Below are positions 1-64,000 of a DNA stretch of 64,000 bases, piece by piece (within the stretch, counting starts at the first letter, position 1; each line of letters opens with the position of its first letter). The stretch lies in assembly GCF_013391475.1 (NCBI RefSeq), contig NZ_JACBAZ010000003.1, forward strand, positions 531,178 through 595,177, given 5' to 3'. The DNA comes from Oceaniferula marina (GTDB taxonomy: Bacteria > Verrucomicrobiota > Verrucomicrobiia > Verrucomicrobiales > Akkermansiaceae). Under the pieces are notes generated by a model. The model searched no databases. It was not told where the DNA came from and saw nothing but the letters and a program-made list of their open reading frames with translations. Position numbers and translations under genes: made by a program.

Positions 1-62
1 GAGGCGAGAATACAAACGCCCTGGAATGATCATTCTTACAAACGGGTTGCCTTTTCACCATG

Positions 63-82
63 AAAAACGGGTCCGCCGTTTT
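63..82 (-). terminator. weak intrinsic terminator after the first gene
   Basis: On the minus strand a 7-bp perfect stem (AAAACGG/CCGTTTT) with a 5-nt loop ends in a run of T, starting 24 bases after the stop of the glycoside hydrolase gene. The stem is A/T-rich at its base, so termination may be inefficient. Confidence 0.4.
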
Positions 83-106
83 CCAGCTAAGCTCAAGGTT
101 CATTTG

Positions 107-3073
107 TCAATCGTTGGCATCCTTGAAAACATACCAGGTGTAACCCTTGGCCTTCACCTTGACCTTGACGGTAACTTCGTTGCGATCATTCAGGCTGTGC
201 TGCTGCTTCTCAGCAGATTCTTGTTCCTGAATCATCGCCTCGCCTCGGATTCCTGTGTAATAAAGCGGAACCCGGATTTCCTGTTCCACATCGCGTTCCA
301 GCGGATTATAAACCATCATCAAGCCCTTCTCTTCGAGCTTCGGGTTCACATGCAGGATGTAGTCCAGACTCCGTCCGTCGGGACGTTTCAGATGGAGAAT
401 ATCAGAGGTGAGGATCGCACGGTGTCTTTTGAAAAACGCGACCATTTTTTTGAGCATCGCCAGCGTTTCAGGGGAATCATACAACTGGGGGCCCCGCATC
501 ATGCTGGTGACTCCGTAACCCAAGGTGCAAGCCAAGCGGTGTTCGTAGTCCGCAAGATTCTGTTTCAACGGTATCATGGCAGCCGCTTTTCCACCTCCCT
601 TGTAATTGCTCAGCGGGACAAAGGTCCAACCCATGATATTATTGCGACTGTGCAAGGAGCTGTCATAGATCGTCCTCCGCGTCAGCAGGTGCTGCATTTC
701 ACGTGGTGCCGACCAGGAGGCTTCCCGGTAATTGTGCTGCACTTTGGACGCGCCATACATCACATACCAATCAGGAATTCTTAAGAAAATCCCCTGACCG
801 TTCATCCAGCTGTAAAAATCCAGAATACGTTTGCGTTGCTGCCAGACGGAATCCTTGTAGCCTTTGTGGCCAGGGTGGTAATCAGCACCGCAGGGGTCGG
901 TAGGGTAGGAACCATCATGAGTGAATAAGCCCATTCCGGTTTTCTGATAGAATGTCTTGATGTTCTTTAAATAATTCATCCCCCAGTTGCTCGCCAAACA
1001 CGGGCAACGGCCGAAACGGCAATGTGGGCCACTGGTCTTGCCTGTCGCGGGGTCAATGCAGGAATCCTTCCCTGCTCCTCGGGAGGCCAGCAGGTTGTAT
1101 CCGCCGATCGTGATACCTTTCTGCTTGGCATAAGCTTCCAAGCGCTTGTATTTGGCAATATTAGCCGGACTGACATCCTCGCAATTGAAACCACTTCCAA
1201 ACGACATCAACATCAGCTCGTAGCCCACATCCGCACATTGATCGATGCCTTTCTTGACGTGTTCCTCCTTGGAGCTGGTGATATCGTATTCCAGCGGGCA
1301 TTCCGTGGTCCAAGGGGCTAGATTCCGATACATCTGGGACTTTGCCAGTTGCTGGCGCTCCTGATCGTGGCTGTCAAAGGGAAGCTCCCAGATCCGGTGG
1401 GAAACAAAAACCTCGTCCGGGTCCAATGTTTCCTCCGGTCCTATGGGAGGTGAGCACTCCACCCTCACCAGCGCTTTGGAGGTAACCGCCGGCTGGCTTC
1501 GAAAGCTTGGGTCCCTCATCCAGTGCACCGCATAACTGCCCTCCGCCTGAGGGCCAGGAGACGCAGATTCTGCCGAGCCGTGGCGGAACAGGCCCGATTC
1601 GATGTAGAACCGCTTGGCGGGCTCCCAGCCCTGGCCTCCCGCTGTTGTGATGTTTTCGTTGTTGATCGCCAGCAACTCACTAACATAGCTGTTTAACACA
1701 CAGGGTGTTTCACCGTGGTTTTGCACGCTGATCCATTTGCTCATTACGGGCAAGCCATCGTAGAGGTTATAGTGCACATTGATTTTCAGTTCCTTGAGAT
1801 ACCCCAATTGAGCCAAAGTTTCGTCGGTTTTTTTGCGTGCTCCGTATACCCGGAAGCTTTGAATTTTGCTGATCATTTTTTTGCCTGGCTTGTCCGCCTT
1901 GACCACACCTCCATGCATTCCGGTTTTGCCAACTCGAACCAAATCGGGAGCCCCGACAGGCAACTTGATTCGGGCTCCTACCTTTTTCCAATTTTTGTCA
2001 TTCTGGCTGTAGAAACAAACAAGCTGCCCGCCATCAAGATAAGCGCGCAGAACAACAGGGGTGCTTGGATCAATGTCAGCGATCTTTTTGTATTTTCCTT
2101 TGCAGCCTGCATATAACACCCCTTTGGAAGGGTGACTGTAAATCTTTGCGGCCTCTTCTTTTTTGCCGGTTTTCTGCCAAATGAGAGCAATTCCGGGGCC
2201 TAGGCCATTCCCCGGGTTATGTCGGTTGACGGCCTTGCCGGATTGATCTGTGCCCGGGTCGATGCGGCATTCGACAAGCTTTACCCCTTCCGGCAAGGCG
2301 CGCTCGAGAAAGACTGACTCGTTCTCATATCCTGTGTACTCTCCGGCATAGCCTTCGTTGGTAAAGGTGCTATCCGAAAGTGAAGGGCTCATAACGGCTT
2401 TCCATCGAGTTTCCAGCACAGCACCGGTAAATTCACAAGCATCCAAAATCTCAGCGCCAATGGATAAATCCTGGCTGAATGTTAGAACCTCTTGTAGCAC
2501 CTCGTCATCGATGTGGTATTGGAAGCGAATTTCACGTCCTTTTGGAGGCCAATCCTTATGCTCCGCCATCCATTGCGGATTAGCCTTCCAAGCAATGTGT
2601 GCCTGGATGGGGCCCTGATGAACGGACTCCAGTTTGCATGCCCCTTTGAGAGCTTTCATCTTCGGCAGGTCTTTTTCGAGAATGAAGCCTTTTTGACTGG
2701 CTGGCTCCAGGCCGCCGACGTTCATCGTCAGGCCGTTGATGGTGATGCGGGCCTCCGGTTCGGTGCTGCGGAGGAACTCCTCACCGCTCCAAAGGTTCTT
2801 AAAACTGATGCAGGCCGTATTGGGCTCAATCTGAAAACTCCGGCTGATCAGGCCATTGGAGAGAACCAGACCGCCACTCCGGGACTGGTATAAGCCAGCC
2901 TTGGCATGACGGTTATCAATCAACCAGTCAGATTTGAGTGCCACCTTCTGTTCATCGAATAAAGGCAATACCGTGGGGTCCACCGCCTTGTCCTCCGCCG
3001 CAAACATCAATTGCCCCGCCCCTAAAACCGCGTAGAGCAGTAAGGCTGTTTTGTTTATCGTTTTCATTACCAT
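107..3073 (-). CDS. secreted alpha-galactosidase-like glycoside hydrolase
   Basis: A 988-residue exported protein. The first ~25 residues form a signal peptide (basic start, hydrophobic core, cleavage near MFA-AED). Residues ~60-250 look like the N-terminal beta-sandwich of family 36-like alpha-galactosidases. Residues ~260-412 look like an inserted concanavalin/LamG-type beta-sandwich, ending in a typical 'SKIQSFRVYG' strand. The C-terminal half resembles a TIM barrel, with FTHDGSYP and IRIPDWY-like loops that could carry the acidic residues. The likely role is cleavage of alpha-linked sugars from algal or mucin-type glycans in the periplasm or outside the cell. ATG codons at 3073 and 3067 are both possible starts. 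The family assignment is by overall resemblance; the nucleophile was not identified with certainty. Confidence 0.6.
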   Translation of the reverse strand: MVMKTINKTALLLYAVLGAGQLMFAAEDKAVDPTVLPLFDEQKVALKSDWLIDNRHAKAGLYQSRSGGLVLSNGLISRSFQIEPNTACISFKNLWSGEEFLRSTEPEARITINGLTMNVGGLEPASQKGFILEKDLPKMKALKGACKLESVHQGPIQAHIAWKANPQWMAEHKDWPPKGREIRFQYHIDDEVLQEVLTFSQDLSIGAEILDACEFTGAVLETRWKAVMSPSLSDSTFTNEGYAGEYTGYENESVFLERALPEGVKLVECRIDPGTDQSGKAVNRHNPGNGLGPGIALIWQKTGKKEEAAKIYSHPSKGVLYAGCKGKYKKIADIDPSTPVVLRAYLDGGQLVCFYSQNDKNWKKVGARIKLPVGAPDLVRVGKTGMHGGVVKADKPGKKMISKIQSFRVYGARKKTDETLAQLGYLKELKINVHYNLYDGLPVMSKWISVQNHGETPCVLNSYVSELLAINNENITTAGGQGWEPAKRFYIESGLFRHGSAESASPGPQAEGSYAVHWMRDPSFRSQPAVTSKALVRVECSPPIGPEETLDPDEVFVSHRIWELPFDSHDQERQQLAKSQMYRNLAPWTTECPLEYDITSSKEEHVKKGIDQCADVGYELMLMSFGSGFNCEDVSPANIAKYKRLEAYAKQKGITIGGYNLLASRGAGKDSCIDPATGKTSGPHCRFGRCPCLASNWGMNYLKNIKTFYQKTGMGLFTHDGSYPTDPCGADYHPGHKGYKDSVWQQRKRILDFYSWMNGQGIFLRIPDWYVMYGASKVQHNYREASWSAPREMQHLLTRRTIYDSSLHSRNNIMGWTFVPLSNYKGGGKAAAMIPLKQNLADYEHRLACTLGYGVTSMMRGPQLYDSPETLAMLKKMVAFFKRHRAILTSDILHLKRPDGRSLDYILHVNPKLEEKGLMMVYNPLERDVEQEIRVPLYYTGIRGEAMIQEQESAEKQQHSLNDRNEVTVKVKVKAKGYTWYVFKDAND

Positions 3074-3333
3074 TTTGTTACACGCACATGAATTCGCATT
3101 AAACGAATAATGCGGTAACCATCATACGCGCTACCATACAAGTTTTAGCCTGGTGTTCATTATGAAAAAGCGACAGAGACTTGCGATTCTACGCACCTCT
3201 GGTCGCACAAAAAAATGAAGCCTTATGACATACCTCAACATGTCTCATCCCTGAAAATACCAAGACGCAACCCACCATACTCTCAAAACACAGCCCATTT
3301 GACTTGGCCATCAATCCACCTTATGGGTTCAGA

Positions 3334-4773
3334 ATGAAAAAACTCCTCTTGGGCTGCACCATGCTGCTGGCAACGCTTTCGCCAAAGAGCAGTGCAGCAG
3401 AGCAAGTGCTCACACTTGGCGACTCACTCACCTTCGCCTATGAAGCCGAATTCGGTTTTCGTATCTCCGTTCCCTTTCTAGGAACCTACGGAGATAATTT
3501 CGACTCCAGCGTCCAAAACTGGGTGGAAATTCTCCACTCCCCCGACTACCGCAACGCCTACTTTGATCAAGGCGAGCGAGACGACATCACTCTCAACCTT
3601 CTGTTCAGTTCGACCAATCTGTTTTTTAGAAGGGAATACAACTGGGCGGTCCCCGGGATGAAAATCGACCAATTGCGGCGCTACCTCAACCAGGAAGTCA
3701 GCCTCCGCGATATCCTTGCCGAATCTCCGGAATTTGCCGACTTACTTACCGCTCTCGACTTATCCAACTACAAAGATGCGGATTTCGACGTCATCGATCT
3801 GGCCGAACAAGTGGAAAACTCGGCTGAGCGTCTGGTCCTCTTCATTGGTGGGAATGATATCAACCAAGTTTATGGAGACATCTACCTCAACAATGCTCCC
3901 GGTACCTTTGTCCAGGATTATATCGATGATGCAACCGCCATCATCGATTGGATCCAAACCATCAACCCGGACCTGCCGATCGTAGTCGTCAATGTCCCCC
4001 ACGTCGGTATCACCCCCGATGTTCAGGCAAGCTATCCAAGCGATCCCATCAAAACCGAGCATGTCACCCAGGTTCTGATCAATCTGAACCAACAACTGGA
4101 ACAACTCTGCCAACTCAAAGACATCGCTTATGCCGATATCTTCAGCATCACCCTGCCTCTCTTAACAAACGACAAGCTCTGCATTCACGGAATCACCTTC
4201 TCTAATTCGGGAAGCACCACCGGCGAACTTTCCCACGTCTGGCTCAACGGCCCGCTCAGTGCCAATTTTCACCCCAACACCAATGCCCACACCCTGATCG
4301 CCAATCAAATCATCCACGCATTCAACCGGCATTACCAATCCGGCATTCCCCCACTGACCGCGACCGAAATGCTCGTCGGGCTGCTCAACCATTCAGCAGC
4401 CGATATCGATATGCCTTTTGATGCCTGGATGAACGGTTTTGGCTTAAACGGGCACCCGGCCAGTGATGACTCCGATCACGACGGCCTCAATGCCGGCACC
4501 GAATTCGCCCTCGGCCTGAACCCAACCTTCAAAGACTCGGAATTTTATACTCAGTCGATAGCTGGATCTACCGAAACCCCAAGCTGGCAACTCGCCTACC
4601 CCGTACGCCTGCCCTCATCATCCCACTACACCTTGACACCGAAAACGTCATCCGACCTCATCCACTTCACTCCATTAAGCCCATCCACAGGAAGCGACGG
4701 GATCACCCGAGCCAGCCACCCGATCCTTACAGGCAAGGCATACCTCCGACTTGAAACCATCATCACCCCATAG
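3334..4773 (+). CDS. exported SGNH/GDSL hydrolase
   Basis: A 479-residue protein starting at ATG 3334, where a good signal peptide begins (MKKLLLGCTM, cleavage near SSAAEQ). An upstream in-frame TTG at 3304 would add ten unlikely residues. GDSL block I is GDSLTF with candidate nucleophile Ser31. Block III is GGND at 172-175. The His block is HPNTNAH around 313-319, but the Asp usually three residues before the catalytic His is not present. Residues ~375-410 contain a D-S-D-H-D-G motif like Ca-binding thrombospondin-type-3 linkers of secreted Verrucomicrobia and Bacteroidetes proteins, followed by a C-terminal beta domain. It is probably an esterase or lipase acting on acylated polysaccharide or lipid. 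It is convergent with PPK2, with a 3-base gap. Confidence 0.75.
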   Translation: MKKLLLGCTMLLATLSPKSSAAEQVLTLGDSLTFAYEAEFGFRISVPFLGTYGDNFDSSVQNWVEILHSPDYRNAYFDQGERDDITLNLLFSSTNLFFRREYNWAVPGMKIDQLRRYLNQEVSLRDILAESPEFADLLTALDLSNYKDADFDVIDLAEQVENSAERLVLFIGGNDINQVYGDIYLNNAPGTFVQDYIDDATAIIDWIQTINPDLPIVVVNVPHVGITPDVQASYPSDPIKTEHVTQVLINLNQQLEQLCQLKDIAYADIFSITLPLLTNDKLCIHGITFSNSGSTTGELSHVWLNGPLSANFHPNTNAHTLIANQIIHAFNRHYQSGIPPLTATEMLVGLLNHSAADIDMPFDAWMNGFGLNGHPASDDSDHDGLNAGTEFALGLNPTFKDSEFYTQSIAGSTETPSWQLAYPVRLPSSSHYTLTPKTSSDLIHFTPLSPSTGSDGITRASHPILTGKAYLRLETIITP

Positions 4774-4776
4774 CTG

Positions 4777-5736
4777 TCAGTAACGCTCCGGTATCCACTT
4801 CTTTCCGGCCAACGCAGCAACATCATCATAGGCATCCGACTCATCCCGCTCCGGTAAATCCACCTGGGGATCAGGCAATACCTCGTATGGAATGGTATCC
4901 AACAAGTGAGCCATACAATTCAGTCGGGCCCGCTTTTTATCATTCGAGTCCACAATGTGCCACGGCGCCCATTTGGTGTCCGTCACTTCTAACATCGCAT
5001 CCCGGGCCCGGGAATAATCAAACCACTTGCTCCGAGCGGTCAGATCCATCGGACTGAGTTTCCACTGCCGCTTTTTATCCCTGATGCGTTGTTTAAAACG
5101 GGCCTCCTGGTTCTCATTACTCACCGTCAGCCAGTACTTCACCAAAATCGTGCCACCCTCAACCAGCCAACGCTCAAAGCCGGCACAGTTCTTCTTAAAC
5201 TGTTCATATTCATCATCCGAACAAAACCCCATGACCTTCTCCACCCCCAGACGGTTATACCAACTCCGGTCAAACAAAACAATTTCTCCAGCCGTCGGCA
5301 ACTTGCTGATATAACGCTGCAAGTACATCTCACCCTCCTCCCGGTCATTCGGAGCAGGTAAGGCCTCGACCCGAAACACGCGCGGACTGACGCGCTCCCG
5401 GATCCGCTTGATGATGCCTCCCTTTCCTGCGGCATCCCTCCCCTCAAACACGATGACCACCCGTAAGCCCTTGTGCTTCACCCAATCCTGCAAATGCACG
5501 AGCTCCGTCTGCAGACGCTCCAGCTCCGCCTCATAATACCGGTTCCTCAACTTTCCCTTTTTGTTAACCGGCCCTTTGTCCTTTTTCGTTTGCTTGCTCA
5601 TCAGTTCATTCTCCAGATTCATTCTCAGATCATTCAAAATCCTATCGGCCAACCTAGCCCCCATCTCACGACCTTGCAAGAACTTCGTCAAATCGACCCC
5701 ATACATGCTCAACACTTGCTTTCCACCACCATCCAT
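4777..5736 (-). CDS. ppk2: polyphosphate kinase 2 (PPK2 family)
   Basis: A 319-residue cytoplasmic enzyme that transfers phosphate between polyphosphate and nucleotides. It has the PPK2 core: Walker A GRDAAGKGG at residues 99-107, the substrate stretch RVEALPAPNDREEGEMYLQR, Walker B IVLFDRSWYNR, and a C-terminal TKWAPWHIVDSNDK motif. The basic Lys/Arg-rich segment before the core (~47-66) is common in single-domain PPK2. The ATG at 5736 lies only 14 bases from the divergent GTG of the next gene. A later Met, such as the one before SKQTKK, is a possible alternative start. The PPK2 subclass (ADP or GDP preference) cannot be told from sequence by eye. Confidence 0.93.
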   Translation of the reverse strand: MDGGGKQVLSMYGVDLTKFLQGREMGARLADRILNDLRMNLENELMSKQTKKDKGPVNKKGKLRNRYYEAELERLQTELVHLQDWVKHKGLRVVIVFEGRDAAGKGGIIKRIRERVSPRVFRVEALPAPNDREEGEMYLQRYISKLPTAGEIVLFDRSWYNRLGVEKVMGFCSDDEYEQFKKNCAGFERWLVEGGTILVKYWLTVSNENQEARFKQRIRDKKRQWKLSPMDLTARSKWFDYSRARDAMLEVTDTKWAPWHIVDSNDKKRARLNCMAHLLDTIPYEVLPDPQVDLPERDESDAYDDVAALAGKKWIPERY

Positions 5737-5750
5737 GGTTCACTTATCCC

Positions 5751-6113
5751 GTGCTACAAATTGTCTTCAACGAAATCAGCGCCTCCGAGATCTCTCGGAT
5801 GGACACGCTCGACCAACTCGAATTACTCGATGCCTTTAAAGTCACCGAGGCCGATTTAACCGACCTCGATGGAGACAGGTTTGGTAAAATCATGCGCGAC
5901 GGAAAAACCCTCTACCGCTTCCGCACCGATGATTGCCGAATCTATTTTGAAGTCGCTGACAATTCCGTGGTCGTCCACCGGGTACTCCACAAAAATTCCT
6001 TTTCCGACTTCCTGTTCCGCTCGCAAATGCCACTCGCCGAAGACGAAGAACTCTCGAAATCGAAACATTTCTGGAACCTGATCGACGAAGGCCGCAAAGC
6101 CCGACGGATGTAA
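5751..6113 (+). CDS. RelE/ParE-like small protein
   Basis: A 120-residue protein with a GTG start. The middle, KTLYRFRTDDCRIYFEV followed by VVVHRVLHKNS, follows the RelE/ParE toxin pattern: a strand with a basic-aromatic 'yRfR..dyRiyfe', then 'v.vh.VlhK'. The family link is therefore plausible. The C-terminus (FWNLIDEGRKARR) is a basic helix. No short antitoxin gene lies next to it in either direction: PPK2 is divergent 14 bases upstream and a TPR membrane gene follows 95 bases downstream. It may be a solitary or domesticated RelE-fold protein, so a toxin role is only a suggestion. Confidence 0.6.
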   Translation: MLQIVFNEISASEISRMDTLDQLELLDAFKVTEADLTDLDGDRFGKIMRDGKTLYRFRTDDCRIYFEVADNSVVVHRVLHKNSFSDFLFRSQMPLAEDEELSKSKHFWNLIDEGRKARRM

Positions 6114-6208
6114 GCAGATCCGCGCATCACGGGCATGAAATCATGCTGCCCCGCTCACCACTTTCGTTCTTTTCATCATAAGGACAATGTGATAGATCTT
6201 CTATCGTC

Positions 6209-6817
6209 ATGACCAAGAAGATTCTCCACGTTATCGTCTTTCTCGCTGTTGCCGCTATTGTCTCCTCAGCTTTTCTCGGTGAAGGGGATGATGACGTCAA
6301 AGCCATGGGCCAACTTCCCGCCTTGATGTTGGCCGCTGTCTATCTCGGCGTGATGTTTGTCACTTACATCCTGCCTGCCCTTACCGACCGTGCCACCACC
6401 GCAGTGCTCGACTCCGGTGAAATCGTCGAAAAAGACCCACTGCATGACGCTCGGGCCGCCTACGCTCGCGGCGACTACGAAGAAGCGATGGAAGTCTACC
6501 GCAGCGTCACCAGTGACGACCCCTATAATCGCTTACCATGGGTCGAAATCGCAAAGATCCAACATGACAACTTGGAAGACCCCGATGCATCCATCGAAAC
6601 GCTTCGCGAAGCCCTCGAAAGCCACGAATGGCCAGTCAATGACGCCGCTTACTTCATGGGACGCCTCTCGGAAATCTATCTCGAGGACAAAAACGATCAG
6701 GAAGCCTGTATCACCATCCTCAATCAGATGATCGAGCTGTTCCCGGAAACCCGCCACTCAGCCAACGCCACGCATAAGCTCAACGAAATTATGCGCGCCA
6801 ACGAGGCTCAGGCCTAA
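6209..6817 (+). CDS. membrane-anchored TPR protein
   Basis: A 202-residue protein with two N-terminal hydrophobic segments (about residues 5-23 and 34-57) and a soluble tail. The tail carries tetratricopeptide-like helices, for example DARAAYARGDYEEAMEVYRSV around 80-105 and a second repeat ending in ACITILNQMIELFPE. It probably serves as an inner-membrane scaffold with the repeats on one face. An AAGGAC-like sequence lies about 25 bases before the ATG. The next gene, ComEC, starts 47 bases later on the same strand, so co-transcription is possible, but no specific partner can be named. Confidence 0.7.
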   Translation: MTKKILHVIVFLAVAAIVSSAFLGEGDDDVKAMGQLPALMLAAVYLGVMFVTYILPALTDRATTAVLDSGEIVEKDPLHDARAAYARGDYEEAMEVYRSVTSDDPYNRLPWVEIAKIQHDNLEDPDASIETLREALESHEWPVNDAAYFMGRLSEIYLEDKNDQEACITILNQMIELFPETRHSANATHKLNEIMRANEAQA

Positions 6818-6864
6818 CACGCCACCGCACAAGCATCAACCGGCAGCCCCCACCCCCACTGCTT

Positions 6865-9240
6865 GTGCCGTCTCCAAATTCTTCTCCCAAAAGAACTCCG
6901 GCTCAATTTCTAACAAAATTTCCGCTGTGGCCGCTCATCCTTGGCACCCTCCTTGGTGTTCTGATCGCCGACCACTGCGGGCTACACTTCGAATCAAGCT
7001 TCGGCCTAACCCCTCCGCTTCTTGACTCCTGGTTCTGGCTCATTGAAACCACGGCGCTTGCTGCGCTCGCCCTGATCGTCCGCAAGCCTGCCGTCACCCT
7101 GCTATCACTCGGTATCATTTTTGGCCACCTCAGCCACGGTTTAACCATCGAGCGACAACAGGAAGGACGACAATACGTAACAGCAACGCCCGATCGCAGC
7201 GTAACCATCCATGCCGTCATCCTCGATACCGGTCGATCCGAAAAAGGCCCCTACCTCGCCAAGGTCATCACCTCCGACCAATCAGGAGTTAAAACATCGA
7301 GCGTATTACCGGCAGGGTTACGCATTGTCTTGATTACAAGCAAGGATCAGACATCACCACTCCAGATCGGCGACCTGGTCCACGTCCAAGGATCACTCAG
7401 CCCAATCCCTCCTCCACGCAATCCACACGGGTTCGATCTTGCGCGTTGGCGCCACCGTCAAGGAGCCAACCTTCAACTCGTCGCAGACCACCCTGTCCAG
7501 GCGGTCGGGATCAACACCCTGCGGATCCCCCTCAGAACCATGGCCAAATGGCGCAACACCCTGCGCAAAAATATGACCCGTGGCCTCGAACCTGAATCCG
7601 AAGACGCCCAACTCATCCGTGCCGTCGTGCTCGGAGAACGGCCACCCCAGCCTTCGACCATGATCGATGATTTTCGCAACAGCGGCACCCTGCATGTGTT
7701 TGCCGTCAGCGGCCTTCACGTCGGGATGGTGGGTCTGCTGATAGGTTTTGTCCTGTCACTGCTCCGTGCACCCCGCTGGATGATCATCACCCTCACTATC
7801 CTTGGCATGGCCCTCTATGCCGGTATCACCGGTGGCAGGCCTCCCGCTGTTCGAGCTGTGATCATGGCCAGCGTTTTTCTCTCAGGATTTTTGGTCAAAC
7901 GCCACCCAGTGCTGATCAACAGCCTGGCTGCCAGCGCCGTGCTTGTCCTTCTGTGGGACGGCCACCAGCTTTTCACCCCCGGCTTTCAACTCTCCTACGG
8001 CGTGCTGCTCGCCATCGCCCTGTTCACCCGCTTTTGGACCCAACGCCTTCACCGCATCGGGCAGCTTGATCCCTTCATGCCCCGCCTGCTGCTGAGCCAC
8101 TGGCAAGAACGCCGCCTCGTAATTCGTGAACACTTGCAAGGGTCTCTCTCGGTTTCCTGTGCTGCCTGGATGGGATCCAGCCCCCTGATCTGGATTCACT
8201 TCGGCATCATCACACCCATCTCCATCCTTGCCAGCATCCCCCTGATGCTTATGATTTTCGGCGTGCTCGCCCTGGCCATGGCATCGATCAGCCTCGGCTC
8301 CCTCTCTTCCAAAGGTGGAGAAAAAATCAACCAACTCAACGCCCTGCTTGCCCGGGTCACCCGAAACACCGCCGCAGGTTTTGCCACTGTCCCCGGAAGC
8401 CACTTCCACAAGACACGCAAAAGACCCGAACATGGACAGGTGATCATCTTCGACCTTCCCAAAGGAGGCGGGGCCCAGTTCCTCGACTTCGGTGGCGGCA
8501 TCCTCTACGACAGCGGCAGCCCACGGAATTTCCGCTTCCACGTTCAACCTACCTTGACCCACCTTCGAGCCAGACCCGACTCCCTGATCATCAGTCATGC
8601 CGATTCCAGCCACTGCGGAGCCATGTACCAGTGCCTCTCGCTCTACCAACCCAAACAAGCCATCATTCCCCGCCCCGATCAACGAAGCCCGAGCTACCGC
8701 CAATTCATCCGCTCAGTCGACCAATACGGCTGCCGAACGATCACGCCCCAACCCGGACAATGCTTCCTTCTTTCATCCGAGCCATCCAAGCCACTGGGGA
8801 CTTTCCTGGAAATCCTTCACGCACCCGCCAACCTCAAGGGACGTGGTCGAGCCGATGACACCGGACTCGTCACTCGTCTCCACTGGCGGGGGTGGACGAT
8901 TCTTTTTACCTCCGACGCCGGATGGATCACAGAAAACCGACTACTCCAATCCGGGCTTAATCTGCAAGCCGACGTTCTCGTCATGGGCCGCAATGCCAAC
9001 GATTACACCGGCCAGCTCCACTTCATTGATGCCGTCTCACCCCAAGCGATCATTTCCAGCCATGCACCCTTCCCAGAAGCCGAACGCATCCCCAACACAT
9101 GGGCTGCCTCAATCCGCCAACGCGGGATCCACCTCATCGACCAACAACAATCAGGAGCCGTCACCCTGACCATGGAAAAGGATCAGCTAAAACTGAGCCC
9201 GACATTACCCGATCGTCCAACTCTCATACTCACGCGGTGA
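6865..9240 (+). CDS. comEC: ComEC/Rec2 DNA-uptake channel protein
   Basis: A 791-residue polytopic membrane protein expected to form the inner-membrane channel for single-stranded DNA in natural transformation. The order is N-terminal membrane helices, a DUF4131-type OB-like domain (~110-205), the Competence domain with VFAVSGLHVGMVG around 275-290 and many helices, then a C-terminal metallo-beta-lactamase-like domain. In that last domain the usual H-x-D-x-D-H signature reads HADSSH, so the second Asp is replaced by Ser. This may reduce or alter nuclease activity. The start is GTG at 6865. The stop codon overlaps a possible GTG of the next gene (sequence gtga). No other competence genes are in the window. 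Confidence 0.9.
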   Translation: MPSPNSSPKRTPAQFLTKFPLWPLILGTLLGVLIADHCGLHFESSFGLTPPLLDSWFWLIETTALAALALIVRKPAVTLLSLGIIFGHLSHGLTIERQQEGRQYVTATPDRSVTIHAVILDTGRSEKGPYLAKVITSDQSGVKTSSVLPAGLRIVLITSKDQTSPLQIGDLVHVQGSLSPIPPPRNPHGFDLARWRHRQGANLQLVADHPVQAVGINTLRIPLRTMAKWRNTLRKNMTRGLEPESEDAQLIRAVVLGERPPQPSTMIDDFRNSGTLHVFAVSGLHVGMVGLLIGFVLSLLRAPRWMIITLTILGMALYAGITGGRPPAVRAVIMASVFLSGFLVKRHPVLINSLAASAVLVLLWDGHQLFTPGFQLSYGVLLAIALFTRFWTQRLHRIGQLDPFMPRLLLSHWQERRLVIREHLQGSLSVSCAAWMGSSPLIWIHFGIITPISILASIPLMLMIFGVLALAMASISLGSLSSKGGEKINQLNALLARVTRNTAAGFATVPGSHFHKTRKRPEHGQVIIFDLPKGGGAQFLDFGGGILYDSGSPRNFRFHVQPTLTHLRARPDSLIISHADSSHCGAMYQCLSLYQPKQAIIPRPDQRSPSYRQFIRSVDQYGCRTITPQPGQCFLLSSEPSKPLGTFLEILHAPANLKGRGRADDTGLVTRLHWRGWTILFTSDAGWITENRLLQSGLNLQADVLVMGRNANDYTGQLHFIDAVSPQAIISSHAPFPEAERIPNTWAASIRQRGIHLIDQQQSGAVTLTMEKDQLKLSPTLPDRPTLILTR

Positions 9241-9304
9241 ATTCATTGGACAAAACCACCGCCAGACCTCAATTTTCAGCGCGAAGAACAACCACCCTCA
9301 CGCC

Positions 9305-10960
9305 ATCGTCCGAAAAAATTTCAGCCTGCTACTCGCTCTGCGCTACCTCAACCCGCTGCGCACCCACGTTTCTGTCATCACCCTGATCTCGCTGGCAGGG
9401 GTGGCTACCGGCGTCATGGTTCTGATCGTCGTCCTCTCCGTCTTCGGTGGCTTTGAACAACTGGTCAAAGAACGGGTCCTCAGCTACACCCCGCACATCC
9501 TGCTGCAACGGATCGCCCCGTGGCCCGATCCCGAACAATTCCCCGAATACAACGCCGAAGAAGAATGGCGGGCCGTCGAACAGTCGATGACCCAACTCGA
9601 CGGTGTGGAAAGCGCCTACGCCCTCATCAATGATCCGGTTCTGCTCGACCGCCACGGCGCCATCGCCCCAGCGAGCATGCAAGCCATCGACGCCGCCAAC
9701 CTCTCTCAGGTCGCCGCTCTCGAGGAGCTGATCAAACCCGGCAACGGCAACGCCGACATGGGAATGGGCGAAACCGCCGTGGTCTCCTCCCTCACCGCGG
9801 AAAAATTTGGCATCTCCCTCGGTGATGTCATCCAGATCCACTCCAGCCGCAACCTTCAGGAAATCAAACCTGCCCTCGACCGGATCGGCACCGAGGCCTT
9901 CGCCACCACCCACGCCGAGGTCCTCAGCCAGATCAAGGCGGATATCACCCGCATCACATCCGTAAAAGATGATCAGGAGGCCGTCCCGATCGAGGAACTA
10001 CAACACCTCTACTACAATCAAATCCAGCCACTGCTCGACTACAACATTCGCAATGCCGAAAAACAAATCCTCGATAACACCTTGAGGCATTTGGAAACAT
10101 TCACCAGCCGCAGCACCCCGGACCCCGACACCAGCGGCGACTTCCTTTTTCCCAAAGGCCACATGGCCAAAGCCATTGCACTGCTCGATCAACTCAAGGA
10201 TGTGGACCTCGATCAGGAAGACATCACCAACGTCAAGCAGATGAAAACCATCATCCTGCCCAAAGACCTCGAAGTCATCGGTATCTATCAGGCAACCCGC
10301 CATGCCTACAGCCCCGATGTCTTTGTTCCGCTTCCGATCGGCCAGGACCTTCTCGGCATCGGTGATGGTGTCCGCGGAATCGCCCTGCGACTAGACGAAC
10401 CCTACGACGCCCAAAAGGTTCTAGATGAAAGCATCCTACCCAACATGCCAAAGAACGGCCTCTGGTCGGCCCGCACCTGGATGGAAGACCACCAGCAACA
10501 ACTCGGTTTGATCAAAACCCAGCGCCAGTTACTCACCGTCTCACTATCCTTTATCATGCTGGTTTCCGCCTTCTCCATCATGGCCGTGATGTTCACCGTC
10601 ACCATCCAGAAAAAACGGGAAATCGGCGTCATGAAAGCCCTCGGAGCCACCCCGGCCCAACTCGTTCGCGTCTTCCTTTACCAGGGGATCCTGATCGGCC
10701 TGTTCGGAGGCATCATCGGCCTGACACTCGGCAATCTCGTGCTCGACAACCTACAATCCATCCTCGACCTCTTTGCCTCCTGGGGATTCGACCCCTTCCC
10801 CTCCGATTTCAACGGCTTTGACGGCCTACCCGTGATCAAACAACGACACGAATTCATCGCCGTCTTCCTCTTCGCCTTCATCCTCTGCACTCTGGCCACC
10901 CTCGTCCCCGCTATGGTCGCCTCCAAAAGCGATGCCGCCAAATCCTTGCGAAATATGTAA
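9305..10960 (+). CDS. LolC/LolE-type ABC transporter permease, 5' end irregular
   Basis: A FtsX/MacB-fold permease with the lipoprotein-releasing (LolC/E) layout. One N-terminal helix starts at ITLISLAGVATGV and is followed by a large periplasmic domain. Three C-terminal helices follow, with the signature EIGVMKALGATPAQLVR. It would pull lipoproteins from the inner membrane with a LolD ATPase, which is not in this window. Family similarity (NFSLLLALRYLNPLRT) clearly begins near 9314. No ATG, GTG or TTG exists in this frame between 9170 and a GTG at 9401, which would cut into the first helix. Options are a rare ATC start at 9305, or GTG 9237 in another frame joined by one extra A in the A6 run at 9313-9318. 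The stop is certain and the start is not. Confidence 0.8.
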   Translation: MVRKNFSLLLALRYLNPLRTHVSVITLISLAGVATGVMVLIVVLSVFGGFEQLVKERVLSYTPHILLQRIAPWPDPEQFPEYNAEEEWRAVEQSMTQLDGVESAYALINDPVLLDRHGAIAPASMQAIDAANLSQVAALEELIKPGNGNADMGMGETAVVSSLTAEKFGISLGDVIQIHSSRNLQEIKPALDRIGTEAFATTHAEVLSQIKADITRITSVKDDQEAVPIEELQHLYYNQIQPLLDYNIRNAEKQILDNTLRHLETFTSRSTPDPDTSGDFLFPKGHMAKAIALLDQLKDVDLDQEDITNVKQMKTIILPKDLEVIGIYQATRHAYSPDVFVPLPIGQDLLGIGDGVRGIALRLDEPYDAQKVLDESILPNMPKNGLWSARTWMEDHQQQLGLIKTQRQLLTVSLSFIMLVSAFSIMAVMFTVTIQKKREIGVMKALGATPAQLVRVFLYQGILIGLFGGIIGLTLGNLVLDNLQSILDLFASWGFDPFPSDFNGFDGLPVIKQRHEFIAVFLFAFILCTLATLVPAMVASKSDAAKSLRNM

Positions 10961-11021
10961 GACTCCCAGTCCGTAACTCTTCCATCCTTATTCTTTTCAC
11001 CCACTATCCGGAACTTTCACC

Positions 11022-12914
11022 ATGCGATCCATCATCATTCTCCTCGCCGCCACCGCCACCCTGGTCCAGGCAAAAATCACCCGCACCCCCTACCTCCAAC
11101 TCGCCAACGACAGCTCAATCCATATCGTTTGGCGCACCGATAACGCAATCCAGCCAAGCATCCGCTACGGCCTGAGCGCGGAGCAGTTAGGGGAAAGCTC
11201 GGATACCGTCCTGACGCGGCAAACCAAAAAAGACAACAAGGACGCAAGCACGCCCCCCCTATTCGACGCCCCCAAAGGGACCTTCCAGTATGAAGCCAAG
11301 GTCTCCGGACTCAAAGCGGATACCCTCTACCACTACGCCGTTTTTGACGGCCAAAAGCGCCTCACCCCCAACGACGGCACTTACACCTTCCGCACCCACC
11401 CAAAACCAGGCAGCCCGCGCGACCTCTACTTTTGGGCTGTCGGCGATTCCGGCACCGGCAGCATCTATCAGAAAAAAGTGTTCCAGGCGATGCTCGACTA
11501 CAACGCCAAACACAAACTCACACTGGATATGTATCTGCACGTCGGAGACATGGCATACGGGTCCGGCAAAGACCCCGAATTCCAATCGAAATTCTTCCAA
11601 ATTTACCAACCAACGCTGCGCAACACCGTCTGCTGGCCCGCCATGGGTAACCACGAAGGTTACACCTCCAACGGCAAAACCGGAGTCGGCCCGTATTACG
11701 ACGCCTATGTCTCACCAACCAAGGGAGAAGCCGGCGGCGTCCCCTCCGGCACCGAAGCCTACTACTCCTACGACTACGGACGCGTCCATTTCATCGTTTT
11801 GAACTCCCACGACCTCGACCGCAAACCCACCGCCACCATGGCGCAGTGGCTCAAGGAAGACCTCGCCAAAACCTCCTCGAAGAAGTCCGACTGGATCGTC
11901 GCCTTCTGGCACCACCCACCCTACACCAAGGGAAGTCACGACTCCGATAAAGAAAAGCAACTCATCGAAATGCGTGAATACATCATGCCGATTCTCGAGT
12001 CCTCCGGAGTCGATCTCGTCCTCACCGGTCACTCCCATATTTACGAACGTTCCATGCTCATCGACGGTGCCTACGACACCCCGACCACCGCGGAAAATCA
12101 TGTCCTCGATGACGGTGACGGCCACCATCAGGGTGACGGGTCCTACCAAAAAAGCCCGGGCTTGAAACCCAACGAAGGAACAATCCAGATTGTCACCGGC
12201 CACGGTGGCCAGGGGCTCCGCCGCAAAGGATATTCTCCCATCATGAAGCGTAGTATCCTCGAACATGGCTCCACACTGGTCTGGGTCAAAGGTGATACCC
12301 TGAGTGCCATCATGCTCGATAAAACAGGCAAGGTTGCCGATGAATTCCAAATCGAGAAAAAACAAGCCGTCACCCCAACCCGGATCGCCAAACCCTGGAG
12401 CCCCACCGATTTGACCGCCGGCACCTATCTAATCCCGAAAAATGCCAGCTGGTCATACCTCTCCGAAGGTCACCCCGCTGCCGAATGGGCCAAGCCGGGG
12501 TTCAATACCTCAACCTGGAAAACCGGGCGCGCCGGATTCGGCTACGGTGACAACGATGACACCACCATCACCAACATCCAAGGAAAGCAAAACTGCATCT
12601 ACATCCGCAAAAACTTCACCTTAAAAAAGGCCGCAGATGCCAAAAAACTCTGGTTGTCCATCAACTACGACGACGGCTTCATCCTCTACCTCAATGGCAA
12701 GGAAGCCTTCCGCCAGAATGTCAAAAAAGGTCGCGGGAAAGAGGCCAAGGGTGTGGCCCACCACGATGCCGTCAAGTTCGATCAGTTCGATCTCTCCCCC
12801 TTCGCCTCACTGCTGAAGGAAGGCAATAACACCATCGCCATCGAAGGACACAACCGTAACCTGAATAGCTCCGACCTCAGCCTTCACCCGACGCTGATCC
12901 TAAAGACTAAATAG
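11022..12914 (+). CDS. exported purple-acid-phosphatase-like metallophosphoesterase
   Basis: A 630-residue protein with a short signal peptide (cleavage near VQA-KITR). The N-terminal ~100 residues form the Fn3-like domain of purple acid phosphatases (TPYLQL...IHIVWRT). The metallophosphatase core shows its metal-ligand blocks in order: GDSG (Asp142), GDMAYG (Asp176), GNHE (Asn210, His211), HHPPY (His297-298) and GHSHIYERS (His337, His339). Residues ~465-630 form a beta-sandwich resembling the jelly-roll domain appended to secreted glycosidases (DDGFILYLNGKE). It probably releases phosphate from extracellular esters. It starts 61 bases after the Lol-type permease and may share its transcript. 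Confidence 0.88.
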   Translation: MRSIIILLAATATLVQAKITRTPYLQLANDSSIHIVWRTDNAIQPSIRYGLSAEQLGESSDTVLTRQTKKDNKDASTPPLFDAPKGTFQYEAKVSGLKADTLYHYAVFDGQKRLTPNDGTYTFRTHPKPGSPRDLYFWAVGDSGTGSIYQKKVFQAMLDYNAKHKLTLDMYLHVGDMAYGSGKDPEFQSKFFQIYQPTLRNTVCWPAMGNHEGYTSNGKTGVGPYYDAYVSPTKGEAGGVPSGTEAYYSYDYGRVHFIVLNSHDLDRKPTATMAQWLKEDLAKTSSKKSDWIVAFWHHPPYTKGSHDSDKEKQLIEMREYIMPILESSGVDLVLTGHSHIYERSMLIDGAYDTPTTAENHVLDDGDGHHQGDGSYQKSPGLKPNEGTIQIVTGHGGQGLRRKGYSPIMKRSILEHGSTLVWVKGDTLSAIMLDKTGKVADEFQIEKKQAVTPTRIAKPWSPTDLTAGTYLIPKNASWSYLSEGHPAAEWAKPGFNTSTWKTGRAGFGYGDNDDTTITNIQGKQNCIYIRKNFTLKKAADAKKLWLSINYDDGFILYLNGKEAFRQNVKKGRGKEAKGVAHHDAVKFDQFDLSPFASLLKEGNNTIAIEGHNRNLNSSDLSLHPTLILKTK

Positions 12915-12932
12915 TCTCCAGCAAGATGTCCC

Positions 12933-13838
12933 ATGGGACCGATCAAACCAACTTCCGTCTTTCTCGTTCTGGCGCTCTGCGCGTCCTTAGTTCACGCTCA
13001 TGAGAGCCCGGAACACACGATTGAAGCGATCAATCAACACGCCCAACTCACGCCGGCCCAACTCCACCAGCGCGCAATCGCCAAACGGGCACTGAACCAA
13101 CACTCATCGGCAATCACCGACCTCACAACCGCCATTCAAGCCGCTCCCGATCAACTCGGGTTCCGACTGGAGCTCGCCCGAACCCAACTCGAAGCTGGCC
13201 ACAACCGCAACACCCTGCACACGCTGGCTCAGGCCCTGCCTCTGGCCACCACCCCGGAACAACAGGCGGAAATCCACCAGCTACGCGCCGAGGCCTATCA
13301 GGCGCTCAACCAGCACCAACAAGCACTCAAATCGATCCAGCAAGCATTCCAACTCATCCCCTCGGGAGAAATCGACTGGTATCTGCTCCGTGCCCATAGC
13401 CAGGGCCACCTCGGCCAACACCAACAACGGATCGATGACCTCGCCTCCGGCTTGAAACATCACCCGAGCGCTGTCGTTAAAAATCATTGGATCGATGCCC
13501 TCATCGACGCCGGATCATTCCATTCCGCCCTTGTTGAAATCAACCGCGAGCTCGAAGACCGCCGCTGGACGTCCTCCTATCTCATTAAACGTGCCCGCAG
13601 CCTGCAAGGGCTCAACCGAACGCAGGAAGCTACCGCCGACCTCAAAACGGCCCTCGCCGAAATCACAGCCCGGCTCAATCCCCAACGCCCCGACCTGCTG
13701 TTACTCGCCGACCAAGCGGTCGCCTATTCTCTCCTCGGTGAGCAAGACCAGTCAGCCCGATCCATTCAACAACTCCATGCCCACCACGCTCCTCGATGGA
13801 TCATCAGCCGGGCCAGCAGACACATCCCCAACAAGTAG
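12933..13838 (+). CDS. exported TPR-repeat protein
   Basis: A 301-residue protein with a signal peptide (hydrophobic core SVFLVLALCASLVHA, cleavage before HESPEH). About seven tetratricopeptide-like helical pairs follow, for example HQRAIAKRALNQHSSAITDL and AEAYQALNQHQQALKSI. The protein is rich in Gln, His and Ala. It lies 18 bases after the phosphatase gene and is probably co-transcribed with it, which suggests a periplasmic scaffold or assembly role. No catalytic motif is visible. Confidence 0.75.
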   Translation: MGPIKPTSVFLVLALCASLVHAHESPEHTIEAINQHAQLTPAQLHQRAIAKRALNQHSSAITDLTTAIQAAPDQLGFRLELARTQLEAGHNRNTLHTLAQALPLATTPEQQAEIHQLRAEAYQALNQHQQALKSIQQAFQLIPSGEIDWYLLRAHSQGHLGQHQQRIDDLASGLKHHPSAVVKNHWIDALIDAGSFHSALVEINRELEDRRWTSSYLIKRARSLQGLNRTQEATADLKTALAEITARLNPQRPDLLLLADQAVAYSLLGEQDQSARSIQQLHAHHAPRWIISRASRHIPNK

Positions 13839-13968
13839 GGCGGATCGTTCATCTACCGTCCGCTTTGTGCAGAATATACATTCGCTCGCCCTCCCTTGCT
13901 CCCTTTCCCTGGATTGCCGACAGATTGGAAATCTGCCTCCCCTCCACACCGCATCACCACAGCCCACC

Positions 13969-14058
13969 ATGATCGCCAAACCCTCCAAATGGACCCTGCC
14001 CATCACAATCCTGCTCATTTTTATCGTCATCATTCTCGGCTGGCTCTTCGGAAACTAA
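13969..14058 (+). CDS. possible 29-residue single-span membrane peptide
   Basis: ATG at 13969 opens a 29-codon frame: a basic N-terminus (MIAKPSKW), one hydrophobic span (about 16 residues of I, L, V, F) and a short WLFGN tail. The composition is typical of real small membrane proteins, but no ribosome-binding site is clear. Its stop codon TAA sits exactly at the left border of the repeat element that follows, so the reading frame may have been closed by that insertion. Confidence 0.4.
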   Translation: MIAKPSKWTLPITILLIFIVIILGWLFGN

Positions 14059-14261
14059 TACCAAGTAGTAAAACAGACGGGACGATAGCCGAGATGAATG
14101 AGTTCTTTGGTAAGGCGCGACGAAGGAATGGTGCGGGCACCATGACTAAGGAGAAACAAAGCCAAAGGAGTCATTCATCCGGAACTCTCATGCATCACGC
14201 AGTGCTTTTCCAAATACCTCAACAACGATCAATCGTCTCGTCTGTTTTGCGGAGTGGTATT
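14057..14261. repeat. MITE-like structured repeat, copy A
   Basis: A 205-base element without a convincing gene. Its ends are an imperfect inverted repeat of about 29 bases: the left end begins aataccaagtag and continues to cagacgggacga, and the right end mirrors it up to tggtatt. The centre holds a perfect hairpin: ATGGTGC at 14128-14134, a GG loop, and GCACCAT at 14137-14143. It is preceded by GGCGC with a 9-base spacer. Copy B at 46985-47167 has the same layout with a different stem sequence. No transposase is present, so if mobile it would depend on an element elsewhere. Confidence 0.65.
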
Positions 14262-14350
14262 AGCCGCCAACCAAACGTCCTCGCATAGAACCTTGATCCA
14301 CCCCATCTTCCTCCTTGCCCATTCTTCACCCCTCACCTAAAACTTTCCTC

Positions 14351-14911
14351 ATGCGCGACATCGTTTATTTCGACCTCGAAACCCAACGCAGCTTCGGCGA
14401 CGTCGGCGGAGCTGCCAATAAAGACAAAATGGGGATTTCGGTCGGTGTCGCCTACTCTACCCGCACCGGCGAATACCACATCTTCGGCGAAGACCAAACC
14501 GACGAGCTCGTCAACATGCTCACCCGGGCAGACCTCGTCGTCGGCTACAACCACATGTATTTCGATTACCCCGTGCTGCAAGGGTACACCATCCTCGATC
14601 TCGCCAGCACCACCGTGAACCTCGATATGCTCATCGAAGTCGAACAATTGCTCGGCCACCGATTAAAACTCGATGCGATTGCCTCCGCCTCACTCGGCAT
14701 GGGCAAAACCGCCGACGGACTGGACGCCCTGCGCTGGTGGCAGGAATACAAAAAAACCGGCAACCCGGAGCCCATGATGAAAATCGCCGAATACTGCTGC
14801 TACGACGTCAAATGCACCAAAGAGGTCCACGAATACGGTGTCAACAATGGCCTGCTCAAGTACTCCGACCGATCCGGCAATATTGCCGAGGTCAAAGTCG
14901 ACTGGTCCTAA
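14351..14911 (+). CDS. RNase H-fold 3'-5' exonuclease-like protein
   Basis: A 186-residue protein starting at ATG 14351. The start DIVYFDLETQ carries the DxE pair of DEDD-type exonucleases. VVGYNHMYFDYPVL gives the NxxxFD motif of the second block, and the C-terminal YCCYDVKCTKEV supplies a late Asp in the YxxxD position. The resemblance is to YprB-like or DnaQ-superfamily nucleases that often accompany helicases. No partner gene is nearby. A longer upstream frame from 14315 lacks family resemblance and was not used. It probably acts on RNA or DNA ends in the cytoplasm. Confidence 0.75.
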   Translation: MRDIVYFDLETQRSFGDVGGAANKDKMGISVGVAYSTRTGEYHIFGEDQTDELVNMLTRADLVVGYNHMYFDYPVLQGYTILDLASTTVNLDMLIEVEQLLGHRLKLDAIASASLGMGKTADGLDALRWWQEYKKTGNPEPMMKIAEYCCYDVKCTKEVHEYGVNNGLLKYSDRSGNIAEVKVDWS

Positions 14912-14941
14912 CCACCAGTGCACAAAGAAGTGGCCCCACCG

Positions 14942-15138
14942 CAGGGCTCCTGCATTAGGGAGATTATCTCGGTGATACCTGCAGCGCTAACAGGATAGTC
15001 AGGATTTGTAATTTTCAAAGATCAAGGTTTGCCCAAAACTTATCGCTCACTTCAAAAAATCCTGTAAATCCTCTTCGATCATGTGAATCCTGTCAGCGCC
15101 GAAGGCTGTTAGCCCCGAGTATATTCGCCCTGGGGTTC
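14942..15138 (+). repeat. dispersed 195-base repeat, copy 1
   Basis: An intergenic sequence running from cagggctcctgcattaggga to about ggctgttagccccgagtat. It matches the reverse complement of 58619-58814 over nearly its whole length, with scattered substitutions. The longest shared stretches surround 'tcaaagatcaaggtttgccc' and 'aaatcctgtaaa'. No open frame is conserved between the copies. It may be a non-autonomous element or a structured RNA-like unit. Confidence 0.7.
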
Positions 15139-15197
15139 ACCGAACGATTCGACCTTGACCTGTCACATAGCTTACGTTAGAGATTCAAGCCATCGAT

Positions 15198-16412
15198 ATG
15201 GCTTCTTTCACATTGTCACGCCTTTTTCCTATCTGGGGACTCAGTCTCTTACTCACATCACTCAGCAACGGCCAAACTGATCCGGCTCCAAGCACGGAAA
15301 CCAACCATAGCCACACCGGACTCCAACAAACCGAGATCAAAGGGCTCTTGGTCATGAAAATGAGTAACGGCAAATATGCTGGTGCGGCGGCTCAAATGAA
15401 CGCCACCGTGATTGAAAAAAAAGCCGACTTCGAAATCGGCTTTAACCAATCCGTTGGCAGCATGATGGACTCGGCCACCAAAGAGGTCGAAAAATTCATC
15501 CGGGTTCGATACGCCAAACGTCTCCCTACAGGCATGCGGATTGAATTTGCATTTTCAAACAAGTATTCCCCCAAAGACGGCCCATCCGCAGCCGTTGCCT
15601 GCGCACTAATGGCCGACTCCATTCTATCCGGAAACGAGCTCGATCAGGGCTTTGCCGCCACCGGCGACATGACTGCCACCGGAGATGTCCGCGCTGTGGG
15701 AGGTGTTCAATCAAAGATCAAAGGGGCCATAAAAAAACAATGCACCATCGTCACCATCCCAAAAGGAAATCAGGCAGCGGTTGCCGACTCCTACATCATC
15801 AAAGGACTCAAACCTCTGTATGCTATACAAATCTTCTCCGTTGAAACCTTCGATGAAGCTCTCGAACTCGCCAAATCGAAAAGAAAGGAAAACATACAAA
15901 AAGCCATCGATGAGTTTGCCCTGGTGCAAAAGGCACTCAATAAAAATGAGAAATACATCTATAACAGTAAAGTACAGGCAAAATTGCGGCAGGTCATCAC
16001 ACTTGCACCCCACCACCTGTCTGCAAAAAATCTCCTGCTTCATGGTCTGAAAAAAGGACCTCAACGGCTCTCACTCGTCGGATCCATCAATTGCATCAAT
16101 GCCGCTCACGAAAACTTCGGATCCATTCTCGAGGACAATAGCTTCTCAACCAGCCGCATCGATCAAGACGTCCTCACCGAACTAATCTACGAATTCAGAC
16201 GACTGCGAACCAAACTCGACAAGCGAACGATCCCCTGCACCGACGCCTACGTCGATCTCGCTGAATTTATCAAAGACGTACGCAACCGGAAAATCTTCAA
16301 CCAACAACTTCAGGAAAAGCTAACCTCCATGATCGAAACCGTGGTATCCGAACGCAAAAAACTCTTCAACAATCCGCAAGTTCGCGAAGAAATCATGGAA
16401 GACTACCAATAG
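15198..16412 (+). CDS. exported Lon-type (S16) serine protease domain protein
   Basis: A 404-residue protein with an N-terminal signal peptide (core LFPIWGLSLLLTSLSNG) followed by a Lon proteolytic domain without the Lon ATPase. The motif KDGPSAAVACAL contains Ser130 and GGVQSKIKGA contains Lys173. The 43-residue spacing equals that of the Ser-Lys dyad in E. coli Lon (679/722). The domain end TIVTIPKGNQ also fits. The last ~180 residues are helical with no recognised family. The protein should therefore be an ATP-independent periplasmic or surface Lon-fold protease. The 3' end overlaps the convergent formyltransferase gene by 20 bases. Lon-fold proteases without ATPase are known, but an exported one this size is uncommon in my experience. 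Confidence 0.82.
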   Translation: MASFTLSRLFPIWGLSLLLTSLSNGQTDPAPSTETNHSHTGLQQTEIKGLLVMKMSNGKYAGAAAQMNATVIEKKADFEIGFNQSVGSMMDSATKEVEKFIRVRYAKRLPTGMRIEFAFSNKYSPKDGPSAAVACALMADSILSGNELDQGFAATGDMTATGDVRAVGGVQSKIKGAIKKQCTIVTIPKGNQAAVADSYIIKGLKPLYAIQIFSVETFDEALELAKSKRKENIQKAIDEFALVQKALNKNEKYIYNSKVQAKLRQVITLAPHHLSAKNLLLHGLKKGPQRLSLVGSINCINAAHENFGSILEDNSFSTSRIDQDVLTELIYEFRRLRTKLDKRTIPCTDAYVDLAEFIKDVRNRKIFNQQLQEKLTSMIETVVSERKKLFNNPQVREEIMEDYQ

Positions 16413-17352
16413 CCGCCCCCTCAAGCGTTTCAAAGCGCTCCCCCGATTTCAGCTGAAACAACTGACGAAAACGAACACCGGTACACAGGAGGTCACGAGA
16501 AGAGACCACGTCCACCCGTAGACAAGCGGCATCCCTGCAGAGAATATACAAGTTCGGATCGCCCTGAGCCTCAACAACCGTTCCTGCAGGCTCATCAGGT
16601 GGATCCGATAAAGAGATCACAGTTACCTCATGCAAGCATAACGGAACCATACGTATGCCTGTTTCTGCTCCCGGATAGGAAGGGTTGCAGGCTCGGACCA
16701 GACGATCTATTTCATCCGCATCCATCTGCTCCCAGTCAATCTGCAAATCCGTACCGGCCGGGCGGGTCTGGTAATTTGCAACTGCTTCATCCTGCTCACA
16801 TAAGGTTCCCTCGCCTCGCTCCAAATACTCACACAACGCATCCATTGCCGCCGGACCTCCATGTGCCAACTTGGCCAGATGCGTTCCCAACACGTCATGC
16901 TCCGTGAAATCCAAGGAATGCGACCATAACACCTCTCCGGAATCGAACATCCTCTCCATCTTGTGCAGAGTTAAGCCCCCACCCTTCTCTCCATTCCTCA
17001 TCTGCCAAAACACCGGGTCTGGTCCCCGATAGAATGGCAATTGGCCGAGGTGAACATTCCAGCACCCTTGCGCTGGAAAAGCTAACACGCAGTCAGGAAA
17101 CCGGTAAGGAAAGGTCATAACAACGATGGCCTCAGGATTTACATCCTTCAGCCACGCCATCAAATTGCATTCCAACTTATTTTTCTGACAGACAAAAAAG
17201 GGAATCCTTGCCGATTCGGCCACCCCCCGCACTTCCAGCGCATACGCATGTCCGTAATCAGAAACCACCACACCAGCCAACACCTTCCGCTGTAGCAATC
17301 TCACGAGAGCCAGCTGACTCACGCCATGATTACAGAATAATACTATTTTCAT
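16393..17352 (-). CDS. formyltransferase family enzyme (Fmt-like fold)
   Basis: A 319-residue protein of the folate-dependent formyltransferase family. The catalytic triad of the family is visible: Asn99 and His101 in CWNVHLGQLPFYRG, and Asp137 in MFDSGEV. The His-Asp spacing is 36, as in methionyl-tRNA formyltransferase (His108/Asp144). The C-terminal ~100 residues resemble the Fmt C-terminal beta domain. The N-terminal sequence is divergent from housekeeping Fmt. With a DUF6916-like gene 15 bases upstream in the same direction and tail-collar genes divergent, this copy probably formylates a sugar amine or a peptide of that cluster, not initiator tRNA. The substrate is inferred only from context. 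Confidence 0.75.
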   Translation of the reverse strand: MKIVLFCNHGVSQLALVRLLQRKVLAGVVVSDYGHAYALEVRGVAESARIPFFVCQKNKLECNLMAWLKDVNPEAIVVMTFPYRFPDCVLAFPAQGCWNVHLGQLPFYRGPDPVFWQMRNGEKGGGLTLHKMERMFDSGEVLWSHSLDFTEHDVLGTHLAKLAHGGPAAMDALCEYLERGEGTLCEQDEAVANYQTRPAGTDLQIDWEQMDADEIDRLVRACNPSYPGAETGIRMVPLCLHEVTVISLSDPPDEPAGTVVEAQGDPNLYILCRDAACLRVDVVSSRDLLCTGVRFRQLFQLKSGERFETLEGAAIGSLP

Positions 17353-17367
17353 GATCCGTTTTTTTGA

Positions 17368-17673
17368 TTACCCGACAATCGCAACATACTGACACTTCGC
17401 TTCACCCCCATCCTCCAACATCTTCTCAGCTTGTAGATTGAACACCCCACATTCTTCGCTTTCCACGCATCTCCACGCAACAACACCCCCGTCCACCTCA
17501 GGGCGAAAATCACCATGAAACACAAACACATACGGCTGACTCGAAACACCCTCAGGCAAATCTCCAACACGCTCAGGCAAAACCACCACCTCTTTCAGCA
17601 CCAACAATAAATTTTTTTTGCAAGCTATCTGATAGGTTCGACCGACTCGATTTTTGTGGTGTTCCATATGCAT
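17368..17673 (-). CDS. DUF6916-like small protein
   Basis: A ~101-residue protein (ATG 17673; GTG at 17691 would add six residues, ATG 17667 would remove two). The pattern YQIACKKNLLLVLKEVVVLPE, then QPYVFVFHGDF, and the end YVAIVG resembles the all-beta DUF6916 domain that is often encoded near tail-collar/MdpB genes. The match is by eye and distant. It is the first gene of a two-gene minus-strand unit with the formyltransferase and is divergent from the tail-collar genes. A structural or assembly role for that system is a guess. Confidence 0.5.
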   Translation of the reverse strand: MHMEHHKNRVGRTYQIACKKNLLLVLKEVVVLPERVGDLPEGVSSQPYVFVFHGDFRPEVDGGVVAWRCVESEECGVFNLQAEKMLEDGGEAKCQYVAIVG

Positions 17674-17691
17674 TCCCGATCTATCCACCAC

Positions 17692-17990
17692 TCCGACAAG
17701 CTTGTCAATAAGTCAATCGATCACAAATCGTCACACAAGCGAACATCTTTTTTCTAGACACTCACCTTCATTACATTAAGTTCGGCGAGTCCTCACCAAA
17801 CAAACTAACATTTTCTATCATGTTCTATGTGAACCCTGTATTACAGGACCAAGGACAACCTAACTAAAACCACCAACCAAACCCCACTCGCAAACAAAAC
17901 ATCGAACTGCTTATTTTTTCAAACCCCACACCGCCTGGCATAGGCACTGTGCGCTAGTGTACTGAACCCCCGGTCATACTAAACCAACAC
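17692..17990. other. gene-free divergent intergenic region
   Basis: This A/T-richer stretch separates the two arms of the cluster and should carry their promoters. No reading frame with protein-like composition was found on either strand. A convincing -35/-10 pair could not be chosen by eye. Confidence 0.4.
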
Positions 17991-18060
17991 CAATCGCATC
18001 CCATCGCCGCAAATCGCAGCCAATCGCTTTCGATAAACTAGCGATAAACCAACGATAGGC
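17991..18060. promoter_or_regulatory. phased ATCGC / CGATA repeat array
   Basis: Four copies of ATCGC start at 17993, 18003, 18013 and 18023, exactly 10 bases apart. Three copies of CGATA(AA), the opposite orientation of a related core, start at 18031, 18042 and 18053, 11 bases apart. The spacing matches one helical turn, so all sites face the same side of the DNA. The array lies ~160-230 bases before the first tail-collar ATG and ~320-390 bases before the divergent DUF6916-like gene. It looks like an operator or nucleoprotein binding array, but no regulator gene is adjacent. Confidence 0.5.
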
Positions 18061-18219
18061 GCATGGTCGATTGTTGACGCTCAGACTACTGAACTGGCGC
18101 AAACTCAACAGGAACATTCCCTGCATGGCACCACTGTGCCCGGTGAAAGAGGAACAATTGACCTCCTCTCAAAGCAAATCCAAACCCATCAACCAACTAA
18201 ACCATTAATTCAAGAATCC

Positions 18220-18762
18220 ATGTCTGAACCCCTCATTGCTGAAATTAAAATGTTTGGAGGCAACTTCGCCCCGCGCGGCTGGGCTTTCTGCAACGGTCAA
18301 ACCCTTGCCATTTCATCCAACTCCGCTTTATTCTCCATCCTCGGCACCATCTACGGAGGTGACGGCCGCACCACCTTCGCCCTACCCGACCTTCGCGGCC
18401 GCACCCCCATCTCATCGGGTCGTGGCCCGGGGCTAGCCAACTACAACCTTGGCCAACGAGGGGGCAGCGAACAGGTTGTTTTAAACAGCACTCAAATCCC
18501 CTCACATCACCATACAGTCAACAACCTGAAGGTAGGTGTCAGCACCCAGGCAGCAGATACCGACGACCCCTCAGGAGCCGTCTTCGGAGTCGGCAATGAA
18601 GATGCCTTTTTTGAAGGAGCCGCCAACGCCACAATGGATGACACCTCCCTTACCGGCAACACGGACTTTACAGGTGGAAACCAATCCCACACCAACATGC
18701 AACCTTACCTCGCCACCAACTACATCATCGCCTTGCTAGGAATCTACCCATCAAGAAGTTAG
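18220..18762 (+). CDS. phage tail-collar (MdpB-like) protein, copy 1
   Basis: A 180-residue protein that starts at ATG 18220 (the frame extends upstream to 18136 but loses family resemblance). The N-terminal tail-collar domain is clear: EIKMFGGNFAPRGWAFCNGQ, GGDGRTTFALPDLRGR, then the HHHTV receptor-binding-tip-like turn. The C-terminal end MQPYLATNYIIALLGIYPSR is the standard family end. Members are found in phage tail tips and as bacterial multigene clusters (microcystin-related MdpB). No signal peptide is visible. Copy 2 is at 19609, with a PEP-CTERM gene between them. A stretch of near-identity (STQAADTDDPSG) shows recent duplication. Confidence 0.88.
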   Translation: MSEPLIAEIKMFGGNFAPRGWAFCNGQTLAISSNSALFSILGTIYGGDGRTTFALPDLRGRTPISSGRGPGLANYNLGQRGGSEQVVLNSTQIPSHHHTVNNLKVGVSTQAADTDDPSGAVFGVGNEDAFFEGAANATMDDTSLTGNTDFTGGNQSHTNMQPYLATNYIIALLGIYPSRS

Positions 18763-18822
18763 ATCAAACCAAAACAAACTAACGACTTTTTTTACTTCTT
18801 TAATAAAACCCAATCCAAACGA

Positions 18823-19557
18823 ATGAACGCATTAACAAATCACAAAAACATTCTCAGTATCGCTATGACCACCGCCCTCGGCGTTGGCTTATCCCATGCC
18901 GCCCTCATTTCCAGCAGCATACCGACCGTTGGCGAAACCGGCGGCTTCAGTGACGGAGTTGGCGACTACTTCGGCATTGTTACTGGCGGTCTGATTGCCG
19001 GCAACACCTTCTCACCCAACACTACAACACCTCCCGAAGGGGCACTCGCAGGGCGCGACCTCGACGACGGAGGCGCCTTGCCCGCCGACCGGACCGCTGA
19101 GTGGTCACTCCCCCTTCCCGGAGGAGCCACTCCCCCCATGAGCAGCATCATTTTCAATGGCTCCATTGCCGCGCGTGACAGCACCTCATGGGATGCCTCG
19201 GACTCCATCAAACTCGAACTCTTCATCGACGGACTCATCGCAGATAGCATCGAGTTTCGACCCAATAATCCTACCAGCACTACATCGCTGGCCGAGGACA
19301 CCAATGCAGACAACATCGGTGACGGCCCAGCCATCAATCCGCTTGCACCTTACGCGTTCCAGCTTTCCTCTCCCACCACCGCCAATACCGGCGTCACTGT
19401 AAAAATCACCGCCCATTCCGACTCAGCGAATGAAGAGTTCTGGGTCAGCGGCACCCTCTCTGCGGAGGTTGATACCTCAGGAACCGTCCCTGAACCCTCC
19501 TCCACCATGCTGCTCGGACTGGCAGGATCCATCTTGATCTTCCGTCGCAAAAAATAA
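18823..19557 (+). CDS. PEP-CTERM exported protein between the tail-collar genes
   Basis: A 244-residue protein with a signal peptide (cleavage near SHA-ALISS), an Asp/Thr/Pro-rich beta-type body, and a C-terminal PEP-CTERM signal: VPEPSSTMLLGLAGSILIF followed by RRKK. It would be sorted by exosortase to the cell surface or matrix. The body resembles generic exported beta proteins of Verrucomicrobia, without a named domain. It lies 60 bases after tail-collar copy 1 and 51 bases before copy 2, so an operon is likely. This suggests a surface role for the cluster. Confidence 0.8.
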   Translation: MNALTNHKNILSIAMTTALGVGLSHAALISSSIPTVGETGGFSDGVGDYFGIVTGGLIAGNTFSPNTTTPPEGALAGRDLDDGGALPADRTAEWSLPLPGGATPPMSSIIFNGSIAARDSTSWDASDSIKLELFIDGLIADSIEFRPNNPTSTTSLAEDTNADNIGDGPAINPLAPYAFQLSSPTTANTGVTVKITAHSDSANEEFWVSGTLSAEVDTSGTVPEPSSTMLLGLAGSILIFRRKK

Positions 19558-19608
19558 GACCCATCGATTCGATTAACATCCAGAATAACCCACTAATCCC
19601 ACACAACC

Positions 19609-20160
19609 ATGGCTGATCCTTTTCTCGCAGAAATTAAAATGTTCGGGGGCAATTTTGCACCTCGCGGCTGGGCCTTTTGCAATGGCCAATTGCTCGCCAT
19701 CAACAACTACCAAGCGCTCTTCTCCCTGCTGGGCACCACCTACGGGGGCGACGGACGCACTTCGTTTGGTCTGCCCGACCTCCGTGGACGAGCCGCTATT
19801 CACTCTGGAAACGCCAGCGCGGGCCCGGGACTGACCCCTCGCCCATTGGGACAAAAATCCGGGGTTGAACAGGTCACCCTGACCGCCAACCAAATTCCAT
19901 CACACCATCACACTGCCTCGAATCTGAAGGTAGGAGTCAGCACTCAGGCTGCTGACACCGATGATCCGTCCGGCACTGTCTTCGGCGTGGGTAACGAAGA
20001 TGCTTTTTTCGAAGGAGCAGCCAACGCCAACATGGGCGACAGCTCAATCACCGGCACCACGGACAACACCGGCGGCTCCCAGCCACACACCAATATGCAA
20101 CCCTACCTTGCGGTCAATTACATCATCGCCCTTCAAGGCACATTCCCATCACGTAGTTAA
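19609..20160 (+). CDS. phage tail-collar (MdpB-like) protein, copy 2
   Basis: A 183-residue paralogue of the protein at 18220. It has the same domain order: EIKMFGGNFAPRGWAFCNGQ at the start, GGDGRTSFGLPDLRGR, an HHHTA turn and MQPYLAVNYIIALQGTFPSR at the end. It differs mainly around the loop after the glycine-rich segment (residues ~63-85), the place where family members usually vary. It is in tandem on the same strand, 18 bases before the Tat-exported gene. The pair may form homo- or heterotrimers at a tip structure, but no tube, sheath or baseplate gene is present in the window. Confidence 0.88.
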   Translation: MADPFLAEIKMFGGNFAPRGWAFCNGQLLAINNYQALFSLLGTTYGGDGRTSFGLPDLRGRAAIHSGNASAGPGLTPRPLGQKSGVEQVTLTANQIPSHHHTASNLKVGVSTQAADTDDPSGTVFGVGNEDAFFEGAANANMGDSSITGTTDNTGGSQPHTNMQPYLAVNYIIALQGTFPSRS

Positions 20161-20178
20161 TCCCAAGCCCCCATCACC

Positions 20179-21210
20179 ATGCGCACATCACAAACCCGAA
20201 GACATTTTCTTCACAGACTTGGCTGGGTCTCCGGTGCAGGCCTGGCCTCGCCACAGTTATTACTCGCCGATACCAGCTCACACCGCCGCAGCGGCCAAGC
20301 CCGTCGTAGCCTGCAAAAAGTCCTGTCATTCGTGGACCGCTATGCCAGCCAATCCTGCCTTTGTGGTATCAGTGCCGCGGTAGAAGCCACCGGAGGCCAA
20401 CAAAACACCCCGGTTCAGATCCTTGCCTGCATTGCATCCACCGAAAGCCTGACCCGAGCCCTCACCCATACGGCAGGGTTACCATTCAATCAGGTTTACG
20501 CCGATGGCAACCAACTCGCATTCCACTACTCAGGACGCGAATACACCATCTTCAACCAGCATGCTGAAGAATTCTCACAGCAAAAAGAAACCATTCACCG
20601 CTATGGAGTAGGACCGGAAAGCAGCACCGCAGCCTATGCCCACGACTACCTTACTTGGGACAACCAATCCCGAAAACTCAGCGACCTCAAACGCACGGTT
20701 GTCGGCAACAAGATCATACTCAAAAAGGTCCTGCCAGCCGGAGTTTCCTACCAATTCCAGGATATTCTCAAAGGTATGCTCGACGCCTCCATCCTGGAGC
20801 TTGAGACGCCGGAAGCCATCCTTAACGAATGGCGGCACACCCTGAAGAATACCCAACCTGAGGACCCGGATACCATCACCGCCTGCTTACTGAGCCACCT
20901 GACCGACCTTAGCTTCTACCTGGAGGAGCCCGCCATCATCTCGCTGCTGCAAAGCCCACTACTTGCTGAGTCACTTCGTCAGGTGTTGTCGATTCGCACT
21001 CAGGATCTCATTACCTGCTTCAAACAACTCAAACCAAAGGCTCTGCGAAGAAAGGATCAGGAAAGCCTCTGGCACGCAGCCCTCATCGCCGTTTGCCCGG
21101 ATGGAGCGAATAACCAGACACTCCAAGCCCACTTCTTAAACCCCGGTTCGCATTCCAAGCGAATCTCTCCCCACGCGACCTGGCGTCGCGCCTGCCAACT
21201 GAGTGCTTGA
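20179..21210 (+). CDS. Tat-exported protein of unknown function
   Basis: A 343-residue protein beginning with a twin-arginine signal (TRRHFLHR, then GWVSGAGLASP; cleavage likely near LLLADTSS), so it is exported folded. No known domain was recognised. The mature part has a conserved-looking CLCG motif shortly after the signal. A beta-rich middle (AFHYSGREYTIF) follows, and the C-terminal half is helical. It starts 18 bases after tail-collar copy 2 and is followed by a strong terminator, so it is the last gene of the cluster. Tat export suggests a cofactor or cytoplasmic folding, perhaps with the two nearby Cys residues. Confidence 0.65.
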   Translation: MRTSQTRRHFLHRLGWVSGAGLASPQLLLADTSSHRRSGQARRSLQKVLSFVDRYASQSCLCGISAAVEATGGQQNTPVQILACIASTESLTRALTHTAGLPFNQVYADGNQLAFHYSGREYTIFNQHAEEFSQQKETIHRYGVGPESSTAAYAHDYLTWDNQSRKLSDLKRTVVGNKIILKKVLPAGVSYQFQDILKGMLDASILELETPEAILNEWRHTLKNTQPEDPDTITACLLSHLTDLSFYLEEPAIISLLQSPLLAESLRQVLSIRTQDLITCFKQLKPKALRRKDQESLWHAALIAVCPDGANNQTLQAHFLNPGSHSKRISPHATWRRACQLSA

Positions 21211-21278
21211 TGCTCCTAAGTACCACGTGGCACTCCCCCTCTGCGCCTTTGGCGCAAAACCAAAACCCCCTTCCCCCA

Positions 21279-21311
21279 GCCTGTGCCCACCCCGGGGCAC
21301 AGGCATTTTTT
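21279..21311 (+). terminator. strong intrinsic terminator closing the tail-collar cluster
   Basis: A perfect 10-bp GC-rich stem (GCCTGTGCCC at 21279-21288, GGGCACAGGC at 21295-21304) with a 6-base loop is followed by ATTTTTT. It marks the end of the transcription unit that includes the Tat-exported gene. A smaller stem (TGCGCC/GGCGCA) sits at 21242-21256. Confidence 0.85.
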
Positions 21312-21444
21312 GGCCTCTTGCCCGGAAACCAAAGCCCCATGTGCTCGCTCATTGCTCTCATCCCTCAGGACACGGCCGGCTCTGTAAAATTCCCCAACAT
21401 TTATAATCGCCTCAAACCTGGTTTTCGTCTTTGATGCACGCACT

Positions 21445-22197
21445 GTGAAGGAAATCTGGGAACAAGCGATACTCTCCTACAACCTGCCACTCACCGTTGC
21501 GCTGGGTCTGGTCATCGTTTTCTGGATTCTGGCCGTCATCGGAACCATCGATTTCGAGTCACTCGACTTCGATTTTGATTTCGACGCCGATGTGGATGCA
21601 GACCTCGATGCCGATCTGGATACGGATGTCACCCCCGGTTCTGGAGGTTTCATGATGACCATCCTCAAATTTGTCAATGCCACCGATGTGCCGGTCATGA
21701 TGGTGCTGAGTTTTCTCACCTTGTTCATGTGGACTTTCGCCATCATCTCCAATGCCGCCTTCAACCCGAATCACTCCTGGCTGATTGCCTCTGGACTGAT
21801 CGTCGGCAATTTCTTCCTCAGCTGCCTGATGGTCAAAATCACCACCCAGCCTTTCCGTCCGTTTTTTAATGCGTTCAAAAAAGGGGAAAACGATGACGAA
21901 CCGGTGATTGGCCGGGTCGGCACCGTCAAATCCCGGGTCATCGACACCAAATACGGTCAGGTCGAAATCCCACGGGATAACGGAGCCCCCGCCATCGTCA
22001 ACTGCCGCATGGCTGACGATCACGAGTCCATGGTTCGGGGCGACCAGGTTCTGGTCTTCAGTAAGGATAAGGAGAAAAACTTATTCCTCGTCCGCAGCGC
22101 CACCCCCTCTCAGGAAAAACAAGAATCAACAGAAAAACAAACAACCCAGCATCAAACAACTACATCACAACCATCCCAACTAGAAAACCATGAATAA
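21445..22197 (+). CDS. YqiJ-like membrane protein with OB-fold (flotillin partner)
   Basis: A 250-residue protein with a GTG start. An N-terminal membrane helix (~15-38) is followed by an unusual acidic stretch of alternating Asp (residues ~35-60, built from FDFDFDADVDADLD-type repeats). Two more helices (~75-100 and ~110-130) follow, then a C-terminal NfeD/YqiJ-type OB-fold (IGRVGTVKSRVIDTKYGQVEI...RGDQVLVFSKD). The tail is Gln/Thr-rich. Its end overlaps the flotillin start by 8 bases, so translation is coupled. The OB-fold/flotillin pair is a recognised membrane-microdomain unit in bacteria. Confidence 0.82.
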   Translation: MKEIWEQAILSYNLPLTVALGLVIVFWILAVIGTIDFESLDFDFDFDADVDADLDADLDTDVTPGSGGFMMTILKFVNATDVPVMMVLSFLTLFMWTFAIISNAAFNPNHSWLIASGLIVGNFFLSCLMVKITTQPFRPFFNAFKKGENDDEPVIGRVGTVKSRVIDTKYGQVEIPRDNGAPAIVNCRMADDHESMVRGDQVLVFSKDKEKNLFLVRSATPSQEKQESTEKQTTQHQTTTSQPSQLENHE

Positions 22198-24262
22198 TAT
22201 AACACTAATCGCAGGACTCTGGGACATCATCAAAGGTCTCGGTGTTGGAGTGCCCATCGTCTTCGGCGTTATTGCCATCGCCGTCATTTTCGCTTTCGTC
22301 AATTGTTTCCGTAAAGTGGAAAAGGGAACCGCCTTGATCCGCACCGGACTAGGTGAAACCAAGGTTACCTTCACCGGCATGATGGTCTACCCCGTCGTCC
22401 ACCGCGCCGAACTCATGGACATCTCACTGAAACGCATCGAAATCGACCGGACCGGTAAAAACGGACTGATCTGTAAGGATAACATGCGGGCCGATATCAA
22501 GGTTGCCTTCTTTGTCCGGGTCAACAACGTGCGCGAAGAAGTCGTCCGCGTCGCCGAATCGATTGGCTGCGACCGTGCATCGTCCGAACAGGAAATCCGC
22601 GTCCTCTTCGATGCCAAGTTCTCTGAGGCCCTGAAAACTGTCGGTAAGAAATTCGATTTCATCCAGCTCTACGAAGAGCGGGACACCTTCCGTGATGAAA
22701 TCCTGAAATGTATTGGCACCGACCTCAACGGCTTCGTGCTCGATGACGCCGCCATTGACTACCTTGAACAAACACCCATCGAGGCCCTCGACCCCGATAA
22801 CATCCTCGATGCCGAAGGTATCAAAAAGATTCACGACCTCACCGCCGCCCAGGCGAAACTCTCCAACAACATTCAACGAGACAAGGAGAAGGTGATCAAA
22901 CAACAAGACGTCGAGGCACGCGAGGCAATCCTCGAACTCGAACGCCAACTCGCTGAAACCGAAGCCAAACAACAGCGGGAAGTCGATACCGTCCAGGCAC
23001 GCGAACAGGCCGAAGCCCTGAAAGTCCAGGAAGAAGAACGCCAAAAGGCCGAGCAGGCACGCATCGCCGCCGAAGAGGAAATCCAAATTTCCGAGGAAAA
23101 CAAACAACGCCAGGTGCTGGTTGCCCTTCGGAACAAGGAGCGAACCGACGCCGTCGAACTCGAACGCGTCAAACGCGATCAGGAACTTGAAGCGATCGAA
23201 CGCGCCCGCGTCACCGAACTCAAGGACATCGAGAAAGATAAAGCCGTCGAGGTGCAGAGGAAGGAAATCCAGGATGTCATCAAAGAGCGTGTCGCCGTGG
23301 AAAAAACCGTGGTGATCGAACAAGAGAAAATCAAAGACACCGAAGCCTTTGCCGGTGCCGACCGGACCAAGCAGGTGAAAGTCACCCTCGCCGAAGCCGA
23401 AGCCCAGGAAGTTTTGATCGAGCAGATCAAAAAAGCCGAAGCCCAGAAAGAGGCTGCCCAGCTGCGCGCCGATCAGGAGCTCTACGAGCGGGTCAAAGCC
23501 GCCGAAGCCGCCAAACAAGCCGCCGAACTCCACGCCGAGGAGGTCGTGGTTGCCGCCGAAGCCGAACAAACCGCCGCCGAGAAACAAGCACTCGCCAAGA
23601 AGATGCTCGCCGAAGCCACCGCCAAGGAGGCCGCCGCCGTCGGATTGGGTGAAGCCGAGGTCATGCTCGCCGTGGCCGATGCCACCGAGAAACAAGGAAC
23701 CGCCGAAGCCACCGTCGACCGCCTCAAGTTCGAGGCCGAGGCCGATGGTATCCACAAGAAGGCCGATGCCATGAAACTCTTCGAAGAAGCCGGTCAGGAA
23801 CACGAAGAATTCAAACTGGAACTCGAGAAGGAAAAAGCTGTGGAGCTCGCCGCGATCGACGTCCAACGCCAGATTGCCGAACAGCAGGCAGTCGTGGTGG
23901 GAGAAGCCCTCAAGTCCGCCAACATCGACATCGTCGGTGGCGAGACTCAGTTCTTCGACCGCATCACCAATGCCATCACCACCGGTAAGGCCGTCGACCG
24001 CACCGTCGACAACTCCCGGGTGCTGGGCGATGTCAAGGAGACCTTCTTCAACGGCGACCCGGAGTATTACAAGTCCCAGATCCAGTCGTGGCTCGACCAG
24101 TTTGGTGTCGAAACCGAGGACATTAAAAACCTCTCTGTCGGCGCTCTGCTCGGCAGCTTGGTCCCAATGGCCGAAGGTGAAAAGCGCACCCAGCTGCTCT
24201 CATTCCTCAACGCCGCCGAACGTTTCAACATCAAAGACCAACCCGCCAAAAACTTCCTCTAA
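22190..24262 (+). CDS. flotillin family protein (YqiK-like)
   Basis: A 690-residue protein with an N-terminal membrane helix (~18-38), an SPFH/band-7 domain (~40-220; KVEKGTALIRTGLGETKVTF...MRADIKVAFFVRVNN), and a long Glu/Ala/Lys coiled coil (~230-570). A C-terminal region contains the conserved FFDRITNAITTGKAVDRTVDNS segment, followed by a short helical domain. It is expected to oligomerise on the inner membrane and organise lipid or protein domains. The long coiled coil produces large antisense frames that are not genes. It overlaps its partner gene upstream. Downstream, after a palindromic repeat unit, lies the giant ATPase gene. Confidence 0.92.
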   Translation: MNNITLIAGLWDIIKGLGVGVPIVFGVIAIAVIFAFVNCFRKVEKGTALIRTGLGETKVTFTGMMVYPVVHRAELMDISLKRIEIDRTGKNGLICKDNMRADIKVAFFVRVNNVREEVVRVAESIGCDRASSEQEIRVLFDAKFSEALKTVGKKFDFIQLYEERDTFRDEILKCIGTDLNGFVLDDAAIDYLEQTPIEALDPDNILDAEGIKKIHDLTAAQAKLSNNIQRDKEKVIKQQDVEAREAILELERQLAETEAKQQREVDTVQAREQAEALKVQEEERQKAEQARIAAEEEIQISEENKQRQVLVALRNKERTDAVELERVKRDQELEAIERARVTELKDIEKDKAVEVQRKEIQDVIKERVAVEKTVVIEQEKIKDTEAFAGADRTKQVKVTLAEAEAQEVLIEQIKKAEAQKEAAQLRADQELYERVKAAEAAKQAAELHAEEVVVAAEAEQTAAEKQALAKKMLAEATAKEAAAVGLGEAEVMLAVADATEKQGTAEATVDRLKFEAEADGIHKKADAMKLFEEAGQEHEEFKLELEKEKAVELAAIDVQRQIAEQQAVVVGEALKSANIDIVGGETQFFDRITNAITTGKAVDRTVDNSRVLGDVKETFFNGDPEYYKSQIQSWLDQFGVETEDIKNLSVGALLGSLVPMAEGEKRTQLLSFLNAAERFNIKDQPAKNFL

Positions 24263-24278
24263 CCTGGATAGGATTCGA

Positions 24279-24772
24279 CCACGGAACACACCGAATACAC
24301 GGAAATTATTGCCATGAGCTTGCTGTTTGAAAAGGAAAGCTATGCAATCCGTGGGGCGTGTTTCGAGGTCTACCGGGACAAAGGATGTGGATTCCTAGAG
24401 GATGTCTACCAAGAGTGCTTGGAAATTGAATTTGAGCATCAAAACATTCCCTATGTAGCCCAACCAACTCTTGAGCTGGGCTACAGGGGAAAAACTCTCA
24501 GACAAACTTACAAGCCCGATTTCATCTGCTACGGAGAAATCATCCTAGAAATCAAAGCTGCAAAAAACATTGGCGACTCACACCGAGCCCAACTCCACAA
24601 CTACCTCAAAGCCACCCGGAAACGTCTCGGTTTCCTAGTCAACTTTAGCCATCACCCCAAAATAGAAATCGAACGCATCATTCTGTAAAACTTCCGTATA
24701 TTCTGAGCATCCCATCATTCTCAATGACCCACGCAACCATAGCACTTTCCGTGTATTCAGTGTGTTCCGTGG
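24279..24772. mobile_element. palindrome-bounded unit carrying GxxExxY gene
   Basis: Inverted repeats of 27 bases bound this unit: 24279-24305 (ccacggaacacaccgaatac...) and 24746-24772 (its mirror, ...attcagtgtgttccgtgg), with one mismatch visible. The GxxExxY gene fills most of the interior. The same palindrome occurs without a gene at 30180-30273. This looks like a repeat-associated cassette. No transposase is present and mobility is inferred. Confidence 0.5.
24314..24688 (+). CDS. GxxExxY family PD-(D/E)XK protein
   Basis: A 124-residue protein with the defining motif GFLEDVY (G-x-x-E-x-x-Y). A restriction-endonuclease-like core follows: PDFICYGEIILEIKAAK (D...E-x-K), then the helix HRAQLHNYLKATRKRLGFLVNF. 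Catalytic Asp, Glu and Lys are all present, so nuclease activity is possible, though the family has no settled function. It is enclosed by inverted repeats that also flank the ATPase gene. The gene appears intact. A role in the flotillin/ATPase module is not implied by position alone, because the cassette may have inserted. Confidence 0.85.
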   Translation: MSLLFEKESYAIRGACFEVYRDKGCGFLEDVYQECLEIEFEHQNIPYVAQPTLELGYRGKTLRQTYKPDFICYGEIILEIKAAKNIGDSHRAQLHNYLKATRKRLGFLVNFSHHPKIEIERIIL

Positions 24773-25033
24773 TTAACATTGAACACTCACTCTCAACACC
24801 CGCGATTCGAAACATCCGTCCGATTCAAGGTTTCAAATAATCATCCCAAGCCATCATCCCAAGCCATCAACCCCTGCACTTTCCGTGTATTCAGTGTGTT
24901 CCGTGGTTAACATTGAACACTCACTCTCAACAACCACGATTCGAAACATCCACCCGATTCAAGGTTTCAAATAATCATCCCAAGCCATCAACCCCTGCAC
25001 TTTCCGTGTATTCAGTGTGTTCCGTGGTTAACT
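24742..25033 (+). repeat. three tandem copies of a 121-134 base unit
   Basis: Units start at 24742, 24876 and 24997. Each begins gcactttccgtgtattcagt...ccgtggttaac and the first two continue with cattgaacactcactctcaac, attcgaaacatcc and caaggtttcaaataatcatc. The first unit is 13 bases longer because atcccaagccatc is doubled. The third is cut off at ccgtggttaac, 5 bases before the ATPase ATG, so the start region of that gene has been rebuilt by the repeat. No gene is present between 24689 and 25037. Confidence 0.85.
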
Positions 25034-25037
25034 AAAA

Positions 25038-28000
25038 ATGTCAGATCAACAGCAACAGCTAGAAAGTGGTGCCTACGAGGTCATCCGTGGGCGCATGGAA
25101 AAACATGGCCTGGACCTGCGTGAACGGATCGAAAAACTCAACACCGACCGGAAGCAGATCTTTGGTGCAATCGACCCCGCCCTCATCGCCACCGAGCGCA
25201 TCAGCACCGAGCACAACTGCGTGCCGCGCGATATGGTATCGATCGGGGCCAATCGATTCCTGTTCGGCTACAACATCCAGTTCGGGCTGAAAAAAACCAC
25301 CCACCCGTCCGACGTTTTCGACATCTACGAATACGACCCGGAATCCCATGCTTTCTCCAAGCTCGATGAAGTCGCCATCTTTGGTTCCGAGTTCGCCGAA
25401 GACTTCCAGTACCTCTACAAGTACTACAAACAAACGACCTTTGTAAAATTCATGCTCATCGGCCCGCACCTCTACATGGGCATGCGGATCGGCAAAGCGA
25501 TCGACGACATCAAAACCTTCAAGTGGCTCATCAATGGTGATGGCTCACTCGAATACCTCGGCAACCGCTTCGACCACGAGTATCTTTTCCCACCCCAGCA
25601 GGAATTCGAATGGATCCGCGCCCACCGCGATATGCAACGCGGCGGCGAACACCCACACATTTCGATCGACGACCGGATCTTTGTCGAAACCGTCGGTGGC
25701 GACCTCACCATCAAGGTCGAGGATAATACCTCAGACGGCAAAGGCATCTACGAAGAAGAAGTCTCCGACCTCGACCAAACACTCGACGATGCCGAGATCT
25801 TCTACGCCAGCGTCGGTCCCCTGATCCTACTTAAAATCCTCCCCTACCGCGAGGAAGACTACCGCTACCTCGTCTATAACGAAAAAACCCAGGATGTCCA
25901 CCGACTCGATGCCATTGGCCACTCCTGCGTCCTGCTCCCCGACGAGCACGGACTGATCTTTGCCAACGGCTACCTTCAACTCAGCGGCGAAATCAAAACC
26001 TTCGACCACGGTATCCTCGACATGCGTTTTGAAAAACGCATTGTCAGCGCCAACGGCGAAGACACCCTCTTTGTGTTCTACAACCGAGCCAGCGGAGATT
26101 ACGTTCTACTCTCCTACAACTTGATCGAGCGCTCGGTGGAAAACCCGATCATCTGCAGCGGTTACTCACTCTTCCCCGACGGCAAACTACTCTACTTCCG
26201 CTCCGAGGGACAGCGCTCCGGCAATGGCGAGGCCAAGCCCCCCGAACCTCAAAAACATCATGTCATCCAGGCATGGCAAACCCCCTACCTCAACGACGAG
26301 TTCTCGGCCCGAATCACCGCCGAAAACGATTCCTTTCTCTTCAAAATTGGCAACCCGGACATCGTCCGCTGTATGGCCGAGTGCCGCGAGGTTCTCAATT
26401 TGTTAGGAAAAGAGGATTCCTATGCCGGACTCTACCTCGATCTGGTCAAAAAGACCGGCGACATCAACGACGCCTATTTCTGGGTCAGTAAAAACGAAGC
26501 CTACAAGCTCTCCGATCCACTACGGGAAATCAATGCCGCCGCCAACTCCGCCATCGATGAGTTCGACAAGGTGGTCCGACTCCGCCAATCGACCGGCGAA
26601 CAGACCACGGCCACCCAGGAATCCGTTCGCACCCTGATCCGTCAGGTCGAACACTCCCCGCCCGATGACATCCAGGGATACGTGCACCAGCTCACCAGCC
26701 TACGCACCCTGCGTGGAGATATCATCGGCCTGCGCGACCTCCGCTACGTCGACCTCGATCTTGTTGCATCCTTAGAACAAGACGTTGTCACCGCCACTGA
26801 GACGGTTTCACAAAAAACCGTCAATTTCCTGCTCACGCCGGAAGCTCTCGATTCCTACCGGTCCGCTGTCGATGAACAAAAAGCATCGATTGCAAAATTG
26901 AAAAAGGTCACCGAGGCCGACGACACCGCTGAGTCACTCGACAACGCCGGCGCCGAACTCGAAATGCTGATCGATGTGGTCAGCAATCTAAAAATTGAAG
27001 ATGCCACCCAGACAACCGCGATCATCGAGAGCATCTCCAGTATTTACTCGACCCTCAATGCCGTTCGCGCCGAACTGAAAAACAAACGTCAATCGCTGGC
27101 GAAGTCGGAGGGCACGGCCCAGTTTGGTGCCCAGATGAAACTGCTCGGTCAGGCAGTAGTCAATTACCTCGACCTCTGCGATCACCCGGACAAGTGCGAA
27201 GAGTATCTGACCAAAGTCATGGTGCAGATCGAGGAACTCGAAGGAAAATTTGCCGAGTTCGATGAGTATGCCGACGAACTCGCCGCCAAACGCGAGGAGG
27301 TCTACGACGCCTTTGAAACCCGCAAGACCACCTTGCTGGAAAAACGTAACAAGCGGGCTGCCAATCTGGTCAAATCCGCCGAGCGGGTGCTCTCCGGGAT
27401 CAAACATCGCGCCGAAGGCTTCAAGGAGATCAATGAGATCAACGGCTACTTCGCCGGCGACCTGATGATATCCAAAGTCCGCGACATCATCGAGCAACTT
27501 GAAGAACTCGGCGATACCGTCAAAGCCGCCGACATCCAGACCCAGCTGAAAACGCTGAAAGAAGATGCCGTCCGACAGCTCAAGGACCGCAAGGAGCTCT
27601 ACGTCGATGGCAAAAACATCATCCAATTCGGCAAACACAAATTCAACGTCAACACCCAGGAGCTGCAACTCTCAATCGTCCCCCGCGACAAGGATATGTG
27701 TTTCCACCTCGCTGGCACCGATTTCTTTGAGCCTATCACCGAACCCGCCTTCCTCGAAACCAGCGCTGTCTGGGAGCAAGAGGTTATCTCGGAAAACAAA
27801 CAGGTCTACCGCGCCGAATACCTCGCTTACCAGTTTCTTCGTGACGGTGACCTTCGGTCAGCCAGTCAATCGCTTGAAACGGAGCACTTGAAACTTGAAA
27901 CTCTGAGCCGCTTCGCCGCCGAGCGTTACACTGAGGCCTACACCAAAGGCGTTCACGACCAGGACGCTTTCAAAATCCTCGAAGCCCTGCTCCCCATTCA

Positions 28001-30164
28001 TAAAACGATTGGCCTCCTAAGATTCTCACCAGCCGTCCGAGCCGCGGCCATGCTCTTCTGGCACACTTGGGAGTCACCTGAAAAATCAATTCTGGAATCC
28101 CAGCTTCATTCCATCAGCGAGATGCGGAAAAGCGGCTTCGCCTCCAACACCGACTCTTCGAGCTACCTGCCCCAGCTCACCGAAGCCCTCTCGGAGAGTA
28201 AACTCAATACTCTCAACTCCAACCTCCAACTTCAAATCGCGAAGTATCTGTTCGCCCAACTTTCCTCTGGCTCCCCCTTTGTGGTTTCCCCCGAGGCGAA
28301 CAACATCATCCAGAAGTTCAACCAAACGCTGACCGCCAAACGTGCCAAGGACGCCTTCGAGACATCCACTGCCAATCTCACTGGCCAGGCCAAATACCAG
28401 ACGATCCTCGACTGGATCATCTCCTCCCGCGAGCTCAGCCAGCCCGGAGAGCCAGAACCTCATTCAACACTCAGCATTCTACATTCCCAATTCCGCGAAG
28501 CGGCGGCCCATCTCCTGATGGGGCAACCAGCGAAGCGGGATGTCCACCACGTCGAGGTCGCCACTGAAATCAACGGCCTCCTGGGCTCCCACACGGTCAT
28601 TGATGAAGGCAATTATCAGCTCCACTACAATGCCTTTATGGATAAACTCGATGCCTTCGAGTCCACGGATGTCCCCACCTTCCAGGCCTATCAAAGAACC
28701 AAACAAGAACTCACCGAGTCCAAACGCGACGATATGCGCCTGCACGAGTTTCAGGCCCGCGTCATGTCCGCCTTCGTGCGCAATAAGTTGTTGAATGATG
28801 TCTATCTGCCCATGATCGGCGACAACCTCGCCAAACAGATGGGCACCGCCGGTGTGGATACCCGCACCGACCGCATGGGGCTGTTGCTGCTCATCTCCCC
28901 TCCGGGGTACGGAAAGACCACGCTGATGGAATACGTTGCCAACCGACTTGGTCTGACGTTCATGAAGATCAATGGTCCGGCCATCGGCCACGCCGTTACC
29001 TCACTCGACCCGAACGAGGCACCCAACGCCTCAGCCCGTGAAGAGGTCGAAAAACTCAACCTCGCACTCGAGATGGGCGACAACGTCATGCTCTACCTCG
29101 ATGACATCCAGCACTGCAACCCGGAGTTCCTGCAAAAATTCATCTCCCTCTGTGACGCCCAACGGAAAATCGAAGGGGTCTACAATGGTCAGGCAAAAAC
29201 CTACGACCTGCGCGGTAAGACCGTATCGGTCGTCATGGCCGGTAACCCGTACACCGAGTCCGGCGGTAAGTTTCAGATCCCGGACATGCTCGCCAACCGC
29301 GCCGATACCTACAACCTCGGTGACATCATTGGCGGCCATGCCGAGTCGTTTAAAGCCTCCTACATCGAAAACTCGCTGACCTCCAACAGCGTGCTCAGCA
29401 AGCTGGCCTCACGTTCGCAAAAGGACGTCTACGCCGTGATGCAGGTCGCCAGCTCCGGCAGCCAGGAAGGAGTCGACTTCGAAGGCAACTACACCGCCTC
29501 AGAAATCGATGAGTTTGTTAAAACCACCCAGCACCTCTACACGGTGCGCGATACCATTCTCAGTGTAAACCTGCAGTATATCCGCTCAGCGGCTCAGGAA
29601 GATGCCTACCGCACCGAACCCGCCTTCAAACTCCAAGGTTCTTACCGGAACATGAACCGGATCGCCGAAAAGGTGCTGCCACTGATGACCCACGAGGAAG
29701 TCCGCGAGCTGATCATCGACCACTACGAAAACGAATCCCAGACACTCACCACCGGAGCCGAGGCCAACTTGTTGAAGTTTAAGGAAATGGAAGGCATTCT
29801 CACCAAGGAGGAAGCCAAGCGCTGGGAGCAGATTAAGAAGGACTTCAACAAAAACAAAGTGCTCGGTGCCGCTGGCGAAAACGATCCGCTGGGCCGCGTC
29901 GTCGCCCAGATGACGATGTTCAACGATGGGCTCGATGCCATCCAAGAGGGGATCGCCAAGGCCGGCAGTCACTACGCCCAACCTCAGACGCTCGCAGAGG
30001 ACACCATCAGCCAGCTCGAAAAGATCATCGCCGGCCTGCGTGCCGTGCCCGTAGAGGTCGATATCAACCTGATCGCCGAAGAAGAAGACGGCGTGGAAGG
30101 CCTCGAAAAAACCTCCAGAAAACCACCAATCAACGTCAAACCGGAAATCCGCCAGAAAGACTAA
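25038..30164 (+). CDS. giant AAA+ ATPase with coiled coils ('DNA repair ATPase' type)
   Basis: A 1708-residue protein. Residues ~1-500 are a beta-rich domain with repeats of the FLFGYNIQFGLKK / IFVETVGGDLTIKV type, possibly propeller-like. Residues ~500-900 form long coiled coils. Then comes a mixed linker and a MoxR-like AAA+ domain: Walker A SPPGYGKTT with Lys1293, Walker B LYLDDIQ with Asp1355-Asp1356, sensor VMAGNP, and MLANRADTYNLGD as a likely arginine-finger segment. A C-terminal helical region follows. This protein type is annotated as DNA repair ATPase in databases, without firm evidence. It follows the OB-fold and flotillin genes, suggesting a membrane-linked chaperone or defence machine. 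ATG 25038 is directly preceded by repeat sequence. Confidence 0.85.
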   Translation: MSDQQQQLESGAYEVIRGRMEKHGLDLRERIEKLNTDRKQIFGAIDPALIATERISTEHNCVPRDMVSIGANRFLFGYNIQFGLKKTTHPSDVFDIYEYDPESHAFSKLDEVAIFGSEFAEDFQYLYKYYKQTTFVKFMLIGPHLYMGMRIGKAIDDIKTFKWLINGDGSLEYLGNRFDHEYLFPPQQEFEWIRAHRDMQRGGEHPHISIDDRIFVETVGGDLTIKVEDNTSDGKGIYEEEVSDLDQTLDDAEIFYASVGPLILLKILPYREEDYRYLVYNEKTQDVHRLDAIGHSCVLLPDEHGLIFANGYLQLSGEIKTFDHGILDMRFEKRIVSANGEDTLFVFYNRASGDYVLLSYNLIERSVENPIICSGYSLFPDGKLLYFRSEGQRSGNGEAKPPEPQKHHVIQAWQTPYLNDEFSARITAENDSFLFKIGNPDIVRCMAECREVLNLLGKEDSYAGLYLDLVKKTGDINDAYFWVSKNEAYKLSDPLREINAAANSAIDEFDKVVRLRQSTGEQTTATQESVRTLIRQVEHSPPDDIQGYVHQLTSLRTLRGDIIGLRDLRYVDLDLVASLEQDVVTATETVSQKTVNFLLTPEALDSYRSAVDEQKASIAKLKKVTEADDTAESLDNAGAELEMLIDVVSNLKIEDATQTTAIIESISSIYSTLNAVRAELKNKRQSLAKSEGTAQFGAQMKLLGQAVVNYLDLCDHPDKCEEYLTKVMVQIEELEGKFAEFDEYADELAAKREEVYDAFETRKTTLLEKRNKRAANLVKSAERVLSGIKHRAEGFKEINEINGYFAGDLMISKVRDIIEQLEELGDTVKAADIQTQLKTLKEDAVRQLKDRKELYVDGKNIIQFGKHKFNVNTQELQLSIVPRDKDMCFHLAGTDFFEPITEPAFLETSAVWEQEVISENKQVYRAEYLAYQFLRDGDLRSASQSLETEHLKLETLSRFAAERYTEAYTKGVHDQDAFKILEALLPIHKTIGLLRFSPAVRAAAMLFWHTWESPEKSILESQLHSISEMRKSGFASNTDSSSYLPQLTEALSESKLNTLNSNLQLQIAKYLFAQLSSGSPFVVSPEANNIIQKFNQTLTAKRAKDAFETSTANLTGQAKYQTILDWIISSRELSQPGEPEPHSTLSILHSQFREAAAHLLMGQPAKRDVHHVEVATEINGLLGSHTVIDEGNYQLHYNAFMDKLDAFESTDVPTFQAYQRTKQELTESKRDDMRLHEFQARVMSAFVRNKLLNDVYLPMIGDNLAKQMGTAGVDTRTDRMGLLLLISPPGYGKTTLMEYVANRLGLTFMKINGPAIGHAVTSLDPNEAPNASAREEVEKLNLALEMGDNVMLYLDDIQHCNPEFLQKFISLCDAQRKIEGVYNGQAKTYDLRGKTVSVVMAGNPYTESGGKFQIPDMLANRADTYNLGDIIGGHAESFKASYIENSLTSNSVLSKLASRSQKDVYAVMQVASSGSQEGVDFEGNYTASEIDEFVKTTQHLYTVRDTILSVNLQYIRSAAQEDAYRTEPAFKLQGSYRNMNRIAEKVLPLMTHEEVRELIIDHYENESQTLTTGAEANLLKFKEMEGILTKEEAKRWEQIKKDFNKNKVLGAAGENDPLGRVVAQMTMFNDGLDAIQEGIAKAGSHYAQPQTLAEDTISQLEKIIAGLRAVPVEVDINLIAEEEDGVEGLEKTSRKPPINVKPEIRQKD

Positions 30165-30179
30165 ACCATAAACGATCCA

Positions 30180-30273
30180 CCACGGAACACACTGAAGACA
30201 CGGAAAATTAAGGGAGGCTCTTTAACCTCTATCCAATTCACCAAACCTTCCGTGTATTCAGTGTATTCCGTGG
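30180..30273. repeat. palindromic repeat without cargo
   Basis: 30180-30206 (ccacggaacacactgaagac...) and 30247-30273 are inverted copies separated by 40 bases, the same palindrome that bounds the GxxExxY gene. A further 'attcgtgcagattcgtacga' type repeat follows at about 30297-30325. The pair could fold as a long hairpin after the ATPase stop. Confidence 0.75.
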
Positions 30274-30335
30274 TCAACCATCACAACCCACGCCGCTATT
30301 CGTGCAGATTCGTACGATTCGTGGTTCCCAATCTT

Positions 30336-31970
30336 ATGAAACGACTACTCATCATCAGCCTCCTCCTCCCCTTCCTCCTCACCTCTTGTTTTCAAGAAGA
30401 GAAAACCTTCATCATCAATCCGGATGGCACCGGAAAAGTGGAATTCAAAGCGACCTTCCCACTGGATTCCGTGATCAGTCTGGGAAATGAGAAAGAGCTC
30501 ACTCCCGAGAAAAAAGCCAAAAACGCAGTCACTAAAATTATCGAGGAATCCGAAGGCGTCGCTGCGTGGGCAAACGTCTCCTACAAGATCAACGATGAAG
30601 GAAAAATCGAATTTCAGGGCACCGCTTACTTCAAGGACCTCAACAAAGTTGAGCTGAAGATGGGCAGCATTGACTCTAACACTTTAAAACCCACCCTGGT
30701 TAAGAAAAATGGATTGGTCACGATAGAATGCGCACTCGAAAGCAAGAATGGAGACAAGGCCAAACCTAAAAAGGATCAGCCGAAGTGGGATGAAATGACC
30801 GAAAAACAGCAGAAACTTGCCATCGCAAAAACCCGCCAGCAACTGCAGCAAATGAAAGGAATGCTCAGCGGAATGGCAGGAGACATGAGCACCAAAGTCA
30901 CCATCCAACTGCCAATCCCCGGCCAAAAAGCCAGCGGATTTAAAAAGCTCTCGGACTCATCCTTCAGTATCACCCAGACAGGACAAATGATGCTCGATGG
31001 AATCGACAAGGTGTTGGCTGATGAGAAAATCATGCAAACCATCTCAGGCGATATCAACATGACAGATGAGCCACCGGCAGAAGTGATGCATCAGATGTTC
31101 GGCTTTTCCATCAATCCCACAGTGAGTTTCCCCGCCACTGCCAAGCCGGCATTCGACTACAAAAAAGAGCTCAAGGCAGCGCAGAAAGCGGCTCCCGCGA
31201 TGATGAAAAAATTGGGGCTCTCCGTCACCCCTCCGGCACCCATGGTCGGAGAAGCCAAGTTTAAGTCCTTGAAGGTCGCAGGTATCCGCATCGTTACCCC
31301 CGCCCCCGATCAAAAGGTTCGTGCCTTTAACTGGTCAGAAGGAACCTCCATTGCCTTGATTGGTGAACTCCCGGGCGCGGTCATCAGTGCCGACGAAGGA
31401 ACCATCGAAACCTTCACCCTGAATAACGGCCAGGACCTGCTTTCAACGAAAAAATGGGACCAAAAACCACGGTCCATCGATCTCAGCGAAGACGGCACCC
31501 TGCTCGGGTTCGAAGTGCAAACGGACCAACTACCCGAAGATGGCGCCACATCAATCAAAATGCTCAAGGGTGAGATCATCTGCATGGCCGCAAGTTCAAG
31601 TCAAACCGTCGACTTGGAATTTGCTAAAGTAGCCGAAGGCGAAGAAAGCGAACACTACGGCGCAAAAATCACCAAATTCAAGGAAAGCAAATACAACGAA
31701 GGTCAAAAAGAGCTCTCAATCCAATTTGAGCTCAAAAGAAATCTCATCAAAAAGGTCTCCTTCTTTGATAAAGACGGCACCGAACTCAAAGTCAAAGAAC
31801 ACGGCTATTCCTGGTCGGGAAAAAGGGGCACGCTCTCTTTCCTTTGCGACGATACCCTTCCCGAGGATTGCGTGATTGCACTCGACCTCTACACCGACCT
31901 GAAACAACACGCGTTCCCATTCAAGATTGAGAACAGCCCCCTGATCCCCGTCAGCCCCAAAAGTAAGTAA
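30336..31970 (+). CDS. large lipoprotein of unknown function
   Basis: A 544-residue protein from ATG 30336. The signal peptide ends in a lipobox (LLTSC, Cys near residue 17), so it is a lipoprotein. The first strands (KTFIINPDGTGKVEFKATFPLD) resemble beta-rich DUF-type lipoproteins in which a 'DGTG' turn opens a repeated fold. The C-terminal half has two or three similar beta modules (LSIQFELKRNLIKKVSFFDKDGTELKV). There is no enzymatic motif. It follows the repeat after the giant ATPase. The longer upstream frame beginning at 30252 is made of repeat sequence and was rejected as the start. Confidence 0.75.
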   Translation: MKRLLIISLLLPFLLTSCFQEEKTFIINPDGTGKVEFKATFPLDSVISLGNEKELTPEKKAKNAVTKIIEESEGVAAWANVSYKINDEGKIEFQGTAYFKDLNKVELKMGSIDSNTLKPTLVKKNGLVTIECALESKNGDKAKPKKDQPKWDEMTEKQQKLAIAKTRQQLQQMKGMLSGMAGDMSTKVTIQLPIPGQKASGFKKLSDSSFSITQTGQMMLDGIDKVLADEKIMQTISGDINMTDEPPAEVMHQMFGFSINPTVSFPATAKPAFDYKKELKAAQKAAPAMMKKLGLSVTPPAPMVGEAKFKSLKVAGIRIVTPAPDQKVRAFNWSEGTSIALIGELPGAVISADEGTIETFTLNNGQDLLSTKKWDQKPRSIDLSEDGTLLGFEVQTDQLPEDGATSIKMLKGEIICMAASSSQTVDLEFAKVAEGEESEHYGAKITKFKESKYNEGQKELSIQFELKRNLIKKVSFFDKDGTELKVKEHGYSWSGKRGTLSFLCDDTLPEDCVIALDLYTDLKQHAFPFKIENSPLIPVSPKSK

Positions 31971-32078
31971 ACCTTCCACATAGGTAAAAGAAACCACCAA
32001 TCTTACGAATGGAACGAATCTTTTCAGGAACGGCAATCGACCCATTCTAACAACATCAAAACTTTATCACATAACCAT

Positions 32079-33731
32079 ATGACCGAAATTTCATGCCCTC
32101 ACTGTGGAAAAGCGTTCAAGATAGATGAGACTGGATATGCTGACATTCTCAAACAAGTCCGTGATAAAGAATTCGACGCACAGCTTCACAAAAGGTTGGA
32201 GCTGGCTGAAAAGGATAAACTCAACGCTGTGGCACTCGCAAAGGAGAAGCTCAGCCGCGAACTACAAGGTGAGACTCAAAAAAAGGAAGCAACCATCAAT
32301 GAGTTACATGCTCAGTTAGAAGCAAGGAAAACCGAGCAAAAGCTGGCGGTCAATCATGCAGTTACCACAGTCGAAAAAGAGCGGGATGACCTACTTAACC
32401 AACTAGAGCAAGCAAAGCAGGAAACTAAAAATGCCACACAACAGGCTGAGAAAGAAAAGGCAAATGCTATCGAGCTAACGGAGCAAAAAGTAAGTAACTC
32501 TTTGCAGACTGAGATTCAGGAACAAAAGGCCATCATCCAAAATCTGAAAGCTCGGCTGGATGCTGGAATAACAGCTCAACAATTGGCCGTTACAGAAGCC
32601 GTCAATTCTTTAGAAAAAGAGAAAAGCGATCTCGCGAATCAATTAAATCAATTGAAAGTTGATGGCGAGAATGCCTCGAAATTGGCTGAAATTGAAAAGC
32701 AAAAGGCATTGCAGGAGTCAACCGCTCTCAAGGAAAAGGAAATCCAGGAGTTGAAAGGTCAACTCGAAGCCAAGGAGGTTCGCCAGAAGCTGGCCATAAG
32801 CGAAGCTATGAGCGTGGTTGAAAAAGAACGTGACACGCTCAAACACAACTTAGACCAAGCTGCTCTCGAAAAGCAGGTCGCCGAGAAGGCTCTAACGGAT
32901 AAGTATGAAATTCGTTTGAAAGACCGCGATGAGGAGATTGAACGCCTGAAAGACTTTAAGGCGAAGCTCTCCACCAAGATGGTGGGAGAAACCCTTGAGC
33001 AACATTGTGAAACGGAGTTCAATCGTATCCGTGCAACGGCCTTTCCACGGGCGTATTTTGAGAAGGACAACGACGCCAGCACGGGCAGTAAGGGAGACTT
33101 CATCTTCAAGGACATTGACGAAGCTGGAACCGAAATCGTTTCCATCATGTTCGAGATGAAGAACGAAAGTGACACCACTGCGACCAAGAAGAAAAATGAG
33201 GACTTCTTCAAAGAGCTCGACAAAGACCGGAATGAAAAAAGCTGTGAATACGCCATACTGGTCTCGCTGCTCGAGCCCGAAAACGAACTCTATAACACAG
33301 GTATCGTTGATGTCTCCCACCGCTATAAGAAGATGTATGTCATCAGGCCGCAATTCTTCATCCCGATGATTACTTTGCTCAGAAATGCAGCGATGAATTC
33401 TTTGAGCTACAAAAATGAACTCGCGCTGGTAAAAGCCCAGAATATCGACGTGACGAACTTCGAGTCTGATTTAGAAGATTTTAAGGCCAAATTTGGAAGA
33501 AACTACGAGCTCGCCTCAAGACAATTCCAAACTGCCGTTTCTGAAATCGATAAATCCATCAATCACTTACAGAAAACGAGAGATGCTCTTCTGAAATCGG
33601 AGAACAACCTCCGCCTCGCAAACGACAAGGCCCAGGACGTAACGGTGAAAAAGCTGGTGCGCAAGAACCCCACAATGAAGGAAAAATTTGCGCACGCCAA
33701 AACACAAAAGCAAAGCGAAGTCGCTGAGTAG
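32079..33731 (+). CDS. DUF2130 coiled-coil protein, possible nuclease fold
   Basis: A 550-residue protein. The N-terminus has a CPHCGKAF knuckle (a single Cys pair). Residues ~20-300 are coiled coil with three or four long similar repeats (AQLEARKTEQKLAVNHAV, ARLDAGITAQQLAVTEAV, QLEAKEVRQKLAISEAM). The DUF2130 core follows with KGDFIFKDIDEAGTEIVSIMFEMKNE, whose D...E-x-K spacing fits PD-(D/E)XK nucleases. Its codons look more A-rich than those of neighbouring genes, which could mean recent acquisition. Function is unknown. Some DUF2130 genes occur near mobile or defence loci, so association with the flotillin/ATPase region is possible but unproven. Confidence 0.82.
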   Translation: MTEISCPHCGKAFKIDETGYADILKQVRDKEFDAQLHKRLELAEKDKLNAVALAKEKLSRELQGETQKKEATINELHAQLEARKTEQKLAVNHAVTTVEKERDDLLNQLEQAKQETKNATQQAEKEKANAIELTEQKVSNSLQTEIQEQKAIIQNLKARLDAGITAQQLAVTEAVNSLEKEKSDLANQLNQLKVDGENASKLAEIEKQKALQESTALKEKEIQELKGQLEAKEVRQKLAISEAMSVVEKERDTLKHNLDQAALEKQVAEKALTDKYEIRLKDRDEEIERLKDFKAKLSTKMVGETLEQHCETEFNRIRATAFPRAYFEKDNDASTGSKGDFIFKDIDEAGTEIVSIMFEMKNESDTTATKKKNEDFFKELDKDRNEKSCEYAILVSLLEPENELYNTGIVDVSHRYKKMYVIRPQFFIPMITLLRNAAMNSLSYKNELALVKAQNIDVTNFESDLEDFKAKFGRNYELASRQFQTAVSEIDKSINHLQKTRDALLKSENNLRLANDKAQDVTVKKLVRKNPTMKEKFAHAKTQKQSEVAE

Positions 33732-33823
33732 AACCGTTACACAAAGGCGCAGAACCGCCACGAGAGCAGCCGATTCATCGGTTGGGAGCTTTGCGTGAGA
33801 TCTTCCTTTCTCCCGACAAACCA

Positions 33824-33872
33824 AAAAGCCCGCGATGACTACCAAACAATCGGGTAGAAGTCTTGGGCTTTT
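33824..33872. terminator. possible bidirectional terminator
   Basis: AAAAGCCC at 33824-33831 pairs with GGGCTTTT at 33865-33872. An inner arm (GACTACC against GGTAGAAGTC) can extend the structure. The A-run and T-run on opposite sides would allow termination in both directions between DUF2130 and the channel gene. Confidence 0.5.
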
Positions 33873-33926
33873 ATCGAGAAACGCGATTGGCTTTTGCAGA
33901 CCAGCCGTCTAGTATGCTCGTCAATC

Positions 33927-35621
33927 GTGAAAGCCCTCACCACTGTTCTCACTACCTTTTTGGAAAACCGGACCAGCCGTCAAAATCTGATGGCCTTATT
34001 CCGTTTGCTCTTCGTCTTTTTGATCATCGTCACGGTTTTCAGTGTGATCTTTCACGAGCTGATGGAGCGGGAGGGCCAGCACCACAGCTGGGTCACCGGC
34101 TTTTATTGGACACTGACGGTGATGTCGACGCTTGGATTTGGTGACATCACCTTTTCATCCGACCTGGGCCGGCTCTTTTCCATCGTGGTCCTGGTCACCG
34201 GTGTCGTCTTTCTGCTGGTCTTGCTTCCCTTTACCTTTATCGAGTTCTTTTACGCTCCCTGGATGCGGGCCCAACAGGCGACCCACGCCCCGCGTGAGTT
34301 GCCAGCCACAATGAAACGGCATGTTATTCTGACCCTGCACGGCCCGATCACCAAGCTGTTGGTAAAGATGTTGAAAAAACACCACCACCCGTACGTTGTA
34401 CTCGTCCCAACCCTGACAGAAGCCCTGGATCTTCATGAAAACAATGTGCCCGTGGTTCTGGGGGAATACAGCGACCCCGAAACCTATCAAAAGCTCCGGA
34501 TCGAGCAGGCGGCCATGGTCGTCACCACCCGATCAGACATCATCAACACCAACGTGACGTTTTCCGTCCGCGAAATCTCGGAAAACATCCCCATCATCGC
34601 CTCGGCGAGGTCAAGCGCAGCCGTGGATGCTCTCGAACTATCCGGGGTCACCCACATCCTGAATCTGGAAGAAATGATGGGGCAAGCACTGTCCCGCCGC
34701 GTGGTGGGCGGCGATTCCAAAGCCCACGTGATCGGGGTGATGGACAAACTCGTCATCGCCGAGGCTGCAGCCGCCGGCACGGAACTGGTAGGGAAAACCA
34801 TCGCCGAGAGCAAGATCAAGCCGATCACCGGAGTCACGCTGGTCGGCTTCTGGAATCATGGAAAACTCTTGCCTGTGGCTCCCGACACCCAGATATGCGA
34901 TTCGTCTATTTTCATCCTCGGCGGCACCCACGACCAGATCGAAAAATACAACACGGCCTTTGGCCATCAAAGCAACAAAAAGAGCAGCGTTGTCATTGTC
35001 GGAGGCGGCCGGGTGGGGCGCGCCACGGCTCTTGCACTGGACGAACAAGAAGTGGAATGGAAGATGATCGAAAGGCTGGCTAAGCGGGTGAAGTTTCACG
35101 ACCGAACCCTCGTCGGTGATGGCTCCGAGTTCGACCTGTTGGTCAAAGCCGGCCTGCACGAGGCGTCCACGGTGATCATCACGACACACGACGACGACAC
35201 CAATATCTTCCTAACCATCTTCTATCGCCGCTTGCGTAAAAGTCTCCAAATTATCAGTCGCTGCACCCAGGAGGAAAACGTAGCCCGCCTTCACCGGGCC
35301 GGGGCCAATGTCGTGCTGTCCTATTCCACCATGAGTGCCAACACCATCCTGAACTACCTCCGTGGCAGCGAAACCCTGCTGCTCGCCGAAGGAGTCAGCA
35401 TCTTTACTGCCAAAACCCCAAAAGTCTTGGAAGGCACGACCCTGGCCAAATCCCAGGTGCGCTCCAAAACCGGCTGCTCGATTATCGCCACGGATCAGGA
35501 CGGAAAACGCAGGATCAACCCCGACCCCGACACGGTGCTTCACGAAGGGAAGAGCCTCATTATGATTGGGTCACTAGCGGCTGAAGAGAAGTTCTTCGAA
35601 ATCTATGAGCCCGAGATCTAA
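33927..35621 (+). CDS. potassium channel with two RCK (TrkA-N/C) domains
   Basis: A 564-residue two-helix channel. The first helix is near residues 20-45 and the pore loop TLTVMSTLGFGDI has the K+ filter at 69-73 (LGFGD, with Phe replacing the usual Tyr). The second helix follows. The cytoplasmic region holds two NAD-binding Rossmann RCK domains; the second shows VVIVGGGRVGRATALAL. Each is followed by a TrkA-C-like lobe. It resembles bacterial Kch/MthK-type ligand-gated channels. The start was set at GTG 33927; TTG 33894 is in frame, and ATG 33990 would cut the N-terminal part. It could set membrane potential near the flotillin genes, but there is no direct link. Confidence 0.88.
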   Translation: MKALTTVLTTFLENRTSRQNLMALFRLLFVFLIIVTVFSVIFHELMEREGQHHSWVTGFYWTLTVMSTLGFGDITFSSDLGRLFSIVVLVTGVVFLLVLLPFTFIEFFYAPWMRAQQATHAPRELPATMKRHVILTLHGPITKLLVKMLKKHHHPYVVLVPTLTEALDLHENNVPVVLGEYSDPETYQKLRIEQAAMVVTTRSDIINTNVTFSVREISENIPIIASARSSAAVDALELSGVTHILNLEEMMGQALSRRVVGGDSKAHVIGVMDKLVIAEAAAAGTELVGKTIAESKIKPITGVTLVGFWNHGKLLPVAPDTQICDSSIFILGGTHDQIEKYNTAFGHQSNKKSSVVIVGGGRVGRATALALDEQEVEWKMIERLAKRVKFHDRTLVGDGSEFDLLVKAGLHEASTVIITTHDDDTNIFLTIFYRRLRKSLQIISRCTQEENVARLHRAGANVVLSYSTMSANTILNYLRGSETLLLAEGVSIFTAKTPKVLEGTTLAKSQVRSKTGCSIIATDQDGKRRINPDPDTVLHEGKSLIMIGSLAAEEKFFEIYEPEI

Positions 35622-35676
35622 ACAAAGAGCTTCGAACCATCTTGAAAGGACCGCAGCCGCCAACTCAGCGAAAATC

Positions 35677-36609
35677 ATGACAATGAAAACCACGGCCCTC
35701 TACTTCGCCATTACAGCATTTGTCCTTCTTGCAACACACAGCAGCTATGCCACCCCGGACCGCAGTGTCAGGGTCCATGAAAAAATGCTCGGTACACATG
35801 CTGATGGATACGCGATCATTCGCGAAGAAATCGACAACCTGGGAAACTATTATACCGACGACCGGAATATATGGTTAGATGAATACTCAAAGGATGACGC
35901 TTCGGGAAGCAAAGTGAAAACCACTTTTCTGTTAAATCAGACAGACTCGGTCGACATGGATGATGGCACGGTCAAAACCACTTCTACGCAACCCGATACA
36001 CCGACACCCACCTTATCGGATTTAATAAGCCGCTACTCACCCATGGGGCTAAAAGCATGGTCTCAAGATCAAATCAAAGAGCTACATATCGACCACAAAA
36101 CCGGACACATCGCCTACAGATCCCAGTCCCTCTTTGATGCAAACACCGTGCTCAAGCAACGTTTCCGTGAATCACACAGCGAGCAAAACTTCAGTTTGGT
36201 GTCGGTTGCAGAAGACTCGAATGCAATCTTTCTCACCATTTCGACCATGGTGCAAGAAGGTAGGCAGGAACGTGTGATTTGCGTTTCTCCCAGCGTCACT
36301 CGTAATGTCAGAGCTCTCCAAAACCTTGAACCCATTCATCTCTCAGCGGGCACATTTCAATCAGCCGAGGAGGCATGGGACTTCAAACGAAAACTCGATA
36401 AGGACAAAAAAAATCGTCGCTCCGAATCGAGTGTCTGGTCTGTCTTCCGGGAGAAGGATGCAAAACTCGATTATGTTGTCATCCTCACCCATTCGAAATC
36501 CTTCATTGGTAAGAATGATCGAGGAAGGATGAAAACCGTCCCTGAAGTTACTTTGGTTCCCATCACCAGTGACCATTTTCGCTCCCTGATTGTTGATGCA
36601 GCCCCATAA
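35677..36609 (+). CDS. exported protein, member 1 of a tandem paralogue pair
   Basis: A 310-residue protein from ATG 35677 (signal peptide, cleavage near SYA-TPDRS). No known domain was recognised. It shares layout and motifs with the next gene: a repeated I-x-x-E-E / WLDEYSK opening, LISRYSPMGLKAW in the middle, then AIFLTISTMVQ, VICVSPSVTRNV and LEPIHLSAGT. Both proteins are lower in G+C codons than many neighbours. It is probably periplasmic or surface located. The product of the preceding channel gene is unrelated; the 5' end of the longer frame overlaps its stop and was rejected. Confidence 0.7.
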   Translation: MTMKTTALYFAITAFVLLATHSSYATPDRSVRVHEKMLGTHADGYAIIREEIDNLGNYYTDDRNIWLDEYSKDDASGSKVKTTFLLNQTDSVDMDDGTVKTTSTQPDTPTPTLSDLISRYSPMGLKAWSQDQIKELHIDHKTGHIAYRSQSLFDANTVLKQRFRESHSEQNFSLVSVAEDSNAIFLTISTMVQEGRQERVICVSPSVTRNVRALQNLEPIHLSAGTFQSAEEAWDFKRKLDKDKKNRRSESSVWSVFREKDAKLDYVVILTHSKSFIGKNDRGRMKTVPEVTLVPITSDHFRSLIVDAAP

Positions 36610-36636
36610 CACAGCATGCCTGCCCTTTAGAAAACC

Positions 36637-37665
36637 ATGAAACCATTAGTCATCACCCTACTGAGCTCCTTGTTTCTCTTTGGGCTGCTTCAATCAGAGG
36701 GACTCGGACAGCAAACGATCATCGAGGAGCAATTCTTCGGCTCCAACTCAACATCCTACGCACTTCTGCGAACAGAAACCATGTTGTCACCCGCTGGTGA
36801 AAAAATCCGCAGCCGCACCTGGCTCGATGAATACACAAAAGTGCCGACCCTACTTTACAACTACTCGACGAAACAGCCATACGAGGAACAGATCCAACAA
36901 GGTGTCTATGGCAGCAAACTATCTCGGTCCGTTCTTTTACTGGACACCAGCCATAATCAGAAAAACCATAAACAGCCTACTTCTGAAACACAAACCACAG
37001 AGAAAAGAAACGTCCATACACAGGAGCGCACAACCACCATCTCCAAGCTTCTTCTTCGCTACCCATGCCGCAGTTTAAAGCCATGGCCAGCCGAACATGC
37101 AGCACAACTGCGTCACTCCGATGAGAGTTTGTTCATATCGTTCAAGGGGCAAGTCATGGTGAATGGTAAAGCGATGAGAACTCACATGGGTGGACTCGAT
37201 ATGGGTGATACAAAAGCCAAGTCATTGATAGGGTCGCGGACGGTTGACCAGGTCGCTGACGACAATAACTGCACCTATCTGACCGTCACGGCACGTTCTG
37301 AGCAAAAGGTCCAGACCCGCATCTTTTGCATGGTTCCCCCACTGGCCGATAATCTACATGCCTTATGGACTAGGGAGCCTCTTTACCTCACAACTGGTCT
37401 CATCAACGAAAAAGAAGAGGCTCTACATTTGGCCAAGGAGATGCGTGGAAAACTAATCAAAGAAAAGGCATGGTCTGCGGTTGGCGTAGAGGTGTGGTCA
37501 TTTTACAACTCGTCCTATTCTCGTCGTTTTTTCTGCGTCGCCATTTCTGACACCATGGATCTCATCAAGCGCCGCCAGGTTCGGGCCCTTTCCGAACTAC
37601 TCGACATGCAGTTCGTTCCTATGCCAAGCGGCACATTCGCCGTCTCCGTTCAGAAGTTTCCGTAA
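36637..37665 (+). CDS. exported protein, member 2 of a tandem paralogue pair
   Basis: A 342-residue protein with a signal peptide (core LVITLLSSLFLFGLL). It aligns by eye with the gene before it: TRTWLDEYTK-like opening, LLLRYPCRSLKPW, CTYLTVTARSEQ, RIFCMVPPLADNL and REPLYLTTGL. It carries a longer middle loop rich in Thr, Gln and Lys. Only 27 bases separate the two genes, so they are an operon made by duplication. The fold and function are unknown. The conserved block around 'L.DEY.K' may be structural. Confidence 0.7.
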   Translation: MKPLVITLLSSLFLFGLLQSEGLGQQTIIEEQFFGSNSTSYALLRTETMLSPAGEKIRSRTWLDEYTKVPTLLYNYSTKQPYEEQIQQGVYGSKLSRSVLLLDTSHNQKNHKQPTSETQTTEKRNVHTQERTTTISKLLLRYPCRSLKPWPAEHAAQLRHSDESLFISFKGQVMVNGKAMRTHMGGLDMGDTKAKSLIGSRTVDQVADDNNCTYLTVTARSEQKVQTRIFCMVPPLADNLHALWTREPLYLTTGLINEKEEALHLAKEMRGKLIKEKAWSAVGVEVWSFYNSSYSRRFFCVAISDTMDLIKRRQVRALSELLDMQFVPMPSGTFAVSVQKFP

Positions 37666-37784
37666 ACAAAGGCATACTTTGGAGTCATCCAATTGAAATC
37701 AGGGGCTTGTGTGCCAAGCTTGTGTGCCGAGCTTGTTTGGCTTTTGTCGGCTGCAAGGGTGTGGTATGCCCCGGGCGCAGGGTT

Positions 37785-38303
37785 ATGAAATGTGTCGTCT
37801 TATTCACCGTCATGGTTTTATGTGCTTGTTCGTCCAAGCCGAAGGTCGAAGATGTAGGGATAAGTGAAGCGTCGTTTCGCTCATACCATTACCAAGTGCT
37901 GTATGATTTTTTCGGTGGGCAGGGATTTGATAAAGCGAACCTTAGCTCTCATTCACACCACCTGATGCAGGTTCAAGAGGTGCAGAAAGTCTTTACATCC
38001 GCTGAGGCCGATCTATCAGGCGTGCTTTTTGTCGATTGTAAGGACAAAGAAAAAATAAAAATATCAGCATTCCCTACCCGTGAAGATTTAGACGACCAAA
38101 CGAGAAAACTCAACGATACCGAAAAAAAGGCTCTCGCAAGCTTGTTATCAAAAAAGGAAGGCTATGCGGGATACCGGGAAAAAGGCTCAGAAGTCCATTC
38201 ATTTATGTGGCCTGTCCGCGCCATTCATGAGACATGTGTCACATGCCATGGGGGTGAAAAAGGAGCCTTATTGGGAGCGATTGTTTATCAGTTTTCTGAG
38301 TGA
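37785..38303 (+). CDS. haem c lipoprotein, Tll0287-like (DUF3365)
   Basis: A 172-residue protein from ATG 37785. The lipobox (LCACSS, Cys near residue 15) marks a lipoprotein. Near the end CVTCHGG gives the c-type haem site (Cys151, Cys154, His155) followed by GALLGAIVYQF, as in the Tll0287-like domain used for haem sensing or redox. The usual position of the motif near the C-terminus fits that family. It may take part in outer-membrane or periplasmic electron transfer or sensing. No cytochrome c maturation genes are in the window. The longer frame from 37707 adds a Cys-rich extension that is probably not translated. Confidence 0.72.
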   Translation: MKCVVLFTVMVLCACSSKPKVEDVGISEASFRSYHYQVLYDFFGGQGFDKANLSSHSHHLMQVQEVQKVFTSAEADLSGVLFVDCKDKEKIKISAFPTREDLDDQTRKLNDTEKKALASLLSKKEGYAGYREKGSEVHSFMWPVRAIHETCVTCHGGEKGALLGAIVYQFSE

Positions 38304-38482
38304 AACCAAAAGCACATCTGGCAGTATGCAACAACCAATCACTGCCACATATAGCGCTTCTCCAGACATGAATCATGCCGCTATCCGCTCTGCCCGGTTT
38401 GTTTTTCCTTCTTGTCAGCAGCGCCTCCTGATTTAGGGTGACTCCCTCGCTCCTATCTACCTACTTAGCCAACGACATCACC

Positions 38483-39163
38483 ATGAAAACCACCACTCTC
38501 TGCTTCGCCATTGCCACATGTTGCCTTTTTGCTGCATGCTCGAAAAAGACAGAATCGTCCAATCAGCCAACGGATGCAACAGCTTCTGAGAACCTGCTCG
38601 ATGCATGGTCCTATGTTCTCGTGGATGAGGACGTCAAAAAAGAAGATGTCTGGAGCGAAAAAGATGGTGTGATCATCTGCAAAGGAGAACCCTTGGGCTA
38701 TTTGGTAACCAAAGAGTCCTATCAGGATTTCAAACTGGAGTTGGACTGGCGTTGGGCACCCGGAACCGCACCCGGCAACAGCGGTGTGCTCCTGCGGATC
38801 GCTGGAGAACCCGCGACCTTCATGCCGAAGTGTGTCGAGGCCCAGCTCAAGAGTGGCAGCGCCGGCGACCTCTGGGCATTTTTCGGAGCCAGTATGGAAG
38901 GTGAGCCCAGCCGCTTTCGGGAAATCAAAGATCACAAGGATCTCGGAGACTTCAAAGGCATCGCAAAAATCAAAGCTGCAGAAAAAGCACCCGGAGAGTG
39001 GAATCATTATGAGATCACGCTTTCGGGAGGTAAGATCAACGTTGTGGTCAACGGAGAAGCCGTCAACCAAGCAAGCGGACTGGATGTTCTATCCGGGCCC
39101 ATCGGCCTGCAATCGGAAGGTGGTGAAATCCACTTCCGGAATTTCAAAGTCACCCCTCAATAA
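38483..39163 (+). CDS. DUF1080 lipoprotein (3-keto-disaccharide hydrolase-like)
   Basis: A 226-residue lipoprotein (lipobox LFAAC, Cys near residue 17). The rest is a concanavalin-like DUF1080 domain: GYLVTKESYQDFKLELDWRW, then SGVLLRI, EAQLKSG, and the final GPIGLQSEGGEIHFRNFKV. Proteins of this family act on 3-keto-glycosides or bind sugars and are abundant in Verrucomicrobia and Planctomycetes. The active-site residues were not assigned. It lies alone between the haem lipoprotein and release factor 3, which is convergent. Confidence 0.85.
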   Translation: MKTTTLCFAIATCCLFAACSKKTESSNQPTDATASENLLDAWSYVLVDEDVKKEDVWSEKDGVIICKGEPLGYLVTKESYQDFKLELDWRWAPGTAPGNSGVLLRIAGEPATFMPKCVEAQLKSGSAGDLWAFFGASMEGEPSRFREIKDHKDLGDFKGIAKIKAAEKAPGEWNHYEITLSGGKINVVVNGEAVNQASGLDVLSGPIGLQSEGGEIHFRNFKVTPQ

Positions 39164-39305
39164 TCCCCGGAGTCCTCAACTCGGCAACGGGGCGAAGACG
39201 GGAGCGATACCGCAGCCGCTTGCCCTTATCCCGACGAGTAACCATCATCGTTCCTTTCGAGTCTTCGCTCTGCTTCACTTACGGCCAATCCTCCGACCGA
39301 TAAAG

Positions 39306-40949
39306 CTACTCCTCCCCATATGCGTGGTCCCGGAATGTCAGGTGATCATTCCGGTCGTGCAAAACGCCCAGCATATATTTGGACGAAAGTAACACGACCC
39401 ACTGCCCGTCCTGGTCACGAGCGATGGCCGATCCGGTCGGTAGATGAACCTTGGGGGCATTGCGATCACGTCTCAAGGGATCAGGCTCGTGTTCATCAAA
39501 CCACTGAACAACCGACCATGGCGAATGTTCCAGCCGGGTTTCGACCCCATACTCTGCGATCAGGCGAGCTTGCAACACCTCAAACTGGAGAGGTCCCACA
39601 GCTCCTAACATCGGAACAGCCTGAAGACTTCCATGCACGTGGTATGCCTGGGCCACACCTTCTTTCATCAACTGCTCCATCCCTGATCGGTAACGTTTGA
39701 TATTGGCTGTATCCTTGTTGACGATGTAGGTGAAACACTCCGGAGTGAAACGGGGCATCTCTTTATAAACCACCTTGGGGGCGCTCGTCAGAGTGTCACC
39801 GATGAGGAAATTATAATTACCCACCAAGGCAAGGATGTCACCAGCGTAGGCGGTATCCAAGGTCTCTCGGTCCTGACCAAACAACTTTTGGGCATTGGCG
39901 AGTCTGACTTTTTTACCGCTGCGCTGGTCGACCACCTGCATATCCCGCTCGAACACACCGGAAACAATCCGAATAAAGACCGCCCGGTCGCGGTGCCGCG
40001 GGTTCATGTTGGCCTGAATTTTGAAAACAAATCCTGAGAAACTATCTGTATTCGGCTCTACCATCTTGCCATCACTGACGCGCCCGGCAGGTGGTGGTGC
40101 CATTTGCAGAAAGCTCTCCAGCATGTTCTGCACCCCGAAGTTGTTCATCGCGCTCCCAAAATAAATCGGCATCTGTTCACCGGCCAGAACCCGATCAATC
40201 TCCAAGGGCTCGGTCAGGCCATCGAGCAATTCCACTTCCTGGGTCACTGTCTCATAAAGGTCATCACTCAAGGCCTCGCGGACTTTGTCATCCTCGATCC
40301 CGGCAACTTCAAGAGGCGCCTTAAACGTTCCACCCGTGGTTCGTTCAAACAGGTTCACCTCGGCTTTTTCGCGATCATACACGCCACGGAAGCGCTCTCC
40401 GTCACCAAGCGGCCAGTTGACCGGTGCCGGGGCCAATTTGAGCACCTTTTCCAACTCGTCGAGCAATTCCAGCGGTGGACGTGAGGGACGATCCATTTTA
40501 TTGACGAACACAAAAATGGGGACGCCACGCCGACGGCAAACGTCAAACAGCTTCAAGGTCTGCGCCTCGATCCCCTTACCGGCGTCGATCACCATCACCG
40601 CGGCATCCACCGCCGAAAGCACCCGGTAGGTGTCTTCAGAAAAATCATGGTGACCCGGAGTGTCGAGCAGATTGACACAGCAATCGTTGTATTCAAATTG
40701 CAGCACTGTCGAGGAAACCGAAATCCCCCGCTCCTTCTCCATCGCCATCCAGTCGCTGGAGGTCGATTGTTGTTCTTTTTTAGACGTGACACTCCCGGCC
40801 AGGCCAATGGCCCCCCCGTAGAGCAAAAGCTTCTCGGTGAGGGTCGTTTTCCCCGCATCCGGGTGGGAGATGATGGCAAAGGTCCGGCGCCGAGAAATTT
40901 CGTGTGCAGCGGCGGCGGAAACCGGGTTGGTGATCGTTGAAGTGCTCAA
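39306..40949 (-). CDS. prfC: peptide chain release factor 3
   Basis: A GTPase that recycles RF1 and RF2 from terminated ribosomes. G motifs are all present: SHPDAGKTTLTEKL (P-loop), the switch ERGISVSST, DTPGHHDFSE, NKMDRP, and the RF3-type domain III ending. The chosen start is TTG at 40949, giving MSTSTITNPVSA before RRRTFAIISHP. The frame extends to another TTG at 40988, but the extra 13 residues are unlike the family. Neither start has a clear ribosome-binding site. The upstream region is divergent from an exported protein gene, and the 3' end faces a DUF1080 gene. Confidence 0.94.
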   Translation of the reverse strand: MSTSTITNPVSAAAAHEISRRRTFAIISHPDAGKTTLTEKLLLYGGAIGLAGSVTSKKEQQSTSSDWMAMEKERGISVSSTVLQFEYNDCCVNLLDTPGHHDFSEDTYRVLSAVDAAVMVIDAGKGIEAQTLKLFDVCRRRGVPIFVFVNKMDRPSRPPLELLDELEKVLKLAPAPVNWPLGDGERFRGVYDREKAEVNLFERTTGGTFKAPLEVAGIEDDKVREALSDDLYETVTQEVELLDGLTEPLEIDRVLAGEQMPIYFGSAMNNFGVQNMLESFLQMAPPPAGRVSDGKMVEPNTDSFSGFVFKIQANMNPRHRDRAVFIRIVSGVFERDMQVVDQRSGKKVRLANAQKLFGQDRETLDTAYAGDILALVGNYNFLIGDTLTSAPKVVYKEMPRFTPECFTYIVNKDTANIKRYRSGMEQLMKEGVAQAYHVHGSLQAVPMLGAVGPLQFEVLQARLIAEYGVETRLEHSPWSVVQWFDEHEPDPLRRDRNAPKVHLPTGSAIARDQDGQWVVLLSSKYMLGVLHDRNDHLTFRDHAYGEE

Positions 40950-41119
40950 AGGTGAAAGGGGGGTAACGCAAAGCAGCGCAATTGGCAACTCAGCAACCCA
41001 GGCGATTTGGTAAATTTTCAGCCGCGCGCTGTTACCCGCTACATAGGCTGATACAAAAGCTGGCCGTCATGTCACTTTTTACCTTTCCTGTCTGGCTTTC
41101 ACCGTTACTGTCCTCCTTT

Positions 41120-41818
41120 ATGCATCGCTTTCATCAATCCCTCAAACGCGCCATTCTCACGTGCTCTCTGACGACCTGCCTCATCGCCCCATGCAGTTTT
41201 GCCGGTAACTCCTTCGGTATCAAAGAGCTGAAAATCGACGAGACAATGCAAAACCGCTTCATGGTGGATGCCATTTACTACTCCCCCAGCTGCTCCAGAC
41301 TGATCAACACCGTCACCAACGACCACTGGAGAATTCTTAAGTTCCGCCTGACAGCGAGCAGTGATGACTGGTATTTTCTAGACTTCAACAATGGTCAAAG
41401 TGATGACCCCACCTTTGTGATTTCGCCGGTCAAAAACCCCAAGCAATCTTCTTCGTTTACCGCGACCACCTTACATATTCCGGGTAATGGCCATCTCTAT
41501 TTCGAGCGAACCATGAACAGTTATCTCCCCGTGGAAAAAGGTAAAATCGTCCGAACCGAAGACGGCTTCGAAGAACAGCAACAACCGTTTTACGCCATCA
41601 ATCTCAAGACCAAAACCCTCAAACCCGTTCAACTCTACGGAGACGAAGCCTGCACCAAAGTCATCGCAAAACTGGGTATAGGCGCCAAGGTCACAGCGCT
41701 GGTGGCGCGCCCAAACAGCCCTCATATTCTCGTCCAAACACCCTTCGGCCTCACCGGCTGGATCAAAGACGCCTCCACAAACAGTGATCTCGATGGCATC
41801 GCAGCCAGCGGCGACTAA
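41120..41818 (+). CDS. exported protein with SH3-like end
   Basis: A 232-residue protein from ATG 41120 (signal peptide MHRFHQSLKRAIL..., cleavage near SFAGNS). The middle has a beta-rich DWYFLDFNNG / LYFERTMNSYLPVEKG pattern. The last ~55 residues (PVQLYGDEACTKVI...GLTGWIKDAS) look like an SH3 or SH3b-type domain, often used for cell-wall or peptide binding. The longer frame from 40982 lacks a plausible N-terminus. It begins a run of small exported genes (41.8-43 kb). Function is unknown. Confidence 0.65.
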   Translation: MHRFHQSLKRAILTCSLTTCLIAPCSFAGNSFGIKELKIDETMQNRFMVDAIYYSPSCSRLINTVTNDHWRILKFRLTASSDDWYFLDFNNGQSDDPTFVISPVKNPKQSSSFTATTLHIPGNGHLYFERTMNSYLPVEKGKIVRTEDGFEEQQQPFYAINLKTKTLKPVQLYGDEACTKVIAKLGIGAKVTALVARPNSPHILVQTPFGLTGWIKDASTNSDLDGIAASGD

Positions 41819-41872
41819 GCTGCACCCATTCAACTCCACCACCGCCCAACAACCCACTCACATCCCAAACCT

Positions 41873-42346
41873 ATGTACCCAGCTCCATTGCTCATCCGTA
41901 TACTCACCCTGGCCTCGGTCTTCACCCTTGCTTGCAACATGCAAATCCATGCCGAAGACAAGGAAGACAAAGTTCTTCTCACCCCAGAACTCTTCGACTA
42001 CGACTACGAATTGGCATACTATAAAAAAACAAACATGCTCTACGTAAAAATGGAACGTATGGCACGTTACGGCAGAAGCATTTTGACAATATCGCCCAAA
42101 GATCTCGACCTGAAAAAGGCGGACATTGAAGACATCACCGGCGGCGGACGCCGGGGCTCCACCTACCTGTCGATTCCGCTCAAACCCAACAAACAGGTTC
42201 TCGTTCACTACTGGGATTCAAACCCGGATGAAGAGGAAGTCAAATCCCCTGAATCCATCGGTTACCAAAACTCCGTCCTGATCTGCTGTTCCAGCTCCGA
42301 CGCCGCAAAAAAACTTCTCGGCATCCTCGCCAAGCTGGCAAAATAA
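41873..42346 (+). CDS. small exported protein of unknown function
   Basis: A 157-residue protein with an N-terminal signal-like segment (IRILTLASVFTLACNM, cleavage near IHA-EDKED). A Cys at residue 21 could instead be a lipobox-like site, but the context TLAC-N is not decisive. The body is alpha/beta, with many Lys/Asp and a GGGRRGSTYLSIPL stretch. No family was recognised. It lies 54 bases after the SH3-like gene on the same strand. Confidence 0.6.
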   Translation: MYPAPLLIRILTLASVFTLACNMQIHAEDKEDKVLLTPELFDYDYELAYYKKTNMLYVKMERMARYGRSILTISPKDLDLKKADIEDITGGGRRGSTYLSIPLKPNKQVLVHYWDSNPDEEEVKSPESIGYQNSVLICCSSSDAAKKLLGILAKLAK

Positions 42347-42426
42347 ACCCATGCCCAGGTCTCAGCCTCCAATGGAGACTGGGATCATGACCCTCCCAGT
42401 TTACCTCTATCCCGTTGTCCGTTCTT

Positions 42427-43014
42427 ATGAGAATCCCTTGCATGTCCCATCTGAGCGCCGGAATGCTTGCGCTTCTGATCTCATCCTGTGCCGGCCCCGA
42501 TACTTCCGCCGAACGTCAACAGCAAGCTCGCAAGCTAAGCCATGACCTTCAGCAGCTTTCTCCGGCTGTCAGTGCGGTCGAAGCTGACAAGATGGCAAGC
42601 GTCGCGGTGGAGGAGTCGGCCAAACTGGCCGAGAGTTACAAACCACTCGGCCCAGCATGGTTTAACAATTGGCTCGTCAACCGGGGACTACGCAAACGAG
42701 GTCTTTGCTATCACTGGCGCAACGATTTATTCCCTCACCTCTTTCAGCTGAAATCAAAAACCCTGGAACTCCACCTTGCAACCAGCAAACGTGGCACACC
42801 ATTCGAGCACAATGGCATCGCGGTAACCGCACGTAACCAAGCCTTCGAGCAGGGAATCATCCTAGACCCCTGGCGCAAGGGAGGACGGCTCTGGTGGGGC
42901 CCCATCATTCAAGACCGCTATCCATGGGAACTCCAGCACCGGGATCTCACACCGATGAAACTTCGCCCCCTACTCATGCCAGAACGCTACCCAACACCAG
43001 AATCTGCAGGATGA
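42427..43014 (+). CDS. small lipoprotein of unknown function
   Basis: A 195-residue lipoprotein from ATG 42427 (lipobox LISSC, Cys near residue 21). The mature part begins with an alpha-helical Gln/Ala/Ser-rich stretch (AERQQQARKLSHDL). A more ordered region with RGLCYHWRNDLFPHLFQL and a WGPIIQDRYPWELQH motif follows. The Cys-Tyr-His-Trp string and the several His residues are noteworthy but no family was recognised. It is the third small exported gene in a row. Confidence 0.6.
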   Translation: MRIPCMSHLSAGMLALLISSCAGPDTSAERQQQARKLSHDLQQLSPAVSAVEADKMASVAVEESAKLAESYKPLGPAWFNNWLVNRGLRKRGLCYHWRNDLFPHLFQLKSKTLELHLATSKRGTPFEHNGIAVTARNQAFEQGIILDPWRKGGRLWWGPIIQDRYPWELQHRDLTPMKLRPLLMPERYPTPESAG

Positions 43015-43093
43015 TGTAAGCCGATTCCACTCCTCGACGTAAACTCCAGGGCAAACGAACACCATCATTCCGACAATCTAGCCACTCAAATGT

Positions 43094-44014
43094 ATGATGA
43101 ACCCAGCCTTCCACTCATGTCTGAAAATCCTCTGCGCATCACTGACGCTTATCCTAACAATCAACTTGCGGGCCGCCGAACCCGATCCTCACCCTGAAAC
43201 ATTGAGGGTGATGAGCTATAACACTTGGTATGTTTTCGCAAAAGGGAAAGCAATCGAAGCCGGTGGAAAATGGATCCATTCTCAGACACCCGACGTAGTT
43301 GCTCTGCAAGAGCTTACCAACATCAAACCGGAGAAGCTCGAACAACTTGCTGCCAGCTGGGGGCACAACCATAGCAGCTTACTGAAAACCAGTGGTTTTT
43401 CCGTGGGCCTCACTTCACGTTGGCCTATCAAGGTCATTGAAAAAGGTCAGAAGGGAATGCACCATGGCTTTCTTCACGCGAAGACCCATGGCGTTCACTA
43501 TTTTGTGGTACACCTTTCCCCATTCAAATGGGAAGTCCGCCAGCGTGAAGCCAACATCCTAACAAAAAAAATCACCCCCTTGTTGAAACAGGGTGAACGT
43601 ATCATCGTCCTGGGCGATTTCAACGCCTATTCACCCGAGGACCAACCGTGGCTCGAACCCGCTGACAATACCCAAACTCTGGAAAAGAAAAAACAAGACG
43701 ATGCCCAGCATGCTCATATGCAAAATTTAAAGGATGGTGCGTTTGATTACGCAGTGCTCAACACTTTCCTTAGCTCCGGTCTCACGGACACGGCTAAGGG
43801 GCACCTTCCTGAAAAAGCGGAATCCAGACTTTCCTTTCCTACTGGCATATTGACCGATAAACAATCGGCCGTCACGAGCGGTGAGCGCATCGATTTCATC
43901 CTGGCAAGTGGAAACCTTTACAGCAAGGTGCAGAGCTGCCGCATCATCACCGATGGCGTCGTCAACCAAATCTCAGACCACTATCCGGTGATCACAGATT
44001 TTTCTACCGACTAA
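43094..44014 (+). CDS. exported endonuclease/exonuclease/phosphatase-fold protein
   Basis: A 306-residue protein with a signal peptide (core CLKILCASLTLILTINLRA). The EEP fold shows its landmarks: RVMSYNTW at the start, VVALQEL, VVHLSPFKW, GDFNAYSP (Asp175, Asn177), RIDFILAS and SDHYPVI at the end. It should be a Mg-dependent phosphodiesterase acting outside the cytoplasm on nucleic acid, sphingomyelin-like or phospho-compounds. The convergent helicase gene is 43 bases away. ATG 43094 and 43097 are equivalent starts. Confidence 0.85.
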   Translation: MMNPAFHSCLKILCASLTLILTINLRAAEPDPHPETLRVMSYNTWYVFAKGKAIEAGGKWIHSQTPDVVALQELTNIKPEKLEQLAASWGHNHSSLLKTSGFSVGLTSRWPIKVIEKGQKGMHHGFLHAKTHGVHYFVVHLSPFKWEVRQREANILTKKITPLLKQGERIIVLGDFNAYSPEDQPWLEPADNTQTLEKKKQDDAQHAHMQNLKDGAFDYAVLNTFLSSGLTDTAKGHLPEKAESRLSFPTGILTDKQSAVTSGERIDFILASGNLYSKVQSCRIITDGVVNQISDHYPVITDFSTD

Positions 44015-44057
44015 TCCCATTGGATCAGTGGGATAACGCGGTATCCACGTCGGGCAA

Positions 44058-45458
44058 TCAGCTGGTGGGTTTCGAATAGCGCCTCCTGCGTGACCAGCGG
44101 CGAGCGCCATTGCTGTTACGTTTAGCCCCTTGACCATGGGAGCTCTCAGCCCTTTTTCCAGAGCTGCTGCTATCGCTTTTGTTACCCTTGCTGTTGCTGC
44201 CCTTACTAACACTGCTCCCACCCTTACCGCTGCGACCATTCTGATTGCTGCTTGCTTGACGGTTACCTTGCCGGCCGCGGTTGGCACCGCGTCCGCGGGT
44301 CGGGGTCGGGCTGAGCGTTTGACTCTCCCATTCCGAGGTGAACCCCTGAACTTTTTGCTGTGCGATGTTGGTTTTCAGCAGACGCTCAATGGCCATAAAC
44401 TCTTTCTTCTCATCCACACAGACGAGCGATACCGCTTCTCCACTTGCCCCTGCCCGACCAGTCCGGCCAATACGATGAATGTAATCCTCGGCCACTTTCG
44501 GCAGCTCAAAATTGACCACGTGCGGTAACTGGTCGATATCGAGCCCTCTGGCCGCGATGTCGGTTGCAACCAGCACCTGGACTTTTCTGTTTTTAAAATC
44601 TGACAAGGCCCGTGTCCGGGCTCCCTGGCTTTTATTGCCATGAATAGCGGCACCACGGATCCCCACTTTGTCCAACTGCCCTGCCAAGCGATTGGCTCCG
44701 TGCTTTGTCCGGGTGAAGACAAGGACCTGCTCCCATTGCCCCTCTTTGATCAAATGCGCCAACAGGTGCCGCTTTTGATCCTTTGCGGTTTTATAAACCA
44801 CCTGGGTAACCGTGTGGGCTGCCGTATTTTCGGAAGCGAGCTCGATCATCTGCGGGTTACGCAACACACTTTTCGATAGCTGTTTGATTTCTGGAGAATA
44901 GGTGGCTGAAAAAAGCAAGTTCTGCCGGTTTTCCGGTAATAGCTTCAACACCCTACGGATGTCATGAATAAAACCCATATCCAACATACGGTCCGCTTCA
45001 TCCAAAACCAAAACCTCCACCTTTGATAAATCAACCGTACCCTGATTGGCGTGGTCAAGCAACCGTCCGGGGCACGCCACCAAAATATCCACCCCACGGC
45101 GCAAAATATTGGTTTGAGGGTTGATGCCTACCCCACCGAAAATACAGGCCGAGCGTAAGGGTAAATGTTTACCATAGGTCTTGAAACTATCGTGCACTTG
45201 GGCCGCCAGCTCACGTGTCGGAGCCAACACCAACGCTTTCGGTTGCGGCGTTCGTCGATTCCTATCTGCCAACAACTGCAGCACTGGCAGAGCAAAGGCT
45301 GCGGTTTTACCGGTTCCGGTCTGCGCCCCTCCTATCACATCACGACCAGCCAAAATGGCGGGAATCGCTTGTTCCTGAATGGGCGTAGGACTTGTGTATC
45401 CTTGGGTCGTAAGTGCCTTTTGCAAAGCCTGCGACAAATTAAATGTTTTAAAACTCAT
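44058..45458 (-). CDS. rhlE: DEAD-box RNA helicase RhlE
   Basis: A 466-residue helicase. Motifs in order: Q motif [13 protein letters not shown], Walker [21 protein letters not shown], and [10 protein letters not shown]. The N-terminal lead [16 protein letters not shown] is typical of RhlE. The C-terminal ~100 residues are low-complexity Gly/Arg/Ser/Asn, ending in basic [11 protein letters not shown], an RNA-binding tail. It likely functions in ribosome assembly or mRNA decay, and such genes are commonly cold-induced. It is convergent with the EEP gene; upstream is a 330-base intergenic region. Confidence 0.93.
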
Positions 45459-45788
45459 ATGATCAAAAGATTCATTCGCCCTCGTCTCAAAATGACAGAG
45501 GTTGCGGTCCTGATGAATCCGTATTTGCGCCAGTTGCGACTAATAACCAAGAACTGGCGAAAGAGAAGACTGACAAGCGCCGACCGATGTGGCGCTGCCC
45601 CGATGGGGAGTGGCATTTAATGCAGGAACGAATAAACGCAAGCGAATAATCAGTTCTTGCTTGTCAACATGATCAAGCCAAGCATCCACCCATGGCATAA
45701 TAAGCTACAATATCGATGGATTATAAAAAAGTTATGCTGATTAGTGACAGTGCTTGCTATTAGCTCCGCGCCAGATACAGAATCTTCC
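45459..45788. other. gene-free region between rhlE and PEP-CTERM gene
   Basis: This divergent spacer presumably carries both promoters. The rhlE leader would lie within it. Frames here on either strand have poor composition (the 88-residue minus frame at 45650-45916 is a shadow of the next gene). No hairpin with a T-run was found. Confidence 0.35.
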
Positions 45789-46376
45789 ATGAAATATTTT
45801 CTACTGCCCGCGATTTCTCTCGCAGTGATGTTGACAACTTCCCTCAATGCTCGAGCGGCACTCGTGCTCAATATTGATCTCACTACCGAAGAGCTCTTTT
45901 TGACAGGCTCTGACACAGGCTCTGCACGTTCGAATATTTTAGGCTCTTATACAGATTGGAATCGATCGAACGTCAATGATCCACAGCCAGAAGGTAGCGG
46001 AGACTCTGTTAACCTAATCAATGGCCTTGATGTTGGCAGCACGTTCACTTCTTTTCTTTTTCAAACTGGAGCGGATCGAAATCCGGATACAGGAACGTTA
46101 CAAGGCACCGTATCTATATCAGCTATTGCTACCTCAGGAGCTGAAACTACCCTCACCGGCAATGGCATCCGCATCAGCTATGCTGGGATGAACAGTACGT
46201 TTAAAAATAGTATTCAGAGCTTGGCCTCAGATTCCGATGATGATTTCACCTTAAGTGAGGGGAGTGGCTTCTCTCCGATTTCAATTTCCGTTATATCTGT
46301 GCCCGAACCATCAAGTTGCCTCTTCCTAGCGGGCGGCATACTGGCAATCATCGGCAGGCGGCGCCGTCAGCACTGA
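45789..46376 (+). CDS. PEP-CTERM exported protein
   Basis: A 195-residue protein from ATG 45789 with a signal peptide (AISLAVMLTTSLNARA). The body is short, beta-like and Ser/Thr/Gly-rich. The C-terminal signal is VPEPSSCLFLAGGILAIIG followed by RRRRQH. It should be exported and anchored by exosortase. It is A/T-richer than its neighbours. No domain was recognised. It shows no similarity to the PEP-CTERM protein at 18823 outside the sorting signal. Confidence 0.78.
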   Translation: MKYFLLPAISLAVMLTTSLNARAALVLNIDLTTEELFLTGSDTGSARSNILGSYTDWNRSNVNDPQPEGSGDSVNLINGLDVGSTFTSFLFQTGADRNPDTGTLQGTVSISAIATSGAETTLTGNGIRISYAGMNSTFKNSIQSLASDSDDDFTLSEGSGFSPISISVISVPEPSSCLFLAGGILAIIGRRRRQH

Positions 46377-46478
46377 GCTCGCAGTGCCATATCACGCCCT
46401 CTGTTCTGTAAAGGGCGCACTTTATAGAACCTCTACCAGACGACCGTCTAGCGTAAGCTCTATTGGAGGATAAATCAT

Positions 46479-46718
46479 TTAACGCCCCTGTTGGTCCTTT
46501 TTCTCTTCATTGTGGCCAATGGCTCCTCCAAGTAAGCCTCCTGCGGCGGCACCAACTACGGTTGCCCCGGTATTCCCGCCAATGGCCTGACCGAGTAAGG
46601 CCCCGGTTCCGGCGCCCACAGCGGCTCCAGTCTGAGTTTTTGTGGCACAGTTTGTTAAGGAAAGAGCAGCGACAGAAGCTCCTGTAAAGACGAGTTTGGT
46701 GATGTGTGAGGTTTTCAT
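46479..46718 (-). CDS. glycine-zipper small lipoprotein
   Basis: A 79-residue protein with a signal peptide ending SLTNC (a likely lipobox). A run of glycine-zipper repeats follows (GAAVGAGTGALLGQAIGGN, then GAAAGGLLGGAIG), and the tail is Lys/Asp/Gln. Such proteins sit in or on the outer membrane and are often stress related. The gene is alone on the minus strand. Confidence 0.8.
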   Translation of the reverse strand: MKTSHITKLVFTGASVAALSLTNCATKTQTGAAVGAGTGALLGQAIGGNTGATVVGAAAGGLLGGAIGHNEEKKDQQGR

Positions 46719-46984
46719 GATTTTGGATTGTGAATGATGTTCAGCTACAGCCTAGCACCTGTGGCGTTATCGTCTAGCAAATAAAGATCTAAAGAGTCGC
46801 TGAAATTTCCACCCTAACACTTCCACATCAAGTCCCTACTCTACCCATCAAAAAAACCATGTCGGCTTCGGAACCGCGATACCTCAAAGGCTCAAAACAG
46901 GCGTAAGCCCTCCCAAACATAAATCTTCCGGAAAATTATTCTTGGAGAAACAGACAGATCGACGACAAGCTTATACCTTTTGAT
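46719..46984. other. gene-free spacer
   Basis: Between the zipper lipoprotein and repeat copy B. No gene-like frame or conserved structure was noticed. Confidence 0.35.
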
Positions 46985-47167
46985 CAGTTAAATTGGCTGA
47001 ATGGCACTGAAGGTTTTCGATTTTAACTAGGCGCAAGGAAGGCGCATAGCGGGCTATGCAACCGACGCGCAACAACGGTAAAATCTAAAAGGTTCAGTGC
47101 CCCCTTGCCATTCAGCTTGCTGACTGACTCATCATCTTAAACTCAAACCATTCTGCCAATTTAACTG
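46985..47167. repeat. MITE-like structured repeat, copy B
   Basis: A 183-base element. Outer perfect 13-base inverted repeats: cagttaaattggc at 46985-46997 and gccaatttaactg at 47155-47167. Inner arms (gctgaatggc...ctgaaggttttcgat and its mirror ending gccattcagc) extend the pairing. The central hairpin is GCATAGC (47044-47050), GG, GCTATGC (47053-47059), again preceded by GGCGC with a 9-base spacer as in copy A. No gene is inside. It stands immediately before the ATPase remnant. Confidence 0.7.
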
Positions 47168-47186
47168 GGAGAATGGTATTACAGCC

Positions 47187-47324
47187 GTGATTCATTCCCT
47201 GCAAATCGAAGGCTACCGCTCGCTTCTGGATATCTCCCTGAAGCTGGCCCCGCTCACGGTGGTCCAAGGAGCCACACGTCTCAAAGAAGACCTTGGCTCT
47301 CGCAAAGTCTGGAGGTTTGATTAA
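47187..47324 (+). pseudogene. remnant of an AAA family ATPase gene
   Basis: GTG at 47187 opens a 45-codon frame. The translation starts IHSLQIEGYRSLLDISLKL and APLTVVQGA, the N-terminal signature of RecF/SMC-like AAA ATPases (GYRSL..., then the lead-in to the P-loop). The P-loop itself is missing. The sequence jumps to RLKEDLGSRKVWRFD and a stop, so nearly the whole gene has been deleted. It lies 20 bases after repeat copy B, which may mark the deletion event. Confidence 0.55.
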
Positions 47325-47330
47325 ATCCCT

Positions 47331-48356
47331 TCACTCAGCGCGTGTCTGCTTTAGCAACTCTACCATCGCCTTGCCCAACTCTTCGCCAACATTCATATAG
47401 GTCTCGGCATTGCCACTGTAGTGACCATTGGAAGCTCCACCTTTGGATAAAGGGTGCGAATAAACGGTCGCAACATTTCCTTGGAACGCCTCGTATTTTC
47501 CCGATTTGCCATCAACCGCCAACTGGGCGGTAAGAATGGCCCCCTCATTACCCTTGGAACCCTTTTGGGTCTGACCGAGGGTGGCACAGACAAATTTTGC
47601 ATCGGGCGCATTGAAGTCCTTACGAAGCGACTTGATGAAACGAACCAGATTTTCTTCATAGCGGCTCGCATGGGCCGGGTTATAACGATCCTTGTCACCC
47701 TGCCAAAAGACAAAACCAACAATCTCATATTGCTTCGCCCCCGGGTAATACTTGTCCAGATTCTCCAACACCTTCTTCGCACTGGCGACATCCGTGTCGT
47801 ATTGTTTCCCAGCATACCAATTGATTTTTTTCGCTACGGTTCCGGTCGGCCACTTATCCGGGCTGTCCTTGTATCCGGCATACGTGGTTCCATCGATTTC
47901 ATAGCGCTCACTGCCAGGAGGCAACAGGTCCCAACCAAGGCTTCGATTGCCTATACAAGATTTCAGGATCAAGACCGGGGCCTCCGTCGCTTCCGCCACC
48001 TGATGACCAAAACCAATCTCGGGTCCGATTTTCCCGGTTTTGGCCACTGTCAGCCAATCGTTTTTATAATCTTTGAAATTCATCACCCGGACATTGCGGG
48101 CGTCCTTGCGCGTGACCCATGCCCCACTGTCGTCGACGAGGTAAGCATACTTCCCGGCCTTGATGGCGGATTCCAACGTTCCGTCTTTAGCGCCGGCCAC
48201 CTTGCCGAAGCCGAGCATATTCGACTGACCCATCAGGATATAGACCTGTACCGGCTTGCTCATATCCGCTTCTTTACCCTCTGCATCGCTGGTGCCTGCG
48301 ATACAAGCGAGGGCAAACATGGCCAACGCAAAATATGTTAGGTTTCTTTTCATCAC
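47331..48356 (-). CDS. exported sialate-O-acetylesterase-type esterase (SASA)
   Basis: A 341-residue protein with a signal peptide (YFALAMFALACIAGTSDA). The SASA/SGNH core shows LMGQSNMLGFG (nucleophile Ser in GQSN), PEIGFGH, VFWQGDKDR (the QG-x-x-D block), and the final SNGHYSGNAETYMNVG with the likely catalytic His. The enzyme should remove acetyl groups from sialic acid or acetylated xylan-like sugars. It pairs functionally with the sialidase at 50745. It is convergent with the ATPase remnant and divergent from a transglutaminase-like gene. Met at 48356 or 48353 can start it. Confidence 0.85.
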   Translation of the reverse strand: MMKRNLTYFALAMFALACIAGTSDAEGKEADMSKPVQVYILMGQSNMLGFGKVAGAKDGTLESAIKAGKYAYLVDDSGAWVTRKDARNVRVMNFKDYKNDWLTVAKTGKIGPEIGFGHQVAEATEAPVLILKSCIGNRSLGWDLLPPGSERYEIDGTTYAGYKDSPDKWPTGTVAKKINWYAGKQYDTDVASAKKVLENLDKYYPGAKQYEIVGFVFWQGDKDRYNPAHASRYEENLVRFIKSLRKDFNAPDAKFVCATLGQTQKGSKGNEGAILTAQLAVDGKSGKYEAFQGNVATVYSHPLSKGGASNGHYSGNAETYMNVGEELGKAMVELLKQTRAE

Positions 48357-48528
48357 GTAATTGGTATTGAATGTGCCGATGTATAGAGTCAGCTACTATG
48401 TTTGTAAGCGTTTGGACTCAGCACCGTCAAGCATTCATCCATTTGAAGTTCGCACAATCAGCATCAACATGCCTAAATTAGGCCAAGCTTTTTTACCCAT
48501 GTTTCATCATCCCGCTGCATCACCCGCC

Positions 48529-50658
48529 ATGAGGACCTTGTCACCGCTACTCGCGATGGCCTTGGTCATCACAGCGCTTCTCTCCCGATCATTCGCAGCC
48601 AAAGGCGATGAGGCTATTTCCCTCACGGCGCAGGGCAAATCCTTGGCATCCGAGTACGAAACAAAACGAGTCAGCCTGAAGAACAAAACCCTCAAAAGGC
48701 TGCCATCGATCGATCCAAACAAACAAGCCGCATTCATCGGCGCGCGCCAAGCCGAGGTGCAAGCGGCAGCCAAACTCAATCAAGCCCAACAGGCCATGGG
48801 TGAGATTCAAACAGCCGAAGCACTGGTGGCACACGCCAAAGGTAAATGGATTGGTGGAGCCAACCGTGGCATCAAAGCAGCTCAGGAGATGTTGAAAAAT
48901 GCCAGCACGCCAACGGAACGTGCAACAGCCAAAAAGGAACTCGAAACATGGCAGCAAAACCTCAAAGACGGAGAACACGCACTCAAAGAACGGCAGGCGA
49001 AACTCGAGCAAGCGCAAAGCCGGCAAGCCGAACTCGAAAAAGCAGTGGCCGAGGCCCAAGATGCACTTGAGAAGGCCAAAACCACCACCCTCGGCGCGTT
49101 CAATGCTCTCAAGCTTTCTTCCTTCCTATCAAGCGATGCAATGGATGCCGATCTGGCAAAATTCGCGACCCTGAATGATGCCACCCCGGACGCTCTGGCG
49201 AGCTTCGCCCAGCAAGGGAAACCGCAACAGAAACTGATCGATACCATGCTATCTTCGGAAAAGTTATTGGTTGAGATGGCGGCCGCCGATGGAGCCAAGG
49301 GCAATCGATATGGCGAGGCGATGCAGATCTATCAAAAAATATGGCACGCCAGTGACAACGTTGCCGAAGGCTCGTTACGCAGGCTCGCGCTTGCCATCAG
49401 TCTGGAACACGCGGTTCCTGTCAAACAACGCAATGCAGTGGCCAAGACCACGGCCCCTGCAACTGTCGATCCGGTCCACCGCTACCTTCACTATGAAAAA
49501 GCACTGCTGGCCGGTGAGCTGGATCCAGCATTCGACACGCTGAGCGTCTGGGATTACCGCATGGTGGTGAATGGAGAAGAACCGGATGACATCCTCAGCT
49601 GGGGACGTACGATGCTACGCAACTACCGACCCGACCATATCACAACCTCCGATTACCGATGGCGCTACGTCGCCGCCGTAAGAAGCGATATCCAATACGG
49701 CTCGCAGGACAACAAACATGACCAGGACGATCTGCAGTTTTTTCAAAACATCCTGAAAAATGGTGGCGTCTGCGGTCGGCGTGCTTTTTTTGGCCGCTTC
49801 ATCCTCCGGGCGTTCGGCATCCCAACCACCGCCCGACCATCTCGCGGGCACGCCGCCTTGGCCCATTGGACGCCCGATGGCTGGGTCGTCTGCCTCGGCG
49901 GCGCTTGGGGCGCCGGCTGGACCAAAACCCGATACGATCGCGATCTCGACTTTCTGGCCAACACCCAGGCGCGTGCCGCGGGTCCATCCTACATGCAGGT
50001 CAAACGAGCCCAATGGATCGGCGATCTCATGGACGAACCCAAGGTCTTCGGTCTGCACTCACGCAAGCAGCCTGAATTTTGGTATGCGGTCTCACTCTAC
50101 ACCCAGTTAGAGATCATCAAGGCCTCCAAGGCCAAAACGCTGGCTGCCGTCGGCGAAGACATTGGCGAGGCAAACGAAACCAATGAACACATCGCCCTGC
50201 CCCGGACACAAATCCGCGAAGAAGACCGCATTGTTTCCGTTTCAGATCGAGGCGTGATCACCATCCCCGCTGTCGCTACCAGCAAACCAAACAAAAGCAC
50301 CGGAAAAATTCTGTTCATGGATAGCTTCCTCGGCGGTAAACAACTGCATTACAGCCGCACCGGAGGGCCGCAAGCCTTTGAATACTCTCTGGAGGTTCCG
50401 CAAGCCGGTCGCTATGCGCTTAGCGCCCGGGTGGTCACCCCAAGCTGGAAGCAATCCCTCGAGGTAACGGTGAACGATGCCAACGAGAGCCGCCAGCTCC
50501 CATTACCCTTCACCCTGGGTCAGTGGGAAACAAGCGAACCGGTTCTCATTCATCTGGCCAAAGGAAAAAATACACTGCGCTTTTCACGCCAGCACCCGAA
50601 ACTCAAAGGCGTCAGCATCAAAGCATTCACCCTGACCCCGGCGGACCCCGCGGATTAG
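48529..50658 (+). CDS. exported transglutaminase-like protein with carbohydrate-binding-like end
   Basis: A 709-residue protein from ATG 48529 (signal peptide MRTLSPLLAMALVITALL...). Residues ~40-190 are a coiled coil (Lys/Glu/Ala/Gln). A transglutaminase core follows: GGVCGRRAFFGRFILRAFGIP with Cys415, RGHAALAHW with His441 and TPDGW with Asp450, the standard Cys-His-Asp triad. The last ~130 residues are a beta-sandwich (GRYALSARVVTPSWKQSLEVTVN), resembling CBM6/35-like domains. It may cleave or cross-link peptides on a glycan-bound target. The frame extends to 48361, but that part has no family features. The sialidase gene follows after 86 bases. Confidence 0.8.
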   Translation: MRTLSPLLAMALVITALLSRSFAAKGDEAISLTAQGKSLASEYETKRVSLKNKTLKRLPSIDPNKQAAFIGARQAEVQAAAKLNQAQQAMGEIQTAEALVAHAKGKWIGGANRGIKAAQEMLKNASTPTERATAKKELETWQQNLKDGEHALKERQAKLEQAQSRQAELEKAVAEAQDALEKAKTTTLGAFNALKLSSFLSSDAMDADLAKFATLNDATPDALASFAQQGKPQQKLIDTMLSSEKLLVEMAAADGAKGNRYGEAMQIYQKIWHASDNVAEGSLRRLALAISLEHAVPVKQRNAVAKTTAPATVDPVHRYLHYEKALLAGELDPAFDTLSVWDYRMVVNGEEPDDILSWGRTMLRNYRPDHITTSDYRWRYVAAVRSDIQYGSQDNKHDQDDLQFFQNILKNGGVCGRRAFFGRFILRAFGIPTTARPSRGHAALAHWTPDGWVVCLGGAWGAGWTKTRYDRDLDFLANTQARAAGPSYMQVKRAQWIGDLMDEPKVFGLHSRKQPEFWYAVSLYTQLEIIKASKAKTLAAVGEDIGEANETNEHIALPRTQIREEDRIVSVSDRGVITIPAVATSKPNKSTGKILFMDSFLGGKQLHYSRTGGPQAFEYSLEVPQAGRYALSARVVTPSWKQSLEVTVNDANESRQLPLPFTLGQWETSEPVLIHLAKGKNTLRFSRQHPKLKGVSIKAFTLTPADPAD

Positions 50659-50744
50659 GATCAGCAAGCCCTCACTCCCGATGGTCTATTCCTCAGACCA
50701 GCGGCTTCTTGATAAATCCACCTCAGAGCATAGTATTTCCTGAT

Positions 50745-51938
50745 ATGATCCCATTGCGTCTTCTCTCCATGCTTCCCGCGCTGACCCTTTCCTGCCTCGC
50801 GCAAAGTGCCGAGCTTCCATTCATCGATCTCTCCGGTGAAAAAAACCGCCAGGTCCTAGTCGATCAAGAAAAAGGCCAGTACCTCGGTCACGTCACAACC
50901 TGCCTGCTCGATGATCAAAAGACCATCCTCGCCGTTTACCCCAAAGGCCATGGCCGTGGACCCGTCGTTTACAAACGAAGCAGCGACGGCGGCAAAACCT
51001 GGAGCGAACGCCTGCCCACCCCGGGCAACTGGGCCAGCTCAAAAGAAGTGCCCACCCTCCACCGGATGAACGGACCGGATGGAAAAAAACGGATCATCAT
51101 GTTCTCCGGTCTCTATCCAGTCCGTCGGGCCGTGAGTGAAGACGAAGGTAAAACATGGGGACCACTGGAAAAAGTCGGTGACTGGGGCGGCATCGTGGTC
51201 ATGGGCTGCCATACCGAGCTTCGCTCCGAGGCTAAGCCTGTCCCCGGCCATTACATGTGCCTGTTTCACGACGACGGACGATTCATCCGTCAGGGAGCCA
51301 AGGCCAAGGGGCCCCGCGTGATGACCCTCTATCAAACAACCACCGTGGATGGAGGTCTGACATGGAGTGATCCGAAAACCATCTTTGCCTCCAGTGACAT
51401 CCACCTCTGCGAGCCCGGGATCATCCGCTCCCCCGATGGCAAACAACTCGCGGTCCTGCTGCGTGAAAATGCCCGACGCAAGTACTCCCATGTCATTTTC
51501 TCCAACGACGAAGGGCAAAGCTGGACCACTCCCCGGGAGCTACCAAAAACCCTGTCGGGTGACCGCCACACCGCCAAGTATGCCTCCGACGGCCGCCTGC
51601 TGATCGTGTTCCGCGGCTACACCTCACATAAAGGAAGTTTTGATCAAAAACACCCATCCGCAAAGTGGCCCACCGAAGGAGATTGTGCGGCATGGGTCGG
51701 AACCTACGACGACATCGTCAACAATCGCCCGGGCCAATACGTCGTCCGCCTGTTCGATAATCAAAAAGGCTACGACACCACCTATCCCGGCGTGGAAATC
51801 CTACCGGACGACACCTTTGTTGTGACCACCTACGGCCACTGGGACAAGGGTGAAGCACCCTACATCATGAGCACCCGACTCAAGCTCAGTGAACTCGACG
51901 CCAAAGCCTCGTCCGCACCGAAGGTCAAGGTCCCCTGA
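50745..51938 (+). CDS. exported exo-sialidase-like beta-propeller
   Basis: A 397-residue protein from ATG 50745 with a signal peptide (LLSMLPALTLSCLAQSA). A six-bladed sialidase fold is supported by four Asp-boxes: SSDGGKTW (79-86), SEDEGKTW, TVDGGLTW and SNDEGQSW. The active-site Arg, Glu and Tyr were not assigned with certainty, so the substrate may differ from sialic acid. Together with the SASA esterases and the transglutaminase-like protein it makes a plausible mucin- or algal-glycan set. It is convergent with the phosphatase gene, with an 8-base gap. Confidence 0.82.
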   Translation: MIPLRLLSMLPALTLSCLAQSAELPFIDLSGEKNRQVLVDQEKGQYLGHVTTCLLDDQKTILAVYPKGHGRGPVVYKRSSDGGKTWSERLPTPGNWASSKEVPTLHRMNGPDGKKRIIMFSGLYPVRRAVSEDEGKTWGPLEKVGDWGGIVVMGCHTELRSEAKPVPGHYMCLFHDDGRFIRQGAKAKGPRVMTLYQTTTVDGGLTWSDPKTIFASSDIHLCEPGIIRSPDGKQLAVLLRENARRKYSHVIFSNDEGQSWTTPRELPKTLSGDRHTAKYASDGRLLIVFRGYTSHKGSFDQKHPSAKWPTEGDCAAWVGTYDDIVNNRPGQYVVRLFDNQKGYDTTYPGVEILPDDTFVVTTYGHWDKGEAPYIMSTRLKLSELDAKASSAPKVKVP

Positions 51939-51946
51939 AGACGGCA

Positions 51947-52636
51947 TCAAGAGACTCCGGGGCCCGGTGACGACGACCCCAGCATTCCTGTCCGCACGGA
52001 CTTCTCCACATTGGCCTGCCAATAACATCCACTTTCCACATGCAGGCAGGTCAGCCACCCACCCCGTCCGGGGTCGGTATCAATACAGATGGCATGCCCG
52101 AGGTCGAGCGGCACATGGGATTTTTGCGCCGTATGACCACACACCATCACCTTACCTGACATATGTGGCCGAGGATGCCCGAATTTTTTATGGATCAAGG
52201 TAAAGGGTAACTGCTGATCGAGAGGAAGATCCGCCTCCAAGTTGGCATGGACAAAAATATGCGTGTCGGTCTCAACATAGGGTCGGTTCTTACGTAAAAA
52301 CTCCCAGTGGGATTCCGGCACATCATCAAAGCCACCCGGGCCATACGACTCCAATGTCTCGCCCCCGCCCCAGGCATCCAACCAATGGGCACGATCCGTC
52401 AAATCCATTTCAGAAAGAAAAAATTTCTCCTCATGATTCCCTGATAGAAAAGCCAAATCATACCCCCGCTGCTGCAGGTGGATTAAAAAATCAATGACGC
52501 CTTTTGAGTCAGGGCCACGATCAATGTAGTCTCCCATAAAAATAATCCTATCTTCAGGCTGGGGGGAAACTTTCCGCCACAGCACTTCCAGTGGCACCAG
52601 GCATCCGTGTATATCTCCAATGGCGAGTGTTCTCAT
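51947..52636 (-). CDS. PPP-family serine/threonine phosphatase or diadenosine-tetraphosphatase
   Basis: A 229-residue metallophosphoesterase from ATG 52636. The signature motifs are GDIHG, GDYIDRGPDS, SGNHEE and the VHAN/GHT ligands (IFVHANLE, VCGHTAQK). The size fits PrpA/ApaH-like PPP enzymes. It is cytoplasmic and may remove phosphate from proteins or hydrolyse Ap4A. The longer frame, starting at 52750, adds a segment that overlaps the divergent rhomboid leader and was not used. Confidence 0.87.
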   Translation of the reverse strand: MRTLAIGDIHGCLVPLEVLWRKVSPQPEDRIIFMGDYIDRGPDSKGVIDFLIHLQQRGYDLAFLSGNHEEKFFLSEMDLTDRAHWLDAWGGGETLESYGPGGFDDVPESHWEFLRKNRPYVETDTHIFVHANLEADLPLDQQLPFTLIHKKFGHPRPHMSGKVMVCGHTAQKSHVPLDLGHAICIDTDPGRGGWLTCLHVESGCYWQANVEKSVRTGMLGSSSPGPGVS

Positions 52637-52796
52637 AGCGGACATCAGCTTAATCATGAATCCCCCCGATCCACACGGATTTTTCAAGCCCTTGAGTGTC
52701 ATGGAAACACACCGGCATGTTGGCATGAAACCCGTTCTCAAAAAACTCAACGGACAAGACTTGCACAGCCCCGCGTCTAAGTCTTTGATTCACGCC

Positions 52797-53459
52797 ATGT
52801 CAACCGACCTTCGAAGCGTATTCAGAGAGCAGAATATCATGCTCGGGCTGATCCTAGTCATCAGCATGATCTTCGCCGCGCAAATGATGTACGGTCCAGA
52901 CATCTATTGGAGCTACATGATGGTCCCTCAAAAAATGGTAGTGGCATGGAATGCCGCCCTCATCGGAGACCTTGACCTCACCGCCTTTCTGCCGATGCTC
53001 ACTTGTGCCTTTCTCCATGGTGGATTCGACCACTTACTATTCAACATGCTCCTGCTGTGGGTCTTCGGAGCACTGGCCGTTGAACTGGTGGGAAACAAAT
53101 GGATGTTGATCACCTTCGTGCTCACCGCCTTCTGCGGCAGCGTCTTCCATGTCGTCATGAATCCCGATAGCACAATCCCCACACTCGGGGCATCAGGCGC
53201 GGTGATGGGCTTTGAGGGACTCTATCTGGGTATGGCCGTACGTTGGCACCTTCCCGACCCCGAAATCTGGCCGATCGCCCGACCGATCCCACCCGCCCAG
53301 CTGGCAGCACTTGGGATCATCGGTTTAATCATGGACTACATGGGCTTCCTGGGAGGAAATCTGGGCGTGGCATACAGCGCCCACCTCGGCGGTTTTGTGG
53401 GTGGCATCCTGCTCGGATCTACCATCGTCCCGATGCCCCGCGTCGCTCGACCGCGATAA
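52797..53459 (+). CDS. rhomboid family intramembrane protease
   Basis: A 220-residue membrane protein from ATG 52797 with about six helices. It has the rhomboid serine motif LGASGAVMG (Ser133), SAHLGG (His196), and FLHGGFDHLLFN with the GxxH-type loop. It cleaves within transmembrane segments. The longer frame from 52620 contains a poor N-terminal extension and was rejected. It is divergent from the phosphatase gene. A terminator candidate follows. Confidence 0.87.
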   Translation: MSTDLRSVFREQNIMLGLILVISMIFAAQMMYGPDIYWSYMMVPQKMVVAWNAALIGDLDLTAFLPMLTCAFLHGGFDHLLFNMLLLWVFGALAVELVGNKWMLITFVLTAFCGSVFHVVMNPDSTIPTLGASGAVMGFEGLYLGMAVRWHLPDPEIWPIARPIPPAQLAALGIIGLIMDYMGFLGGNLGVAYSAHLGGFVGGILLGSTIVPMPRVARPR

Positions 53460-53497
53460 ACTTAAGGGATATAAACGAAGTTTTCCCAGCTAGTGGC

Positions 53498-53527
53498 CGC
53501 CCAATGGGCGAACCTTTTTCTTTTTTG
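53498..53527 (+). terminator. terminator candidate after rhomboid gene
   Basis: CGCCC and GGGCG (53498-53510) form a short stem with a small loop, followed by aacctttttcttttttg. The stem is short, so strength is uncertain. Confidence 0.45.
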
Positions 53528-53565
53528 AGTTCCGTTTTTAGCGAGCTATCCACTATAGAAACGTA

Positions 53566-53593
53566 ATAAAACCTTTACTAATAAAGGTTTTAT
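53566..53593. promoter_or_regulatory. 12-bp A/T-rich hairpin before the DUF4914 gene
   Basis: ATAAAACCTTTA, a 4-base loop, and TAAAGGTTTTAT make a perfect 12-bp stem about 140 bases before the DUF4914 ATG. A second stem (TACGC/GCGTA) is near 53646-53660. The first could be a terminator for the minus strand or a regulatory leader. No riboswitch class was recognised. Confidence 0.4.
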
Positions 53594-53734
53594 ATGATTT
53601 TTGAAGCATAAAAACCAAAGTTGTGCATTTTTTTGATTGGCAATTACGCTTCGCGTATGGGTATGACTCTGGCGTCGGCCAAACGACATCCTTATATTAG
53701 GGGGATGTTCAAAGGATAACCCGACTTTTTTATC

Positions 53735-55651
53735 ATGGACCATACAGCTAAACCATTTGATCCGACCGCGCTTCCTTACACTTTGCCTGAGGAAGCATTA
53801 GACATCCTCTCCAACGCCCGCTCAGTCACCCTGGGTGAGAATGTGGAGCAGCTCAACAAGCTCGCAGTAGCCAACCCGGATGAAAGCGGGTGGCACGAAG
53901 TAGCCTACGATGTTCCCGGCAAAGGAAAAGTGGTGGAAGCCAAAGCCTGCCGTGTTAAAAATGGTATTGCGGCCAACTACATCGACCCCTACATGCGGCG
54001 TCGCGACCCTGACTGCATGGTCATCGGCGATGAAAAGCCGACGGACAAACCCACGTTCCAGCAACGATTTGGCACCAGCTTCGACAGCATGCGTGCAGAA
54101 ACGCTGGAGTGGATGAAAACCCAGGATCTCATGATGTTCCCCTTCCTCGCCGGTGTGGAAGACAAGGGAACCGGAGCCATTGTCATTGCTCCGGCCAACG
54201 CGGGCTTCTTCGCTCTCGGCCTGGCCCTGCTTCAGGGGATTTTAGCCAATGACGAAATTCCCGAAGGTTTCAGCCCCAAGGCCGTCATCTATGTCGCTCC
54301 TCCGTTCAGACATACCCATCTCGACGGCAAGCAGGTCGTCGTGCACAACCGCCTGGACAACAAGCATGAGCTCTTCGCTTACAACCTTTACCCCGGACCA
54401 AGTGCCAAAAAGGGCATTTACGGCGTGCTGCTCAATATCGGTGAGCAGGAAAAATGGGTGACCATGCACTGCGCCACCGCCAAAGTCGTCACCCCATACG
54501 AACAATCGATTGTCATCTCTCACGAGGGTGCCAGTGGAGGAGGAAAGAGCGAAATGCTCGAGCCTGTCCATCGTCAAACCGACAACACCCTGAAAATGGG
54601 AGAAAACATCGTCAGCGGCGAAACCCGATCCCTGTCCCTGCCGAGCAGCTGTAATATCATCCCTGTCACGGACGACATGGCCCTTTGCTACCCTCCGGCA
54701 GAAGGAGGCAGCGGAAAACTCACTGTCGCAGATGCTGAAGATGCCTGGTTCGTCCGCGTCAACCACATCAACAAATACGGAGTGGACCCTCACCTCGAAC
54801 GACTCACCGTCACACCTGAAAAGCCCTTGTTGTTCCTCAACATTGACGCCCAACCAGGCAGCACGGCTCTGATTTGGGAGCACATCGAAGACGAGCCCGG
54901 CAAACCATGCCCGAACCCCCGGGTCATTGTTCCCCGCGACACCGTCCCGAACATCCATACCGGAAAAACCAATGTCGATATTCGCTCCTTCGGGGTCCGC
55001 TGCCCTCCCTGCACCAAGGAGGATCCGACTTATGGTATCCTCGGAATTTTCCACCTGCTCCCCCCCTCCCTGGCCTGGCTTTGGCGCTTGGTTGCCCCAC
55101 GCGGCCATGCCAACCCAAGCATCGTCGATACCGGAGGCATGGCAAGTGAAGGCGTCGGCTCCTACTGGCCCTTCGCCACCGGCCGCCGGGTGGATCAAGC
55201 CAACCTGCTGCTGGAGCAAATCATCAACTCTCCAGCCGTGCGCTACGTCCTGATTCCGAACCAGCACATCGGATCATGGGAAATGGGCTTCATTCCCCAG
55301 TGGATTACCCGTGAACTTCTGGCCCGACGCGGTGGCGCCCATTTCAAGCGCTCCCAGCTTGAAGACTCACGCTGCCCGCTGCTCGGATGGAATCCAAAGT
55401 CCATCATGATCGAAGGACGTCCTGTGGGCAGCTGGTTTTTCTCCGTCGAAAAGCAACCTGAAGTGGGTATTGAAGCCTATGAAAAGGGTGCCGAGATTCT
55501 CAAGCAGTTCTTCCACCGCGAAATCAGTCAGTTCCTGCAAGATGACCTCCACCCGCTGGGCCGTGAGATCATCGAGTGCTGCCTCAACGGCGGTTCCGTG
55601 GACGACTACGCCAAGCTCATCGACCACCAGTCGCTCTTGGCTGAAGACTAA
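53735..55651 (+). CDS. DUF4914 protein with P-loop (kinase/PEPCK-like)
   Basis: A 638-residue cytoplasmic protein. A Walker A motif SHEGASGGGKSE (Lys271) sits in the middle, preceded by a beta-rich region, and resembles the P-loops of PEPCK and HprK/P. Conserved-looking patches include VIYVAPPFRHTHLDGKQ and RSFGVRCPPCTKEDP. The second is Cys-rich and may bind metal. The N-terminal 250 residues have no named domain. The family is widespread in Bacteroidetes and Verrucomicrobia with unknown function. A kinase or nucleotide-dependent role is likely from the P-loop. It is followed by a strong terminator. Confidence 0.83.
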   Translation: MDHTAKPFDPTALPYTLPEEALDILSNARSVTLGENVEQLNKLAVANPDESGWHEVAYDVPGKGKVVEAKACRVKNGIAANYIDPYMRRRDPDCMVIGDEKPTDKPTFQQRFGTSFDSMRAETLEWMKTQDLMMFPFLAGVEDKGTGAIVIAPANAGFFALGLALLQGILANDEIPEGFSPKAVIYVAPPFRHTHLDGKQVVVHNRLDNKHELFAYNLYPGPSAKKGIYGVLLNIGEQEKWVTMHCATAKVVTPYEQSIVISHEGASGGGKSEMLEPVHRQTDNTLKMGENIVSGETRSLSLPSSCNIIPVTDDMALCYPPAEGGSGKLTVADAEDAWFVRVNHINKYGVDPHLERLTVTPEKPLLFLNIDAQPGSTALIWEHIEDEPGKPCPNPRVIVPRDTVPNIHTGKTNVDIRSFGVRCPPCTKEDPTYGILGIFHLLPPSLAWLWRLVAPRGHANPSIVDTGGMASEGVGSYWPFATGRRVDQANLLLEQIINSPAVRYVLIPNQHIGSWEMGFIPQWITRELLARRGGAHFKRSQLEDSRCPLLGWNPKSIMIEGRPVGSWFFSVEKQPEVGIEAYEKGAEILKQFFHREISQFLQDDLHPLGREIIECCLNGGSVDDYAKLIDHQSLLAED

Positions 55652-55678
55652 GACCACGGCTACGATAACCATCATCAC

Positions 55679-55714
55679 ACACCACGGAGCCTCCCGGTTC
55701 CGTGGTGTTTTTTT
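55679..55714 (+). terminator. strong intrinsic terminator after DUF4914
   Basis: A perfect 10-bp stem (ACACCACGGA with TCCGTGGTGT) and a 10-base loop are followed by TTTTTT. Confidence 0.9.
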
Positions 55715-55799
55715 GTCCCCCCTCCTCCGGACCAAATAAATGGCACGAGAAACAGCAAGCTTGAAAGACCGGCATGATTCAGATCATATAGACATAGCT

Positions 55800-57017
55800 A
55801 TGAAAGAATCATTCCCCTCCCTGCCGAAGCATACTCGCGGCCTGTCCGTGCTCTCGCTCTTGTTGGCCCTGTTCTGCACCCTCAGCGACCCGGCGGCGGC
55901 AGCCACTCCTCAACCGCTCAAGGTCTTTGTGCTGGTCGGACAATCGAATATGCAAGGGCACGCTAAAATCGAAACATTCGAACATATCGCTATGGATCCA
56001 AAAACCGCACCATGGCTCGAAGAAATACAGAACAAGGACGGATCCCCCAAAGTCTGCAACGATGTCTGGATTTCCTATTTATCGACCAAAGGAGTGAAGC
56101 AAGGGGCCCTCACTGCAGGCTTTGGGGCAGACGACCAAAAAATCGGCCCCGAACTCAGCTTTGGTATCGCCATGCAGAAACAACTCAAAGAGCCGGTCCT
56201 TCTCATCAAGGTCGCCTGGGGGGGCAAAAGCCTGCATACGGATTTCAGGCCCCCAAGCGCCGGAGATTACACATTCCCGCCGGAACGCATCGAGCAACTG
56301 AAAAAACAAGGCAAAGATCCGGATGAGATCCAAGCGAAACAAAAGGAGGCTGCCGGAAAGTATTACCGCCTGACGGTAGATCATGTGAAATCGGCTCTGA
56401 CCGATATCAAAAGCGTCTATCCCGATTACCAGACAGAACAAGGGTATCAGCTCTCCGGACTTGTCTGGTTTCAAGGCTGGAATGATATGGTGGCTTCGGA
56501 CGTCTACCCCAAACGAAACCAAGCCGGTGGCTATGATGATTATTCATCCGTGATGGCACATTTCATCCGGGACATCCGCAAGGACTTGGCCGCACCGAAA
56601 CTGCCCGTCATCATCGGGGTGATGGGTGTCGGAGGGCCTACGGATCAATACGGCCCGGACCAACAACGCTACAAAAACACCCACCAACATTTCCGAGACG
56701 CCATGGCAGCGCCCGCGAAGCTGCCCGAATTCAAAAGCAACGTAACCGCCGTGCTGACCGAACAATACTGGGACATGGAACTGAACGCCCTGGTGGCACG
56801 GGATGGCAAGCTGCGTCACGAGATTAAAAAGAAAAAACTGAAAGGAAAAGAAGCTCAGGCGATGCACAAGGAACTACGTCAAAAGGCATTCACTAAGCGT
56901 GAACGGGAGATCCTCGAAAAGGGCGTATCCAACTACCCCTTCCACTACCTCGGCTCAGCCAAAATCATGGTCGGTATCGGCAAAGGATTTGCCAAAGCGA
57001 TGGCAGAGCTTCAATAG
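55800..57017 (+). CDS. exported SASA-type esterase, second copy
   Basis: A 405-residue protein from ATG 55800 with a signal peptide (LSVLSLLLALFCTLSDPAAA). It has the SASA motifs LVGQSNMQGHA, ELSFGI and WFQGWNDM (QG-x-N-D block), with a late HYLGSAK segment for the His. It differs from the copy at 47331 by a longer middle insertion (Lys/Glu/Gln-rich ~140-160) and an extra Lys-rich helix near the end. It likely deacetylates a different ester-decorated polysaccharide. It lies after a strong terminator, so it has its own promoter. Confidence 0.85.
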   Translation: MKESFPSLPKHTRGLSVLSLLLALFCTLSDPAAAATPQPLKVFVLVGQSNMQGHAKIETFEHIAMDPKTAPWLEEIQNKDGSPKVCNDVWISYLSTKGVKQGALTAGFGADDQKIGPELSFGIAMQKQLKEPVLLIKVAWGGKSLHTDFRPPSAGDYTFPPERIEQLKKQGKDPDEIQAKQKEAAGKYYRLTVDHVKSALTDIKSVYPDYQTEQGYQLSGLVWFQGWNDMVASDVYPKRNQAGGYDDYSSVMAHFIRDIRKDLAAPKLPVIIGVMGVGGPTDQYGPDQQRYKNTHQHFRDAMAAPAKLPEFKSNVTAVLTEQYWDMELNALVARDGKLRHEIKKKKLKGKEAQAMHKELRQKAFTKREREILEKGVSNYPFHYLGSAKIMVGIGKGFAKAMAELQ

Positions 57018-57106
57018 TCATCCCGAAAGCTGCGGTCTCAAGTGCCCTCAGTGAAAGAGATGAGGCAAAGCTTGTGTGTCTCTGCCTTTTGGTGAATGGT
57101 GCTTCC

Positions 57107-57799
57107 ATGAAGCCTTACGTCCAACTCGGTGAATCAAAAATGTCAGATGGAACCGTGTTCTCACTGCACAAACATGATGGCAAGTTTTACCTGAAATACA
57201 ACGGCTTCGATCTGATGAGCACAGCGCTCACCTTCTCCGAGGAGCTGCTCGCCGATGCTGGATGCGCCTCCCTACTTCCCGGAAAAAAAACCAGACCCAA
57301 ACATCCGAACGTCTTAATCGGAGGGCTCGGCCTCGGCTTCACTCTGAAACGCACTCTGGAATTAATTGGCCAACCCGCCACCGTCGAGGTCGCCGAACTA
57401 ATGAAACCTCTGATCGAATGGAACCGCACGTTCCTCGTCGAGCATAACGGCCCGCTGCTCGAAGACCCACGTACCAAAATCACCCAGGGAGACCTCTTTG
57501 ATATTATCAACAGCAAAAAAAGAGGAAGCTACGACGCTTTATTGTTAGATATCGACAACACCCCGGACGACCTGATCACCGCGGGTAACGCACGACTCTA
57601 CTCACCTCGATTTTTAGCCAAGATCAAAGAGATTCTAACACCCAACGGCTGTGTTGCCTACTGGCTGTCGGAACCCGCACCCAAGTTTAAAAAATGCCTG
57701 ATCAAGGCCGGATTTTGGGTGGAAGAACAATCGGCCAAACCGCACGCCAAATCAAAACGGGCCAGACATTGTATTTATGTCTGCACTCGCAGGCGCTAA
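57107..57799 (+). CDS. spermidine synthase-like methyltransferase-fold protein
   Basis: A 230-residue protein from ATG 57107. The Rossmann core shows VLIGGLGLGFTLKRTLEL (SAM-binding G-x-G-x-G loop), EVAELMKPLIEWN (acidic end of strand 2), and DALLLDIDNTPDDL. It resembles spermidine synthase-fold proteins without the full aminopropyl-transfer motif. It may be an SAM-dependent methyltransferase or a polyamine enzyme. A basic Lys/Arg tail ends it. The peroxiredoxin gene starts 78 bases later. Confidence 0.78.
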   Translation: MKPYVQLGESKMSDGTVFSLHKHDGKFYLKYNGFDLMSTALTFSEELLADAGCASLLPGKKTRPKHPNVLIGGLGLGFTLKRTLELIGQPATVEVAELMKPLIEWNRTFLVEHNGPLLEDPRTKITQGDLFDIINSKKRGSYDALLLDIDNTPDDLITAGNARLYSPRFLAKIKEILTPNGCVAYWLSEPAPKFKKCLIKAGFWVEEQSAKPHAKSKRARHCIYVCTRRR

Positions 57800-57877
57800 G
57801 CAAAGGTCATCGCACACGCGAAACCCGTGCATACATTCTGGGAATAAACGATCCGGTTTGGCGTCTTACCGGGCAAC

Positions 57878-58609
57878 ATGCGTATCTCATCACTTCTCAG
57901 CCCACTCACCATAGGAGCTCTCACCCTGAGCCTCCCACTTCAGGCCGACCCATTGCAAGATCAGCTCGATCAGCGCAAAAAGGAATTCGAGGTACAAGCC
58001 ACACCGGAGAAAATTGCCAGTTACAACAAAGGTGTCGAAGCCGTCCGGAAATCCGGCATGGTCAAACGGGCACTTAAAGTCGGAGACACCGCTCCCGATT
58101 TCACCTTGAACAATGCCCTTGGAAAAAAAGTCACACTCTCCAAACTCCTGAACGACGGCCCTGTCGTCATCACCTGGTACCGTGGCTCATGGTGCCCATA
58201 CTGCAATCTGACATTACAAGCTTACCAAGAGAACCTGCCGAAACTTAAAAAAGCAGGGGCCCAATTCATTGCCCTCACCCCGGAACTTCCCGATCATTCA
58301 CTCAGCACCAAGAAAAAACATCATCTTGAATTCGAGGTTCTCACCGACCTCAACAATCAGGTGGCAAAACAATTCAAAATCGTCTTTGAAATGACACCGG
58401 AAGTTAGCCAGGCCATGGAAAAACTCGCCGGGCTGCACAATTACAATGGGAAGACTTACAATGCTGATACCCTGCCACTGAGCGCCACGTATATCATCAC
58501 CCCGGACCGCAAAATCGCCTACGCCTTTCTCGACGCAGAGTACCGTAACCGGGCAACGCCTGAGATGATTCTAAGCGAACTCAAAAAAATCAACAAGCAA
58601 CAACCATAG
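57878..58609 (+). CDS. exported peroxiredoxin-like (AhpC/TSA) protein
   Basis: A 243-residue protein with a signal peptide (LLSPLTIGALTLSLPLQA). It has a thioredoxin fold with ITWYRGSWCPYCNLTLQ; the Cys pair Cys106 and Cys109 is a WCPYC motif, more like the AhpC/TSA '2-Cys atypical' or Prx-like redox proteins. The preceding KVGDTAPDFTL is the standard entry. It probably reduces peroxides or disulfides in the periplasm. A 195-base repeat follows its stop. Confidence 0.86.
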   Translation: MRISSLLSPLTIGALTLSLPLQADPLQDQLDQRKKEFEVQATPEKIASYNKGVEAVRKSGMVKRALKVGDTAPDFTLNNALGKKVTLSKLLNDGPVVITWYRGSWCPYCNLTLQAYQENLPKLKKAGAQFIALTPELPDHSLSTKKKHHLEFEVLTDLNNQVAKQFKIVFEMTPEVSQAMEKLAGLHNYNGKTYNADTLPLSATYIITPDRKIAYAFLDAEYRNRATPEMILSELKKINKQQP

Positions 58610-58618
58610 GACTGGTAT

Positions 58619-58814
58619 CTCCCAGAGTAAATACACCAGAGGCTAACAGCCTACAGCGCTGACAGGTTTCACATGATTGAAGAGGGTTTACAGGATTTTT
58701 TTGGGAGGTAGCGATAGGTTTTGGGCAAACCTTGATCTTTGAAATGAAACATCCTGACAATCGTGTCAGCGCCACAGGCATCACCGCGATAAGCTCCCTA
58801 ATGGAGGAGCCCTG
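58619..58814 (-). repeat. dispersed 195-base repeat, copy 2 (inverted)
   Basis: The reverse complement of this segment matches 14942-15138 from cagggctcc through aaggtttgccc, aaatcctgtaaa and ggctgttagcc. Identity is high but with scattered changes. The two copies are 43.5 kb apart in opposite orientation. No frame is conserved. The rest of the gap to 58962 holds only a small hairpin (58931-58950). Confidence 0.7.
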
Positions 58815-58930
58815 ACCGATTAACACAAACTATCTCGAGTCAATCCACCAGTACCTGACGACCTGCGACCCCTGGCCCTGTGTGCCACAAACTTCCAAAC
58901 CTCCTTGCTTTGATGCATCCCCAATGGTAG

Positions 58931-58950
58931 GTTGAGTTCTAACTCTCAAC
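58931..58950 (+). promoter_or_regulatory. small hairpin just before gltS
   Basis: GTTGAG and CTCAAC (8-base loop) lie 13 bases before the gltS ATG, where they could occlude the ribosome. The stem is only 6 bp, so a role is speculative. Confidence 0.3.
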
Positions 58951-58962
58951 TATTATCAAATC

Positions 58963-60153
58963 ATGGAACTGGAACTCAACCGGGTGTGGACCGTTGTCGT
59001 TGCCCTTGCTTGCATCGAGATCGGCAAATGGCTCAACCGTAAATTTATTTGGTTAGAAAAGGGAAATATTCCTCCCGCCGTCTCCGCCGGGTTACTGATC
59101 TCACTGATTCTGGCCGGCGTGCGCTCTCTCGGATGGTTGGATCTTTCTCTCGATCCCGTTCCACGCGACGCACTGCTACTGGTCTTTTTTGCCTCGCTCG
59201 GTTTTGGCGCTCATCTGGGAAAACTTGCCTCGGCCGGCAAAGGTACACTGGTGATCTGTCTCGCCATTCTCGCTCTGATTTTCACTCAGAACTTCATTGG
59301 TGTTGCGATGGCCAAGCTCTTTGGCCAACCCGAGGAAATCGGACTTTTCTGTGGTAGTATCGCTTTTCTCGGAGGCCACGGCACAGCGGTGGCATGGGCG
59401 AACACCGACATGGCAAGCTCCATGAGCGGTGCCTTCGAGCTTGGTGTTGGTAGTGCCACCATGGGACTGGTGCTTGGCGGTTTGGTCGCCGGCCCCGTCT
59501 CCATGTTTCTGATGAAGCGAAAAACCGAGGACATCGTACACGCCACGGTGTTCGAAAAAGATGCCCCGGTTGTCACCCGACGTGAACATGTTTTTTCCTC
59601 CAACCGCTGGCTCATCTGCCTGCTCTTTGTCTTGGTCTGCGTTGCGATTGGTGTACCAGTCCGCGAATGGTTCAATGAACGAGGCACCTCCATCCCCGCT
59701 TTCCTTGCTGTGATGCTGGTCGCCGTGCTGGTAACCAACTTCGCCGACCTGATCAAAAAACCCATGGATGAGGAGGTCTCCGATCTGATTGGCACCGTCT
59801 CACTGCGCATCTTTCTCGCCATGGCTATGCTATCACTCGACTGGGGGGAACTTGCCAGCTACCTGCCGATGTTGCTCTGTGCCTCGATTCTCCAAGTCAC
59901 GGCCATCATCGGCATCGCCTATTTCGTCGTCTACAAAATGTTTGGCCGTGGCCATGAAGGTTCCTGTGCCGCAGGCGGGTTTATTGGATTCGGTCTGGGA
60001 GCCATGCCGGTCGGCCTCGCCGTCATCCGGCGTTTGACCGAAACCTTCGGCAACTGCCCCAAAGCCATTCTGGCGATCACTCTGGCGGCCTCCCTCTTCT
60101 GTGACACCGCCAACGCCGTTCTGATTTCAGCATTCTTCAAATGGTTCGGGTAA
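58963..60153 (+). CDS. gltS: sodium/glutamate symporter GltS
   Basis: A 396-residue polytopic transporter with about ten helices. GltS signatures are present: two re-entrant-type Gly-rich loops, FLGGHGTAVAWANTDM around 145-160 and AAGGFIGFGLGAMPVGLAVI around 345-365. The N-terminal RVWTVVVALACIEIGKWLN starts helix 1. It takes up glutamate with Na+. A Na+-coupled system is compatible with a marine or saline habitat. It lies alone, with the convergent beta-helix gene 13 bases after its stop. Confidence 0.92.
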   Translation: MELELNRVWTVVVALACIEIGKWLNRKFIWLEKGNIPPAVSAGLLISLILAGVRSLGWLDLSLDPVPRDALLLVFFASLGFGAHLGKLASAGKGTLVICLAILALIFTQNFIGVAMAKLFGQPEEIGLFCGSIAFLGGHGTAVAWANTDMASSMSGAFELGVGSATMGLVLGGLVAGPVSMFLMKRKTEDIVHATVFEKDAPVVTRREHVFSSNRWLICLLFVLVCVAIGVPVREWFNERGTSIPAFLAVMLVAVLVTNFADLIKKPMDEEVSDLIGTVSLRIFLAMAMLSLDWGELASYLPMLLCASILQVTAIIGIAYFVVYKMFGRGHEGSCAAGGFIGFGLGAMPVGLAVIRRLTETFGNCPKAILAITLAASLFCDTANAVLISAFFKWFG

Positions 60154-60166
60154 ATGGCTTCGTGGA

Positions 60167-61459
60167 TTAGTTTCCGGGCTTCTCCTTCCGCCATTCATAG
60201 GCTCCGATGTCGGGCTGTTGACCGCGCTTCACACCATCGATGTCATGAGCGACCTGACCATCCGGCAATCGCATTCCGCGATCAATGGCATCCTTGGCCT
60301 GTGCTGAAAGACGCAAGTCTCCTTTGGCATGTCCCAGGAACAGTGCAGGCGACGCATTCAGCAGATTGTGATCGAGCTTCGCCACCGCTTCATTTCTCTG
60401 CCGGATACGATGGCTGACGATGTTGTTCCTGATCTCAACCCGGGTATTTGGCCAACGATATTCGATGCTCGAAAAAGGAGGGTCCTGACTGACCACGGTG
60501 TTATGCAGCACCTTCACGCCGGTGACATTAGCGAGCTCAATGCCTGACTCAAGGTGGATGCCTTTGGCATTATAAATCACGTTGTTCCGGATCACTCCCC
60601 CAAGGTGGTCAACATAGGGGTCCTTTCCCGCGCCATCTTCATACTCACGCACCAGCCCCTCGGGCTTGGTTTTCATGCCAAAACCAATCGCACGATAACA
60701 ATCGATCAATTGGTTCTGCTCCACCACGGTGCCGCGTGACCTCGACCACATATGCACGGCGTGTTCCATCAATTTCCCCTCGCGTTGGATGTTTTTAAAC
60801 GTATTTCTCCGGATCACCCAGTCCTTGCCACCATGCACATCCAGACCACCGGTGTAGAAGTATTTCCCTTGATCATCCATGATGGAGGTGTCCTTAAATT
60901 CAATCAGACATCCTTCCAGTAAGCCCCGGTCCACCCAGGCCGGAGGCTTGGCTCCGTTCGAGTTCACCTTGATCAGCTGCTGACCGCAGTCATAGATGTG
61001 CAAATTGCGCATCACAATATCTTCAATTGTTTTATCGCCACCTGGCGAAACATGGATTGAGTGGTCACGGGCATAACGAATAGTTAGATCACTGATACTC
61101 ACGCGGGATGCACGGATAGCGATCAACTCGTTGACACATGCTTTGCGGGAAAGCTTTCCTTTGCCTTGGAAGCCGTCGAGGATCACCTTTTCCCGCTTAC
61201 CGGACTCCGAACGCATCGACACCCCCGCCTGACCAAATTGCAAGGGGCGGGTCAGTTTGTAGACGCCATCCTTGAGTAAAATGACCGTCCCGGGGTGGGC
61301 CCGCTGCACCGCACGGGCCAAATCATCAGCGGCTGACAAACGTAGTGGTATTCCAGAACCGGAAGCCACTTCGGCGATAACCAATTCGGAGCCCACAAAC
61401 AACAGCATCCACAGCAAAAATCCCCGCTCCGGCATCAACCTTGATAAACGTCTCAACAT
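60167..61459 (-). CDS. exported parallel beta-helix protein (polysaccharide lyase-like)
   Basis: A 430-residue protein from ATG 61459. The N-terminal LLWMLLFVGSELVIA is a signal peptide. The body is a right-handed parallel beta-helix with regularly spaced Asn/Gly turns (VIRRNTFKNIQ, VVEQNQLIDC, VIRNNVIYNA, VLHNTVVSQD, EIRNNIVS). The final segment DIDGVKRGQQPDIGAYEW is the typical end of PL6/PL31-like or pectate-lyase-like proteins. It likely binds or cleaves uronate polysaccharide. The start is 2 bases after the stop of the upstream TPR gene, so the pair is co-translated. Confidence 0.82.
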   Translation of the reverse strand: MLRRLSRLMPERGFLLWMLLFVGSELVIAEVASGSGIPLRLSAADDLARAVQRAHPGTVILLKDGVYKLTRPLQFGQAGVSMRSESGKREKVILDGFQGKGKLSRKACVNELIAIRASRVSISDLTIRYARDHSIHVSPGGDKTIEDIVMRNLHIYDCGQQLIKVNSNGAKPPAWVDRGLLEGCLIEFKDTSIMDDQGKYFYTGGLDVHGGKDWVIRRNTFKNIQREGKLMEHAVHMWSRSRGTVVEQNQLIDCYRAIGFGMKTKPEGLVREYEDGAGKDPYVDHLGGVIRNNVIYNAKGIHLESGIELANVTGVKVLHNTVVSQDPPFSSIEYRWPNTRVEIRNNIVSHRIRQRNEAVAKLDHNLLNASPALFLGHAKGDLRLSAQAKDAIDRGMRLPDGQVAHDIDGVKRGQQPDIGAYEWRKEKPGN

Positions 61460-61461
61460 GA

Positions 61462-63798
61462 TTATCGAATCAAATCTACAGCATCCTGACGCCAACCGCC
61501 CTTATCCAAAATAGAAATCGAAAGTTCCCGCTCTTTTTTTTCTCCATTGCCAGGGACCACATACATCACAATCGCGGCGCGCGTCTCACCATCCGGGAAC
61601 GCGAAATCAGGCCAATGGTTACCATTGAGATCTTGATGTACAAGGTCCCCTTTGTCATTGAAATCGCCATCCCCATTGGCATCTACACAAATCAATTGGT
61701 TCGACGCTTCATCATACACCTCGATCCGCATATCAGCCGATGCCTCAATTTTAAAATCCACCTGCTTCTGCGATTCCTCATCCACGGGACGCTGGATTAT
61801 GTGATGAATGGGGATCAAATAGAAAGGGTTCGTAACCAGTTCATGGGCATCGATGACCCGCGTGCTGGAATGCGCAGATGATGACTTCCAAACCCACTTA
61901 CTTGAGGCCAAGGGCTCTCCCTCTTCAACCCACGAGCATATCAACTCGCCTTCCTGATCATCCATCACAGCCTCTGCTTTAATATCCACAACGCAATTAG
62001 CACCCGGCGACAGCCGCAAAGTCTGGTTGAGCGTCTGTAGTGAATGACCACTTCTTGTGGTCACGAACAACACCGAATCCTTCTTCCATTCATATTTCAC
62101 GATCGGCCCCTTAAGTTGGATCTCTCCCTGCTTGTCATTCAATGTTGGGTTCGTCAGATAAAAACGACCGTATGCTTCTGTTTCTGGAAGCGCCACCGTA
62201 AGACTCGTCAAAGGTTGGATATCAACCTTATCCAACATGGCGTGACCGATGAAGGTTTTTGAGTCCTTTTCTGGCTCTTCTGCCGCATGGCTAGAAGGCT
62301 GCCTCTGCGGAGGTTGATGAGACTCATTCCCTTGTTCCACAATCTGACGACCAGTGCCCCGTGTTTCTGCAATCTGGTTCCTTAAGCTTGCAAGAGCCTC
62401 GCGGTTTTTTCTTTCCCGCTTGGGAATATTCATGGCCACTGACAAACGCAAGGCTTCCTGTAAAATACGAGCGGCCTCATCAAGGCGCCCATTCACACGC
62501 AAGAATTCGGCATAGTCCTCATACAGAGGGAGTTCATTGAACTTGTTGCCCATGCTGCGCTCATGATGCAGCAAACGAATCAGCCAAGCTTCCAACTCCG
62601 GGTGACGCGCGCCCTCACGCATCGCCAGATCTTTCATGACCCGGTATAATTTGAGTTGATGGTGAGGATTCACATCCACCTTCGCCTTCTCCAGCATCGC
62701 ATCAAGGGTCGTCCACGCCTTTTCCCTATCCCCCAAGGCATGATCAATTTTGGCTGCTCCAGCATGACATTTCAACTTCGTCCCCCGACTGTAGTAGGTA
62801 TAAGCATCAATACTTTCCAATGCCTGCTTGCTGATTTCCAAGGCATCCTCAGGCAATGACCCGTTACCACTCTGAATGATCAGTTTCATGAGTTTGGCAT
62901 AATGTCGAAACACAGCATAGACAGGGTACCCTTCTTGTTCGGTCGACTTCAAAAAAAGATCATACTCAGCAAGAGCGTGCTCGGGATACCCGTGCATCAC
63001 ACAAATCCTTGCCAGCTGGGAATGAGCATCCAATGCATTCCGTGATACCTCGCCTCTGCGATGATACCTACGATTCACACAGTATTGATCCGCGTAATTC
63101 GTAAACCAACGGTTTAACTCTGCGGCCCTCACCCAATCCCCTACGTCCAAAGCCGAACCCGCGATATCTCCAACAGCATAGAGACGAGGGTAGGAAATAA
63201 ACGAATGCTTGTACTTCGAGTCGGGGTCCACATGTCCATACCGGTAAGGAAATGCCCTGTTTCTGGCATCGGGCAAAAAGGAAAATATCGGGCCCAAGTC
63301 TTTGTAAGGAATCCTCACCGTGTCCAAGTGATCGTGATGCAACAAACTATGCTGCTGATGTGATGTTATTTCACGTGCCTGGGAAACCCGGCCAAGACTA
63401 CGCAGCGTACTGGCAATGTTGCCGTGAATAATGTAACCACCATCGTCCAAGCGGGCCACTCCCCCTTCCGCATTTCTCTGGTCACGCTTCAGCAGAAAAA
63501 GGTATAAATCCAAGCCCCAATCCTCGTCCGTTTCCCCGGTCTTGATCTGGGCTTCCTTCCAAATGCGAGAGTGCAAAGATGAACTCAGGTATCTTTTTTC
63601 AGCTTCTACAAAGCTATGCTCCAACTGCTTCAGGGCGTCTTCGCGCCTTCCTTGACGATATAAATGCAGCAACTTCTCTACTTGTTCATTAAGAAACTGC
63701 TCACGTTTCGCTTTGGCTGTCTGCTCCTCCGCATCCAGAGGCAGACAAAACGCAAAAAAGATGGCGGACAAACAAACGCCAAAACCAATGGTTTTCAT
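61462..63798 (-). CDS. exported TPR protein with C-terminal Ca-loop
   Basis: A 778-residue protein from ATG 63798 with a signal peptide (GFGVCLSAIFFAFCLPLDA). Residues ~20-490 are helical, consistent with TPR-like repeats (REDALKQLEHSFVEAEKRY, then DEAARILQEALRLSV). A Ser/Gln/Glu linker follows, then a beta-domain region. Near the end is an EF-hand/dockerin-like loop: CVDANGDGDFNDKGDL, then DLNGNHWPDF. It lies immediately upstream of the beta-helix gene and likely anchors or organises it. The loop suggests Ca-dependent folding. Confidence 0.75.
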   Translation of the reverse strand: MKTIGFGVCLSAIFFAFCLPLDAEEQTAKAKREQFLNEQVEKLLHLYRQGRREDALKQLEHSFVEAEKRYLSSSLHSRIWKEAQIKTGETDEDWGLDLYLFLLKRDQRNAEGGVARLDDGGYIIHGNIASTLRSLGRVSQAREITSHQQHSLLHHDHLDTVRIPYKDLGPIFSFLPDARNRAFPYRYGHVDPDSKYKHSFISYPRLYAVGDIAGSALDVGDWVRAAELNRWFTNYADQYCVNRRYHRRGEVSRNALDAHSQLARICVMHGYPEHALAEYDLFLKSTEQEGYPVYAVFRHYAKLMKLIIQSGNGSLPEDALEISKQALESIDAYTYYSRGTKLKCHAGAAKIDHALGDREKAWTTLDAMLEKAKVDVNPHHQLKLYRVMKDLAMREGARHPELEAWLIRLLHHERSMGNKFNELPLYEDYAEFLRVNGRLDEAARILQEALRLSVAMNIPKRERKNREALASLRNQIAETRGTGRQIVEQGNESHQPPQRQPSSHAAEEPEKDSKTFIGHAMLDKVDIQPLTSLTVALPETEAYGRFYLTNPTLNDKQGEIQLKGPIVKYEWKKDSVLFVTTRSGHSLQTLNQTLRLSPGANCVVDIKAEAVMDDQEGELICSWVEEGEPLASSKWVWKSSSAHSSTRVIDAHELVTNPFYLIPIHHIIQRPVDEESQKQVDFKIEASADMRIEVYDEASNQLICVDANGDGDFNDKGDLVHQDLNGNHWPDFAFPDGETRAAIVMYVVPGNGEKKERELSISILDKGGWRQDAVDLIR

Positions 63799-63848
63799 AT
63801 GACTGAGATATGACAAACTCTCTATCACATAGCAAGAATCGAATCCTT

Positions 63849-64000
63849 ATACCAAGTAGCCATTGGCGTCAAAATAAGGACTTAGCTCTTTCTGCTAAAG
63901 GTTTTCGATGGCGTTTTTCGTGCAACAGATTTTTGATGGCATAGGTGAGTGGAGCCTCGATAGATCTCATCTCGACAACTCTCAGCGACAGCCACTGCGC
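63849..64000. repeat. repeat-like sequence, cut by the window end
   Basis: It begins ataccaagtagcc, sharing the first 11 bases of copy A (14058). At about 63896 it has aaggttttcgatgg, sharing 12 bases with the inner arm of copy B (aaggttttcgat). It continues to the window end, so the other border is not visible. It is a probable third member of that family. Confidence 0.4.

Follow-up and report, generated by a model that had tools for sequence, protein, structure and literature searches.

A pair of tail-collar genes in the chromosome of Oceaniferula marina, with no phage genes around it, lies beside a gene for a formyltransferase (FMT) that replaces an acetyltransferase gene of a related species, and we give an even chance to the proposal that FMT caps the N-terminal amine of the collar proteins. 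All the features named in an initial annotation of the 64,000-nucleotide stretch analysed here (the window) were found in the sequence (Table 1). The DUF6916-like gene lies 16 bases upstream of the FMT gene on the same strand, and the promoters of the two divergent units are presumably located in the region between them. The hairpin downstream of the collar unit ranks first among 15 listed, of which 13.7 are expected by chance (shuffled expectation), and so the "strong terminator" of the initial annotation is present as a hairpin with a T run but is only suggestive as a terminator.

Table 1. The collar cluster of Oceaniferula marina (positions are those of the window).
Feature	Position	Strand	Basis
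Collar-linked formyltransferase (FMT), 319 aa, N99/H101/D137	16393..17352	-	Pfam, PDB relatives, alignment of 9 collar-linked relatives, no Fmt loop motif
DUF6916-like protein, uncertain start (GTG as listed)	17368..17691	-	Sub-threshold Pfam; congener counterparts pass
Intergenic region between divergent units	17692..18219	.	Read from sequence
Collar protein 1, N-terminus MSEPLIAEIK, predicted Met loss	18220..18762	+	Pfam Collar 7.6e-29; start by alignment with relatives (set at ATG 18220 instead of 18136)
PEP-CTERM protein, 244 aa	18823..19557	+	Pfam and NCBIfam PEP-CTERM; adjoins collars in both congeners
Collar protein 2, N-terminus MADPFLAEIK, predicted Met loss, H99-x-H101 motif	19609..20160	+	Pfam Collar 4e-29
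Tat-signal protein, 343 aa, predicted nucleotidyltransferase-like fold	20179..21210	+	Alignment, model and fold searches, collar linkage
Terminator-like hairpin, 10 pairs, then T run	21279..21304	+	Hairpin listing

The two collar proteins belong to the collar-domain family (99.9 and 100.8 bits against a PF07484 cut-off of 24), and their genes are the only ones of this kind in the genome. Stand-alone collar proteins of this type are found in many phyla, and their neighbours there are DUF6916 proteins and large surface proteins, together with a single acyl-transferase. Recurrence of the collar, acyl-transferase and DUF6916 neighbourhood across phyla means that it is more than chance. The best match of the collar among PDB sequences is the T4 short tail fibre gp12 (1ocy, 1.9e-4); the window collars have in common with it and with phage collar fibres the collar domain and an HxH motif, which is invariant in 29 aligned collars and which in T4 fibres has a metal role. 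They differ from gp12 in that there is no fibre shaft, no phage genes surround them, and the domain starts at the mature N-terminus. The location of this N-terminus in the collar fold is not given by an AlphaFold monomer, because the model failed (pLDDT 50). Collars with Sec or Tat signals exist among the relatives, and these signals, taken with the surface-protein neighbours, would fit an extracytoplasmic role and make the surface apparatus envisaged in the initial annotation plausible.

Since the collar domain resembles phage tail fibres, is the cluster what is left of a prophage or tailocin, or does it belong to a contractile injection system? Three of the 80 collar loci that we named do have genes for a contractile sheath and a Pvc16-like protein nearby, but the other 77 lack that sheath cluster. 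A PHROGs scan of the 43 window ORFs detected no tube, sheath, portal or capsid family, as had been claimed, and apart from the collars gave one member a weak match, to a "major tail protein" (2.3e-7); among these ORFs the collars are accompanied by no clear tube, sheath, baseplate or capsid gene. Moreover, the genes flanking the cluster are common to the window and a congener. On account of the shared flanks and the lack of other clear phage structural genes among the 43 ORFs we reject a prophage origin, and we consider any of these phage-related readings very improbable. The initial view that the cluster is host-encoded therefore holds, being in line also with the occurrence of the set in other genomes. 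A defence system was rejected as well, as a PADLOC search with eight proteins returned no match of note (FMT had one weak match, 0.039).

FMT matches Formyl_trans_N (3e-14) and Formyl_trans_C (7.4e-10) in Pfam. Its catalytic residues N99, H101 and D137 align with those of PDB relatives and are invariant in all nine collar-linked relatives, which bears out the intact triad reported initially, and the Asn-His-Asp pattern is found in 117 of 120 homologues among the matches listed. Judged by homology, FMT is a member of the formyltransferase superfamily (PF00551) with the catalytic Asn-His-Asp in place. Like Fmt, it is a two-domain formyltransferase with an N-x-H...D triad, but it reaches only about half of the NCBIfam cut-off for Fmt (100.3 bits against 201.5), has no Fmt loop motif and adjoins collar genes. 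The formyltransferase domain of ArnA is of the same fold family and gives a similar score (100.8 bits, against a cut-off of 777 that covers both halves of ArnA); however, FMT is without the dehydrogenase half and the cluster is without sugar-nucleotide genes.

On the strength of its likeness to Fmt (1fmt, 1.2e-20), FMT could be taken for a second methionyl-tRNA formyltransferase that is here by chance, an idea that we find hard to credit. The genome has its own Fmt (locus L005), separate from the collar-linked FMT, and the QPD-GR loop of that Fmt, a tRNA contact, is missing from all nine collar-linked FMTs and from all 120 homologues among the matches listed. The linkage of FMT to collars, furthermore, recurs in two phyla. 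Besides Fmt, the genome encodes a PurU-like enzyme and a fourth formyltransferase that is PurN-like by size, which rules out FMT as the only fmt. The initial annotation had named just this, together with a constant prophage setting, as findings that would speak against it; neither applies, because the cluster is not embedded in a prophage and FMT is not the only fmt. In a phylum sample of 387 genomes a search for FMT matched the window and one other sequence, at 6.4e-27; two genomes whose FMTs came from the family search (G022 and G043) are absent from these results, evidently not having been drawn.

A search for the same gene set in other genomes, suggested in the initial annotation, was productive. 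In the congener G011, which has the same flanking genes, a GNAT gene stands at the syntenic place of the FMT gene, and G007 has the same gene set, again with a GNAT. Since FMT takes the position that an acetylating enzyme has in a close relative, the collar N-termini are likely to be capped. Among the 80 named collar loci, a RimI-like GNAT is present at 37, FMT at six and both at none (one-sided p 0.02), and, which speaks against the capping, 37 have neither enzyme within 5 kb. Across 244 genomes from the taxonomic family to which the window belongs, a collar gene is found within ~4 kb of 21 of the 23 GNAT matches and of all three strong FMT matches, and the two enzymes never occur in one genome; at the second collar locus of G022, the stretch L132 contains neither. 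Among NCBIfam models the collar-linked GNATs match RimI (ribosomal protein S18-alanine N-acetyltransferase) best, but they score below its cut-off of 86.4 (48.0 bits at L059, 27.9 at L123) and their substrate would be the collar, not S18.

The mature N-terminus of collars without a signal peptide is fixed as (Ala/Ser/Met)-(Asp/Glu/Gln)-Pro-(Phe/Tyr). This register is consistent with the rules of Met removal in 210 of 213 de-replicated collars without a signal peptide, start codons having been picked by rule, and six of eight supported independent pairs agree with it while none opposes it. Sec-exported collars mostly begin with Gln, in register with these (48 of 59), and Gln is also found in five of the six Sec-type collars placeable outside Bacteroidota; collars with Tat signals (L060 twice, L094, L064) are out of register. 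The class of N-terminus differs between the two enzymes: Met-keeping collars are found at seven of nine FMT loci versus nine of 57 GNAT loci (p 0.0004; register and locus counts are not independent by descent), and within Bacteroidota at 6/6 versus 0/4. Once Met is removed, collars at GNAT loci mostly begin with Ala or Ser. The window collars, like that of L125, belong to the Met-removed class, unlike those of seven of nine FMT loci. A one-residue deletion would partly give the register pattern.

Taken together, these N-termini suggest that the collar amine is blocked by acetyl, formyl or pyroglutamate. In the capping that we propose, collars would be synthesized in the cytosol and would have their first Met removed or kept, leaving three residues ahead of the conserved Phe or Tyr; the free amine would then be formylated with 10-formyl-tetrahydrofolate as donor. 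The capped collars would probably be trimers, as is T4 gp12, and would be exported alongside the Tat- and exosortase-sorted partners, perhaps carried on the Tat partner, for surface display. The sequences themselves show the gene content, the linkage, the exchange of GNAT and FMT at a syntenic place, the intact triad and an N-terminus fixed throughout the family; that the amine is the target, that the collars form trimers, how they are exported and that they are displayed we infer. A wider proposal is more tentative: that FMT stands for an Fmt-related family of post-translational protein N-formyltransferases that act on finished collars, so that the bacteria display surface fibres with N-formyl ends; the three caps (acetyl, formyl and pyroglutamyl) would then be interchangeable answers to the need of host-domesticated phage collars for a blocked N-terminus.

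Type IV pilins offer a parallel, as these exported fibre subunits are methylated at the N-terminal amine by a dedicated enzyme, PilD, but FMT would add an acyl and not a methyl group, and the two differ in fold and in export route. The Sec-exported collars likewise expose Gln, able to cyclize to pyroglutamate, as in the Q-rule described for Bacteroidetes in passages of PMC5837995, in which values outside Bacteroidota are lower and variable. The collars differ from that rule in having Gln also outside Bacteroidota.

Are the collars in fact the substrates? The register could be kept only for packing of the N-terminus in the collar trimer, with GNAT and FMT acting on another partner such as the DUF6916 protein, a lysine or a surface protein. 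Linkage by itself does not identify a substrate, DUF6916 genes occur near collars at 23 of the 80 loci, and collars are present at the 37 loci that have neither enzyme. We nevertheless regard this explanation as rather unlikely, since the N-terminal class tracks the type of enzyme and since none of the six named loci of Sec-type collars, whose N-terminus is made outside the cytosol, has GNAT or FMT nearby. It is less probable still that FMT makes an N-formyl amino sugar on a surface protein or glycan, although its two NCBIfam scores are nearly equal, ArnA is among its PDB relatives (8e-16) and the FMT of L133 has a glycosyltransferase-like gene, named by eye, in its vicinity. The cluster genes include no recognized sugar-nucleotide enzyme, and the sugar reading predicts neither the swap with a RimI-like GNAT nor the link to collar N-termini; the N-formyl sugars of the initial annotation are thus not supported, and the N-terminus data favour the collar proteins.

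The remaining partners vary in how closely they are tied to the collars. The DUF6916-like protein falls short of PF21880 (16.4 bits, cut-off 27), but it is likely to be a divergent member, because its counterparts in two congeners exceed the cut-off (38.2 and 35.7 bits). The PEP-CTERM protein passes its cut-off (22.2 bits versus 20.7), and the genome has one exosortase. Its gene is kept beside a collar gene in both congeners, but the genome has at least 150 PEP-CTERM matches over cut-off, and a paralogue (46% identical) on another contig, away from both collar genes, weakens the case for a cluster-specific gene; the exosortase anchor proposed initially is correspondingly weak. The Tat-signal protein, on the other hand, is cluster-specific, its gene being linked to collars in all four genomes that have it. 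Residues R7, R8 and F10 of its SRRxFL-type motif (TRRHFL in the window) are invariant in five of five aligned relatives, and TatC is present in the genome; Pfam TAT_signal has no match in the window protein and hits two of the five relatives, below cut-off only. A structural model and fold searches tentatively predict a nucleotidyltransferase-like fold, related to that of CCA-adding enzymes; a profile search against PDB sequences gave nothing convincing (best E 0.13).

A dedicated acyl-transferase beside the collars provides a first biochemical handle on these proteins, and cultured relatives make the prediction of three caps accessible to mass spectrometry of the ordinary kind; the caps predicted are formyl-Met for Mucilaginibacter (FMT), acetyl-Ala or acetyl-Gly for Dyadobacter (GNAT) and pyroglutamate for Flavivirga (Sec type). 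Action of FMT on protein N-termini, if true, would be a new enzyme activity and a new use of formylation. In open-licence literature, preprints excluded, no title among those listed concerned the collar/DUF6916 cluster; within the open-licence literature nothing joined tail collar with N-terminal acetylation, the papers covered assigned no role to non-phage collar-domain proteins, and two or more of the terms GNAT, tail collar, microcystin-dependent protein and DUF6916 came together only in one phage paper. Passages of PMC11633204 and PMC3174227 have collar genes in gene lists, with no function given there. According to passages of PMC9576798, higher shear on a cyanobacterial biofilm increases two "phage tail proteins", which may not be of the collar family. 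In many non-phage genomes collar proteins are annotated as "phage tail protein" or "microcystin-dependent protein".

The cluster comprises two divergent units. On the minus strand a DUF6916-like gene is followed by the collar-linked formyltransferase (FMT); on the plus strand collar 1, the PEP-CTERM protein (PEP protein), collar 2, the Tat-signal protein and a terminator-like hairpin come in that order. This gene content, described in the initial annotation, stands as observed. A genome profile search found two collar matches in total, both in the cluster, and four formyltransferase-domain matches: FMT itself, a 203-aa frame that is PurN-like by size, a PurU-like protein (so named by eye) and a true Fmt, which carries the QPDKPVGR loop. 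With this Fmt present elsewhere in the genome, the objection foreseen in the initial annotation, that FMT might be the sole fmt, falls away. The genome has one TatC, and at least 150 PEP-CTERM matches, all above cut-off, versus one exosortase match.

Features of the collar cluster, its surroundings and other collar loci
Feature	Sequence	Position	Strand
Two divergent units	window	16393-21311	both
FMT	window	16393-17352	-
Collar 1	window	18220-18762	+
PEP protein	window	18823-19557	+
Collar 2	window	19609-20160	+
Tat-signal protein	window	20179-21210	+
Lon_C-domain protein	window	15198-16412	
ATPase-like ORF, 1708 aa	window	25038-30164	
Asp/Asn-hydroxylase-like gene	L123	1645-2796	
Asp/Asn-hydroxylase-like gene	L124	8424-9575	
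Contractile-sheath/Pvc16-like stretch	L051	2228-5646	
Contractile-sheath/Pvc16-like stretch	L054	583-3701	
Contractile-sheath/Pvc16-like stretch	L106	2809-6233	
Peripla_BP_6-like gene	L106	8527-9666	

A prophage origin is rejected on two grounds: a search of 43 window ORFs against PHROGs, which returned the collars, enzyme-type matches and one weak 'major tail protein' match, and flanks shared with the congener G011 (four genes, 72, 69, 51 and 84% identical: ABC-permease-like, phosphoesterase-like and TPR, by eye, and RNase_H_2). Contractile-sheath and Pvc16-like genes lie near collars in 3/80 loci elsewhere, and there is perhaps an occasional link with contractile injection systems.

Collar neighbourhoods, which the initial annotation had suggested seeking in other genomes, do recur across many phyla: a scan of species genomes gave 99 confirmed loci, of which 80 were kept. 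Three collars are found in 38 of these, one in 30, two in 10 and four in 2; in the window's taxonomic family, 50 of 244 sampled genomes have collars. A protein of at least 1000 aa lies within 1.5 kb in 47/80 loci. Within 5 kb the commonest families are a RimI-like acetyltransferase (GNAT, 37 loci) and DUF6916 (23); FMT is found in 6, Asp/Asn hydroxylase in 9, and sulfotransferase-like, M50/HlyD and periplasmic-binding-like proteins in 8 each. Among genes within 3 kb, 38/426 are GNAT and 26/426 DUF6916, as against 0/184 for both at 5 kb or more, a control biased towards linkage: only genes within 5 kb went into building the clusters, and more distant genes received a label solely where they resembled these. 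For FMT it is weak (6/426 versus 0/184, p 0.11).

No locus has both GNAT and FMT (0/80, one-sided p 0.02), and 37/80 have neither within 5 kb. Searching the 244 family genomes (E up to 1e-15) placed GNAT in 22, every one with collars. For 21 of its 23 matches the nearest collar is at most about 4 kb away; of the other two, one is on another contig (G606) and one about 17 kb off (G614). FMT matches occur in eight of these genomes. Three are strong (100, 41 and 35% identity), all adjoining collars. Identity is 29-32% in the remaining five, and both of those inspected carry the Fmt loop. No genome among the 244 combines a strong FMT with a collar-type GNAT. In G011, GNAT has the RNase H-like gene on one side and the DUF6916 gene on the other, a slot in which the window has a Lon-like gene and FMT; the congener G007 has the same set as G011, with GNAT, and tblastn found no trace of GNAT in the window. 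The gene order thus indicates that one acyl-transferase replaced another at a single locus.

What these enzymes act on may be sought in the collar N-terminus. Removal or retention of the initiator Met is governed by residue 2, the rule by which collars were classed. The fetched loci gave 241 collar ORFs (230 after de-replication); by the start rule used 233 of the 241 start at the collar domain. On re-reading, a few of these (L045, L047, L081, L094, L060, L064, L152) proved to be Sec- or Tat-type collars in which that start is internal. Where four residues precede the anchor, a conserved Phe/Tyr, residue 2 permits Met removal in 169/171 collars; where three do, it is Met-keeping in 41/42. The remaining 17/230 have other offsets (nine) or no anchor pattern (eight). 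Among ORFs nearby, with less certain starts, residue 2 permits removal in 120/347. Given this pattern in both length classes, nearly all mature collars are expected to begin three residues ahead of the anchor, the first being Ala, Ser or Met, the second Glu, Asp or Gln and the third mostly Pro. On a tree built without N-terminal residues the Met class switches 25 times, and of eight supported independent pairs six agree, none opposes and two show no difference. Some caution is in order, as M-Glu-Pro arises from M-Ser-Glu-Pro by one-residue loss alone; the remaining puzzle is why the longer form almost always has a residue 2 that permits removal.

Enzyme type and N-terminal class are associated. 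At least one Met-keeping collar is found in 7/9 FMT loci (window included) versus 9/57 GNAT loci (p 0.0004), and in Bacteroidota alone in 6/6 versus 0/4. This association would arise if the Fmt-like enzyme acted on Met and the RimI-like one on Ala or Ser. The exceptions among FMT loci are the window and L125, with collar starts MSEP, MADP and MSDP; here FMT would yield formyl-Ser or formyl-Ala, or else early capping would keep Met in place. This Met-removed class is the weakest point of the capping reading for the window itself. The initial annotation had looked to N-formyl sugars; the collar N-terminus is the more likely target of FMT, and a surface apparatus built from the collar set is plausible. 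The collar domain, formyltransferase and N-terminal capping are of known kinds; FMT activity on a collar N-terminus, if confirmed, would be new.

Of the 120 homologues listed for one Sec-type collar, 59 combine a clear signal peptide with the register pattern, and these have Gln (48), Ala (7), Ser (2), Gly (1) or Pro (1) at position 1. Many may be Bacteroidota, and PMC5837995 gives Gln there as general in that phylum. Six Sec-type collars were placed outside Bacteroidota, with Gln in L045, L127, L152, P0147 and P0222 and Ser in L047. Neither GNAT nor FMT is near any of six named Sec-type loci (0/6, p 0.008; four are related flavobacteria, and the contig with L047 is 3 kb long). Collars with a Tat signal (L060 twice, L094, L064) depart from the register.

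Both congeners keep the PEP protein beside a collar, as, weakly, does the genome G043; a paralogue is on another contig of the window's genome. The Tat-signal protein occurs in 4/244 genomes, always adjoining collars, and a large protein set contains two more relatives. Its predicted structure is similar to CCA-adding enzymes at low TM-scores, an odd fold for an exported protein, and no catalytic aspartates were seen by eye in the alignment. Twin-arginine motifs are present in 7/29 DUF6916 proteins near collars (one doubtful, two near-identical) and in two small neighbours below the Pfam cut-off, and are fused to some collars. Signal-less collars might travel folded, carried by a Tat partner, a low-confidence proposal.

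In Pseudomonas single-collar loci (L092, L097, L100, L118-L121), M50-peptidase/HlyD membrane proteins lie upstream and are a possible dedicated exporter. Peripla_BP_6-like genes are near collars in L106 and seven more named loci (8/80). Asp/Asn-hydroxylase-like genes adjoin the congeners' clusters (L123, L124); none was seen beside the window's. The window's Lon_C-domain protein (2.6e-14) has a signal-peptide-like N-terminus; its gene is convergent with FMT, overlaps the FMT 3' end by 20 bases and is missing from the corresponding place in G011, and no relatives were found in the collar loci searched. Outside the cluster, the ATPase-like ORF (by eye) sits downstream of a YqiJ-like gene and a flotillin-like gene (the latter by eye).
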